IMG/VR virus record: IMGVR_UViG_3300035188_000094
Coordinates: 1-40,030 of that record
Source: a virus
DNA: 40,030 nucleotides
Direction: 5' to 3' (one strand)
Position numbers and translations under genes: made by a program. How positions within the stretch are numbered: position 1 is the first letter of the stretch; each line of letters begins with the position of its first letter. The notes under the pieces were generated by a model. That model did not search any database. It was not told where the DNA came from and was given only the letters and a program-made list of their open reading frames with translations. Below, one piece after another: positions 1-40,030 of this stretch.

Positions 1-48
1 ATGGCTACTATGGGTAGACTCAGATGTAGTAATTAGTCCAGAAAAGTT
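1..48. repeat. Left copy of the 48-bp terminal direct repeat (circular closure)
   Basis: Bases 1-48 are identical to bases 39983-40030. The glycosyltransferase reading frame passes from one end to the other without a break. The simplest reading is a circular or circularly permuted genome of 39,982 bp that was opened arbitrarily inside a gene. It is not a biological att site or a cohesive end. Confidence 0.9.
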
Positions 49-547
49 TAAATTATTATGGGATAACAGAGACATTGAAAAACGTCCTATTATTACTGGA
101 ATATATTTTACTACAGATAATCCAGAAGAACCATTAATGATTCCAATGCCTACAATCTTTAACTTTATAGTTGGAGATGAAGGTGGCTTTGGTTTAACAA
201 GAGTTCACCCAATGCCAGTTAATCAACTTATTAAAGTTGATGCAGCAGGTATGGGATTTGTATTAATGCACCGAAGTATTGTACCTAAAGTTCGTGAAGT
301 ATCCGTTGATGGTCAAATATTTATGGAGATGGGTAGAGGAACTAAGTTTATAGGTGAAGATATATTCTTCTTTGCTTTATGTGATAAGGCTGAGGTTCCA
401 CTCTATGCCCATACAGGAGCACTAGCCCCGCATATGAAGCGGTTCTCATTTGATGAACATTACTACAATGCATTTTTTGGCAAACCTAAAGAAGAACCTA
501 AATCAAAGTTAATTACACCCGACAAGAAAATCATTACACCTAGATAA
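1..547 (+). CDS. Glycosyltransferase-like protein, 3' part (wraps the genome end)
   Basis: Bases 2-547 are the C-terminal part of a 246-aa protein that starts at 39789 and crosses the circular junction; the ATG at 137 is internal and in frame. In the joined protein, LLWVDSDV (DSD at residues 71-73) looks like the metal- and nucleotide-sugar-binding DXD motif of GT-A glycosyltransferases. A GEDIFFF motif and a His-containing AHTGALAPHMK stretch follow, as in phage GT2-like enzymes. It would transfer a sugar, perhaps onto virion proteins, host wall or DNA; the acceptor is unknown. It lies between the small basic proteins and the neck/fibre genes, so late expression and virion decoration are plausible. 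The family is inferred from motifs only. Confidence 0.75.
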   Translation, partial: WLLWVDSDVVISPEKFKLLWDNRDIEKRPIITGIYFTTDNPEEPLMIPMPTIFNFIVGDEGGFGLTRVHPMPVNQLIKVDAAGMGFVLMHRSIVPKVREVSVDGQIFMEMGRGTKFIGEDIFFFALCDKAEVPLYAHTGALAPHMKRFSFDEHYYNAFFGKPKEEPKSKLITPDKKIITPR

Positions 548-558
548 TAAAGGAAGAT

Positions 559-1491
559 ATGACAACTACCCTATCGAATATAATGGATGAAATCCAGATT
601 AACTTGGCTGGATATACATACCAACAAGATAGAGCAACTCACTTAACCAGTGCAGTTACTACTCTAACATCACCATCATCTTCACCTACTATTTTATCTT
701 TAGGTTCTACTGAGAATCTAGGTAAAGGTGTAGTTGAGATTGATGAAGAGTTAATGTGGGTAGATTCATTTGACCGTATTGCTAATACAGCCACTGTAGC
801 CCCATATGGTCGTGGCTATTTAGGAACTACTGCTGCTACTCATACAGCAGATACTAAGGTTACTATCTCTCCTACCTTCCCACGTCACGTAATTAAACGT
901 GCAGTTAATGACACTATTAAAGCAATGGGCGCTACTATATTTGCAGTAAATAACACTTCATTTACTTACAATGCAGCAATTACTACATATGCATTTGCTA
1001 ACTTAGATATAGATAATATCCTAACAATTATGTGGCAAGAAATTGGTCCATCTAAAGAATGGATACCAGTGCGTAGATGGTCATTTGATTCTTTTGCTGA
1101 ACCTACAGCCTTTGGATTTTCTTCAACTGACGATGTTCAAACAGTAACCATTGGTGATTATATTACACCAGGTAGAACTGTAAAAATTGTTTATGCAACT
1201 GAGCCAATTGCTTTTACAACTAATTCTCAGGTGTTTACAACACAAACTGGACTACCAGAATCTTGCAAAGATGTGGTAGTACTTGGTGCTTCATACCGTT
1301 TGCTTACCTACCTTGACCCAGCACGTGCGGCTCAAGTTAGCCCACAAGCAGATGAAACAGATAGCAAGAGGCCATTTGGTTCTTCTCAGAATGCATCTCG
1401 TCAATTGCTAGCACTTTATACACAACGCCTCTCTGAGGAAACATCAAGACAACAAACCCAATATCCAATCCGCATCCACTACAGCCGATAG
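559..1491 (+). CDS. Probable neck/head-tail connector protein
   Basis: This 310-aa protein has a good ribosome site (AAAGGAAG). It is rich in Thr, Ser and Ala, with no membrane segment or enzyme motif. The first half has beta-rich segments with a GYLGTTAATH turn, as seen in virion proteins. The middle (about residues 110-165) has a helical stretch starting HVIKRAVNDTIKAMG, and the end is helical and polar. It is the first gene before the fibre genes and about 3 kb after the capsid gene, where connector/adaptor proteins usually lie. A connector role is inferred from position and composition; a fibre-anchoring protein is the alternative. Confidence 0.5.
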   Translation: MTTTLSNIMDEIQINLAGYTYQQDRATHLTSAVTTLTSPSSSPTILSLGSTENLGKGVVEIDEELMWVDSFDRIANTATVAPYGRGYLGTTAATHTADTKVTISPTFPRHVIKRAVNDTIKAMGATIFAVNNTSFTYNAAITTYAFANLDIDNILTIMWQEIGPSKEWIPVRRWSFDSFAEPTAFGFSSTDDVQTVTIGDYITPGRTVKIVYATEPIAFTTNSQVFTTQTGLPESCKDVVVLGASYRLLTYLDPARAAQVSPQADETDSKRPFGSSQNASRQLLALYTQRLSEETSRQQTQYPIRIHYSR

Positions 1492-1499
1492 GTAACTAA

Positions 1500-3656
1500 A
1501 TGACAACACGCAAATACTCCTCACGCTCACAACAGACAACCTTATCTGGAGCGTTAACTTCCTCTGGTACTTCAGCAACTGTGGTATCAGGAACCTCTTT
1601 ACTAGGTGGTGCCACAATATCTGCTGGCGAAACCTTTACGGTGGTGATTGACCCAGATACAGCACTTGAAGAAATTGTAGATGTAACGGCGGTCTCAACT
1701 AACACACTTACTATTACTCGTGGTATTGATGGTTCATCTGGTGTAGCCCACTCTGCTGGTGCTGTAGTGCGCCATATGGCAATTGGTAGAGATTACCGTG
1801 AGGCTAATCAACACATTGAAAATACTACAACTGCACACGGAATTACTCTTGCTAACATAGTTCAAACTGGTTCTACTGGTACAGTAACAAGTGGTATGAT
1901 TCTTGACGGCACTATTGTTAATGCTGACATCAATGCAAGTGCTGCTATCGCAGACACTAAGTTGGGAACTATCTCAACTGCTGGTAAAGTATCTAACTCT
2001 GCTACAACTGCTACATCTGCCAATACTAACTCGGCTATCGTAGCCCGTGATTCTTCTGGTAACTTTTCTGCAGGTACTATTACTGCTAACCTTACAGGTA
2101 CTGCTAGCACAGCAACTACCGCTACTACTGCTAGTGCCTTAAGCACAGCCCGTAACTTTCAACTAACTGGAGATGTAGAAGCATCAGCCGTATCCTTTGA
2201 TGGTACTGGCAACGTAAGCCTAACTACTGTTATTGGTACAGGTGCTATCGTTAACGCAGATGTTAATGCATCTGCTGGTATTACTTATGGCAAGTTAAGC
2301 CTTAACAGTTCTATTACCTCTGCTGATATAGTAGATGGAACTATCGTTAATGGCGACATTAATTCTAGTGCTGCTATTGCACTTAGCAAGTTAGCAACTG
2401 ACCCACTAGCCCGTGCTAACCATACAGGTACTCAGACTGCTTCAACTATCTCAGACTTTGACACACAGGTACGTACATCTCGTTTAGACCAGATGGCAGC
2501 ACCTACCGCTTCTGTAGCATTAAACTCTCAGAAGATTACAGGTCTTGCTGACCCTACATCTAATCAAGATGCAGTTACCCTTAAGTATTTAACTGACCAA
2601 AAGGGTGCTAATAATGGTATTGCATCTCTTGATGGTAGTGGATTAATTCCTACTAATCAATTGCCTGCCCTTGCTATTACTACTACACAGGTAGTTAACT
2701 CAGAGGCTAATATGCTTGCTTTAACTGCACAGACTGGTGACGTTGCAGTTCGCACAGATGTTAACAAATCATTTATTCTTACTGCCTCACCTGCTACTAC
2801 ATTAGGTAACTGGCAAGAACTATTAACCCCAACAGATGCAGTTCTATCTGTTGATGGTAACACTGGTGCTATTAGCCTTTCAGGTACATATCTAAATAGA
2901 ACTACTGGTCAACTACTAGGTAACCTAGATGCTAATAACTTTAAAGTAACTGGACTAGGAACTCCTACGAGTAATGCTGACGCTGCAACTAAGGTCTATG
3001 TAGACACAGTTGCTGGTTCTGCTACTGCTGCTGCAGCCTCCGCTGCTGCCGCTGCTACAACATATGATAACTTTGATGATAGATACCTAGGTGCTAAGTC
3101 ATCTGCCCCTACATTAGACAATGATGGCGATGCGTTAGTAACTGGTGCTCTATACTGGAACTCAGTATCTAATACTATGTTCGCTTGGTCAGGTTCTGCT
3201 TGGGGTTCAATCTCCTCAACTGCAGAAATCTTTAGATACAAGTTCGTAGCAACTGGTGGAGAGACTTCAGTATCTGGAACAGATGCTAATGGTTTAACTC
3301 TTTCATACCTTGCTGGCAAAGAACAGGTATATTTAAATGGTGTTCTATTGCTTCGTGGTACAGATTACACAGCATCTAATGGAACTAGCATTACATCTTT
3401 AGCAGCATTGGCTGCATCTGATATACTTGAGATAATTACCTTTACTGCATTTGATTTGGCTACAGCAATCTCTAATACAGTCTTTGACGCTAAAGGCGAT
3501 TTGATTGTAGGAACTGCAGCCGATACAACAGGTAAACTTGCAGTGGGAACAAATGGATTTTACTTATCAGCAGATTCCTCAACAGCGACTGGTCTAAAAT
3601 GGTCAGCCGTTACAACAGACCCAACCCCAACAGCATTTATGCTAATGGGTGCTTAA
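1500..3656 (+). CDS. Tail fibre protein with repeated shaft units
   Basis: This 718-aa protein is Ala/Thr/Ser/Gly-rich, typical of trimeric fibre shafts. The unit IVNADINASAAI..TKL recurs three times with variation (near residues 138, 246 and 278). A later pair of K(I/V)TGL..PTSN.DA segments (about 345 and 480) matches the shaft repeat common in phage fibres. An Ala-rich stretch (about 502-522) precedes a C-terminal region ending in AFMLMGA. It probably forms a receptor-contacting fibre. It opens the adhesin block, starting 8 nt after the preceding stop with AGGTAA as ribosome site. No chaperone or endosialidase-type autoprotease is recognisable. Confidence 0.8.
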   Translation: MTTRKYSSRSQQTTLSGALTSSGTSATVVSGTSLLGGATISAGETFTVVIDPDTALEEIVDVTAVSTNTLTITRGIDGSSGVAHSAGAVVRHMAIGRDYREANQHIENTTTAHGITLANIVQTGSTGTVTSGMILDGTIVNADINASAAIADTKLGTISTAGKVSNSATTATSANTNSAIVARDSSGNFSAGTITANLTGTASTATTATTASALSTARNFQLTGDVEASAVSFDGTGNVSLTTVIGTGAIVNADVNASAGITYGKLSLNSSITSADIVDGTIVNGDINSSAAIALSKLATDPLARANHTGTQTASTISDFDTQVRTSRLDQMAAPTASVALNSQKITGLADPTSNQDAVTLKYLTDQKGANNGIASLDGSGLIPTNQLPALAITTTQVVNSEANMLALTAQTGDVAVRTDVNKSFILTASPATTLGNWQELLTPTDAVLSVDGNTGAISLSGTYLNRTTGQLLGNLDANNFKVTGLGTPTSNADAATKVYVDTVAGSATAAAASAAAAATTYDNFDDRYLGAKSSAPTLDNDGDALVTGALYWNSVSNTMFAWSGSAWGSISSTAEIFRYKFVATGGETSVSGTDANGLTLSYLAGKEQVYLNGVLLLRGTDYTASNGTSITSLAALAASDILEIITFTAFDLATAISNTVFDAKGDLIVGTAADTTGKLAVGTNGFYLSADSSTATGLKWSAVTTDPTPTAFMLMGA

Positions 3657-3677
3657 CCAACACTAAGGAGAATATAA

Positions 3678-4007
3678 ATGCCAACAACTTACAAGGTGCT
3701 TGGTCAAAGTAACCCAAGCGCAACAACAGCAACAACTCTATATACAGTACCCTCAAGTACTTCAACGGTAGTATCTACCATTACAGTAGCAAACCTTGCT
3801 GGTACTTCTGCTACATATCGTATCTCTGTTAGACCTGCTGGTGCATCACAGACTAATGCAATGTATCTTGCTTATGATGTAACCGTAGGTGCTCTTGATA
3901 CAACAACAATAACTCTTGGAGTAACACTGGCAACAACTGATGTTATTACAGTTTATGCTTCAACAGCCAACCTAGCATTTCAAGCATTTGGAAGCGAGAT
4001 TTCTTAA
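3678..4007 (+). CDS. Small virion-type protein, copy A of a duplicated pair
   Basis: This 109-aa beta-rich protein has a good site (AAGGAG). It is a paralogue of the 100-aa protein at 5745-6047. Both share the layout T..KVL....S..TTLYT.PS.T..VV..I.VAN...T.ATY, followed by a short sandwich-like region. Each copy is joined to a glycine-rich adhesin gene by a TAATG overlap, so the two proteins are probably made together. A base or adaptor for the glycine-rich tip is inferred. The family is familiar as a small phage structural protein, but I cannot name a function. Confidence 0.65.
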   Translation: MPTTYKVLGQSNPSATTATTLYTVPSSTSTVVSTITVANLAGTSATYRISVRPAGASQTNAMYLAYDVTVGALDTTTITLGVTLATTDVITVYASTANLAFQAFGSEIS

Positions 4008-5179
4008 TGACAGTCAAAAGCGTAAAGACAGGTAACTCTACTTCTTTAGCAGTAGGTAACACTAGCGTTGCCAAACCAAACACTCCAACAGTTGGTACGG
4101 CTACAAAAGTTGATAATAACACTGCAACTGTAACTTTTACTGCTAATACTCTAGGTGCTTTAGCAACTACATTTACTGCAGTATCTACACCTGGTTCTGT
4201 AACTGGTTCTAGTTCCACTTCCCCAATTACAATTGATGGTTTATCTGGTAGCACTTCATATACATTTAAAATAAAAGCAGTTAATGCTAATGGAGATTCT
4301 GAATTATCTGCTTCAAGTAATTCTATAACTACTGATGCAACAATTGTTAGTGTTGATTATCTTGTAGTAGCAGGTGGAGGCGCTGGTGGTGGTATATCTA
4401 GAGCAGGTGGTGGTGGAGCGGGTGGACTTCGCTCAACAGTTACCGCAACTGGCGGCGGCGGTTCACTAGAATCTGCTATAACAGCAACTGGGGGAACTAA
4501 TTACACAGTAACAGTTGGTGCTGGTGGTGCTGCTGTTGGAACAGACGTCAAAGGAACAAATGGTTCTGATTCAGTATTTTCTACTATAACTTCTACTGGT
4601 GGTGGAGGTGGTGGTACTAACGAAAACACTAATAAAGAAGGACTCACAGGCGGAAGCGGTGGAGGAAATTCTGGATATTCAACTGCAGCAGCAGGCGCTG
4701 GAACTGCTAACCAAGGTTATGCAGGTAGTACAGGTGGTATTTATGGTGGAGGCGCTGGTGGTGGCGCTGGTGCTGTTGGTGGTGCTGCAACAGGTACAAA
4801 TGGTGGCGCTGGTGGTGCTGGTGTAGCGGTTTCTATTACTGGTTCTTCTGTAACCTACGCAGGTGGTGGTGGCGGTGCAGCAGTTGCTTATTTAGGTGGT
4901 AATGCGGGTGCAGGAGGAGCAGGCGGTGGTGGTGCTGGAGGAAAAAGCACTGGTGCTAACCCAGTAAATGGAACTGTAAATACTGGCGGTGGTGGTGGTG
5001 GTACTGAAGCAGACCCAAACACATCTGCATCGGGTGGTTCAGGAGTAGTTATTCTTAGATACCTAACTTCTGAAGGTACAATAACAATAGGTGCTGGATT
5101 AACAGGAAGCACAGCAACAGATGGTTCATACAAGGTAACAACATTAACAGCAGGCACAGGAAACGTATCCTGGGCTTAA
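4007..5179 (+). CDS. Glycine-rich adhesin with fibronectin-III domain, copy A
   Basis: This 390-aa protein starts inside the preceding stop (TAATG). Residues about 22-110 resemble a fibronectin type III domain (LSGSTSYTFKIKAVNANGDSE is typical). From DYLVVAGGG (about residue 119) onward there are many polyglycine runs separated by short strands, ending in TITIGAGL and LTAGTGNVSW. Polyglycine-sandwich domains of this kind form receptor-binding tips in some phages. It is paralogous to 6047-6955, which lacks the fibronectin domain. Role: probable host-recognition tip. Direct DNA similarity between the copies could allow recombination. Confidence 0.75.
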   Translation: MTVKSVKTGNSTSLAVGNTSVAKPNTPTVGTATKVDNNTATVTFTANTLGALATTFTAVSTPGSVTGSSSTSPITIDGLSGSTSYTFKIKAVNANGDSELSASSNSITTDATIVSVDYLVVAGGGAGGGISRAGGGGAGGLRSTVTATGGGGSLESAITATGGTNYTVTVGAGGAAVGTDVKGTNGSDSVFSTITSTGGGGGGTNENTNKEGLTGGSGGGNSGYSTAAAGAGTANQGYAGSTGGIYGGGAGGGAGAVGGAATGTNGGAGGAGVAVSITGSSVTYAGGGGGAAVAYLGGNAGAGGAGGGGAGGKSTGANPVNGTVNTGGGGGGTEADPNTSASGGSGVVILRYLTSEGTITIGAGLTGSTATDGSYKVTTLTAGTGNVSWA

Positions 5180-5199
5180 ATATAGAAAAGGAAAATATA

Positions 5200-5586
5200 G
5201 TGGCACACTACGCATTCTTAGATAACAACAATGTAGTTACTGAGGTAATTACAGGAGTTGACGAAAACATAATTCAGACCGATACTGATGGTACTCAGGT
5301 AGGTGGCAACACTGAGGCTTGGGAAGCATTCTATGGTAACTTCAGAGGTCAAGTATGTAAGAGAACTTCTTACAATGGCAGCATCCGTAAGAACTACGCA
5401 GGCATTGGGTTTACTTATGACGCTGCACGGGATGCTTTTATCTCACCTAAACCATTTAACTCTTGGGTATTAGATGAGGCTACTTGCCGTTGGCAAGCAC
5501 CTACTCCTATGCCTACAACAGAAGGTAAAGTCTACTACTGGTCAGAGGATGACCTATCTTGGAGAGAAAGAGTTCCAAATGAGTAG
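5200..5586 (+). CDS. Small tail-associated protein of unknown function
   Basis: This 128-aa protein begins at GTG behind AAAAGGAAA. It contains AHYAFLDNNNVVTEVITGVDE, a short acidic middle, and tryptophans near the end (KPFNSWVLDE, YYWSEDDLSWRE). Proteins with the start AHYAFLD..N.V..V..G.DE are common beside phage tail fibres, and it sits inside the adhesin block. The function is unknown; a fibre tip or accessory role is only inferred. Its last 8 bases overlap the start of the next gene. Confidence 0.65.
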   Translation: MAHYAFLDNNNVVTEVITGVDENIIQTDTDGTQVGGNTEAWEAFYGNFRGQVCKRTSYNGSIRKNYAGIGFTYDAARDAFISPKPFNSWVLDEATCRWQAPTPMPTTEGKVYYWSEDDLSWRERVPNE

Positions 5587-5722
5587 AGCGAGAGACCTAG
5601 CAAATTTGGCTGGTTCAGCCACCGTTTTAGCAACAGATTCAGAAGTATCAGCAGCGATTGCTGCTATCCCAACACCAGACCTATCAGCACTTGAAATTGC
5701 TGATGTAATGGATTCACTCTAA
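5579..5722 (+). CDS. 47-aa tail-fibre-related peptide
   Basis: This starts at ATG 5579, overlapping the end of the 128-aa gene (ATGAGTAG). The sequence runs MSRARDLANLAGSATVLATD, followed by SEVSAAIAAIPTPDLSALE. This layout matches N-terminal or linker segments of phage fibre proteins. It could be a separate small protein or a fibre piece cut off by gene decay. The longer open frame from 5474 overlaps the 128-aa gene too far and has no good ribosome site. Confidence 0.55.
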   Translation: MSRARDLANLAGSATVLATDSEVSAAIAAIPTPDLSALEIADVMDSL

Positions 5723-5744
5723 CAACAATGAAAGGTAGTAACTA

Positions 5745-6047
5745 ATGGCTACAACTTCAAAGGTGCTCTTTAGAGGAGCAGCATCAACATCAAGCACAAC
5801 CCTATATACAACCCCTTCAGCAACTACAGCAGTAGTAACTAACATACTTGTTGCTAATACTTCAGCAACTAATGCAACATATGATTTATCGCTAGACGAT
5901 GTTCAAATTGCTAATGATGTTGCAATTGCAGCAAACGATGCGGTAATAATTGAACTTAAACAAGTATTGGCTGCAGCAAAAACTATCAAAGGTTTAGCAT
6001 CTGCAACTACAGTTAACTTTCACATTTCAGGAGTGGAGATAGTATAA
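5745..6047 (+). CDS. Small virion-type protein, copy B of a duplicated pair
   Basis: This 100-aa protein is a paralogue of 3678-4007. It shares the TTLYTTPSATTAVVTNILVANTS-type core and the same fold rhythm, but has a shorter C-terminus. The ribosome site is AAAGGTAG. A TAATG overlap joins it to the second glycine-rich adhesin, as in copy A. The cassette is therefore duplicated as a two-gene unit. The function is not known. Confidence 0.65.
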   Translation: MATTSKVLFRGAASTSSTTLYTTPSATTAVVTNILVANTSATNATYDLSLDDVQIANDVAIAANDAVIIELKQVLAAAKTIKGLASATTVNFHISGVEIV

Positions 6048-6955
6048 TGGCTATTAGTTCACTTAAATTTAGTGATTTAAGAAATAGGATTTGGGACCAA
6101 GTTTCTTATCCACAAATTGCTTTCAATGCTGACTATTTAGTAGTAGCAGGTGGAGGAGGCTCAGGAACAAACCTTGGCGCAGGAGGCGGTGCAGGAGGTT
6201 TACGCAGTACAGTTACTGCTACTGGAGGTGGAGGTTCATTAGAATCTGCATTAAGTTTATCAACTACTCTTTCATACACCGTAACAGTTGGAGCAGGTGG
6301 TGCTGGTAATAGTACTGACAATATTGGTAATAATGGTTCTGACTCTGTATTTAGTACTATTACTTCTACTGGTGGCGGTGCATCAGGAGATTCAACTGGT
6401 GGTAATGGTGGCTCAGGCGGTGGTAATAGAAAAAGTAATGGTACTGCTGGTACTGGAACTGCTAACCAAGGTTACGCAGGTGGTAAAGGTGGTGACGGAG
6501 TTACTGTCCATACCAACGGCGGTGGTGGCGGTGGTGCTGGTGCTGCTGGTAGTAATGGTTCAAATAGTAGCCCATATCCAGGCGGAAACGGTGGTAATGG
6601 AGTTGCTGTAAGTATTACTGGTTCATCAGTTACCTATGCAGGCGGTGGTGGAGGTTCTAAGAGTAATCAAGGTGGTGGTTCTTCTACTGGCGGTACTGGA
6701 GGTTCTGGTGGTGGAGGAGCAGCAGGTACTGCTAGCGGTGTATCAGGTACTGCTAATACAGGCGGTGGCGGTGGTGGTTGCTATGATAATCCAGGAACTC
6801 CTGGCGCAGGTGGTTCAGGAATAGTTATATTAAAATATCCTGATACTCGTACAATTACAATTGGTGCTGGATTAACTGGCACAACTGCTTCACCATCAGG
6901 CGGATTTAAAGTTACTACACTTACTGCTGGCACAGGAAATGTAAGTTGGATATAA
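6047..6955 (+). CDS. Glycine-rich adhesin, copy B
   Basis: This 302-aa protein has a short N-terminal anchor (MAISSLKFSDLRNRIWDQ), then DYLVVAGGGGSG and a long polyglycine region ending in TITIGAGLTG and LTAGTGNVSWI, as in copy A. It lacks the fibronectin-III domain of copy A, so the two tips differ in their attachment part. It likely binds a receptor on the host surface. The shared shell and divergent loops fit two adhesins with different specificity, but this is inference. Confidence 0.75.
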   Translation: MAISSLKFSDLRNRIWDQVSYPQIAFNADYLVVAGGGGSGTNLGAGGGAGGLRSTVTATGGGGSLESALSLSTTLSYTVTVGAGGAGNSTDNIGNNGSDSVFSTITSTGGGASGDSTGGNGGSGGGNRKSNGTAGTGTANQGYAGGKGGDGVTVHTNGGGGGGAGAAGSNGSNSSPYPGGNGGNGVAVSITGSSVTYAGGGGGSKSNQGGGSSTGGTGGSGGGGAAGTASGVSGTANTGGGGGGCYDNPGTPGAGGSGIVILKYPDTRTITIGAGLTGTTASPSGGFKVTTLTAGTGNVSWI

Positions 6956-6990
6956 ATATTATTTTAATCAATTCTTAATTAAGGAGCACT

Positions 6991-9183
6991 GTGGCTGGTC
7001 GTGATATAACCGAAGGTCGTGCAGAACGTGCCATTGCTGTTGATGTTGGTATCGTATCTACAAGTACATACTGGCAGAATACATCTGACTCATATGATGT
7101 AGCAGTTGGTGGACAACCATTCTTCTATGCCATAAATGACCAACGTCCATACATTAGACAGACTGCACCTTACAAAAAGGACCAGTTTGATAATGGAGCA
7201 GAGCCAGGCGAGCAATCACTTACTGGTTGGTGGATTAGAAGTCAATCATCCTTTCATGGTGGTTCAGGTATTAAGTTCTATGACCCATCTGCTGGTGAGA
7301 TTACAGCACATAGATTTACCGACAGTAAAGGCGTGAATGTCTGGAGCAAGGGTGAAGTAACTCTACTTAAAGATGTTGCTACTGGCCACGTAACTACATA
7401 TCCAATTGAATCTAATGGTCGTGCATTCCAACAACTACGCTCTATTAAATGGGGTAGTAATAATGGTGTGCTACTACACGATGGATATGATGTAGATAAA
7501 ATTGACTCTAGTGGTGTTGAAACACATTACATTGATTACAATGCTGGTTCAGATGATAAAGTTTATGGTATTTGTGATGATGGTAGTAGTGCTTATTGGG
7601 TAACTAACGATACTGGTTCTTCAGGTAAACTAGAAGTAAACAAGAAAGTATTAACAGCAGACTCAACTACTGCAGCAACAGTTATGTTTACAATCAATGG
7701 TATTACAGTGACCAATGCAGTTATGGAGTATGTCAAAGACCGTATTGTTATGGCCGCTAATAATAAAATATATGAATTTCCTACTTCACAATCAACAGCA
7801 CCTACTGCTATATACACCCATTCAGATGATGATATTATATTTACATCTATCACAGCATCTGGTCCTGCTATTTATATTGCTGGCTATAGTGGTATCCAAT
7901 CATCTATATTTAAATTTACCCTTAATACATCTGGTGTCATGCCAACCCTTACTACAGCCATCACTGCAGCAGAAATGCCAGTTGGTGAAAAAATACATAA
8001 GATTTATTACTATCTAGGTTATATGATGATAGGGACCAATAAAGGAATCCGTGCAGCAGTTGTCTCAGACCAAGACGGCTCCATAAACTATGGTCCACTA
8101 ATTGTAGAAACTACTCAGCCTTGCTATGACTTTGCTGCACGAGACAGATTCGTCTGGTGTGCAACTAGTGTAGATGGTGAACCAGGGGTTATCCGCATTG
8201 ACCTTGGTAATGAAATAGAAACCTTACGCTTTGCTTATGCAAATGATTTATATTATTCAGGTGTATCTGGTGTAGATACTACATCTTGTGCATTTTTAGG
8301 AGAAACAGATAGGCTTGCATTTTGCACTGAAGCGGTAGACCAAAAGTCTGTAACTAATAAAGAACGTACTGGAACTACTGCAACTATTACATCTAATGCA
8401 CACGGCTATGTTGCTGGAGATAAAATATATGTTATTGGTGTAGATGCAGCACTAGATGGTGACTTTACTATTACTTCAGTAACTACAAATACAATTTCCT
8501 ATACTACTGCTACATCTGGAACTATTGCATCTACTGCGGTAACTACTGGACTTGTTGGTAAGCCTGGATATTCATATATAGAAGCAGCATCTACATTAAT
8601 ACCTACTGGTTATTTAACTACAGGATACATTAGATACGGAACCCTTGAGCCTAAGAACTTTAAACGTTTACTTGCTCGTGGTGACTTTAATAAAGGTTCA
8701 TTAGTACTTGAAACTGTAGATAAAGATGGTGTTGAGTATGACCATATTACCTATGAAGCAGGAGTAACTGCAGTTGAGGTTGGTACTAATAACCCTGATA
8801 CAGCACAGGAGTATGTAGCCTATAAGTTTATTCTTAATCGTGATGCTACAACTACTAGCCAAGGTCCAGTATTTAAAGGCTATCAAGCAAAGGCTACTAT
8901 TGCTACACCTAGACAAAGAACTATGCAGTTTCCTGTTTATTGTTTTGATATTGAAACAGATAGATACAATGTGATATCTGGCTATGAAGGTAAGGCACTA
9001 GCACGACTACAACTACTAGAAGGAGTTGAAGAGAATGGCGACGTTGTTACCTGGCAAGACCTTACTACTGGCGAAAGTCGTCAGGTAGTTATTGAGCAAG
9101 TCTCATTTACCCGTATGACTCCACCTGATAAAAGATTTGATGGATTTGGCGGCGTAATTGAGATAACTATTAGAACGGTATAA
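6991..9183 (+). CDS. Large tail protein, probably tail nozzle or distal tail
   Basis: This 730-aa protein starts at GTG behind AAGGAG. Near residues 45-85 it carries R..APYKKDQFDNGAEPGEQSL and WWIRSQSSFHGGSGIKFYDP, a conserved block I associate with actinophage tail proteins. The middle is beta-rich with repeating short strands, compatible with a propeller. Residues about 460-515 (ATITSNAHGYVAGDKIYVIG, DGDFTITSV) form a small inserted domain common in phage structural proteins. The end (GFGGVIEITIRTV) is beta-rich. By size and place it could be the tail nozzle of a short-tailed phage or a minor tail protein. Confidence 0.65.
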   Translation: MAGRDITEGRAERAIAVDVGIVSTSTYWQNTSDSYDVAVGGQPFFYAINDQRPYIRQTAPYKKDQFDNGAEPGEQSLTGWWIRSQSSFHGGSGIKFYDPSAGEITAHRFTDSKGVNVWSKGEVTLLKDVATGHVTTYPIESNGRAFQQLRSIKWGSNNGVLLHDGYDVDKIDSSGVETHYIDYNAGSDDKVYGICDDGSSAYWVTNDTGSSGKLEVNKKVLTADSTTAATVMFTINGITVTNAVMEYVKDRIVMAANNKIYEFPTSQSTAPTAIYTHSDDDIIFTSITASGPAIYIAGYSGIQSSIFKFTLNTSGVMPTLTTAITAAEMPVGEKIHKIYYYLGYMMIGTNKGIRAAVVSDQDGSINYGPLIVETTQPCYDFAARDRFVWCATSVDGEPGVIRIDLGNEIETLRFAYANDLYYSGVSGVDTTSCAFLGETDRLAFCTEAVDQKSVTNKERTGTTATITSNAHGYVAGDKIYVIGVDAALDGDFTITSVTTNTISYTTATSGTIASTAVTTGLVGKPGYSYIEAASTLIPTGYLTTGYIRYGTLEPKNFKRLLARGDFNKGSLVLETVDKDGVEYDHITYEAGVTAVEVGTNNPDTAQEYVAYKFILNRDATTTSQGPVFKGYQAKATIATPRQRTMQFPVYCFDIETDRYNVISGYEGKALARLQLLEGVEENGDVVTWQDLTTGESRQVVIEQVSFTRMTPPDKRFDGFGGVIEITIRTV

Positions 9184-9187
9184 CACT

Positions 9188-9400
9188 ATGACACCTGCTG
9201 ACTGGGCTACAATTGCAGTATCTGTAACTACTTTACTTGGCGCATTAGCCATAGGAGTAAGACACTTAGTTAAACACTATCTGTCAGAACTTCGCCCCAA
9301 TGGAGGCTCAAGTTTGCGTGACCAGGTCAACAGATTAGAAGAAAAGGTTGAATTTTTAACTACATTTGTAATAGAGGCATTTAAAAATGAAAGCAAATAA
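9188..9400 (+). CDS. Holin-like one-membrane-segment protein
   Basis: This 70-aa protein has one hydrophobic segment at about residues 6-25 (WATIAVSVTTLLGALAIGV). A charged linker with RPNGGSSLRDQ follows, then a short coiled coil (VNRLEEKVEFL). This layout is common for actinophage proteins annotated as holins or lysis-associated membrane proteins. It opens the lysis cassette just after the last tail gene and overlaps the methyltransferase by 14 bases. A holin or accessory role is inferred. Confidence 0.55.
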   Translation: MTPADWATIAVSVTTLLGALAIGVRHLVKHYLSELRPNGGSSLRDQVNRLEEKVEFLTTFVIEAFKNESK

Positions 9401-9965
9401 TTTTCCTAAATGGTTTTATGATAACAATACTAATGCTGATTTTGAAACAGGGTTAGTAGAGTTTAAAGACAAAAAAAATCTTAAGTTCTTACAGATAGGT
9501 GTCTTTACTGGCAATTGTTCAGCATGGTTATTAAAGAATATTCTTACTGACCCATCATCATTATTGGTAGATATAGACCCTTGGTGTGGTAATTTACCGC
9601 ATGAATCCGTGTATGATTGGGCAGATATACAAGCAGCATATAAAGAACAAATAGAACCATATGGCAAGAAAGTTCAAGCACATAAAGCATTTAGTGGTGA
9701 CTGGTTAAAAAATAACCGTGAAGTTAAATATGATTTTATTTACATTGATGGTGACCATCTACCTGAATCAGTAACCTTAGATGCTGACCTATCTTGGGAC
9801 TTACTTAAGTCAGGTGGCATTATGGCCTTTGATGACTACGAGTGGGACCATCCAGATGGTACAGATAAAAACCCTAAGCCAGCAATAGATGCTTGGCTAG
9901 CAAAACACAAAGATGATATTGAAATAATCCGCAAGGGATGGCAAGTATGGATAAGAAAGAAGTGA
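9387..9965 (+). CDS. Class I SAM methyltransferase (Methyltransf_24-like)
   Basis: This 192-aa protein has the class I methyltransferase landmarks in order. Motif I is FLQIGVFTGN (34-43), the acidic strand-2 end is VDIDPW (61-66), YDFIYIDGDH (115-124) comes next, and LKSGGIMAFDDYEW (140-153) is last. Members of this group methylate small molecules or sugars, often beside glycosyltransferases. The substrate here is unknown. It lies between the holin-like gene and the peptidase, an unusual place for a methyltransferase. It may act with the glycosyltransferase on a surface glycan, but that is speculation. Confidence 0.75.
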   Translation: MKANNFPKWFYDNNTNADFETGLVEFKDKKNLKFLQIGVFTGNCSAWLLKNILTDPSSLLVDIDPWCGNLPHESVYDWADIQAAYKEQIEPYGKKVQAHKAFSGDWLKNNREVKYDFIYIDGDHLPESVTLDADLSWDLLKSGGIMAFDDYEWDHPDGTDKNPKPAIDAWLAKHKDDIEIIRKGWQVWIRKK

Positions 9966-9968
9966 ACA

Positions 9969-10418
9969 ATGACAACTGTTGCCAAGAGAGCCACACCTGC
10001 TGCAATTGCTGTGCTGCGCCAAGCGACAGCATTAAGACCGAAACGCAAGAAAGCCAGCGATGGTCTGCTACCATCTGCTGCTCACCTAACTCAGAGTCCT
10101 AACTCAGACCACAATACTGGCTATGCGGTAGACTTAACTCATGACCCAGACAATGACATCAATTGTCATGAAGTATACGCACACCTTAAGTCTGATAAGC
10201 GTGTCAAGTATTTAATATTTAAAGGTAAAATTTGGTCACCCGAAAAAGGCGACAGAGAATATACTGGTTCCAACAAACACAATAAACATATACATATTTC
10301 CATCAAAGATAACTGCGGTAACGATACATCACCTTGGTTTCCTTGGTTGGGAAAAGCAACAACAATAAACAAAGTGGTAGCGGCAACAAAGCCTTTACCG
10401 AAGAAGGAGAACAAATGA
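9969..10418 (+). CDS. Endolysin, M15-family peptidase
   Basis: This 149-aa protein has zinc-peptidase motifs of family M15: SDHNTGYAVDL (H48, D55) and KHIHISI (H107, H109, the latter probably the third zinc ligand). Such enzymes cut peptide bonds in cell-wall stems or cross-bridges, so it is the likely endolysin. There is no signal peptide, and export would rely on a holin. No separate wall-binding domain is seen; the Lys-rich tail (KPLPKKENK) may help wall contact. It starts 3 nt after the methyltransferase stop and ends in an ATGA overlap with the next gene. Confidence 0.85.
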   Translation: MTTVAKRATPAAIAVLRQATALRPKRKKASDGLLPSAAHLTQSPNSDHNTGYAVDLTHDPDNDINCHEVYAHLKSDKRVKYLIFKGKIWSPEKGDREYTGSNKHNKHIHISIKDNCGNDTSPWFPWLGKATTINKVVAATKPLPKKENK

Positions 10419-10627
10419 AAGATTTAATTGCTAAGTTAAAGAGCAAGAAGACTAAGGCTGCATTTAAGTCTTATGTCCGTGCTGTATTAGCATCGGCAGT
10501 AACAATGGGATTAGCACTGGCTGCTGACCTATCACCAGAGTATGCAATCCTAATCGGTTCTGTAACCGCACCATTGGCTAAATGGGCTGATAAGACCGAA
10601 AAAGAATACGGTATAGGCTCTAAATAA
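10415..10627 (+). CDS. Small membrane protein, holin candidate
   Basis: I choose the ATG at 10415 behind GAAGGAGA, giving 70 aa; the open frame upstream overlaps the endolysin and has no site. A basic N-terminus (KSKKTKAAFKSYVRA) is followed by a hydrophobic helix (VLASAVTMGLALAADL) and a weaker second one (YAILIGSVTAPLAKWA). Coupled to the endolysin stop (ATGA), it is a good holin or anti-holin candidate. It is the last gene before the terminator. Confidence 0.6.
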   Translation: MKDLIAKLKSKKTKAAFKSYVRAVLASAVTMGLALAADLSPEYAILIGSVTAPLAKWADKTEKEYGIGSK

Positions 10628-10671
10628 GTACCCTTAATTAGCCTTTAAAGGCTGTTTATAGACACGAATAA

Positions 10672-10714
10672 CCCCCGCCCTAGTAGAGATACTAGAAAGC
10701 GGGGGCTTTTCTTG
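10672..10714 (+). terminator. Rho-independent terminator of the structural/lysis arm
   Basis: CCCCCGC (10672-10678) pairs with GCGGGGG (10699-10705). Inside it CTAGTA pairs with TACTAG around a GAGA loop, and TTTTCTTGTTTT follows. It lies between convergent gene ends (10627 on plus, 10734 on minus). A perfect 12-base palindrome, GCCTTTAAAGGC, precedes it at 10641-10652. The T tract is only on the plus side. Confidence 0.85.
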
Positions 10715-10733
10715 TTTTCTAAGCAGTTCCCCT

Positions 10734-11117
10734 CTACTTAGATAACTCTTTTACCACTTGGAGGATTTTATCTGGTTGTACCAGATAGCCCTTTGACGGA
10801 TTAGGTTCTATATTACAGGTAATTGGATGGCCATACAAGGTAATGGCACGCCGTAAATGTTTTATTGGTACTATCAATACAGTTCCTTCTAATACAAATG
10901 CCCAGTACTCAGCCTTAGTTGAAGAGATACCAGATGGATACCACTCACTATTATTGTGTGACCAACACACAGTTTCTATATATAAGTTGCCAGTATTCTT
11001 CCATTTTAAATCTGTTTTAACTTCTATGGTTTTACCATTAGTTAGTAGTTGATTAACTAACGACTCGCCTTCATGCCCAACTGATAAGTCTAAATCAAAA
11101 TCAGATAGTTTGCTCAT
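10734..11117 (-). CDS. Putative PD-(D/E)XK-type nuclease
   Basis: This 127-aa protein has GHEGES (E18) and a TIEVKTD strand (E32, K34), followed by NTGNLYIE. That pattern fits a PD-(D/E)XK nuclease fold, seen in small phage proteins of this kind. The aspartate before the EVK strand is not obvious, so activity is uncertain. It is the last leftward gene, overlaps the WhiB gene by 17 bases, and is probably the end of the early operon. Roles in recombination or host DNA degradation are inferred. Confidence 0.55.
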   Translation of the reverse strand: MSKLSDFDLDLSVGHEGESLVNQLLTNGKTIEVKTDLKWKNTGNLYIETVCWSHNNSEWYPSGISSTKAEYWAFVLEGTVLIVPIKHLRRAITLYGHPITCNIEPNPSKGYLVQPDKILQVVKELSK

Positions 11118-11397
11118 AAGTTACATCTCTAAATATAGAATCAGGAACAACGGTTTTGCCAACTATACCGTGTTTCTTTCTATACCTATCCCTTTCATCT
11201 TTAGTAGTTCCTGCCCACAATCCGTGGACTAGGTGTTTAATTGCATAATCAAAGCACTCGACTTGTACTGGGCAAGTCTTGCACATTTTCTTAACATAAT
11301 CAAGATTCTGAAAGTTACCTCGTTCTTCAGTAAAAAATATTTCTACATCAATACCAGCACATGCTGGTATATCTTTCCATGTTGGGTAATCAATCAA
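11101..11397 (-). CDS. whiB: WhiB-family transcriptional regulator
   Basis: This 98-aa protein has four cysteines at 13, 39, 42 and 48 (CX25CX2CX5C) that would hold a [4Fe-4S] cluster, then the G[V/I/L]WxG turn as GLWAGTT (59-65) and a basic tail. WhiB proteins bind the primary sigma factor and redirect transcription. Phage copies can act on host promoters. The start is TTG, set by an in-frame stop just upstream and an AGAGGTGA site. WhiB is restricted to actinobacteria and their phages, so this gene fixes the probable host phylum. Confidence 0.93.
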   Translation of the reverse strand: MIDYPTWKDIPACAGIDVEIFFTEERGNFQNLDYVKKMCKTCPVQVECFDYAIKHLVHGLWAGTTKDERDRYRKKHGIVGKTVVPDSIFRDVTYEQTI

Positions 11398-11512
11398 GAT
11401 TAATCACCTCTTGATAACCACACCTAGTACACTTAAGATGCCATAAAGATTTACTTGGGTCTATTACTTTCCACATATAATTAAAACAAAATAAATGACG
11501 TAGTCTTTTAAT
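11390..11512 (-). CDS. 40-aa zinc-ribbon-like peptide with ATT start
   Basis: A 40-codon frame reads (M)KRLRHLFCFNYMWKVIDPS then KSLWHLKCTRCGYQEVINLD. LKCTRCG plus an upstream Cys suggests a small metal site. It has AGGAGG 5 nt upstream, so an ATT start is likely; no ATG or GTG start is usable without losing the conserved first half. It sits 1 base after the FmdB-like gene's stop and overlaps WhiB by 8 bases. Similar short proteins occur in actinophages. Function unknown. Confidence 0.55.
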   Translation of the reverse strand: MKRLRHLFCFNYMWKVIDPSKSLWHLKCTRCGYQEVINLD

Positions 11513-11513
11513 C

Positions 11514-11675
11514 TTATCCTCCTGTTGAATAGAAACCACTTCCTTTGAAGTGTACTGGTGTAGAAGACCATATACGAACCATTAAGTTTCCGCAAGAGGC
11601 ACAAAATGGTGCAGCAGAATCATTTGTTTCTATTACTACTGTGCATACTTTGCATTCAAAATCATAGTATGGCAT
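11514..11675 (-). CDS. FmdB-like zinc-ribbon protein, 53 aa
   Basis: The protein is MPYYDFECKVCTVVIETND, then PFCASCGNLMVRIWSSTPVHFKGSGFYSTGG. It matches the FmdB/CxxC regulatory-type zinc ribbon: MP.YdF.C..C, P.C..CG, R.wS.tpvhFKGSGFYST. C8, C11 and the later Cys pair would bind zinc. The start is coupled to the upstream gene by a TAATG overlap. FmdB-type proteins are thought to be regulatory, but their function is not known. It is one of four small metal-binding proteins in a row. Confidence 0.8.
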   Translation of the reverse strand: MPYYDFECKVCTVVIETNDSAAPFCASCGNLMVRIWSSTPVHFKGSGFYSTGG

Positions 11676-11938
11676 TAATCGCAATCCAATCCTATCTCAT
11701 CTATTGGTGTAGGTAAAGTAACCAACGAGCCACAATTAACACACTCACCATCTAGAAAATAAAAGGCTATTTCTCCACTTTCAAAGGCTACTATAGCCGT
11801 AAATAATTCTGAACCACATAAACATATATCACCTATTGGATTGCCACGTAAGTCCATAGCATTACTGTAATCTTTCTTAAACAAATCTTTTATTTCTTTA
11901 GGCTCTTGTGTCATCGTCTTCATCTTCTTCTTTAACAT
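11675..11938 (-). CDS. Small zinc-ribbon protein (actinophage conserved)
   Basis: The frame is up to 87 aa, but the true start is probably an internal Met at 11920 or 11911, because the first codons overlap the end of the sigma-like gene. The sequence has DLRGNPIGDICLCGSELF and GECVNCGS, a split Cys-rich metal site, followed by LPTPID. A related layout is common in actinophages. The function is not known. It lies between the sigma-like gene and FmdB-like gene, coupled at its end by TAATG. Confidence 0.65.
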   Translation of the reverse strand: MLKKKMKTMTQEPKEIKDLFKKDYSNAMDLRGNPIGDICLCGSELFTAIVAFESGEIAFYFLDGECVNCGSLVTLPTPIDEIGLDCD

Positions 11939-12563
11939 CTAAGTTATCTACATCATTATAGGTACGCCATCCACCTAGATTTCTTATTAAAGAATTAACT
12001 GCACGTTCAACTCTCTTGCGTGCACCATCAGCAGATGTGTTTAATTCTTTGGCTAACTCACTCCACTCGGAGTTATCTGTCGTAAAACGTAGCCTTAAAA
12101 TATTTTGTTTAGCCTCTGCTAACTGGTTGTAAGCCTTTTCTATATCTGACCTAAGAACTAACCAGTTATTTCCATCTGTAACTTCACCTGATTTGCCGAA
12201 CTGAAAGTTAAGGTCTTTAATTTTTGTTGGTATTTCGTAACTATCCGCCAGGATAGATGGCAAAAATGCTTCAACAACTGAGGCATCGTAATAGTATAGG
12301 TCAACCATATCGTAACCAAACTTACGGGCTTTTTCTTGCTCACAATATTTTAGTGCAGCATTACGCAATGATTTTGCGATTAGTTTTTCTTTATCTTTAG
12401 GTGGTAACTTAGACCACTCTGTATATTTATTTGGATGGGTAACAAACCACATCCATAAAATTTGTTTTATATCTGCAGTTTCAACTATAGAATATTTTCT
12501 AGAATACTCTTGGGCAAGGGAGGATACAAGCAAATTATATTCTTGTACCCATGCCTCAGTCAT
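11898..12563 (-). CDS. Sigma-factor-like protein
   Basis: This 221-aa protein has a C-terminal helix-turn-helix: WSELAKELNTSADGARKRVERAVNSLI (about residues 167-193). It resembles sigma region 4, preceded by QLAEAKQNILRLRF. The N-terminal half is helical, with AALKYCEQEKARKFGYD resembling region 2, but it is weak. The tail is very acidic (DVKEEDEDDD). It probably steers host RNA polymerase to phage promoters, perhaps with WhiB. It overlaps the zinc-ribbon gene. It could also be a terminase small subunit-like DNA-binding protein, but the gene neighbours favour transcription. Confidence 0.65.
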   Translation of the reverse strand: MTEAWVQEYNLLVSSLAQEYSRKYSIVETADIKQILWMWFVTHPNKYTEWSKLPPKDKEKLIAKSLRNAALKYCEQEKARKFGYDMVDLYYYDASVVEAFLPSILADSYEIPTKIKDLNFQFGKSGEVTDGNNWLVLRSDIEKAYNQLAEAKQNILRLRFTTDNSEWSELAKELNTSADGARKRVERAVNSLIRNLGGWRTYNDVDNLDVKEEDEDDDTRA

Positions 12564-12566
12564 AAA

Positions 12567-12848
12567 TTAATCTGTGCCTTCCCATTGTCCTCTTTGTACC
12601 AATAGTCCTATTATAGCATAGTTAGCCAGGTCTATAAGGGTATCTTCAATGGATTCAAAATTAGGCGTGGCGTCCTTATCCGCTAGGTTATTTAGCCTAG
12701 CCAGTTTGTCATACATCCTCACACGCAATCCATTCATAGCACCGCCAGGGGCAAGGGCTATATTTAATGGCCCATAATCCTCTTGTTTTCTCATCATAAT
12801 ACTACGCAGTTCGTTAAGTATTACATCAACATCACTTGGATTCTTCAT
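12567..12848 (-). CDS. DUF1599-like nucleotide-modification-associated protein
   Basis: This 93-aa protein has KQEDYGPLNIALAPGG, GLRVRMYDKLARLNNL, ESIEDTLIDLANYAII. It matches the DUF1599 / nucleotide-modification-associated domain 1 signature (DYG, VRM.DK..R, E...DTL.D...Y). In other phages such proteins sit beside base-modification genes, though none is recognisable here. The start follows GAAGGAGATATTAG. Its first 17 bases overlap the end of the gene before it. Confidence 0.75.
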   Translation of the reverse strand: MKNPSDVDVILNELRSIMMRKQEDYGPLNIALAPGGAMNGLRVRMYDKLARLNNLADKDATPNFESIEDTLIDLANYAIIGLLVQRGQWEGTD

Positions 12849-13143
12849 CTAATATCTCCTTCATACTGGTATCAAACTGTTCCATTGCTGATACTACTTG
12901 TATTTCATCTGTAAATTGTTTGCCTTCTCCTATGCTACTAGCGTATATAACTGTAGCCAGAAGGGTAAGCATACGCATAGCATCATCTGGTTCTTCTTTT
13001 ATAACTAAATATATATCTCTTAATGCATTTAATATATCTAGCCCTTGTCCGTCTGATATGGCAAGGCCAACCATGCGTCTATTATCTCCTACAAAATCCC
13101 AAAATTCTTCATCATTGTCCCAAGCATTTTCGAATTCGCTCAT
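12832..13143 (-). CDS. Acidic protein of unknown function
   Basis: This 103-aa acidic protein is mostly helical (WDNDEEFWDFVGDNRRMVGLAIS, ILNALRDIYLVIKEEPDDAMR). No motif is recognised. It overlaps the TOPRIM gene by 32 bases and the DUF1599-like gene by 17, so it is part of the coupled replication operon. It may partner the primase or helicase; nothing in the sequence proves it. Confidence 0.6.
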   Translation of the reverse strand: MSEFENAWDNDEEFWDFVGDNRRMVGLAISDGQGLDILNALRDIYLVIKEEPDDAMRMLTLLATVIYASSIGEGKQFTDEIQVVSAMEQFDTSMKEILDEESK

Positions 13144-13744
13144 CTATCCATTCCCTTCCTTCTTGCACAATGATACTGTTAACATCGTGTCCTTCTGGCA
13201 TTTGTAATAAATTAACATTATGTAATTCTCTACTTAATCTTTTACCAAACTCTAACCCTGCGTTATCACCATCGGCTAATACAATTACTGTTTCAAAATC
13301 ATCTAGTATTTTTGCATAGTATGGTCTCCAATTATTAACTCCAGGTATACCAACTGATGGATGTCCTGTCTTAACTGATAGAACTACTGTGTCTAATTCA
13401 CCTTCAGTTACACATACATAACTACCTGCTGTTAGTACTACTTGTGCATTAAACATTGTAGTCTTAGCCCCAGGTACACCCATATACTTAGGGTCTTCAT
13501 GATTGTTTGTGCTTCTAAATCTTATATCAACCACACCTGATGGTGTGATGTAAGGGATTGCTAATCTATTTCTATAAGCCTCATGACCTGGTAAAGGTTC
13601 TGCTACTACACCTAGATTAAAACTTCTGGCCTCTTCTACCGAGAGATGCCGAGTTGAAAGATACTCTTCTGCTAGATGAAGATGCTTTGCGTATTGGTCT
13701 GTTGCCTGTAAGAGATATGCTCTCTGCGAATTTGATAGCCTCAA
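13112..13744 (-). CDS. DnaG-type primase, TOPRIM part
   Basis: This 210-aa protein has the core N-terminus AEEYLSTRHLSVEEARSFNLGVV (25-47) and a TOPRIM domain with VTEGELD (E114) and VLADGDNAG (D158, D160). It makes RNA primers with the zinc-binding protein encoded just upstream. The start is TTG at 13744, preceded by a strong AAGGAGGT site 7 nt away, lying inside the zinc-binding gene. The two genes overlap by 128 bases in different frames. The frame relation (+1) and the internal site favour separate translation rather than a -1 frameshift. Its C-terminus lacks a helicase domain. Confidence 0.85.
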   Translation of the reverse strand: MRLSNSQRAYLLQATDQYAKHLHLAEEYLSTRHLSVEEARSFNLGVVAEPLPGHEAYRNRLAIPYITPSGVVDIRFRSTNNHEDPKYMGVPGAKTTMFNAQVVLTAGSYVCVTEGELDTVVLSVKTGHPSVGIPGVNNWRPYYAKILDDFETVIVLADGDNAGLEFGKRLSRELHNVNLLQMPEGHDVNSIIVQEGREWIDERIRKCLGQ

Positions 13745-13958
13745 TATAATTACCTCCTTCTTTATACATTATTAAATCATATACATCACCTTGCACTTCG
13801 CAACCAAAACATTTAAATCTATTATCATCAAAGTTAATGGCTGCTGATGCATGTTTATCACCGTGGAATGGACACTTCATCTTGCGCCAACCATGCCCTA
13901 CGGCTGGCAGGGTGGCGCCAAGTTGTTCTAAGTAGGCAGCAATACTGTGCTTATCCAT
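13617..13958 (-). CDS. DnaG-type primase, zinc-binding part
   Basis: This 113-aa protein has the CHC2 zinc motif as CPFHGD (C29, H32) and FKCFGC (C50, C53), as in the DnaG N-terminal domain. It would recognise the priming site on single-stranded DNA and work with the TOPRIM protein. Residues beyond about 72 overlap the TOPRIM gene, and its Arg/Ser-rich tail (ASSSSRRVSF) looks like a by-product of the other frame. Split primases of this form occur in several actinophages. Confidence 0.85.
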   Translation of the reverse strand: MDKHSIAAYLEQLGATLPAVGHGWRKMKCPFHGDKHASAAINFDDNRFKCFGCEVQGDVYDLIMYKEGGNYIEAIKFAESISLTGNRPIRKASSSSRRVSFNSASLGRRGQKF

Positions 13959-14009
13959 AACAACAATCCTATCAGTTCTTGTTGAAAAAATGTTAATAGT
14001 ATTAATAAT

Positions 14010-14351
14010 TCATTTATCATTTATAATTTTCCTAATTAACTCTATCCATATTTTTGCTGGCATTGTGGCATACCATTCTCCTACATCTCCTTTACCTATC
14101 CGTTTGTGTATTATTGTACCTGTCCATGCTTTATCATTTTTAATTTCTACTTCTAATTCTTTTACCCATGCTGATAGGTCTAGTTTTCTGTGGTTCTTTA
14201 CCTCTATAACTACACCGTTAACTCCTGCTATATCCCCTTTGTCTAAGTGTGCACCTGCAATCCTACGTTCTACATAAGGGAACCATTTTTTTAACCAATT
14301 AACTACATCTCTTTCTGCACTAGAACCCTTTGCTTTGCGTGGATTGCTCAT
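14010..14351 (-). CDS. Hjc-like PD-(D/E)XK nuclease (Holliday-junction resolvase type)
   Basis: This 113-aa protein has KGSSAERDVV (E13), DKGDIAG (D40) and VVIEVKNH (E50, K52), the classical PD-(D/E)XK set. The C-terminal WYATMPAKIW also fits the phage nuclease family. A role in resolving branched replication intermediates is likely. ATGA overlap joins it to the helicase gene. It is separated from the primase by about 50 bases of A+T-rich sequence with an inverted TTAATAGTATTAA. Confidence 0.8.
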   Translation of the reverse strand: MSNPRKAKGSSAERDVVNWLKKWFPYVERRIAGAHLDKGDIAGVNGVVIEVKNHRKLDLSAWVKELEVEIKNDKAWTGTIIHKRIGKGDVGEWYATMPAKIWIELIRKIINDK

Positions 14352-15166
14352 TCAAACTCCTGTTGTTGTGGCATATAACGAATCACTACATCATCTAGAT
14401 ACATAGATTCTGGGTTGAATGCAAGAGTAACATAGTTGTTACCTGTTTGGTCTGCTTTACCATAACGATTTTTAACTGCAGCAACGCAGAGATAATTCAT
14501 ATCTGCTTGTTTCATCTGACCAATAGTTAATACCATGGCTGGTATCTGATTAACTAATCCTTGGATAGATGACCTTGGCTGACATGGACTACCTTCATAT
14601 CCTTCTTTAGTATGGTGCAATACAAGTAGTGCTGCGTTTGTATCTCTGGCTAGATACTTAAGTTCTTTCATGGCTGCACGCATACCACCGAACTCATCGT
14701 GTCCATCCATTGCTATGTCCATTAAATTATCTACAACTATAAGTGCTGGACTTTTACCCCATATGGTTTCAAATGCTGATACTTCTTCATCTAAATCTTT
14801 TAGTGTTGGGCTGGATTCAAAGCACCAAAACAAATGATTACCATTGGCTAATACTTCTTTTGCTTTTTCTGGTTGGCGTTTGATTAATTGTTCTGCTTGT
14901 TGTTGGCTAATGTTACCTGTCATTGCAATTAATCTCATAGCCATAGTGTGTGCATTAGTATCTGCGCTAAAGTAAAGAGTTGGTAGTTTAGTTTTAGCAG
15001 CAATTGCTAATGCAATTGATGACTTACCTGCACCTGGGGTGCCTGCTATTACTGTTACTTCTGCTCTGCGTAATATAATTCCTGCGTTTTCAAATACTTT
15101 AAATACTGCAGGTAATGGTTCGCCACCCACATTAGTATTGTTAACACTTCTAATTAATGTTTTCAT
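14348..15166 (-). CDS. DnaB-like replicative helicase / RecA-fold ATPase
   Basis: This 272-aa protein has Walker A GTPGAGKS (42-49), Walker B ALIVVDN (D146), and VLHHTKE with a sensor-like His pair. The layout matches the phage DnaB-like helicase core without the N-terminal domain. It would unwind the fork with the split primase. The start at 15166 follows AAAGGAGAG. A long 12-bp hairpin (15182-15216) lies just upstream of this site. Confidence 0.85.
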   Translation of the reverse strand: MKTLIRSVNNTNVGGEPLPAVFKVFENAGIILRRAEVTVIAGTPGAGKSSIALAIAAKTKLPTLYFSADTNAHTMAMRLIAMTGNISQQQAEQLIKRQPEKAKEVLANGNHLFWCFESSPTLKDLDEEVSAFETIWGKSPALIVVDNLMDIAMDGHDEFGGMRAAMKELKYLARDTNAALLVLHHTKEGYEGSPCQPRSSIQGLVNQIPAMVLTIGQMKQADMNYLCVAAVKNRYGKADQTGNNYVTLAFNPESMYLDDVVIRYMPQQQEFE

Positions 15167-15181
15167 TACTCTCCTTTATAG

Positions 15182-15216
15182 AAACGGGGACTGGCACCAC
15201 TACTCAGTCCCCGTTT
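15182..15216 (-). promoter_or_regulatory. Hairpin upstream of the helicase ribosome site
   Basis: AAACGGGGACTG (15182-15193) pairs perfectly with CAGTCCCCGTTT (15205-15216) around an 11-nt loop. In the leftward mRNA its 3' arm ends 15 nt before the helicase ATG. No T tract follows on the minus side, so it is probably not a terminator of this operon. It is one of five similarly placed hairpins with different sequences. Confidence 0.65.
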
Positions 15217-15227
15217 GCTTTTAGATA

Positions 15228-15680
15228 CTAAGCGAAGATTGGCTTAGTTCTTTGCTCTGTTGGAATCTTTGGTCCAGTCCAACGAGGTCCTGCTGCTGGG
15301 TCATAAAACGCTTTGTATGGTTTGCCAGTTGCCTGTGCCTTGCCATACTTTAGAACCATTACTCCGCGTTCACATGTTGGTGCACCTGGCTTGTTGTATA
15401 CCCAAGTGTTACCCCATTTATCTTCTACTGTTTCTTCTCCACCTGATTCTGTAGGTGAAATATTTGAATTAAAACTAGAAGCAATATCTGCTACGGACAT
15501 TGGCTTACTTGCTGATGTCCCTTTAACTGCTAGTTCTACTTCAGTAACTGCATCGGTAATTGTATGTATACCTTGTGCAATCATGTCAGCAAATTGGTCT
15601 GCTGTATCTGCACGCAGAGTTATCTGTGTGCCTCCTGCTGTTTTGAGATTGATACTGATTGGTGATTCAGTGCTACTCAT
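15228..15680 (-). CDS. Conserved actinophage protein of unknown function
   Basis: The start is the ATG at 15680 behind TAGGAG, giving 150 aa; the upstream TTG frame has no good site. Residues 5-65 are polar and helical, and the C-terminal third has CERGVMVLKYGKAQATGKPY then WTGPKIPTEQRTKP. I recognise the C-terminal layout from actinophage proteins near RecB-like nucleases, but no activity is known. A DNA-binding or recombination accessory role is an inference from its neighbours. Confidence 0.65.
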   Translation of the reverse strand: MSSTESPISINLKTAGGTQITLRADTADQFADMIAQGIHTITDAVTEVELAVKGTSASKPMSVADIASSFNSNISPTESGGEETVEDKWGNTWVYNKPGAPTCERGVMVLKYGKAQATGKPYKAFYDPAAGPRWTGPKIPTEQRTKPIFA

Positions 15681-15687
15681 TTTTCTC

Positions 15688-16452
15688 CTATTCAAATGTA
15701 GTGGTTAAACCCTTCTGGTCTCTCCACTTTCTTGCTTTCATGGCTAATTGTAAACCTTTCCAGCCTTCTTTAATATCTATCCACACTAACTTACACGTGC
15801 CAGTCCCTGCGGGTAGATGGATAATGATTGCCTTGTCTTTGTTTACTTCACCCCATGTGCTACGGGTTGCCGTTGCACTATCATACGGCAAGCCGTTAGC
15901 ATAGATAGCCAACTGTATTGCGATATTACTTGGATGGTCTATACGACCAGTCTTTATATCTGCAATAAATAACTCACCGTTATACTCAACAAGCCTGTCT
16001 GGTGTGCCAGCAATTTTATATTTATCTAGCACACTGAACTGTTCAATGAACCGCTTGTTAAGAATCTTTGTTGCATGTTCATAGGCTTTAATATCTGGCG
16101 CCCATTCATCTGGTACCACACCTAAGTCTTGTCCTAAATCTAATCGTTCAGCAAATGAATGGATTGCTGTGCCTATGTTGGCTGCTTTGTTTGCCCCCGC
16201 TACTTGCATAGCATCTTCAATCAAAGAGTTAACTGCTAACTTATCATCTTGTGCTGCTGTTATTGATAACAATATATCTGGTCGTGTAGTTAAACCAATT
16301 GCAGCCATCCGCATTTTCCATGCAGTTAATGCCGAAGCATCATCTAATGAGTTGGCAATAGTAGTTGCCCTTGTATAAGCCACTGGTTTACCACCTGATG
16401 GTGGAACTATTAGTGGTCTACCGTACCTATCTCTATCTATTTCTTGCGCCAT
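15688..16452 (-). CDS. RecB-like / Cas4-type exonuclease
   Basis: This 254-aa protein has IGTAIHSF (H98), AGTPDRL (D152), FIADIKTGR (D165, K167) and QLAIYA (Q180, Y184). This is the standard RecB-family PD-(D/E)XK arrangement. It would process DNA ends in replication or recombination. The start at 16452 follows AAAGGAGAAC. Immediately upstream is a hairpin carrying an anti-Shine-Dalgarno sequence (16469-16504), so translation may be regulated. Confidence 0.85.
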   Translation of the reverse strand: MAQEIDRDRYGRPLIVPPSGGKPVAYTRATTIANSLDDASALTAWKMRMAAIGLTTRPDILLSITAAQDDKLAVNSLIEDAMQVAGANKAANIGTAIHSFAERLDLGQDLGVVPDEWAPDIKAYEHATKILNKRFIEQFSVLDKYKIAGTPDRLVEYNGELFIADIKTGRIDHPSNIAIQLAIYANGLPYDSATATRSTWGEVNKDKAIIIHLPAGTGTCKLVWIDIKEGWKGLQLAMKARKWRDQKGLTTTFE

Positions 16453-16468
16453 GTTCTCCTTTATGAGT

Positions 16469-16504
16469 CAGCCCTGAGAAAGGAGATAGCCGAAACCAGG
16501 GCTG
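16469..16504 (-). promoter_or_regulatory. Hairpin with anti-Shine-Dalgarno loop upstream of the RecB-like gene
   Basis: CAGCCCTG and CAGGGCTG (16469-16476 and 16497-16504) form an 8-bp stem. In the leftward mRNA the loop holds UCUCCUUU (16486-16479). It is perfectly complementary to AAAGGAGA (16462-16455), the ribosome site of the RecB-like gene. The mRNA could form either hairpin or a pseudoknot that masks the site. A second small hairpin (TAGTAT/ATACTA, 16513-16529) includes the stop codon of the upstream gene. Confidence 0.6.
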
Positions 16505-16526
16505 CTCAAGATTAGTATATCACATA

Positions 16527-16979
16527 CTAGGCTTCAGGATAGCACGACTCTACCATGAGGTCGTCTACCCATACATCGCCATCAACTGTTAGGTTGATTT
16601 CAAATGCATCTTCAAGGATTTCCCTGGCTGCATCTGCATTAGGCGCTTCTATACCTGTAACTGTGGCTGTAATAGTTACTGTTGCTGACCATGACTTAGT
16701 TAGTTGTTCAGAACCTATGTCTTTGAGTAACTCATTGACATCGTCTATCTCACATACTATTTCATGATGGTCTGTTTCATATCTAGCCTGGAAGAATTCC
16801 TTTACATCATACCGAGCACTCCTAAACTTGCGTTCAGCGTCTAGTAATTCTGCTTTAAGGCTTTCTTTTTCTTCTACTAATTTAACAAGTGATTCATTTG
16901 TAAGGGTATATCTAGTATCTTTTACTGAGAAAGATATTGTTGGTTCAGTTCCATCTACCTCACTGTAATACATTGTCAT
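16527..16979 (-). CDS. Protein of unknown function with coiled coil
   Basis: This 150-aa acidic protein has a coiled coil at about residues 30-70 (ESLVKLVEEKESLKAELLDAE) and a Val/Thr-rich beta region near 96-110 (SATVTITATVTGIEAP). The end, DDLMVESCYPEA, is acidic. No motif is recognised. The start at 16979 has the AAAGGAGATAGA site. It lies between a small CxxC protein and the RecB-like gene. Confidence 0.6.
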   Translation of the reverse strand: MTMYYSEVDGTEPTISFSVKDTRYTLTNESLVKLVEEKESLKAELLDAERKFRSARYDVKEFFQARYETDHHEIVCEIDDVNELLKDIGSEQLTKSWSATVTITATVTGIEAPNADAAREILEDAFEINLTVDGDVWVDDLMVESCYPEA

Positions 16980-16989
16980 TCTATCTCCT

Positions 16990-17151
16990 TTACTTTACTT
17001 TGATTGATGTTTGTGGATGGCTTGCGCCTTCAAGTGCATCACACTCTTGACACCAATAACCATATAGACCATTGGCAAACAATGATTCCGATACCACTCG
17101 TTTTTCTTTTCTACATACATTACATTCTTTTATTGCAGATATTATACTCAT
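16990..17151 (-). CDS. 53-aa CxxC..CxxC zinc-binding protein
   Basis: A small leftward frame reads MSIISAIKECNVCRKEKRVV, then LYGYWCQECDALEG. C10/C13 and C34/C37 form a zinc-finger-like pair. The start is inside the DUF932 gene's stop (TAATG overlap) and the stop is 10 bases before the next start. It is too short for usual ORF cut-offs. Function unknown; it may bind nucleic acid or protein. Confidence 0.65.
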   Translation of the reverse strand: MSIISAIKECNVCRKEKRVVSESLFANGLYGYWCQECDALEGASHPQTSIKVK

Positions 17152-18140
17152 TATGATACCAATAATTCAAGTGCTCTAGATTTAATGCCATCATTACGAC
17201 CAGCCATTGTGCTAACTGCAAGGTTCTTACCTTTAGCATTGTAGTCAGCCCACTCTACAACTGCGTGCCACATACCAAACTCTGTGTTCTGTATGTTTTC
17301 CTGTGTAGGTGAGGCTGCATATATATCAAACACTTTTGCTCTGGCTGAAACTGCGTTTGTATACTGTCTTTTCTCTGGCTTAGATAACATATTATAAGGA
17401 ACTTCTTCTATTTTAGAAGGTAATGGAAATACTTTTTTGAAGTAGTTCTTAGCATGTTCGTGACTAGCCTTTTTATCTAGTAGGTAGTTAGCCAAATCTG
17501 TATAGTCATTAGTCATATCATAGGTTAGTTGTATGATGTTGGCTATCTCTGATACTGATAGCACTGCATTACTTGTATGACTTAAACTATAAGTATACTT
17601 GTTTTTATTTTTGTATATTTTATTAACTTGATTCATACAAAACAACCGTTCAATTACTGGTTTGATTAGCACTGAACTGCTGCCATCATGACTAGTTCTG
17701 GCTAGTAAGAAGGCTGAATGTGGGTCATTAGCAATAGTCATTTCTAATGGAGTTTCCATTAGCATCCATACTTTTGCACCACCATCATACTCACCTGCTG
17801 CTGCATATCTAAGACCACTAGAATCAATTAAGTTATCTAATGCTCCAAAGATTTCAGCATTCTGAAATACTTTGTAGCGGTTACCTACTACACCAATGGC
17901 TGTTGTCTCACCGAATGGTGTTGTTTTAATTACTGCTTTTTTATCTGTTACTGGTATGCGATTAACTGTATCGCTACCTGGTATCTGATAGTTAGCATCT
18001 ATATCATGCAATGAAACTGTCCAGTCTAGTCCTGCTTGACTGGCTACCTCACTGGCTGATGTTGCTTCGACTGCAACGCCTGCTTTATTCCAGGCTGCTG
18101 CTCTACTTTTGCCGTGTATAACTTCTTTAGTTGTTGTCAT
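17151..18140 (-). CDS. DUF932 phage/plasmid-like protein
   Basis: This 329-aa protein has W..AG (17-21) near the N-terminus, TTAIGVVGNRYKVFQNAEIF (79-98) and the G(A)KVWMLMETP strand. This matches the DUF932 / TIGR03299 family found in phages and plasmids. The biochemical role is unknown; members lie in replication or early modules, as here. It overlaps the DUF4192-like gene by 14 bases and is coupled to the 53-aa gene by TAATG. The GGAGATAGATA site marks the start at 18140. Confidence 0.8.
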   Translation of the reverse strand: MTTTKEVIHGKSRAAAWNKAGVAVEATSASEVASQAGLDWTVSLHDIDANYQIPGSDTVNRIPVTDKKAVIKTTPFGETTAIGVVGNRYKVFQNAEIFGALDNLIDSSGLRYAAAGEYDGGAKVWMLMETPLEMTIANDPHSAFLLARTSHDGSSSVLIKPVIERLFCMNQVNKIYKNKNKYTYSLSHTSNAVLSVSEIANIIQLTYDMTNDYTDLANYLLDKKASHEHAKNYFKKVFPLPSKIEEVPYNMLSKPEKRQYTNAVSARAKVFDIYAASPTQENIQNTEFGMWHAVVEWADYNAKGKNLAVSTMAGRNDGIKSRALELLVS

Positions 18141-18681
18141 TATCTATCTCCTCTACATCTATAGCATAAATTGTATCTATAACTTTTGAATGTAATGATT
18201 GAGCCATCTTTGTAAACTCTTCTGGTGCCCAGTTTGCATCAAATACTCTGCGTAATAATTTTGCTAGTGGATAATCTGGTTGAGTATTTAATACATCAAC
18301 CAACATTAAATCAGCATTGAGTATTTGGTTAGTCTGATACAAATATCCAGCAAAGATTGTGGCTAATGGGATTGCTTTATCTTTAACAATAACATTACCA
18401 AGTAATGATACATACTCACCTATATAATTAATATCTTTTTCTAGGTGAACACCCATAATAAAGTCACGGATTTGTAGGTTCTCATTAGTAGCAATGGCTA
18501 CCTCTGCTATATGTGTAGCCGTAGGCATAATTCCATCTGCTACATCATCAATTGCTTTACGAATATCCTCAACAATACGGACATTTGTATCACGGTCATA
18601 TGGATTGTATGTTCCTTGTTGTTTAGTTAACTCTTGCTTTACTTCATTACGAAGTGCATCTAAGTTATCTAGGTCTATCAT
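18127..18681 (-). CDS. DUF4192-like protein
   Basis: In this 184-aa protein the C-terminal half (IFAGYLYQTNQILNADLMLVD and QPDYPLAKLLRRVF..NWAPEEF) resembles the DUF4192 pattern A..L.L..L..(D/Q)P...LA.LL...., a family mainly in actinobacteria and their phages. The function is unknown. The start at 18681 has AAAGGAGATAAA. Two mutually exclusive hairpins lie upstream (18700-18727). It overlaps the DUF932 gene by 14 bases. Confidence 0.6.
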   Translation of the reverse strand: MIDLDNLDALRNEVKQELTKQQGTYNPYDRDTNVRIVEDIRKAIDDVADGIMPTATHIAEVAIATNENLQIRDFIMGVHLEKDINYIGEYVSLLGNVIVKDKAIPLATIFAGYLYQTNQILNADLMLVDVLNTQPDYPLAKLLRRVFDANWAPEEFTKMAQSLHSKVIDTIYAIDVEEIDNDNN

Positions 18682-18699
18682 TTTATCTCCTTTGTTTGA

Positions 18700-18727
18700 G
18701 GGCGCTTCGCCCCTATTGGCGGCGCCC
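18700..18727 (-). promoter_or_regulatory. Mutually exclusive hairpins upstream of the DUF4192-like gene
   Basis: The arm GGGCG/GGGCGC at 18700-18705 can pair with CGCCC (18708-18712) in a short tight hairpin, or with GCGCCC (18722-18727) in a longer one. In the mRNA this lies 18 nt before the start codon. The two structures compete, as in an attenuator or regulated ribosome site. No T tract follows on the minus strand. Confidence 0.5.
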
Positions 18728-18731
18728 GATA

Positions 18732-19160
18732 CTATAGATACTGGGCTATTGAATTGTATGTAGATGTTGACACAACTTCTTCATCAGTAAGTTTAAGAAT
18801 ACGAAGTGCATTCTCAATTTCATCTACTGTATCTTTATATGTATGTGCATTCATAACTTCATGCGTACGCTCAGGCTCTTGTGGAAAATCTTTTTCAGCA
18901 ACACTTAAATCAAAGTCAACATTAAGTGTTGATGCCCAACCACGGTAGTTGGTGCGTAGATTCTCAGCCTTTGCTACATTATCCATGGCATATTTTATAA
19001 CTTCTTTTTTCCATTTGTCCATAGATTTTTGGTACTTAGCCTCAAGTTCATCTTGTATTTTGTACTCAGCCTTGATTATTGCGAGCCTATCCTCTAATGC
19101 TTTGATTACCTTTTGTGTAGGTATCTTTACATTAATTGTCCTGCCATTTCCTCTTGCCAT
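18732..19160 (-). CDS. Coiled-coil protein of unknown function
   Basis: I start at ATG 19160, behind AAAGGAGATACA, giving 142 aa; the longer frame upstream has no site. The protein is basic at its N-terminus (MARGNGRTINVKIPT). A long helix follows (KALEDRLAIIKAEYKIQDELE...KWKKEVIKYA), then a tail ending STYNSIAQYL. The coiled coil suggests an oligomeric structural or scaffolding role in replication; no family is recognised. It opens the third leftward block. Confidence 0.6.
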   Translation of the reverse strand: MARGNGRTINVKIPTQKVIKALEDRLAIIKAEYKIQDELEAKYQKSMDKWKKEVIKYAMDNVAKAENLRTNYRGWASTLNVDFDLSVAEKDFPQEPERTHEVMNAHTYKDTVDEIENALRILKLTDEEVVSTSTYNSIAQYL

Positions 19161-19182
19161 TGTATCTCCTTTGTTAGTTGAT

Positions 19183-19207
19183 GTCCCGTGTTCGCAGATG
19201 GCGGGAC
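19183..19207 (-). promoter_or_regulatory. Hairpin upstream of the coiled-coil gene
   Basis: GTCCCG (19183-19188) and CGGGAC (19202-19207) form a 6-bp stem with a 13-nt loop. In the leftward mRNA its 3' arm ends 22 nt before the ATG at 19160. It belongs to the series of short stems placed just before AAAGGAGATA-type sites. Confidence 0.55.
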
Positions 19208-19221
19208 CACCCATCTCAAAA

Positions 19222-19261
19222 AGAATTACTAATCGGAAGGCTATGAATAAACCATTAGTAA
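19222..19261 (-). terminator. Probable terminator after the transglycosylase cassette
   Basis: On the minus strand TTACTAATGG (19261-19252) pairs with CCGATTAGTAA (19236-19226), with one bulged base. The T-rich TTCTTTTT follows (19227-19220). The stem is A+T-rich, so strength is uncertain. It fits the end of the transglycosylase cassette (stop at 19301). No gene larger than 15 codons is seen between 19161 and 19300. Confidence 0.5.
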
Positions 19262-19300
19262 CTCATTGCGTATCTACTTGTATCCTTGCAAGTAGAATAA

Positions 19301-19720
19301 TTAATACCATCCTTTGGCACGCCAATGTGCCCATGCCTTTGATGGTTTTTCGTAGCGGTGCTGGATATAAGCCAGTCCCCGCTCAACTTGCAGCGGGGCT
19401 GGCGTGTGTGGTTTAGTGTTAAGCATCTGGGCTATTCCATATGCACTGGACTTAGGGTTATCTGCATGTTGTCGCCATCCAGATTCTTTACCCCAAAGTT
19501 TTGCGAGTGCACGCCATTCAGACTTGTTCCAATGTGGGTACTCCCATTTTATTAATGCTTTGGCGTATGCCTTGGCCATTGCTGGTGTCCACAAAGATGT
19601 GTTTGTGCAGTTGTCTTGTACTTGAACTGCTACTGCTGCTGCGTGTGCTGGACTGGGTAAGAATGGCGTTGACAAGAATGTTAGTAGCCAACTTAAATAC
19701 CCTGCTAATAATCTCTTCAT
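19301..19720 (-). CDS. Secreted lytic transglycosylase
   Basis: This 139-aa protein has an N-terminal signal peptide (MKRLLAGYLSWLLTFLST, cleavage near AHA at 27). A transglycosylase-type core follows: LWGKESGW (catalytic Glu probably E79), SSAYGIAQML, ERGLAYIQHRY, AWAHWRAKGWY. This arrangement is used by actinobacterial and phage wall-degrading enzymes. It would cut peptidoglycan glycan strands outside the membrane. It sits in the early strand, not beside the endolysin, and has its own signal peptide. It could act as a second endolysin, in receptor masking or in host wall remodelling. Confidence 0.75.
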   Translation of the reverse strand: MKRLLAGYLSWLLTFLSTPFLPSPAHAAAVAVQVQDNCTNTSLWTPAMAKAYAKALIKWEYPHWNKSEWRALAKLWGKESGWRQHADNPKSSAYGIAQMLNTKPHTPAPLQVERGLAYIQHRYEKPSKAWAHWRAKGWY

Positions 19721-19815
19721 CTAATAAACCTCCATGTGAGATAGCCAAAGAGTATGAGGAATGTCCAGGATTGTGATGGTGTGAGGTATGAACTCGCAAA
19801 GATTTGTTCAATCAT
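19717..19815 (-). CDS. 32-aa single-membrane-segment peptide
   Basis: The sequence is MIEQIFASSYLTPSQ then SWTFLILFGYLTWRFIR, with one strong hydrophobic segment at the C-terminus. It is coupled by ATGA overlaps at both ends, to the transglycosylase downstream and the 61-aa protein upstream. That arrangement points to a real gene although it is tiny. It could help the secreted enzyme or act as a small holin-like peptide; neither is shown. Confidence 0.5.
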   Translation of the reverse strand: MIEQIFASSYLTPSQSWTFLILFGYLTWRFIR

Positions 19816-19997
19816 TTCACCCTAACAATCTCTTGGCTATGCTTGATACCTGTATCAAACTCTAGTATATGCCATTCGCTTGGGTCTTCAAGGGCCTCAT
19901 CGCCTGCTCTATCTACATCTACATGTGTAGTTCGGCGTCTAACTTTGGCCATAATCCAGACGGTGTGTTCCCATTGTGGGGTATCTTCATCAAGCAT
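19812..19997 (-). CDS. 61-aa protein of unknown function
   Basis: The sequence begins MLDEDTPQWEHTVWIMAKVR and continues with an acidic segment (DRAGDEALEDPSEWHILEF). It has a strong site (GAGGAGGAATCC) and a start overlapping the upstream gene, and ends in an ATGA overlap. No motif is recognised. The strong ribosome site and couplings support translation. Confidence 0.55.
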   Translation of the reverse strand: MLDEDTPQWEHTVWIMAKVRRRTTHVDVDRAGDEALEDPSEWHILEFDTGIKHSQEIVRVK

Positions 19998-20163
19998 TGG
20001 ATTCCTCCTCGTTTTTTATAAGGTCGTTAACTGTTGGCTCTGGTGCTGACCAGAGTTTGCGTGGTGTGTTAGCAATTAACTCATCGTATACATCTAATAG
20101 GTCAAGCATTGCGTAGGCAAATGCTTCTTTAATTTGAAGCAGTTCTTCTTTTGTTCTTGTCAT
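19990..20163 (-). CDS. 57-aa helical acidic protein
   Basis: The protein reads MTRTKEELLQIKEAFAYAML then DLLDVYDELIANTPRKLW, and ends in an acidic tail. It is helical throughout, with no recognised motif. It begins 3 nt after the stop of the 51-aa membrane protein, and its end overlaps the next start by 8 bases. It is too short for common ORF cut-offs but fits the coupled cassette. Confidence 0.5.
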   Translation of the reverse strand: MTRTKEELLQIKEAFAYAMLDLLDVYDELIANTPRKLWSAPEPTVNDLIKNEEESNA

Positions 20164-20166
20164 TGG

Positions 20167-20322
20167 TTACCTTTGCATCTTGCGTCTGGTTGAGGCGACA
20201 TCACTCATGCGTTGAATGATTTCGTTCTGTGTCTTGATTATATAGATGCTATATCCAATGGTCAAGATGCTAGCAATAAGGGCTATCATAATACCTATCA
20301 TTGTTCCTGTATCTAGATACAT
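20167..20322 (-). CDS. 51-aa membrane protein
   Basis: The protein has one hydrophobic segment (MIGIMIALIASILTIGYSIYII, about residues 8-29) and a basic tail (STRRKMQR). Its start overlaps the previous stop (TAATG) and AAGGAG precedes it. An N-out, C-in membrane anchor is likely. Possible roles include superinfection exclusion or lysis timing; nothing proves it. Confidence 0.6.
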   Translation of the reverse strand: MYLDTGTMIGIMIALIASILTIGYSIYIIKTQNEIIQRMSDVASTRRKMQR

Positions 20323-20453
20323 TACTTGCTCCTTTTTTGTGCACGAATAGCCAACTTAGCAGGACTATATCCGTTAATAGTTCTGCCTGTTTTCTTTTGA
20401 ACTTTTGGCTTTTTTTTCCAGGCTTTGCCGTTCTTTCTATCTGTTGTTGCCAT
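20322..20453 (-). CDS. 43-aa basic peptide
   Basis: The start is ATG 20453 behind GGAGATAGC; the longer frame above it lacks a site. The sequence is MATTDRKNGKAWKKKPKVQK then KTGRTINGYSPAKLAIRAQK, strongly basic throughout, like an RNA- or DNA-binding peptide. It opens the second leftward block, just after the terminator at 20509-20556. Confidence 0.5.
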   Translation of the reverse strand: MATTDRKNGKAWKKKPKVQKKTGRTINGYSPAKLAIRAQKRSK

Positions 20454-20508
20454 GCTATCTCCATTCGACTCGTAGTTATCCAATGAACCTACTTTGCGGT
20501 TCCATAAA

Positions 20509-20556
20509 ATAAAAAAAATTTTTGGTGGCAAGGTGAGGCACTAACCCCACCTTGCC
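20509..20556 (-). terminator. Rho-independent terminator in the leftward arm
   Basis: On the minus strand GGCAAGGTG (20556-20548) pairs perfectly with CACCTTGCC (20535-20527) around a 12-nt loop. The T-rich tract ATTTTTTTTATTTT follows near 20520-20507. It lies just after the stop of the 20563-20994 gene, so it should end the first leftward block, with some read-through or a new promoter for the cassette below. A short GAACC/GGTTC stem at 20485-20502 follows it. Confidence 0.8.
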
Positions 20557-20562
20557 TGTTGC

Positions 20563-20994
20563 TCAATGTTCTAAGCAACCCATGTATTTATTGATTTGAT
20601 AATGGCATGTGCTACAAATCGTAGCCCATGATGGTAGAGCAAGGTAAGCATTTAACTCATCTTGCTCGAACATTGGGAAGACATGTTTGCCAAGGAATAA
20701 CCAACCAGGAGGACGGTCAGTTATATCGTATGCCCCTTCTAGGTATTCGCCATCACGGTTTGTCCATTTATGGCCATACCCTTTCTCATCAGGGATATCA
20801 ATAGATAGAGCAGGTTCTGACTCCTGCTCACATCTATTAATCTGTTGAAAGTCTTGTGCGTATTGGGCACTAGAACCTTCTTGAAGTAGATTACATTCTA
20901 CGCAATACTCATCACGAGTATCCAGCGATGTGGCTGGATTCTCGTGTGAGCATGAGAAAGACTGCGTAGAAGATGACAAAGCAAATGATGTCAT
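20563..20994 (-). CDS. Cys-rich protein of unknown function
   Basis: This 143-aa protein has Cys pairs at both ends: CSHENP and YCVECN near residues 15-34, and ICSTCHYQINKYMGC near 125-140. A hydrophobic segment lies in the middle (PPGWLFLGKHVFPMFEQDELN). The distribution suggests zinc sites. The ribosome site is weak, 12 nt after the previous stop. No family is recognised. Its end is at the terminator. Confidence 0.5.
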   Translation of the reverse strand: MTSFALSSSTQSFSCSHENPATSLDTRDEYCVECNLLQEGSSAQYAQDFQQINRCEQESEPALSIDIPDEKGYGHKWTNRDGEYLEGAYDITDRPPGWLFLGKHVFPMFEQDELNAYLALPSWATICSTCHYQINKYMGCLEH

Positions 20995-21006
20995 CAGGCT
21001 GGTTTA

Positions 21007-21309
21007 TTAGGCCAGTGCGATGTCAGTGATTACAAGGTTGTCATACCAAGTGCCAGGCTTTTTGCCAGCCTTGGTTTCCATGTAGCCCTGAATGTTGACC
21101 ACTGCGTCTGAGGTATCCACAAGATTTTTGCGGATGAACTCAAGGTGGTCAGGGTTAGCAGTGGTAACAATGCGTGAAGCAACGAAGACGGATTGGTAGG
21201 AACCGTCTGGTTGAGCAACTGCTCTGCTGTCAAGAATACCAAGATTGAAACGATTCTTGTTATCCCAGACCTTGTTAACACGGGCATTCTCAAATGAGAA
21301 CTTATTCAT
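21007..21309 (-). CDS. Possible OB-fold single-strand-binding-like protein
   Basis: The start is ATG 21309 behind AAAGGAGATAATC, giving 100 aa; the frame above it has no site. The sequence FSFENARVNKVWDNKNRFNLG and FVASRIVTTANPDHLEFIRK, ending in YDNLVITDI, alternates strands and loops like an OB-fold DNA-binding protein. It is the first leftward gene, as for early DNA-binding proteins. The fold is a guess; no catalytic residues are seen. Confidence 0.5.
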   Translation of the reverse strand: MNKFSFENARVNKVWDNKNRFNLGILDSRAVAQPDGSYQSVFVASRIVTTANPDHLEFIRKNLVDTSDAVVNIQGYMETKAGKKPGTWYDNLVITDIALA

Positions 21310-21325
21310 GATTATCTCCTTTACA

Positions 21326-21345
21326 CTAGGGGACTTTTCCCCTAG
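21326..21345 (-). promoter_or_regulatory. Hairpin upstream of the first leftward gene
   Basis: CTAGGGG (21326-21332) and CCCCTAG (21339-21345) form a perfect 7-bp stem with a 6-nt loop. Its 3' arm ends 16 nt before the ATG at 21309, with AAAGGAGATAATC between. It is the first of five similarly placed stems. Confidence 0.6.
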
Positions 21346-21408
21346 CACTAAGCGCAGGGGAAAATCCCATGCGGTTATTAGTTATTTACTAACAACAAGT
21401 CCCACATT

Positions 21409-21453
21409 ACATGGCTGTCAAGTCCAGTCTTTCCATGGACTTGATTGCCATGT
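21409..21453. promoter_or_regulatory. Strong two-part hairpin in the control region
   Basis: ACATGGC (21409-21415) pairs with GCCATGT (21447-21453), and inside it CAAGTCCA (21419-21426) pairs with TGGACTTG (21436-21443). A 3x3 internal loop lies between them and a 9-nt apical loop on top. Fifteen base pairs in 45 nt is far more than chance in A+T-rich DNA. A related CAAGTCC..GGACTTG stem occurs at 21791-21809. Confidence 0.6.
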
Positions 21454-21754
21454 CAGTATAGAAATTTATTATTAACTGAGGCGCCCATTTACTAATGGCC
21501 TGCGCCGAAGACTGCTATCCGCTCAGCGTCTCTCTGTTCAGGACAAGCAGGTCTGTATGTGATATAGAGCAACTCGTATTGACCCCAGGATGTTTAAAGG
21601 AGAGTTGAGTTAGTATATGTATCTCCGTAAAAGATTTTCCCGTACAAAGTATATCCCCCATACCAGTATCCTTTTGTCCTATTTTATACTGATTTTTGGG
21701 CTAATAAAAAAATACTTTAAATAAAAGTGTCCGTTTTAGGCCTTTGGACGGATT

Positions 21755-21809
21755 AAACAGTATAGAGACTGTTTCTGTTTTTAACAGTAGCAAGTCCTTG
21801 GGGGACTTG
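21755..21809 (+). promoter_or_regulatory. Candidate attenuator in the terminase leader
   Basis: AAACAGT (21755-21761) pairs with ACTGTTT (21768-21774), followed by CTGTTTTT, a terminator-like form. AACAGT (21783-21788) can instead pair with ACTGTT, breaking that stem. CAAGTCC/GGACTTG (21791-21797 and 21803-21809) follows. The competing stems in the leader of the rightward transcript look like an attenuator. Function is inferred from shape. Confidence 0.45.
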
Positions 21810-21863
21810 CGTTACAGACTGAACTTAAGAACTGTTACAACTGATGAAAACGGGACAGGACTA

Positions 21864-23750
21864 ATGACATTTAACAAGGGCAATTCTAACCCTAAATCTC
21901 TTGCTATGGCGGAGGCAAAGGCTAAAGTTTTAGCCCTCGTGGCCGAAGGCCACTCAGTCCATAAGGCTATGGAAGTCTGCGGCAAAAAACCTGACACCGT
22001 GAGAATATGGATGCTTAGGGATAAAAAGTTTGCTGCTGACCTAACCGAGGCTAAAGCCACCGCAAAGGATGCTTCCCTTGCCTCATTGGGTATCCCAAAA
22101 GAAGAAATAGATTTCCCAAGATTCTCCGAGATATTTTTACAACAGAGGGTATTCCCCCACCATCAAGATTGGATTGACTTACTAGAGGATAGAGAGCCTT
22201 CATGGCTTCACCCTAGTATGGTTTACGAAAAGGGCGACCCAGCCCGTCTCTTAATCAACGTGCCACCTGAGCATGCTAAGAGCACAGTTATCACCGTAAA
22301 CTACTCCACATATCGTATCGCTCTCAATCCGAATATCCGCATTATCGTGGTTTCTAAAACGTTAATCAAAGCACGTGAGTTCGTGTACGCAATCAAGCAG
22401 AGACTCTCCCATCCACGCTGGTTAAAGTTGCAAACAACTTTTGGCCCTGAAGGTGGTTGGAAAGAAGATTCAGACACTTGGCGAGTTGATACGGTTTACC
22501 TTGGGAGCGATGCACGAAATTCAAGTGAGAAGGACCCAACCATTCAAGCACTTGGTATGGGTGGACAAATCTATGGTGCTCGTGCTGACCTCATCATTCT
22601 AGATGACTGCATAACTACAGCAAACGCCCATGAGTATGAGAAACAAATCAACTGGCTACAAAAAGAAGTTATTACCCGTTTGGGTAAAAATGGTAAGTTA
22701 TTAATCGTAGGGACACGAATTGCAGCACAAGACTTCTATAAAGAACTCCGCGAGACCAAGCACTGGTCTGGTGGTAAAAGCCCTTTTACTTATATGGGCA
22801 TGCCTGCTGTTTTACAATATTCAGAAAAGCCGCAAGACTGGGAAACGCTCTGGCCTAAGTCGGACCTTCCGTGGGATGGGGATTCTGACGTACCTGACGA
22901 AGAAGGGTTCTTCCCGAAGTGGGATGGCAAAGCCTTATTCAGAAGACGTAGTGAAGTAACACCACAAACATGGGCGTTGGTTTACCAACAAGAAGATGTT
23001 TCTGAAGATAATATATTTCCACCTGCAATTGTTCAAGGTTGTATTAATGGACAACGCAAACGCGGACTGCTGAAAGCAGGTGCCGTAGGACATCCCTCGC
23101 GCATTGAGGGGTATACCATTATTGGTTTTGACCCCGCAATGGGCGGGAATGCCGCGTTTGTGGTGGCCACATATAACAGAGCAGACAGCAGGATATATGT
23201 TCTTGACTGCGTTAATATGTCAGACCCTACCCCACAAAAAATTCAAGACATTATTGAGCACTTGGTAGATAAATACAGACCACAAGAATTACGAGTTGAG
23301 ATTAACGCTCATCAAAAAGCCTATGCATTAGATGATGATTTAAGAAATTGGTTAGCGGCATATGGCTGCCGTTTAGAATCTCACTTTACTAGCAAGAACA
23401 AATGGGACTCTAACTTTGGTGTAGCAGGTATGTCTATGCTAATGGGAACTATAAGGGATGAGAAGTTCCAAAAGAATAACATTATCGAGTTTCCTTCAAC
23501 GGATAACTCAGAGGGTATGAAAGCACTAGTCCAACAATTAATAACTTGGAAGCCTAATACTCGTGGTAAGACTGACTGTGTTATGGCACTGTGGTTTGTT
23601 GTGCTGAGAGCACGGGAGTTTATGCAGCAGACTAGCAACATCAGTAGGTATGCAAAGAACCGCTGGGCAACCAGAGCACAAACAGAAAGACGATACTCAG
23701 TTAATCTAGACGAAGCCTTTGCAGAGCAATGGCAAGAGACATACGGATAA
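21864..23750 (+). CDS. terL: Terminase large subunit with N-terminal helix-turn-helix
   Basis: I start at ATG 21864 (628 aa), behind CAGGA and after the leader hairpins; the frame is open to 21744 but without a site. An N-terminal helix-turn-helix-like segment (ALVAEGHSVHKAMEVCGKKP..VRIWM, about 24-50) precedes the ATPase. Walker A is PPEHAKST (134-141) and Walker B LIILDD (243-248). The C-terminal nuclease has IIGFDPAMGG (D423) and a late KTDCVMALWF acidic motif. It packages DNA into the prohead and cuts it. No separate small subunit is seen, so the N-terminal part may do its job. Confidence 0.92.
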   Translation: MTFNKGNSNPKSLAMAEAKAKVLALVAEGHSVHKAMEVCGKKPDTVRIWMLRDKKFAADLTEAKATAKDASLASLGIPKEEIDFPRFSEIFLQQRVFPHHQDWIDLLEDREPSWLHPSMVYEKGDPARLLINVPPEHAKSTVITVNYSTYRIALNPNIRIIVVSKTLIKAREFVYAIKQRLSHPRWLKLQTTFGPEGGWKEDSDTWRVDTVYLGSDARNSSEKDPTIQALGMGGQIYGARADLIILDDCITTANAHEYEKQINWLQKEVITRLGKNGKLLIVGTRIAAQDFYKELRETKHWSGGKSPFTYMGMPAVLQYSEKPQDWETLWPKSDLPWDGDSDVPDEEGFFPKWDGKALFRRRSEVTPQTWALVYQQEDVSEDNIFPPAIVQGCINGQRKRGLLKAGAVGHPSRIEGYTIIGFDPAMGGNAAFVVATYNRADSRIYVLDCVNMSDPTPQKIQDIIEHLVDKYRPQELRVEINAHQKAYALDDDLRNWLAAYGCRLESHFTSKNKWDSNFGVAGMSMLMGTIRDEKFQKNNIIEFPSTDNSEGMKALVQQLITWKPNTRGKTDCVMALWFVVLRAREFMQQTSNISRYAKNRWATRAQTERRYSVNLDEAFAEQWQETYG

Positions 23751-23759
23751 GGAAACATT

Positions 23760-24080
23760 ATGCCAAACCCAATTAAAGCAGTTAAAGCAGTTAAAAAAGC
23801 AGTAGCAAAGAAATCTGCATCTAAAGCAAATAAGCGTGGACTTAAGGCTGCTAATAAAATTAAATCTGGTTCTAAAAGTGTTTTACATGATAAAGAAAAA
23901 AAGAATTATAAATATTGGGACGAGGCATATAATCAATTTGCAAAGGATACAGGTAAGAAGCCTGGCACTTTTGGAATAAGTACAGAAAATGCGCTTAAAC
24001 TTTCAAAGCCTGCTCGCCCTAATCGTGTCCGTGGTGGAAGTATGGGAAGTAAAGTTAACTGGCCAAAGGGTATGAAGTAA
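23760..24080 (+). CDS. Lysine-rich small protein 1
   Basis: This 106-aa protein is very basic: PIKAVKAVKKAVAKKSASKA at the start and RPNRVRGGSMGSKVNWPKG at the end. It has no motif beyond Lys/Ala repeats and resembles histone-tail or DNA-condensing proteins in composition. It starts after AAGGAA and ends in a TAATG overlap. Its place just behind terminase fits DNA handling in packaging; inference only. Confidence 0.6.
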   Translation: MPNPIKAVKAVKKAVAKKSASKANKRGLKAANKIKSGSKSVLHDKEKKNYKYWDEAYNQFAKDTGKKPGTFGISTENALKLSKPARPNRVRGGSMGSKVNWPKGMK

Positions 24081-24292
24081 TGGCTAGGTCTAAAAAAATG
24101 AACCTTGGTAAGACCAAAAAAATAAAAACCTCACCAGTTGCCCCAATACTCTCTGATTTATTTATTCCTAAGACCCCTGCTGATGCTGCTTTGTATGCAG
24201 TTCCTTATGGTAAGGCTGCCCGTGCAGTAGGTGGTATTGCTAAAAAGGGTGCAAGGTTTGTAGGTAAGACTTACAGAAACATGGGTAGATAA
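24080..24292 (+). CDS. Lysine-rich small protein 2
   Basis: This 70-aa basic protein has a Lys-rich start (MARSKKMNLGKTKKIKTSP) and an amphipathic middle (PILSDLFIPKTPADAALYAV). It starts and ends in TAATG overlaps, so it is coupled to both neighbours. No domain is recognised. A nucleic-acid-binding role is likely from composition. Confidence 0.6.
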   Translation: MARSKKMNLGKTKKIKTSPVAPILSDLFIPKTPADAALYAVPYGKAARAVGGIAKKGARFVGKTYRNMGR

Positions 24293-24882
24293 TGGCTGTA
24301 TCAAAGATTGCAAAGATTATTGCTAAGAAACGTGCTGCTGATATTGCTAAGAAAAAAGTAGCAAAGGTATCTACTCAAGAAGCCCGTGAGGCTGCTCGTG
24401 AAGCACGTAAGCCTATTGGTGGTATGAGTGCTCTTAAACGTTCTGGTGGAACTATTCCAACTAGACCAACTAAAGTTCCTAAAGACCTTTCTGTTAAAAA
24501 AATTACACCACCTGGCAAACGTAGTGTTTATCAAGAAAGAATTAAAAAAGCGGTTAGAGAAGGAACTGGTGTTCCTGCGCCTAAAGGTAAAAAATATACT
24601 GGACCAATTAATCCACCTGGACCTAAGAATCGTCCAGCAGGTTTAAAGTTTACTTCTAAAATAGATGAGCGTGAACCACGGCCAAGACCTTTATCAAAGT
24701 TAGAAACTAATATTCTACGTGAAGTAGGTAAGCGTGATTATAATAAAGGTGGAGTAAATCCACTTGCATTTAAAGTGCAACAACAAGAAGCAGACCGTAG
24801 AGTTATTAAAGCCTTGCGAGAAATTAAAGCAGCGGAAAAGAAAGTTAAGCAAGTAGAAAAAAGAAATAGACGGGGCAGATAA
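24292..24882 (+). CDS. Lysine/Arg-rich protein 3
   Basis: This 196-aa protein is highly basic: KIAKIIAKKRAADIAKKKVA at the N-terminus, Pro-rich GKKYTGPINPPGPKNRPAG in the middle and a helical REIKAAEKKVKQVEKRNR end. It is likely disordered with a C-terminal helix. TAATG overlaps join it to the neighbours. A DNA-binding virion or scaffold-like role is inferred from charge and place. Confidence 0.6.
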   Translation: MAVSKIAKIIAKKRAADIAKKKVAKVSTQEAREAAREARKPIGGMSALKRSGGTIPTRPTKVPKDLSVKKITPPGKRSVYQERIKKAVREGTGVPAPKGKKYTGPINPPGPKNRPAGLKFTSKIDEREPRPRPLSKLETNILREVGKRDYNKGGVNPLAFKVQQQEADRRVIKALREIKAAEKKVKQVEKRNRRGR

Positions 24883-25127
24883 TGGCTAATCCTAAAAAAA
24901 TAATCAAGGCTGTTAAAAAGGCTGCTAAGAAAAAACCAATGGGTCCTAAGCAAAAGACTTATCAAATTCGTGGTGCTGAGGCTAAGAGAGAAAGAGAACT
25001 AGAAGCCCGTGGTGGTAGACCATCTCCAGAGTTTTTAGCAAAGTTGAGAGAAAAAACATTTAAAGAGATTGAAAGAAAAACTGGAAAGCCGATAGATAGA
25101 AGTAAGTATCTTAAGAAAGGCAAATAA
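24882..25127 (+). CDS. Lysine-rich small protein 4
   Basis: This 81-aa protein has PKKIIKAVKKAAKKKPMGPK and an Arg/Glu-rich helix (EAKRERELEARGGRPSPEFL). TAATG overlap marks its start, and its stop abuts the TTG of the portal gene. It is the fourth of four coupled basic proteins ahead of the portal. Confidence 0.6.
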   Translation: MANPKKIIKAVKKAAKKKPMGPKQKTYQIRGAEAKRERELEARGGRPSPEFLAKLREKTFKEIERKTGKPIDRSKYLKKGK

Positions 25128-26873
25128 TTGTTATCAATAAATCAAATTGCAGCGAGAGTAGATTCTCTTAAAGACCGTGCTGCTGATAGAGATGCAAGGG
25201 CACAAGACGTACTTGCTGTTCGTAAAGGTAAGATTGCATCTGTATATCCAGAGTTCTTTCCAGAGGGTGTAGACGCAAACGTAGTTGCAAACTTTATTGA
25301 CATTGTTGCCCGTGATTTGTCAGAAGTTATGGCACCGCTTCCTGCAGTTAACTGCTCAGCCGCTAATCAGGTATCTGACCGTGCTCGTTCTTTTGCTGAC
25401 AAGCGTACTCGCATTGCTGCTAACTATTTTGCTCATTCAGATTTACAAGTGCAGATGTACACAGGTGCAGACCATTACATCACATTCGGTTTCGTCCCAT
25501 TCATAATTGAATTAGACGAAGAGGCAGGGCTGCCGCGTATTCGTGTAGAAAGTCCAATTGGGGCTTACCCAGAGTTTGACCGCTACGGACGCTGCATTGC
25601 CTTCGCTAAAAGATATGAACTATCAATTGCTGAGTTAGTATCACAATTCCCAGAGTACGAAATGGAACTATTGGGTAGAGATGGATACGAACAAAACTTA
25701 ATGGCAAGGATTGACTTTGTTCGTTATTACGATAAAGACCAATCTCTTATTTATGTTCCTAGCCGTAGCAATCTAGTTCTTTCACAAGCGGTTAATCCAC
25801 TTGGAAAGATGATGGTTGTTGTTGCTAGACGCCCAAGCGTTGATGGTGAAATGCGTGGACAATTTGATGACGTACTAGGTATCCAACTACTTCGTAATAG
25901 GTTCGCATTACTTGCGATGGAAGCAGCGGAGAAATCTGTACAGGCACCAATTGTTGTCCCACAAGATGTTCAAGAAATTGAGTTTGGCGGAGATTCTATT
26001 ATCCGCACAAACAATCCTGCAGGTGTTCGCCGTGTTGAACTGCCTATACCTAGCGGTGCATTTACTGAACAATCATTACTACAACAAGAATTAAGAACTG
26101 GTACACGTTATCCAGAATCACGTACTGGTAATCTTGATGCAAGTATTATTACTGGTCAAGGCGTTCAAGCCCTTATGGGCGGCTTTGATACACAGGTTAA
26201 ATCTGCTCAGGCTATTTTTGCCTCTGCCCTTAAAGATGTTATCTCAATTGCATTTGAAGTTGATGAAACATACTTTGACTTTGATAAGACAGTTCGTGGT
26301 GTAGATGCTGGTTCTCCTTACAGTATTGACTATAAGCCTTCTAAAGATATTAAGAGTGATTACTCAGCCGATGTTCGTTATGGCATGCTTGCTGGTCTTA
26401 ATCCAGCACAGGGACTTATCTTCATGCTACAAGCATTAGGTGCTAAGATTATTTCTAAAGACATGGTTATGCGTGAACTACCATTTGGTATTAACGTAAC
26501 TCAAGAACAAGAAAAAATTGAGATTGAAGAAATGCGTAACTCTTTACTGGGTGCGTTAGGGGCGTATACTCAAGCAATACCTCAAATGGCTACACAAGGA
26601 ATGGACCCATCTGACATCATTGTAAAGATTTCAGATGTAATTAAAGCCCGTCAAAAGGGAGTAGCAATTGAGGATGCAATTGAAGAAATCTTCAGACCTG
26701 AAGAATTACCTCCTACTGGCGCTACACAGGTTGAGCAAACGTCCCCTGCTCCCGCTGCTCCAGTAGGAGGCATCCCTCCACAAGCAGAACAAGGTGGACT
26801 ACAAAGTCTTTTATCTAGTTTAAATTCAGGTGGCGTAGGAACCGCTAGTGCAAGGACAGTAGTAAGAAGATAG
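25128..26873 (+). CDS. Portal protein
   Basis: This 581-aa protein starts at TTG directly after the preceding stop. It has the mixed helical pattern of phage portals. In order it shows a long N-terminal helix, GADHYITFGFVPFIIEL and VESPIGAYPEFDRYGRC in the wing, and later LNPAQGLIFMLQALGAKIIS with acidic helices. A Pro/Gln/Ala-rich tail ends in SSLNSGGVGTASARTVV. It forms the DNA-entry ring at one capsid vertex. Position between terminase and the head genes supports it. The assignment is by size, pattern and place, not by a diagnostic motif. Confidence 0.75.
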   Translation: MLSINQIAARVDSLKDRAADRDARAQDVLAVRKGKIASVYPEFFPEGVDANVVANFIDIVARDLSEVMAPLPAVNCSAANQVSDRARSFADKRTRIAANYFAHSDLQVQMYTGADHYITFGFVPFIIELDEEAGLPRIRVESPIGAYPEFDRYGRCIAFAKRYELSIAELVSQFPEYEMELLGRDGYEQNLMARIDFVRYYDKDQSLIYVPSRSNLVLSQAVNPLGKMMVVVARRPSVDGEMRGQFDDVLGIQLLRNRFALLAMEAAEKSVQAPIVVPQDVQEIEFGGDSIIRTNNPAGVRRVELPIPSGAFTEQSLLQQELRTGTRYPESRTGNLDASIITGQGVQALMGGFDTQVKSAQAIFASALKDVISIAFEVDETYFDFDKTVRGVDAGSPYSIDYKPSKDIKSDYSADVRYGMLAGLNPAQGLIFMLQALGAKIISKDMVMRELPFGINVTQEQEKIEIEEMRNSLLGALGAYTQAIPQMATQGMDPSDIIVKISDVIKARQKGVAIEDAIEEIFRPEELPPTGATQVEQTSPAPAAPVGGIPPQAEQGGLQSLLSSLNSGGVGTASARTVVRR

Positions 26874-26887
26874 TTTAGAAGGGGACC

Positions 26888-27457
26888 ATGACTGCAATAG
26901 TTGGAATACAGGGTAAAGGCTGGGCAGTACTTGGCGCAGATACTTTAACCACATATACAGACAGACCTTATGTTGCTAAGGGATGCGATAAAATAGTAAA
27001 AGTTGGTGAGTATCTAATTGCAGTTGCAGGTGATGCAATTGTGGGAGATATCCTTAATAACTTATGGCAACCACCTAAAGTAATTAAGACGCAAGACCCA
27101 GATAGATTTATGATGATTAGAGTATTACCATCTATAAAACAAACTATAATAGATGGTGGATACGACCCAACACCTAAAACAAAGAATGATGATGACTCAG
27201 GTTGGGATGCATTAGTTTGTTTTAATGGAAAAATATATCAAGTTAGTGATGACTATGGGTATATGCGAGATGATAAAGGTTTATATGCAATAGGTTCTGG
27301 TGGAACCTTAGCGCTTGGTGCGTTATCAGCAATGGAGTCTGAAACTAAGACTCATGCCAAAGCATCAGGGGCTGCAAAGAAAGCAATCAATATAGCAATT
27401 CAATACAATGTGTGGTGCGGTGGTACCGCAAATGTTAAAACACAATTTACTAAGTAG
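26888..27457 (+). CDS. Proteasome/HslV-like Ntn hydrolase
   Basis: This 189-aa protein starts TAIVGIQGKGWAVLGADTLT once Met is removed. The second residue, Thr, would be the N-terminal nucleophile, exposed without a propeptide. Asp18 sits at the place of proteasome Asp17 and Lys35 (GCDKIVKVG) near Lys33. GSGGTLALGAL and a SAMESETK helix fit the later core. Canonical beta subunits and HslV share these features. In a phage between portal and virion genes it may process head or ejected proteins, or act on the host. No separate ATPase partner is seen. The activity is inferred. Confidence 0.75.
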   Translation: MTAIVGIQGKGWAVLGADTLTTYTDRPYVAKGCDKIVKVGEYLIAVAGDAIVGDILNNLWQPPKVIKTQDPDRFMMIRVLPSIKQTIIDGGYDPTPKTKNDDDSGWDALVCFNGKIYQVSDDYGYMRDDKGLYAIGSGGTLALGALSAMESETKTHAKASGAAKKAINIAIQYNVWCGGTANVKTQFTK

Positions 27458-27465
27458 GAGGAAGT

Positions 27466-27873
27466 GTGGCACAGCAAGGTGGATATAGAAAACCGAATAA
27501 CCCAGCCCCAGTATCAGGCCCTGGCTCTCTTAGTCAGCGTACTGACGGGGGTCCAACACAACCTGCAACCTACATATCAGGATTACCATACGGACAAGGA
27601 CAACAAACCTACGACAATCAAGTAGCAGCGCCTATGGCTGGTAATCCAATACCACAAATGGAAATGCCAACGCCATTGTTAGCGCCTACTGCACGTCCTT
27701 CAGAACCTATTACTACTGGAATTGATATAGGTGCTGGTGCTGGTTCAGAAGTAAAACCAAAACTACCTAATCCATCATATACAATTCAAGATGTAATTAA
27801 AAATTTAATTCCATATGACCCGTCTGGTGATGCTGAGTTAATATACAGAAGTTTAATTGACGAAGGATACTAA
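27466..27873 (+). CDS. Pro/Gln-rich protein beside the portal
   Basis: This 135-aa protein starts at GTG behind AGGAGGAAG. It begins AQQGGYRKPNNPAPVSGPGS and has RTDGGPTQPATYISGLPYGQ. The N-terminal half is disordered; the C-terminal segment (YTIQDVIKNLIPYDPSGDAEL) looks folded. A matching N-terminus is familiar from actinophages near the portal and may bind partner proteins in assembly. TAATG joins it to the 1707-aa gene. Function unknown. Confidence 0.6.
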   Translation: MAQQGGYRKPNNPAPVSGPGSLSQRTDGGPTQPATYISGLPYGQGQQTYDNQVAAPMAGNPIPQMEMPTPLLAPTARPSEPITTGIDIGAGAGSEVKPKLPNPSYTIQDVIKNLIPYDPSGDAELIYRSLIDEGY

Positions 27874-30800
27874 TGGCATATCGTCTTAATCCAATAGTAG
27901 CCAAGGCTAGTCCAAACCTTTATGCTGCTGCTAAATCTGCAAATATACCTATGGAACAAGGTGCACAACTAGAGCAGTTTAGTTGGACTATTGAAAAAAA
28001 CAAAAAGTTAAATCAATTAAGAATTGATGATGCCCGTAAAGAATTTAACAATCTAGACCCTAGTGCTCAAGAAAAATTAAAATTTTTATTTCCTGAGTCA
28101 GATTATCAATTGCCAGAACCAGGCGCTAGTAACTATGTTACTGGTGCAATTAAGACTGGATTTAATGTTTTAAAGAGTCCGTTAGTTTTATTATTTAAAA
28201 CTGCTGGTGTTTTTAATAGAGTAATTAATACACCTTACTTACTGGCACGTCAGGCTGCACAAGGCGAAGGTTTGTTTACTAAAGAATCTTTTAGTGATGC
28301 TTGGGATGGCCGTAGAGTTTATGACCAAACTTCATTAAATGAGGCTGCAGATTACTTTGGTGTTGAAAAAGTAGAGATAGCAAAAGGTTTAATTGCTGGT
28401 AAAAAACCAGGTGAGATTATTGCCAGTGCTGGTGGTGCAATAAATGAAAAACTACTAGAGGCTTTAGAAGAAGCATACAACAATCCAGAAGAGTTTGAAA
28501 AAGTAATGGATGGCGTTAAGTATGCACAAGTATCTCCAGGTAGAGATGTAGCACGTGCAACTGGAGTTAAAGGTGTTTCTGGTCCTATAGATTTTATATA
28601 TCAAATTGCTGTTGACCCACTAACTTGGATAACTGGCGGAGCAACTGCTGCTGCTAGAGCAGCAATGTTTGGTCTTAAGAATCAAACTGGTACTCAAATG
28701 CGTAAAACTATTGAGCAGTTTGGTGTTGCTGGAGTTAGAGATATATTTCAAGACAACAAAGACATAGTTAAATTATGGGATGACCAACTAGGTCCTGCTG
28801 TTAAAAGACTTAATGATGAACCAGATGAGATTGCTAAAATTGGAATTCGTAATGATATTAAAAGACGTTTTCCTGGGTATAACAACGATGAGGCTATTGA
28901 TTTCTTAGAAAGAAATAATGTAGTTAATGCTGCTCGTGCTCAAACAGTTTTCTCTAATGTTGAGAATCTTTCTATGTTTATGGCTGGCAGAGTTAGTGGT
29001 GCTCAGTTCTTCCGTAATGGTATAGCAACTGCACGTAATCAACGTAGACTAACTGTTGGTGCTCAGAAAGCATTAAGTAACTTTTTAAATCCTAAATCTG
29101 GTACTACTAAAGAAATTGCTCAGTCAGTTGAGGAGATATCTAAGTCCCTTGTTAAGGCGGGTTCTACCCGTGAGGCTGAGTTAATAGGTCCAGAGATAGT
29201 AGACTTTGCAAGATTTAATAAAAAAACTCTTAAAGGACGTATATCTCTTCTTGCAGCACGTACTCCACAAAATCAAGAGATTAAACTTAATATTACTGAC
29301 AGAACTCAATCTATTAAAAGTGCAGATACTTTCAGAAATACTGCAAGACAAGTATTACCAAAAGATTTATCAGAGGCTTTAACTATTAAGTTTATTAACT
29401 CTGATGCAAACGACCAAGTTGCTATGCTTCGCAGCCTTGATGTTGCAATTATGCAACGTTTAGGAATTGAAGGAACTGAAAAGGGTAGAGAATATATAAA
29501 GAAAACCCTTGATGAGAAATATGGTACTTCAGTTGGTGTTGCAGTAACTGAGAAACTAAATGTTCCAATAGGATTTGAAAATATTGTATCTAAGTCTGGC
29601 ATTAAAGTAGAAGATAACATAACAAAATTTGACTCAATGGGTATTATTCACCCATTTCAAGAGCGTGGTGCTATATCTACCCTTGATTATCAAGAGTTAG
29701 CACAGTATTCATATGAGGCAAACAGAGGTAAATTAATTTCTGGCATGTTTCAAGGTGCTACTAGTAGTGCATTATCAACTGCAATAGTTAATTTTTGGTC
29801 CATCTTTACACTTTTCCCACGTTTAGGTATTCGAAGTGCTATTGATGAAGGTTTTATTTACTACCTTACAGCCCCTGCTAAGGATTTATTCCAATACTTA
29901 GACCGCAAAGGTCATAGAATGGGTAGAATTGCAGCAGCATACTCAGGTTCTAAGAGTGGTGAGCAGTTAAGAGTAAAGATTGCTAGGAAATTAGGCAGAC
30001 CTACTCCTGCTGATATGTATGATAAAGATGCAAGACTAGCAATGATTTCTGATTACGCTAATACAATCGGAAAAGAACCTCAAGAGTTGTCATCTTTAGA
30101 GCGTAAACTTGCTCAGGCTGAATACATTACAGAAGCAATGAATAAAAAAGGTGTATTAGGCAAACTAAATGATAATGAAGTTCAATTATTAATTCAAGCA
30201 TTAACTTTAAACTCACAATACTTAACAGCAGGTACTAGGTCTATTGCTGCAGGTGCAAGTCTTGTTGGAAGACAGTCTACTGAGGTAACTGAAGAGATAG
30301 TTAACCTAAGTAATTTAGATGTAGCCAGAGGTCTTTTCCCAGATTTAACCCAAGGCAAGACTGGCCAAAGAATAGATACTGAGAAGTTGGCTTCACTACA
30401 ATACCTTGCTGGTAGAGGTGTATCTTTAGTTCACTTTGAGAACTTTGTTCAACGTTTCTATGGTAATACTAGAAAGAATAAGGGTATTGCTGAAGACCTT
30501 AAGTTTAACCCAGTTGCTGCATTTGTGGCAAGCAATGGTTTAAGAACTGAACGTGATTATGTTGGTGCTAAAACTTACTTATTACAACAGGTGGGTCTAT
30601 CAAAAAATACAGACTTACTAGGTAAATTTGATGAAGATGTTATACCTACATTAAGCGCAAACATTACGCATTCAGTTAAAGACGCAGAAGCATTAAAAAG
30701 TTTCTTGGGTATGACAGCCCATACCAGTGCTTTGCGTCTACAGGGATTAGACGATATAGAGATTGCTGAAGTTTTAATAGACCGTATTCTTTTAGATATG

Positions 30801-32996
30801 CGTCAAACTTTTCATGGTAGTGCAGATAACTTTAACGAAGCATTATTCTCTAAGTTAAAATCTAACTATGATAACTTAGTAAAAGAAGAATTAAGTAGCG
30901 GAAACAGAATATCTAATAAGGCTCAAAAGGCAGCACAAAATTTAACCTTTGAAGAGTTCGAAGAATTAACTAAAGGTTTTCAACCTAAAGGTAAATTGTT
31001 TACTACCCTTGAGGGACCAGGTATTTCTGATATGGAAAGTGCTTATCAAAAACTTGGTAATGGTATGATGGAATTAATGGATAACCAAGTAACTGGTATC
31101 CTACGTCAACCAATTGTAATGATTAAATACTTAGATGTTCGTAAGAAGTATGCTGAAGCAGAAAAGCAAATGGCTAGAAAACTTTATCTTGATAAGTTAT
31201 CCCAATACCAGGATGAAGGTAAAGTCATTGGAGAAAGAGTTAAGGGCGAGATTCTTGAAGATACAAAACAGCATGCTCAGAAACTTATAACAGAAATATC
31301 CGTCCAAGAAGCATCAGATGCTGTATTACAGTTTGTTGATAACCCTAATGTTAGAACTAATTTTGCCGTAGCAGTTCGCAATACTGGCCGTTATTACCGT
31401 GCTACTGAGGATTTCTGGCGCAGAGTTTATCGTTTAAAGAACATAGCACCAAGAGTTTTATACCGTATGCGATTAATGCATCTTGGTTTAGATGCTGCTG
31501 GTGGTGTATACAAAGATAACAATGGCGAACCATATATCATGATGCCAACAGATAATGTTATATTTGGTGTTGTAGATGCAACAGTTCGTGCTTTAGGACC
31601 AGGTGAAGAAAGTTTTAAACAGCCAAAGTTTAATGAGTTTACATTTAAACTAACCTTGGCTAACCCTTCATTCAGCCCAGATGCTGGTATGCCTACCCTT
31701 TCTGGACCAATTGGTGCATTAAGCGTACTTACTATGAAGGCTTTACTAGGTAAAGTACCAGCAACAAAAGAATTATCTGAAGAATTAGATAACTATGCAT
31801 TAGGTGATATAGGCGATGGCATGACAGTAATGCGTGCTTTAGTTCCTTCATCATTGCAGAAGTTATATTCTTTAGCACCTAAAGATGAAAAAGATAGGCA
31901 AGAATCTACTGCAGCAATGCAGGCTATTGCTTATAATCAAGCCTTTAATACTGATGAGCAGATGGCTAAGTACTTAGACCCTAATGCATCAGCAGAGGAT
32001 AAGTATAACTACTTGAAGCAGATTAGAATATCTGCTCACAATGTTGTTGTAATGCGTTCTCTTATTGGATTGTTCTCTCCAATAGCACCATCTTTACAGG
32101 AGAGTATCAACGTTCCAGACTATCTTAAAGAGGTAGGTATAACTGGATTACGTCCAGAGTTTTATGACTTAGTAAATGCAGTAACTCAAAAGTATAAGGG
32201 CGATGTTCAAGACCCATATGAGTTAGCAGTTGCTACATTTGTTGGTAAGAATCCAGGTAAGTTAATCTATACCGTTGCCCGTAATGAAAAGCAGACTAAT
32301 GTAGTTATTCAAAAGACTAAGGCTGTTAAGTCATGGGCTATACAAAATTCAACTAATGTTAAAAAGTATGGCGAAGCAGCATGGATACTAGCCCCACATG
32401 CGGGAGAGTTTGATGCTCCAACTTATGCTTATCTAGAAGCAGCAGGATTACTAGAGGATAAATCTTTAGAAAGATACTATCTAGATGTTTTGGTGGCTAA
32501 AGATAAACAGGCTTACTATGATATTGGTAAAGAAGAAAAAGAATTCTTAAAGTCAACACCTAGCATTAGTGCTCGTAGAGCAAAGATTGCTGACTCAACT
32601 AGAAGGCGTTCATTACTTAAAGCATCTAATCCATTACTAGAAGCAGCCCTGGTGGCTGGAGGTAATGAGGTAGCAACAGAGTTGAATATGTTGGCTAACG
32701 TTGAAGAGATGATTAAGGATTCATCTATAAGTATGCCAGCAGGAACACGTCAAAGATTAGCAATGGTTACATCAAGAGTCCGTCAGTTTGTATCTTTGGC
32801 CAATGATGCTTCGCTTCGTGAGGCAGACAACTTTGCTGATATTAAAAGAAGTTTCAGAGATGAATTAGAAAACTTAATTGCAAGTTTAAGTTCTGGAGAT
32901 GCTATCTTAACAGAAGCAAGCAGAGCAATATTTAAATCAATTCTTGGTTACTACTCCCGAGATACTTACACTGCTAAAACATATAAAGGATACTAA
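27873..32996 (+). CDS. Giant 1707-aa probable internal or ejected virion protein
   Basis: This 1707-aa protein, one eighth of the genome, is mostly helical with no clear enzyme motif that I recognise. A hydrophobic stretch lies near residues 637-660 (TAIVNFWSIFTLFPRLGIRS). Repeated Glu/Lys-rich helices extend to the end. It lies before the scaffold and capsid genes, where podoviruses and related phages often encode large internal proteins that are ejected with the DNA. Alternatively it could be a tape-measure-like protein, but the hydrophobic heptad pattern is weak and no tail-tube genes are present. It is coupled by TAATG to both neighbours. Confidence 0.55.
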   Translation: MAYRLNPIVAKASPNLYAAAKSANIPMEQGAQLEQFSWTIEKNKKLNQLRIDDARKEFNNLDPSAQEKLKFLFPESDYQLPEPGASNYVTGAIKTGFNVLKSPLVLLFKTAGVFNRVINTPYLLARQAAQGEGLFTKESFSDAWDGRRVYDQTSLNEAADYFGVEKVEIAKGLIAGKKPGEIIASAGGAINEKLLEALEEAYNNPEEFEKVMDGVKYAQVSPGRDVARATGVKGVSGPIDFIYQIAVDPLTWITGGATAAARAAMFGLKNQTGTQMRKTIEQFGVAGVRDIFQDNKDIVKLWDDQLGPAVKRLNDEPDEIAKIGIRNDIKRRFPGYNNDEAIDFLERNNVVNAARAQTVFSNVENLSMFMAGRVSGAQFFRNGIATARNQRRLTVGAQKALSNFLNPKSGTTKEIAQSVEEISKSLVKAGSTREAELIGPEIVDFARFNKKTLKGRISLLAARTPQNQEIKLNITDRTQSIKSADTFRNTARQVLPKDLSEALTIKFINSDANDQVAMLRSLDVAIMQRLGIEGTEKGREYIKKTLDEKYGTSVGVAVTEKLNVPIGFENIVSKSGIKVEDNITKFDSMGIIHPFQERGAISTLDYQELAQYSYEANRGKLISGMFQGATSSALSTAIVNFWSIFTLFPRLGIRSAIDEGFIYYLTAPAKDLFQYLDRKGHRMGRIAAAYSGSKSGEQLRVKIARKLGRPTPADMYDKDARLAMISDYANTIGKEPQELSSLERKLAQAEYITEAMNKKGVLGKLNDNEVQLLIQALTLNSQYLTAGTRSIAAGASLVGRQSTEVTEEIVNLSNLDVARGLFPDLTQGKTGQRIDTEKLASLQYLAGRGVSLVHFENFVQRFYGNTRKNKGIAEDLKFNPVAAFVASNGLRTERDYVGAKTYLLQQVGLSKNTDLLGKFDEDVIPTLSANITHSVKDAEALKSFLGMTAHTSALRLQGLDDIEIAEVLIDRILLDMRQTFHGSADNFNEALFSKLKSNYDNLVKEELSSGNRISNKAQKAAQNLTFEEFEELTKGFQPKGKLFTTLEGPGISDMESAYQKLGNGMMELMDNQVTGILRQPIVMIKYLDVRKKYAEAEKQMARKLYLDKLSQYQDEGKVIGERVKGEILEDTKQHAQKLITEISVQEASDAVLQFVDNPNVRTNFAVAVRNTGRYYRATEDFWRRVYRLKNIAPRVLYRMRLMHLGLDAAGGVYKDNNGEPYIMMPTDNVIFGVVDATVRALGPGEESFKQPKFNEFTFKLTLANPSFSPDAGMPTLSGPIGALSVLTMKALLGKVPATKELSEELDNYALGDIGDGMTVMRALVPSSLQKLYSLAPKDEKDRQESTAAMQAIAYNQAFNTDEQMAKYLDPNASAEDKYNYLKQIRISAHNVVVMRSLIGLFSPIAPSLQESINVPDYLKEVGITGLRPEFYDLVNAVTQKYKGDVQDPYELAVATFVGKNPGKLIYTVARNEKQTNVVIQKTKAVKSWAIQNSTNVKKYGEAAWILAPHAGEFDAPTYAYLEAAGLLEDKSLERYYLDVLVAKDKQAYYDIGKEEKEFLKSTPSISARRAKIADSTRRRSLLKASNPLLEAALVAGGNEVATELNMLANVEEMIKDSSISMPAGTRQRLAMVTSRVRQFVSLANDASLREADNFADIKRSFRDELENLIASLSSGDAILTEASRAIFKSILGYYSRDTYTAKTYKGY

Positions 32997-34672
32997 TGGC
33001 TGAATTAACAGAACGTGAGTTGAGAGACAAGCAAAGAGGTCTTGAATCATTAAATGCCCGTGACTTAAAAGACATACAACTTCAACGCCAGCAAATGGCT
33101 ATTTGGAGAGATGATGATAGGCCAAGTGCTGTTACTAGATTTAATAATGCAAAGAATAAATTAAATGAATTAAGCGATACTATTGAAACCCGTAAGGCTC
33201 AAATAGAATCAATTAAAACTGACTTGTTAGATATTGCTGATAAAAAATCAGCAGAAAAAAGAACTAAAGATATTACTGTTAAAGAAAAAGAATTAGCAGT
33301 TGCAGAAGAAACTAGAGATACTGCTAGGGCAGAAACTCTTAGAACACAAATAAAAACTTTAAAAGAACAACAATCTACTGATACTAAAGGCATGGCTGGG
33401 AATGAAGAATATGCAGGAGATAATGAGTTTGTAAAGGATGTTAATGCCAAAGGTTTAAAGGTAACAGTTAACCCAGATGATGGTGGTAGTTGGGTTAGTG
33501 GTACTGAAGGCGATGCTCAAGTTCAACAGTATATTTATATTGGTGAAGAAAGTAGACCCGTAGAAACCGTAGGTGGTAAATTAAGAAGAGGTGGCTTATC
33601 TACCCCTTATACTCCATCTACATCTAACTTTGATGCTTTAAGAAAAAGAGTTATAGAAGATGCTGTTAAATCCCCTCGTGGTCTAAAAGGTTTATTTGAT
33701 GACTTAAGAGGTGCTGGTCTTAGAATACCTCAAGTTGATTATGACAGACTTGATACTACTAGTACTAGTTTTGGTAAAGCATTATCTTTTGCATTGCAAA
33801 AACATACTAAGGTAATGGTAAATGATTTAGAACTTAATAAGAATAATCAACCAAAATCTTTCTTTAAGTATTTACAAGAGGACCTTAAAGATGAAGGTAT
33901 AGGTGGACCTCAAGTATCTTATGATGAATACGTAACTAAAGTAGATGAAGCAGAGTCTGACCTAAATAGATTCTTTATGGAATATGTAGGCAGAGGCGCT
34001 ACAGATGAAGAACAAAAAAGATATTACAAACAATTAAGAGCATTGGAAAAAAAGAATGCTCAGGTTACTACAACTAGTGAAACAGATTCTGGCGGTACTT
34101 CAAGAAGAGTCACTGGTGAGTATCAATTAGATACTGAGGATATATTACAATTACAGCGCAAGATTGCTGGTAAAGCACTTGATGGTTCTGACATTGATGT
34201 AATATTAAAAGGTGGCAGCAAGGCTGCTCAGGATGTTAATAACGTATTATCCTATGCTAAGAGTTATGGAGTAGCCTTAACTAACAAGGATGCTTTGCGG
34301 TATGTATCAGGTTCATTAAAAAATAATGAAAGAGATACTAAAGCAATCCAAGCAAAATTACTTGCAGTATCTAAGGCTACCTATTCTAACCTAGCAGATG
34401 TTCTATCTGATACTGTTGACTTAGATGACCTATCTGCTAACTATAAATATACAATGCGACAGATACTAGAGATACCTGAATCACAAATTGATACCATGAA
34501 TCCAACAATTCAAATGGCACTTAAGAACAATGGAAACAAAGGAGCAATGAACTTGACTGAATTTGAACGTGCTCTTAAGAAGGACCCACGTTGGGCTAAT
34601 ACTTCAAATGCCCTAGAAACAGCAGCAGGATATGCAAATAATATTCTGCGTAACTTTGGATTGATAGCATAA
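32996..34672 (+). CDS. Coiled-coil protein, probable internal virion protein
   Basis: This 558-aa protein has a coiled coil at about residues 45-130 (NKLNELSDTIETRKAQIESI, KEKELAVAEETRDTARAETL). The rest is helical with polar loops. No enzyme motif is seen. TAATG couplings place it in a run of large proteins (1707, 558 and 422 aa) that probably go into the virion together. Function inferred only from context. Confidence 0.55.
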   Translation: MAELTERELRDKQRGLESLNARDLKDIQLQRQQMAIWRDDDRPSAVTRFNNAKNKLNELSDTIETRKAQIESIKTDLLDIADKKSAEKRTKDITVKEKELAVAEETRDTARAETLRTQIKTLKEQQSTDTKGMAGNEEYAGDNEFVKDVNAKGLKVTVNPDDGGSWVSGTEGDAQVQQYIYIGEESRPVETVGGKLRRGGLSTPYTPSTSNFDALRKRVIEDAVKSPRGLKGLFDDLRGAGLRIPQVDYDRLDTTSTSFGKALSFALQKHTKVMVNDLELNKNNQPKSFFKYLQEDLKDEGIGGPQVSYDEYVTKVDEAESDLNRFFMEYVGRGATDEEQKRYYKQLRALEKKNAQVTTTSETDSGGTSRRVTGEYQLDTEDILQLQRKIAGKALDGSDIDVILKGGSKAAQDVNNVLSYAKSYGVALTNKDALRYVSGSLKNNERDTKAIQAKLLAVSKATYSNLADVLSDTVDLDDLSANYKYTMRQILEIPESQIDTMNPTIQMALKNNGNKGAMNLTEFERALKKDPRWANTSNALETAAGYANNILRNFGLIA

Positions 34673-35940
34673 TGGCAACTGGCGGAAAAAAGAAAAGCAC
34701 AACACCTGCGGCTAAACCAGCAGCAGCATTTAAAATACCTGCAGTAATTGCTAAACCTGCTGCACCTGCCCCTGCAACAAAATCATCTGGTGCTGCACCT
34801 AAAGGTGGCGGTAAAGCAGCAACTGGAAGTAAATTAGTTCAACCTATTAAACAACCAACTATTAAAACTGGTGGTGGTACTTCATCCTTTGATAAACAAT
34901 TTAAAGAAGGAATGAAACAAATACAGAAAGATAAAGAAGAACTTAAAAGATTATTAGAAGAATATAATAAAGGTCTTGTTAGTGGCGAAGATGATACTGG
35001 TGGCGGAGAAGAAGAGGGTGGGGGAGAAGACCCTGCTTTAGCCTATGCAAAGATGCAAGATGAAAAAGCAAGACGAAATGCTTTTGCTTTGCTTAAAGAT
35101 GTATTTACCCAGTATGGTTTAAGTGAATTAGCCAGCACAATAGAAACTTTAATGAAGGAAGGTTATGAAGCAGAAGAGGCAACTCTTGCTTTAAAGACTG
35201 ACCCAAGATATAACAAGGCTTATATTACAAGATTTAGAGGAAATGAATTAAGACGTTCTTCTGGATTAAATGTATTAAGTGAGGCTGAGTATTTAGCACT
35301 GGAAGATGATTATACAAGAACTCTTAAATCATACGGTCTTGAAAATTATTTTGGTGTAGATAGAACTGTTAAACAATCAGCCATAGCCGATGTTATTGGT
35401 GCTGATATATCTTCTGTTGAATTTACTGAAAGAGTATCTACTGCGGTAGATAGAGTTAAGATGGCTGACCAAGCAACTAAGGATGCATTCCAACAATTCT
35501 ATGGTATTGGCGAAGCAGACCTTGTTCAGTATTTCTTAGACCCTAAAAAGGCTTTAGTAAATCTTAAAGAAAAGGCTGTCTCTGCTGAAATTGGTGGTGC
35601 AGCAATTGGTCAAGGATTAGCAGCAACTGCTACAAGTGCTCAAGATTTGGCTAGATATGGTATTAGTAGAGAACAGGCACAGATAGGTTATAGAACTATT
35701 GCCGAAGAACTTCCTACTGCTACTAAGTTAGGTCAGATTTATGATGAAGAAGGAATTACATACGGACAAACTGAAGCAGAGCAAGCAACCTTTAAAGGTT
35801 TAGCATCTGCTAAACGCAAGAGACAACAACTTGTTTCCCGTGAAGAAGCCGCCTTCCAAGGCTCATCTGGAACTGCATTAAGTTCTGGTGCTTTATCAAC
35901 ACAATACTTACGTAGAACATCCTCTGGAGGACAGTTCTAA
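34672..35940 (+). CDS. Low-complexity/coiled-coil protein, probable virion protein
   Basis: This 422-aa protein starts with a Lys/Ala/Pro-rich low-complexity segment (KKKSTTPAAKPAAAFKIPA). A charged helix with an acidic Gly-rich insert follows (EDDTGGGEEEGGGEDP), then helical repeats. The end is a Ser/Gly-rich tail (LSSGALSTQYLRRTSSGGQF). No motif is recognised. It is the third of three large adjacent genes and its stop precedes the leader of the head genes. Confidence 0.55.
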   Translation: MATGGKKKSTTPAAKPAAAFKIPAVIAKPAAPAPATKSSGAAPKGGGKAATGSKLVQPIKQPTIKTGGGTSSFDKQFKEGMKQIQKDKEELKRLLEEYNKGLVSGEDDTGGGEEEGGGEDPALAYAKMQDEKARRNAFALLKDVFTQYGLSELASTIETLMKEGYEAEEATLALKTDPRYNKAYITRFRGNELRRSSGLNVLSEAEYLALEDDYTRTLKSYGLENYFGVDRTVKQSAIADVIGADISSVEFTERVSTAVDRVKMADQATKDAFQQFYGIGEADLVQYFLDPKKALVNLKEKAVSAEIGGAAIGQGLAATATSAQDLARYGISREQAQIGYRTIAEELPTATKLGQIYDEEGITYGQTEAEQATFKGLASAKRKRQQLVSREEAAFQGSSGTALSSGALSTQYLRRTSSGGQF

Positions 35941-36063
35941 AATAGATTCCCTACACGGATATACCAGCCCCGTGAGGTGTATAAGACTGGGAGTAGAAGC
36001 CAGCCAGTTTCCCCGAACTGAACTGCGGTCTACGAACTACAACGAATAGAAAGGGTGGTTGCT
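35941..36063 (+). promoter_or_regulatory. Structured leader of the scaffold/capsid genes
   Basis: This 123-base gap is richer in G+C than its surroundings. It has several competing stems: CACGG/CCGTG (35954-35958 and 35970-35974), TACAC/GTGTA (35952-35956 and 35977-35981), ACTGG/CCAGT (35986-35990 and 36004-36008) and CAGTT/AACTG (36005-36009 and 36016-36020). A late promoter or regulated leader for the capsid genes is likely. No clear -10/-35 pair is visible. Confidence 0.45.
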
Positions 36064-36531
36064 ATGAGCAACAATTACTGGGAAGACGAAGACGAAGACC
36101 AAGATAACGATACACCTCTGCAAGGTGATGACTTAGTTAAGAAACTAAGAAAAGCCAAACGTGCAGATGAGAAGCGTATCAAGGAACTTACTGAGCAACT
36201 TGAGGGATTATCCAAGGTGCAGCGTGAGAGAGTCGTCAAAGAAGTCCTAGAGAAAAAAGGTGTAAACCTTAAAGCAGCAAGACTAGTACTAAAAGACTTA
36301 GATGATGTTAACGAGGAGACAGTTTCGCACTGGCTTGATGATAACGCAGATTTGTTTGGAATAAATGTTCCTGCTCAGTCTAATGCAGATAACGCATCCC
36401 TTGCGGCATTACGCCAACAGGATGTAGTTACTCAAGGTGCGGTTACACCAGACCGTGAGCAAGACTTCAACACAAGGATTGACAATGCTCAATCCGCTGA
36501 TGAACTCATTGCATTATTGCGGTCACAATAA
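36064..36531 (+). CDS. Scaffolding protein
   Basis: I start at ATG 36064, giving 155 aa; an upstream GTG frame adds only three codons and overlaps the ribosome site (AAAGGGTGG). The protein opens acidic (NNYWEDEDEDQDND), then has a helical, charged middle (KKLRKAKRADEKRIKELTEQ) and a short helical C-terminus (SADELIALLRSQ). Scaffolds of this size and acidic/helical design sit directly before the capsid gene in many phages. It would guide capsid assembly. Confidence 0.75.
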   Translation: MSNNYWEDEDEDQDNDTPLQGDDLVKKLRKAKRADEKRIKELTEQLEGLSKVQRERVVKEVLEKKGVNLKAARLVLKDLDDVNEETVSHWLDDNADLFGINVPAQSNADNASLAALRQQDVVTQGAVTPDREQDFNTRIDNAQSADELIALLRSQ

Positions 36532-36566
36532 TTTAATTCCGTTCATAGTCACTTGGAGGTGACGAA

Positions 36567-37535
36567 ATGCCTACAGTAAATTACACAACCACAGGTTCTT
36601 CCTCTCTTGGAGGTACCGCTGGTAGTGCTGGCCTAGTCCAGAAGGCGTATGACCGTCTTCTAGAATTCGCTCTCCGTTCTGAACCACTAATTCGTTCAGT
36701 AGCAGATAAGCGTCCAGCACGTCAAGCAATTCCAGGTTCAACAGTTGTTCTACAACGCTATGTTGACCTAGCAACATCAACAACACCACTGACTGAGACA
36801 GATGATGTCGATTCAGTAGCGTTGTCAACACCAACCTCAGTAACCATTACTCTTGCAGAGTACGGTAACTCAGTGTTGGTAACACGTGCGTTGGAACTAT
36901 TCAGCCTTGCTGATGTAGACCCAGCAATCGCAAACATTATCGCTTACAACCTAGCAGATTCTATTGACTCCGTAGCAATGACAACATTGCGTGGCGGTTC
37001 AAACGTAATCTACTCAGGTTCAACAGCAACTTCAACTGCAACAATTACTGCAGCAGCAACTCTAAGTTCTGCTAACGTTTTAAGAGCAGTTGCAAAACTA
37101 CGTGCTAACAAAGCAGTACCTCGTAAGGGTACAAACTTCTGGGCTGGTATTCACCCAGAGGTATCACATGATTTCCGTCTTGCTACTGACACAGGTAACT
37201 GGTTAGTACCAAACCAATATGGTGCTTCACAGGACCGTGTTTGGGCAGGAGAGATTGGTGTATACGGCGGAGCATACTTCGTAGAAACTCCACGTATGTA
37301 CAAGGCACAAGATGGTTCTGGTGGAACCGCTGCTAACAGCGTATACCGCACAATTATTTGCGGACAGCAAGCACTTGCTGAGGCTGTGGCAGAAGAGCCA
37401 CATACAGTTATCGGACCAGTAGTAGACCGCTTAATGCGTCATCGCCCAATGGGTTGGTACGGCGTATTAGGATTTGCTCGCTACCGTGAAGAGGCTCTAT
37501 TCAGAATCGAATCAGGTTCTTCAATCGCTGCTTAG
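36567..37535 (+). CDS. Major capsid protein, HK97-fold (N4-gp56-like)
   Basis: This 322-aa protein has AYDRLLEFALRSEPLIRSVA near residue 27 and VTITLAEYGNSVLVTRALEL at about 92, followed by NIIAYNLADSIDSVAM. This order fits the HK97-fold capsid family related to N4 gp56. G+C content and codon use look richer than in neighbours, as is usual for a highly expressed capsid gene. The start follows TTGGAGGTGA. The N-terminus (PTVNYTTTGSSSLGG) is short and lacks a cleavable delta domain, so the scaffold is separate. Confidence 0.85.
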   Translation: MPTVNYTTTGSSSLGGTAGSAGLVQKAYDRLLEFALRSEPLIRSVADKRPARQAIPGSTVVLQRYVDLATSTTPLTETDDVDSVALSTPTSVTITLAEYGNSVLVTRALELFSLADVDPAIANIIAYNLADSIDSVAMTTLRGGSNVIYSGSTATSTATITAAATLSSANVLRAVAKLRANKAVPRKGTNFWAGIHPEVSHDFRLATDTGNWLVPNQYGASQDRVWAGEIGVYGGAYFVETPRMYKAQDGSGGTAANSVYRTIICGQQALAEAVAEEPHTVIGPVVDRLMRHRPMGWYGVLGFARYREEALFRIESGSSIAA

Positions 37536-37546
37536 TTGATTGATAC

Positions 37547-37586
37547 ATTAGCACTGTTTATACGGCGAATACGTTGCAGTGCTAAT
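37547..37586 (+). promoter_or_regulatory. Hairpin after the capsid gene
   Basis: ATTAGCACTG (37547-37556) pairs perfectly with CAGTGCTAAT (37577-37586) around a 20-nt loop. No T tract follows; AAGGAG and the next ATG do. It may protect the abundant capsid message or reduce read-through into the next gene rather than stop it fully. Confidence 0.55.
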
Positions 37587-37609
37587 GGATAAGTTCATTA
37601 AGGAGAACA

Positions 37610-37879
37610 ATGACAAACTATTTATTTAAGACACCAAATGTAGAAGAGGGACCAGCAGGTAATCACAGACTGTTCTACTTTTATAAACTAAATAAAGGTA
37701 TTAGTATTGCTAAATCTGGTGCTACTTATAAACAAGTAAGATATCCAGTTGATTCAGATATAACAGAGTATGATGAATTTTATCGTGGTGGTTATACCCA
37801 TACCGTTGACGATGCAACTAGAGCAGCATTAATTGCTGGGAATGTTGGCGTTACTTCAGCCAACTTTACAGCACTATGA
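37610..37879 (+). CDS. Small protein after the capsid gene
   Basis: This 89-aa protein (NYLFKTPNVEEGPAGNHRLF start, DATRAALIAGNVGVTSANFT near the end) has the AAGGAG site. It is beta-rich and moderately acidic. A capsid decoration or head completion protein is suggested by its place just behind the capsid gene. The C-terminal 4 bases overlap the next start. No family is recognised. Confidence 0.55.
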   Translation: MTNYLFKTPNVEEGPAGNHRLFYFYKLNKGISIAKSGATYKQVRYPVDSDITEYDEFYRGGYTHTVDDATRAALIAGNVGVTSANFTAL

Positions 37880-38187
37880 GTTTACATCAAGAAAGAACAC
37901 ATCCAGAGTTTGTAGAAGGATGTTTTGGTTGCAAGATTGGCACTCTTGAGTTAGCCCCAGGAGATGCCAGAAAACCAATAGCCCAGAAAAAATGGGATGG
38001 AGAATTGGCTGCCTATCGTGCTGCAAGAGCAGAAGGTATCCAACCAGGAGGGACAACTTGGCGGCAAATCAATGCAGCACGGGAAGCCTCTGAAAAGTTA
38101 AACAAACCATATGATGCAAACACTATGCCAGCGGCACAAAAAATAGACCAACGGGTAGCAAACACAATGCGAGAGGTAGGAATGTAA
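37876..38187 (+). CDS. Conserved actinophage protein with HPEF..GCFGCK motif
   Basis: This 103-aa protein begins SLHQERTHPEFVEGCFGCKI, where His and two Cys residues may bind metal. ELAAYRAARAEGIQPGGTTW follows in the middle. I recognise this start from actinophage proteins near the capsid; function is unknown. It starts inside the preceding gene and is coupled by TAATG to the next. Confidence 0.6.
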   Translation: MSLHQERTHPEFVEGCFGCKIGTLELAPGDARKPIAQKKWDGELAAYRAARAEGIQPGGTTWRQINAAREASEKLNKPYDANTMPAAQKIDQRVANTMREVGM

Positions 38188-38342
38188 TGCCAAAAGTAGG
38201 AAAGAAAAAGTTCCCATACACAGCCAAGGGAAAGGCTGCAGCCAAGGCTTATGCTAAGGGTGAGAAGATGGAATCCAAGTCTGAAAAGATGATGGAAATG
38301 CGTAAAGGCATGAAGAAAATGGCAAAGAAGAAAAAGAAGTAA
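38187..38342 (+). CDS. 51-aa Lys-rich protein
   Basis: The sequence is MPKVGKKKFPYTAKGKAAAK, then AYAKGEKMESKSEK, ending in a run of Lys/Met (MRKGMKKMAKKKKK). It is coupled by TAATG to the previous gene and ends 1 base before the next start. KFPYTAKGKAAAKAYA is a common motif of small phage proteins in packaging or head regions. Likely nucleic-acid-binding or disordered. Confidence 0.6.
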   Translation: MPKVGKKKFPYTAKGKAAAKAYAKGEKMESKSEKMMEMRKGMKKMAKKKKK

Positions 38343-38343
38343 C

Positions 38344-38535
38344 ATGGCTAAAAAATCTTCTGGACCATCATTTGATGATTTAAATATTGAAATGGCAACA
38401 ATGGCTATGCCCCTTGGTGGTAAAGGTAGTAAGACAGACCCAAATGTTTATAAAGGAACTTACAAAGGTAAAACATATACCTGGCACAAAGGTAAAGCCA
38501 CTCTTGACAAACCAAAAAAAGGATTCTACAAATGA
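38344..38535 (+). CDS. 63-aa basic protein
   Basis: Begins AKKSSGPSFDDLNIEMATMA and ends in a Lys-rich beta-like segment (YKGTYKGKTYTWHKGKATLD). Basic overall, no motif known. It overlaps the next gene by 4 bases. The alternation of small charged strands and lysine suggests nucleic acid contact; function unknown. Confidence 0.55.
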   Translation: MAKKSSGPSFDDLNIEMATMAMPLGGKGSKTDPNVYKGTYKGKTYTWHKGKATLDKPKKGFYK

Positions 38536-38780
38536 ATGGTAAATCAAAAACTAAACCAACAATGGTTAATAGAAAAGTAATTAAAACTAAAAGCAAACCT
38601 GTACTAAAAATTCTTACAGGTAAAGAAGCAATGAAAAAATTTCAGAAAGAAATATCTCCTAAAGGTGTGGCTACAGCAAAAACTGCTGCTAGGAAAGCAC
38701 TTGAAAAGAAATATCCAGGAATGTTTATATCAGAAAAAAAATATAAGGCTAAAGGCAGAGTAAAGAAAGTTGAAAAGTAA
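38532..38780 (+). CDS. 82-aa basic protein
   Basis: The protein is very Lys-rich (KSKTKPTMVNRKVIKTKSKP). A helical segment near the end reads VATAKTAARKALEKKYPGMF. It starts in an ATGA overlap and ends in one with the next gene. No domain is recognised. Confidence 0.55.
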   Translation: MNGKSKTKPTMVNRKVIKTKSKPVLKILTGKEAMKKFQKEISPKGVATAKTAARKALEKKYPGMFISEKKYKAKGRVKKVEK

Positions 38781-38968
38781 TGAAAGCCAAAAAGGGAATG
38801 GGCTTCAAAGCAGCCCAGAAGCAGATTGCGAAGAAGCAAGGAATATCTATGGCAGGTGCTGGAGCAATCTTGGCTGCGGGTGCAAGGAAAGCAAGTAAGG
38901 CTGCTAAGAAAAGAAACCCTAATTTATTAAAGGTTAAGGGTATAAGAAAAACAGGACGAGGAAAGTAA
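38780..38968 (+). CDS. 62-aa Lys/Ala-rich protein
   Basis: The start overlaps the preceding stop. KAKKGMGFKAAQKQIAKKQG is followed by ISMAGAGAILAAGARKASKA, a hydrophobic Ala/Gly stretch, then a basic tail. It may contain a short membrane-active or DNA-binding helix. It is coupled to the next gene by TAATG. Confidence 0.55.
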   Translation: MKAKKGMGFKAAQKQIAKKQGISMAGAGAILAAGARKASKAAKKRNPNLLKVKGIRKTGRGK

Positions 38969-39120
38969 TGTCATCTGGCCAATACAAACGACATGATGGA
39001 TTTAATCCAATACAGATTAAAAACGGACTTGTTGTGCGTATTGGCAAGAATGGCATAGTCAGACAAGTACTAGGAAAGTATGGGGAATATGGTAAAAAAG
39101 AAAGACTCAAGACTCTCTAG
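38968..39120 (+). CDS. 50-aa basic protein
   Basis: Sequence MSSGQYKRHDGFNPIQIKNG then LVVRIGKNGIVRQVLGKYGE, basic and beta-rich. It starts at a TAATG overlap. Its last 41 bases overlap the next gene in another frame. It is below common ORF cut-offs. Function unknown. Confidence 0.5.
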   Translation: MSSGQYKRHDGFNPIQIKNGLVVRIGKNGIVRQVLGKYGEYGKKERLKTL

Positions 39121-39379
39121 GGCTGGAGTATCTGGTTTTAATAAACCAAAGCGTACTCCTAATCATCCTAAGAAATCACATGTAGTTGTGGCTAAAGTTG
39201 GTACTCAAGTAAAGACAATTAGATTTGGTGAACAAGGTGCTAGCACTGCTGGTAAACCAAAGGCTGGTGAGTCTGAGCGTATGAGGATGAAACGTAAATC
39301 TTTTAAAGCAAGACATTCTAAAAACATTGCTAAAGGCAAAATGTCTGCAGCATACTGGGCAGATAAGGTTAAGTGGTAA
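39080..39379 (+). CDS. Conserved basic phage protein (RFGEQG..FKARH motif)
   Basis: This 99-aa protein has SRLSRAGVSGFNKPKRTPNH, TIRFGEQGAS and SFKARHSKNIAKGKMSAAYW ending in ADKVKW. I recognise this motif set from proteins of marine and freshwater phages; it is annotated as conserved hypothetical. The function is not known. It overlaps both neighbours, and its start may instead be the ATG at 39089. Confidence 0.65.
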   Translation: MGNMVKKKDSRLSRAGVSGFNKPKRTPNHPKKSHVVVAKVGTQVKTIRFGEQGASTAGKPKAGESERMRMKRKSFKARHSKNIAKGKMSAAYWADKVKW

Positions 39380-39774
39380 TGTCTTATACTAATCCTGAAC
39401 TTAGAAACCGTATTAAAAATCGTATTATGGCTGGTTCTAAGGGTGGTAAACCTGGACAATGGTCTGCACGTAAAGCCCAACTTGTAGCACTTGCATACAA
39501 AAAGGCTGGTGGTGGCTACTCAGGTGGTAAAAGTAGTAAGCAAAAATCTTTATCTAAGTGGACCAAAGAAGATTGGGGCACTAAGTCTGGTAAGCCTAGT
39601 ACTCAGGGCAGTAAGGCTACTGGTGAAAGATACTTGCCTAAGAAAGCAAGACAAGCGTTATCTTCATCTGAATATGCAGCAACTAGCAAGGCTAAACGTG
39701 AAGGTATGAAAAAGGGTAAGCAGTTTGTAAAACAACCTAAATCAATAGCAAAGAAGACATCAAAGTATAGATAG
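39379..39774 (+). CDS. DUF5872-like basic phage protein
   Basis: I start at the ATG at 39379 (TAATG overlap), giving 131 aa. Features are QWSARKAQLVALAYKKAGGG, SLSKWTKEDWGTKSGKPS, RYLPKKARQALSSSEY and GKQFVKQPKSIAKKTSKYR. This order resembles DUF5872-like proteins widely found in aquatic phages, with no known function. It is the last basic protein before the glycosyltransferase. Confidence 0.65.
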   Translation: MSYTNPELRNRIKNRIMAGSKGGKPGQWSARKAQLVALAYKKAGGGYSGGKSSKQKSLSKWTKEDWGTKSGKPSTQGSKATGERYLPKKARQALSSSEYAATSKAKREGMKKGKQFVKQPKSIAKKTSKYR

Positions 39775-39788
39775 GGACATAGGGGACT

Positions 39789-40030
39789 ATGAGTAAAAAA
39801 GATTCTATTGCATTAGTTTGGTGCGACAATGGAATGGTAGATGGAAAGTTTATGCAAGGCGTAACAGATGTATTGTTAAAGTCTGGCGTAGAGTTTGCTA
39901 CATCATTGCGAAGTCAAGGCAATCAAATTGCTAGACAAAGACAGACAGTAATCGATTACTGGTATGACAAGACTGATTATGAATGGCTACTATGGGTAGA
40001 CTCAGATGTAGTAATTAGTCCAGAAAAGTT
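39789..40030 (+). CDS. Glycosyltransferase-like protein, 5' part (continues at base 2)
   Basis: The start is ATG 39789 behind GGGG. The N-terminus reads SKKDSIALVWCDNGMVDGKF, then a helix with ATSLRSQGNQIARQRQTVID, and the frame passes into WLLWVDSDV (DSD at 71-73) across the circular closure. The full protein is 246 aa, made of 39789-39982 plus 1-547. See the entry at 1-547 for the family and motifs. Confidence 0.75.
   Translation, partial: MSKKDSIALVWCDNGMVDGKFMQGVTDVLLKSGVEFATSLRSQGNQIARQRQTVIDYWYDKTDYEWLLWVDSDVVISPEK
39983..40030. repeat. Right copy of the 48-bp terminal direct repeat
   Basis: This is a perfect repeat of bases 1-48, lying inside the coding sequence of the wrapped glycosyltransferase gene. 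A circularly permuted, headful-packaged genome would give such an assembly overlap. It agrees with the absence of any recognisable cos-type end. Confidence 0.9.

Follow-up and report, generated by a model that had tools for sequence, protein, structure and literature searches.

A predicted exported transglycosylase encoded opposite the lysis genes of a probable freshwater actinophage, overlapped by the gene of a membrane microprotein

Why would a phage encode a predicted secreted wall-cutting enzyme on the strand opposite its lysis genes, behind a row of very small genes? This question was raised by a virus record of 40,030 bases (IMG/VR record IMGVR_UViG_3300035188_000094; the whole stretch was analyzed and is termed the window herein) with a G+C content of 39.7%. 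A direct terminal repeat of 48 nucleotides (nt) at positions 1 to 48 and 39983 to 40030 indicates that the genome is probably complete. Its terminase (TerL) is 62% identical to those of the Planktophila phages LanE43AprE7 and F5 (OX376640 and OX376641), the former of which was isolated on 'Ca. Planktophila' according to the main text of its description (PMC10202952), so that the host of the window phage is probably a related freshwater actinobacterium. Minus-strand genes run from about 21.3 kb to 10.7 kb and include those for DUF4192, DUF932/TIGR03299, and DnaB/AAA proteins and a sigma-like factor. The plus strand carries the structural genes (with an N4-gp56-type capsid) and the lysis genes, which are candidates by motif and hydropathy. 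One encodes a putative endolysin of 149 amino acids (aa) without a signal peptide (positions 9969 to 10418, plus strand; PHROG 32486), in which an H...D...HxH pattern presumably marks an M15-peptidase-like enzyme, and the other a holin-like membrane protein recognized by hydropathy (10400 to 10627, plus strand; PHROG 37724); both groups have no function assigned in PHROGs. The candidate endolysin showed 67% identity to copies in the LanE43AprE7 and F5 records, and a PDB sequence search with it gave no match.

Six open reading frames (ORFs) lie on the minus strand between positions 20453 and 19301. They encode A43 (20322 to 20453; 43 aa, very basic, net charge +14), B51 (20167 to 20322; 51 aa, with one N-terminal membrane segment [KD19 2.31] and a basic tail), C57 (19990 to 20163; 57 aa, acidic), D61 (19812 to 19997; 61 aa, conserved and soluble), E32 (19717 to 19815; a predicted single-pass membrane microprotein of 32 aa), and TG (19301 to 19720; a predicted exported lysozyme-like transglycosylase of 139 aa). 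C57 and D61 have no assigned function, and D61 had no match in Pfam, in PHROGs, or among named phages. The first-pass annotation of this DNA had described five small genes of 32 to 61 aa before a transglycosylase, two of them with membrane segments, and we found the ORFs placed as it claimed, with one hydrophobic segment each in B51 and E32. It had also described the genes as chained by overlaps, which holds for four junctions (A43/B51, 1 nt; C57/D61, 8 nt; D61/E32, 4 nt; E32/TG, 4 nt in the form ATGA) but not for B51 and C57, which are separated by 3 nt.

Relatives of all six genes were found in a sample collected with TG as query (the best 80 of 114 viral stretches encoding a TG relative, plus the window copy, giving 81 loci), in which the gene counts are lower bounds, several loci being incomplete. 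TG was present at 81 loci, E32 at at least 69, B51 at at least 66, D61 at at least 63, C57 at at least 62, and A43, found in a minority, at at least 27. Pooled dN/dS values were 0.10 for A43, 0.31 for B51, 0.16 for C57, 0.16 for D61, 0.28 for TG, and 0.50 for E32, the last being the highest of the six and having few synonymous changes behind it. All six genes are under purifying selection, and together with the relatives at up to 81 loci, the dN/dS range of 0.10 to 0.50 shows that the ORFs are genes and not chance. The uneven counts, from 27 for A43 to 69 for E32, did not bear out the earlier treatment of the five small genes as one set; the cassette is lineage-specific, a local form of the longer-lasting pairing of an E32-type microprotein with TG. 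The C57-D61 junction (around position 19990), where some relatives carry inserts of varying length, seems to be a hot spot for small genes.

The description of the last gene product as a transglycosylase bearing a signal peptide was confirmed at the level of domain and motif. TG matched NCBIfam NF052397 (aggregation-promoting-factor C-terminal-like domain) with 69.2 bits (cutoff, 40) over residues 68 to 139 and the full profile, and it matched transglycosylase and tape-measure families in PHROGs; its score against Pfam SLT (PF01464) lay below the gathering cutoff (16.7 versus 21.3 bits), and a PDB sequence search returned no match. The signal peptide covers approximately residues 1 to 27 and ends in an AxA site (...PSPAHA followed by AAVAV), and the catalytic domain covers residues 44 to 139. 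Cleavage was called by the AxA rule, with the site at residue 18 or later, and not by a trained predictor; the cleavable Sec signal peptide thus predicted is a trait of secreted auxiliary lysins of the Kayvirus Tgl and fOg44 Lys44 type. An alignment of 38 diverse sequences contained 19 invariant columns, including E79, and the motif around E79 was likewise invariant; this residue, which we take to be the expected catalytic glutamate, is the probable catalytic residue of TG.

An AlphaFold2 model built from the 38-sequence alignment had a mean pLDDT of 81.7. Foldseek found no match for it at an E value of 0.001, and an earlier model from 19 sequences had given no meaningful structure match. In VIA-align, rows 1 to 46 for the 38-sequence model were all lysozymes, lytic transglycosylases, or the phi29 tail lysin (phi29 gp13, MltF, and Cj0843 among them), with Z scores of 4.5 to 6.0 against at most 3.5 for unrelated chains; as Z stayed below 8 throughout, we read the model as a lysozyme-type fold with caution. 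In bacteria, the TG domain was found at 23 loci, all in Geodermatophilus or Blastococcus, the match covering the domain only, and no close host source for TG was seen among these 23.

The position of TG was followed in a second sample of 240 terminase-anchored loci, collected from three starting points without reference to TG (some contigs are shared with the TG-query sample); TG was counted only on the strand opposite the terminase, with a score floor of 20 bits and a weakest match of 28 bits. TG lay near TerL and on the opposite strand in all 71 related contigs whose flank upstream of TerL reached 5.5 kb or more, relatives of LanE43AprE7 among them. When the flank required was lowered to 4.5 kb, the count was 79 of 82, and the three misses had short flanks and belonged to the group in which TG lies farthest from the terminase. 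The claim that the cassette stands on the strand opposite the lysis genes is thus correct for the window, where it lies with replication and recombination genes and opposite the structural and lysis genes, and TG keeps to the strand opposite TerL in the relatives.

E32 contains one hydrophobic segment, for which its charges predict an N-out/C-in orientation. In the TG-query sample (best 80 of 114 plus the window), its gene overlapped TG by 4 nt at 65 of 66 loci and D61 by 4 nt at 62 of 62. We then considered a wider sample obtained with three added scans, in which cleavage sites were accepted from residue 18 onward and small ORFs inside longer ones were excluded. It held 206 distinct TGs, 175 outside and 31 inside a LanE43AprE7-like set (L272 to L351), 6 more having been dropped with less than 200 nt upstream. 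Outside that set, a short hydrophobic ORF ended at the TG start for 154 of 175 TGs (with a 4-nt overlap in 142 of the 154), and an AxA-type cleavage site was present in 157 of 175. Inside the set, the numbers were 0 of 31 for an E32-like ORF and 2 of 31 for a cleavage site, and a WhiB-like gene (read by eye) shares 4 nt with the TG start at most of the loci that lack the E32-like gene. Because this set mostly lacks the cleavage site and has the WhiB-like gene in place of E32, neither the E32-TG pair nor secretion of TG as a free enzyme is universal.

The idea that E32 is required only with signal-peptide cleavage was dropped. Among 124 distinct TGs of the first sample, 92 had both cleavage site and E32-like ORF, 25 had neither, 7 had the cleavage site only, and none had the ORF only (outside the LanE43AprE7-like set: 89 both, 4 neither, 0 mixed). 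Among the 206 of the wider sample, 143 had both, 36 neither, 16 the cleavage site only, and 11 the ORF only, and a tree of the catalytic part of TG, with five supported independent pairs, showed no significant link between the two traits; some calls of a missing ORF are doubtful (at L361 the sequence lies inside a 95-aa frame, and at L450 the start is disputed). Separately, synonymous change was low over positions 19630 to 19815, which cover E32 and the first TG codons (pS 0.12 to 0.31). An RNA element over E32 was rejected (consensus fold z of −1.5 versus column shuffles; no match in Rfam), and the other two reading frames are closed.

An intrinsic terminator on the minus strand (20509 to 20556; −25.6 kcal/mol, z of −4.6) separates the cassette from accessory genes upstream. 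A G+C-rich hairpin with a T run was found at this place in 47 of 53 relatives versus 34 of 583 random stretches; the place is conserved while the sequence differs between lineages, so that the cassette is shielded in part from its upstream neighbors. After TG, an A+T-rich hairpin on the same strand (19222 to 19261; −12.3 kcal/mol, z of −2.4) is a possible weak terminator, and a scan for hairpins with at least three G-C pairs and a T run, which also misses the window's own hairpin, found none there in 48 relatives. The flanking terminators of the first-pass annotation therefore include one strong and one weaker case.

Early expression, also proposed there, fits the strand and operon position of TG, from which TG would be made early, and the constancy of that place (71 of 71). 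Promoter searches did not add to this: a sigma-70 scan gave 10 promoter-like sites versus 10.8 in shuffles, though Nanopelagicales promoters may differ from the consensus, and the divergent intergenic region contained no sigma-70 promoter-like site in 42 distinct sequences including the window. A candidate internal promoter in B51 (20265 to 20237; 11 of 12 letters) was discarded because synonymous changes alter its −10 letters in relatives and the scan did no better than chance, and ACGAGTCGAA before A43 was discarded as a repeated element, occurring once in the window.

A direct published precedent exists for the suggestion that TG takes part in lysis control rather than in late lysis alone. 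Kayvirus Tgl is reported to be a secreted, muralytic lytic transglycosylase, whose gene can be transcribed early, by host RNA polymerase, from a tested host-type promoter and is placed three genes away from lysK within the lysis region, and lysis of Staphylococcus aureus by it requires nisin, which causes loss of the proton motive force (PMC7150955). As far as that description goes, TG resembles it in being a small signal-peptide-bearing lysozyme-like transglycosylase second to a late cytoplasmic endolysin, and TG plausibly works like it. Unlike Kayvirus tgl, the TG gene belongs to a replication operon well away from the lysis genes, is coupled to a membrane microprotein, and has no promoter found.

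Nearer phages offer partial parallels. LanE43AprE7 and F5 share the opposite-strand TG near TerL and differ in the WhiB-like gene that overlaps TG in place of E32 and in the AxA site, mostly absent from their set. Streptomyces phages encode stand-alone predicted exported transglycosylases that carry a signal-like segment at the N terminus (Camvirus Endor1 gp52 and Provolone gp54; Karimacvirus Wofford gp39), with TG-domain matches of 79 to 87 bits in Camvirus and 75 bits in Wofford. The Camvirus gene lies beside thyX in the nonstructural arm; compared with TG, the Camvirus and Wofford enzymes have longer linkers (ORFs of 184 to 195 aa), and an E32 partner was not seen in the neighborhoods compared (Endor1, Provolone, Wofford, and two tape-measure-type records, of 223 matched named-phage records). 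The Beephvirinae Streptomyces phage Immanuel3 has a TerL about 43% identical to that of the window and a leftward replication arm that adjoins TerL, but its genome gave no TG match at an E value of 0.1 or better. The main texts of the Planktophila phage paper (PMC10202952) and the Endor1 paper do not name a transglycosylase, and a literature search largely confined to papers outside subscription returned no report of an E32-TG-type gene pair in freshwater actinophages.

The reading that we favor, to which we give about an even chance, is that TG serves as an auxiliary lysin, exported by the Sec route, made early, and held in reserve until the late holin acts. TG would be translated from the early operon, coupled to the one-helix microprotein E32; its signal peptide would thread it outward and be cleaved, and TG would then wait in the energized wall with little effect. 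Once the late holin collapsed the membrane potential, TG would cut the glycan strands and the late cytoplasmic endolysin (the candidate at 9969 to 10418) the peptide bonds, and the wall would fail rapidly. E32 would probably be located next to TG, on the outer face of the membrane, and set the place or time of its action. This proposal draws on the NF052397 match, the lysozyme-like model, the invariant E79, the AxA site, the constant place (71 of 71), the Kayvirus Tgl precedent, and the separate late-strand candidate lysis genes without signal peptide. Against it count the negative promoter scans, the distance that separates TG, in contrast to Kayvirus tgl, from the lysis genes, the LanE43AprE7-like set (cleavage site in 2 of 31, E32 replaced by the WhiB-like gene), and the late endolysin and holin being candidates by motif and hydropathy, unassigned in PHROGs. 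A more specific form, which we consider unlikely, is that E32 and TG form a bipartite early wall device in freshwater actinophages, in which cotranslated E32 restrains the exported glycan cutter and thereby sets lysis time from the early operon, with an early enzyme for glycan and a late one for peptide. Phages of this kind are relatives of those lysing 'Ca. Nanopelagicales', which are among the commonest lake bacteria. A wall enzyme retained in every relative examined, and placed on the replication strand instead of with the lysis genes, would mean that the division of lysis between early and late genes, as known for Kayvirus Tgl, belongs to the core of a major natural phage group, which could be tested with the cultivated E7/LanE-43 pair.

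Other roles for TG were weighed against its use as a reserve lysin. TG might act during infection and not in lysis, low-level early wall cutting aiding growth, nutrient access, or turgor relief in a very small, slow host, as Rpf-like or autolysin-like enzymes would. The early-strand place, the lysozyme-like fold, and the related domain stretches in Geodermatophilus and Blastococcus genomes would suit such a role, but it leaves all lysis to the late endolysin, and Kayvirus Tgl, the only tested analogue found, was interpreted as a lysis factor; we consider it rather improbable, and wall remodelling, which the first-pass annotation had offered, found no support here. That E32 is instead a holin or pore that releases or activates TG, the two forming a complete early-encoded lysis pair, is suggested by the coupling of a one-helix protein to a lysin gene, as in holin-endolysin order. 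This is distinctly unlikely, given that no E32 was found for 21 of 175 TGs or for any of the 31 in the LanE43AprE7-like set, that TG carries its own export signal, and that a holin active early would end the infection prematurely.

Superinfection-exclusion genes are usually accessory and variable. An exclusion pair of E32 and TG, which would alter the wall or receptor and block injection by a second phage, agrees with the early-strand place and the membrane and wall location, but the presence of TG in 71 of 71 relatives with enough flank makes a core function likelier than an accessory one, and Pfam and PHROGs show no similarity to known exclusion proteins. We therefore found no support for the exclusion role proposed earlier and rate it very unlikely. 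Finally, the nearest named-phage matches of TG include tape-measure proteins, whose lysozyme domains would provide a model for a TG packaged in virions to help DNA enter the cell; with a signal peptide present and the gene encoded on the other strand, apart from the structural genes, this is extremely doubtful.

Two further genes of the window concern the late strand. At the far end of the predicted early operon, a minus-strand gene (11898 to 12563) encodes a sigma-factor-like phage protein (PHROG 354) that could serve as a switch for the late strand. Amid the head genes, the product of positions 26888 to 27457 (plus strand) matched the proteasome-subunit family PF00227 with 33.8 bits (cutoff, 22.4) and is perhaps a prohead protease.
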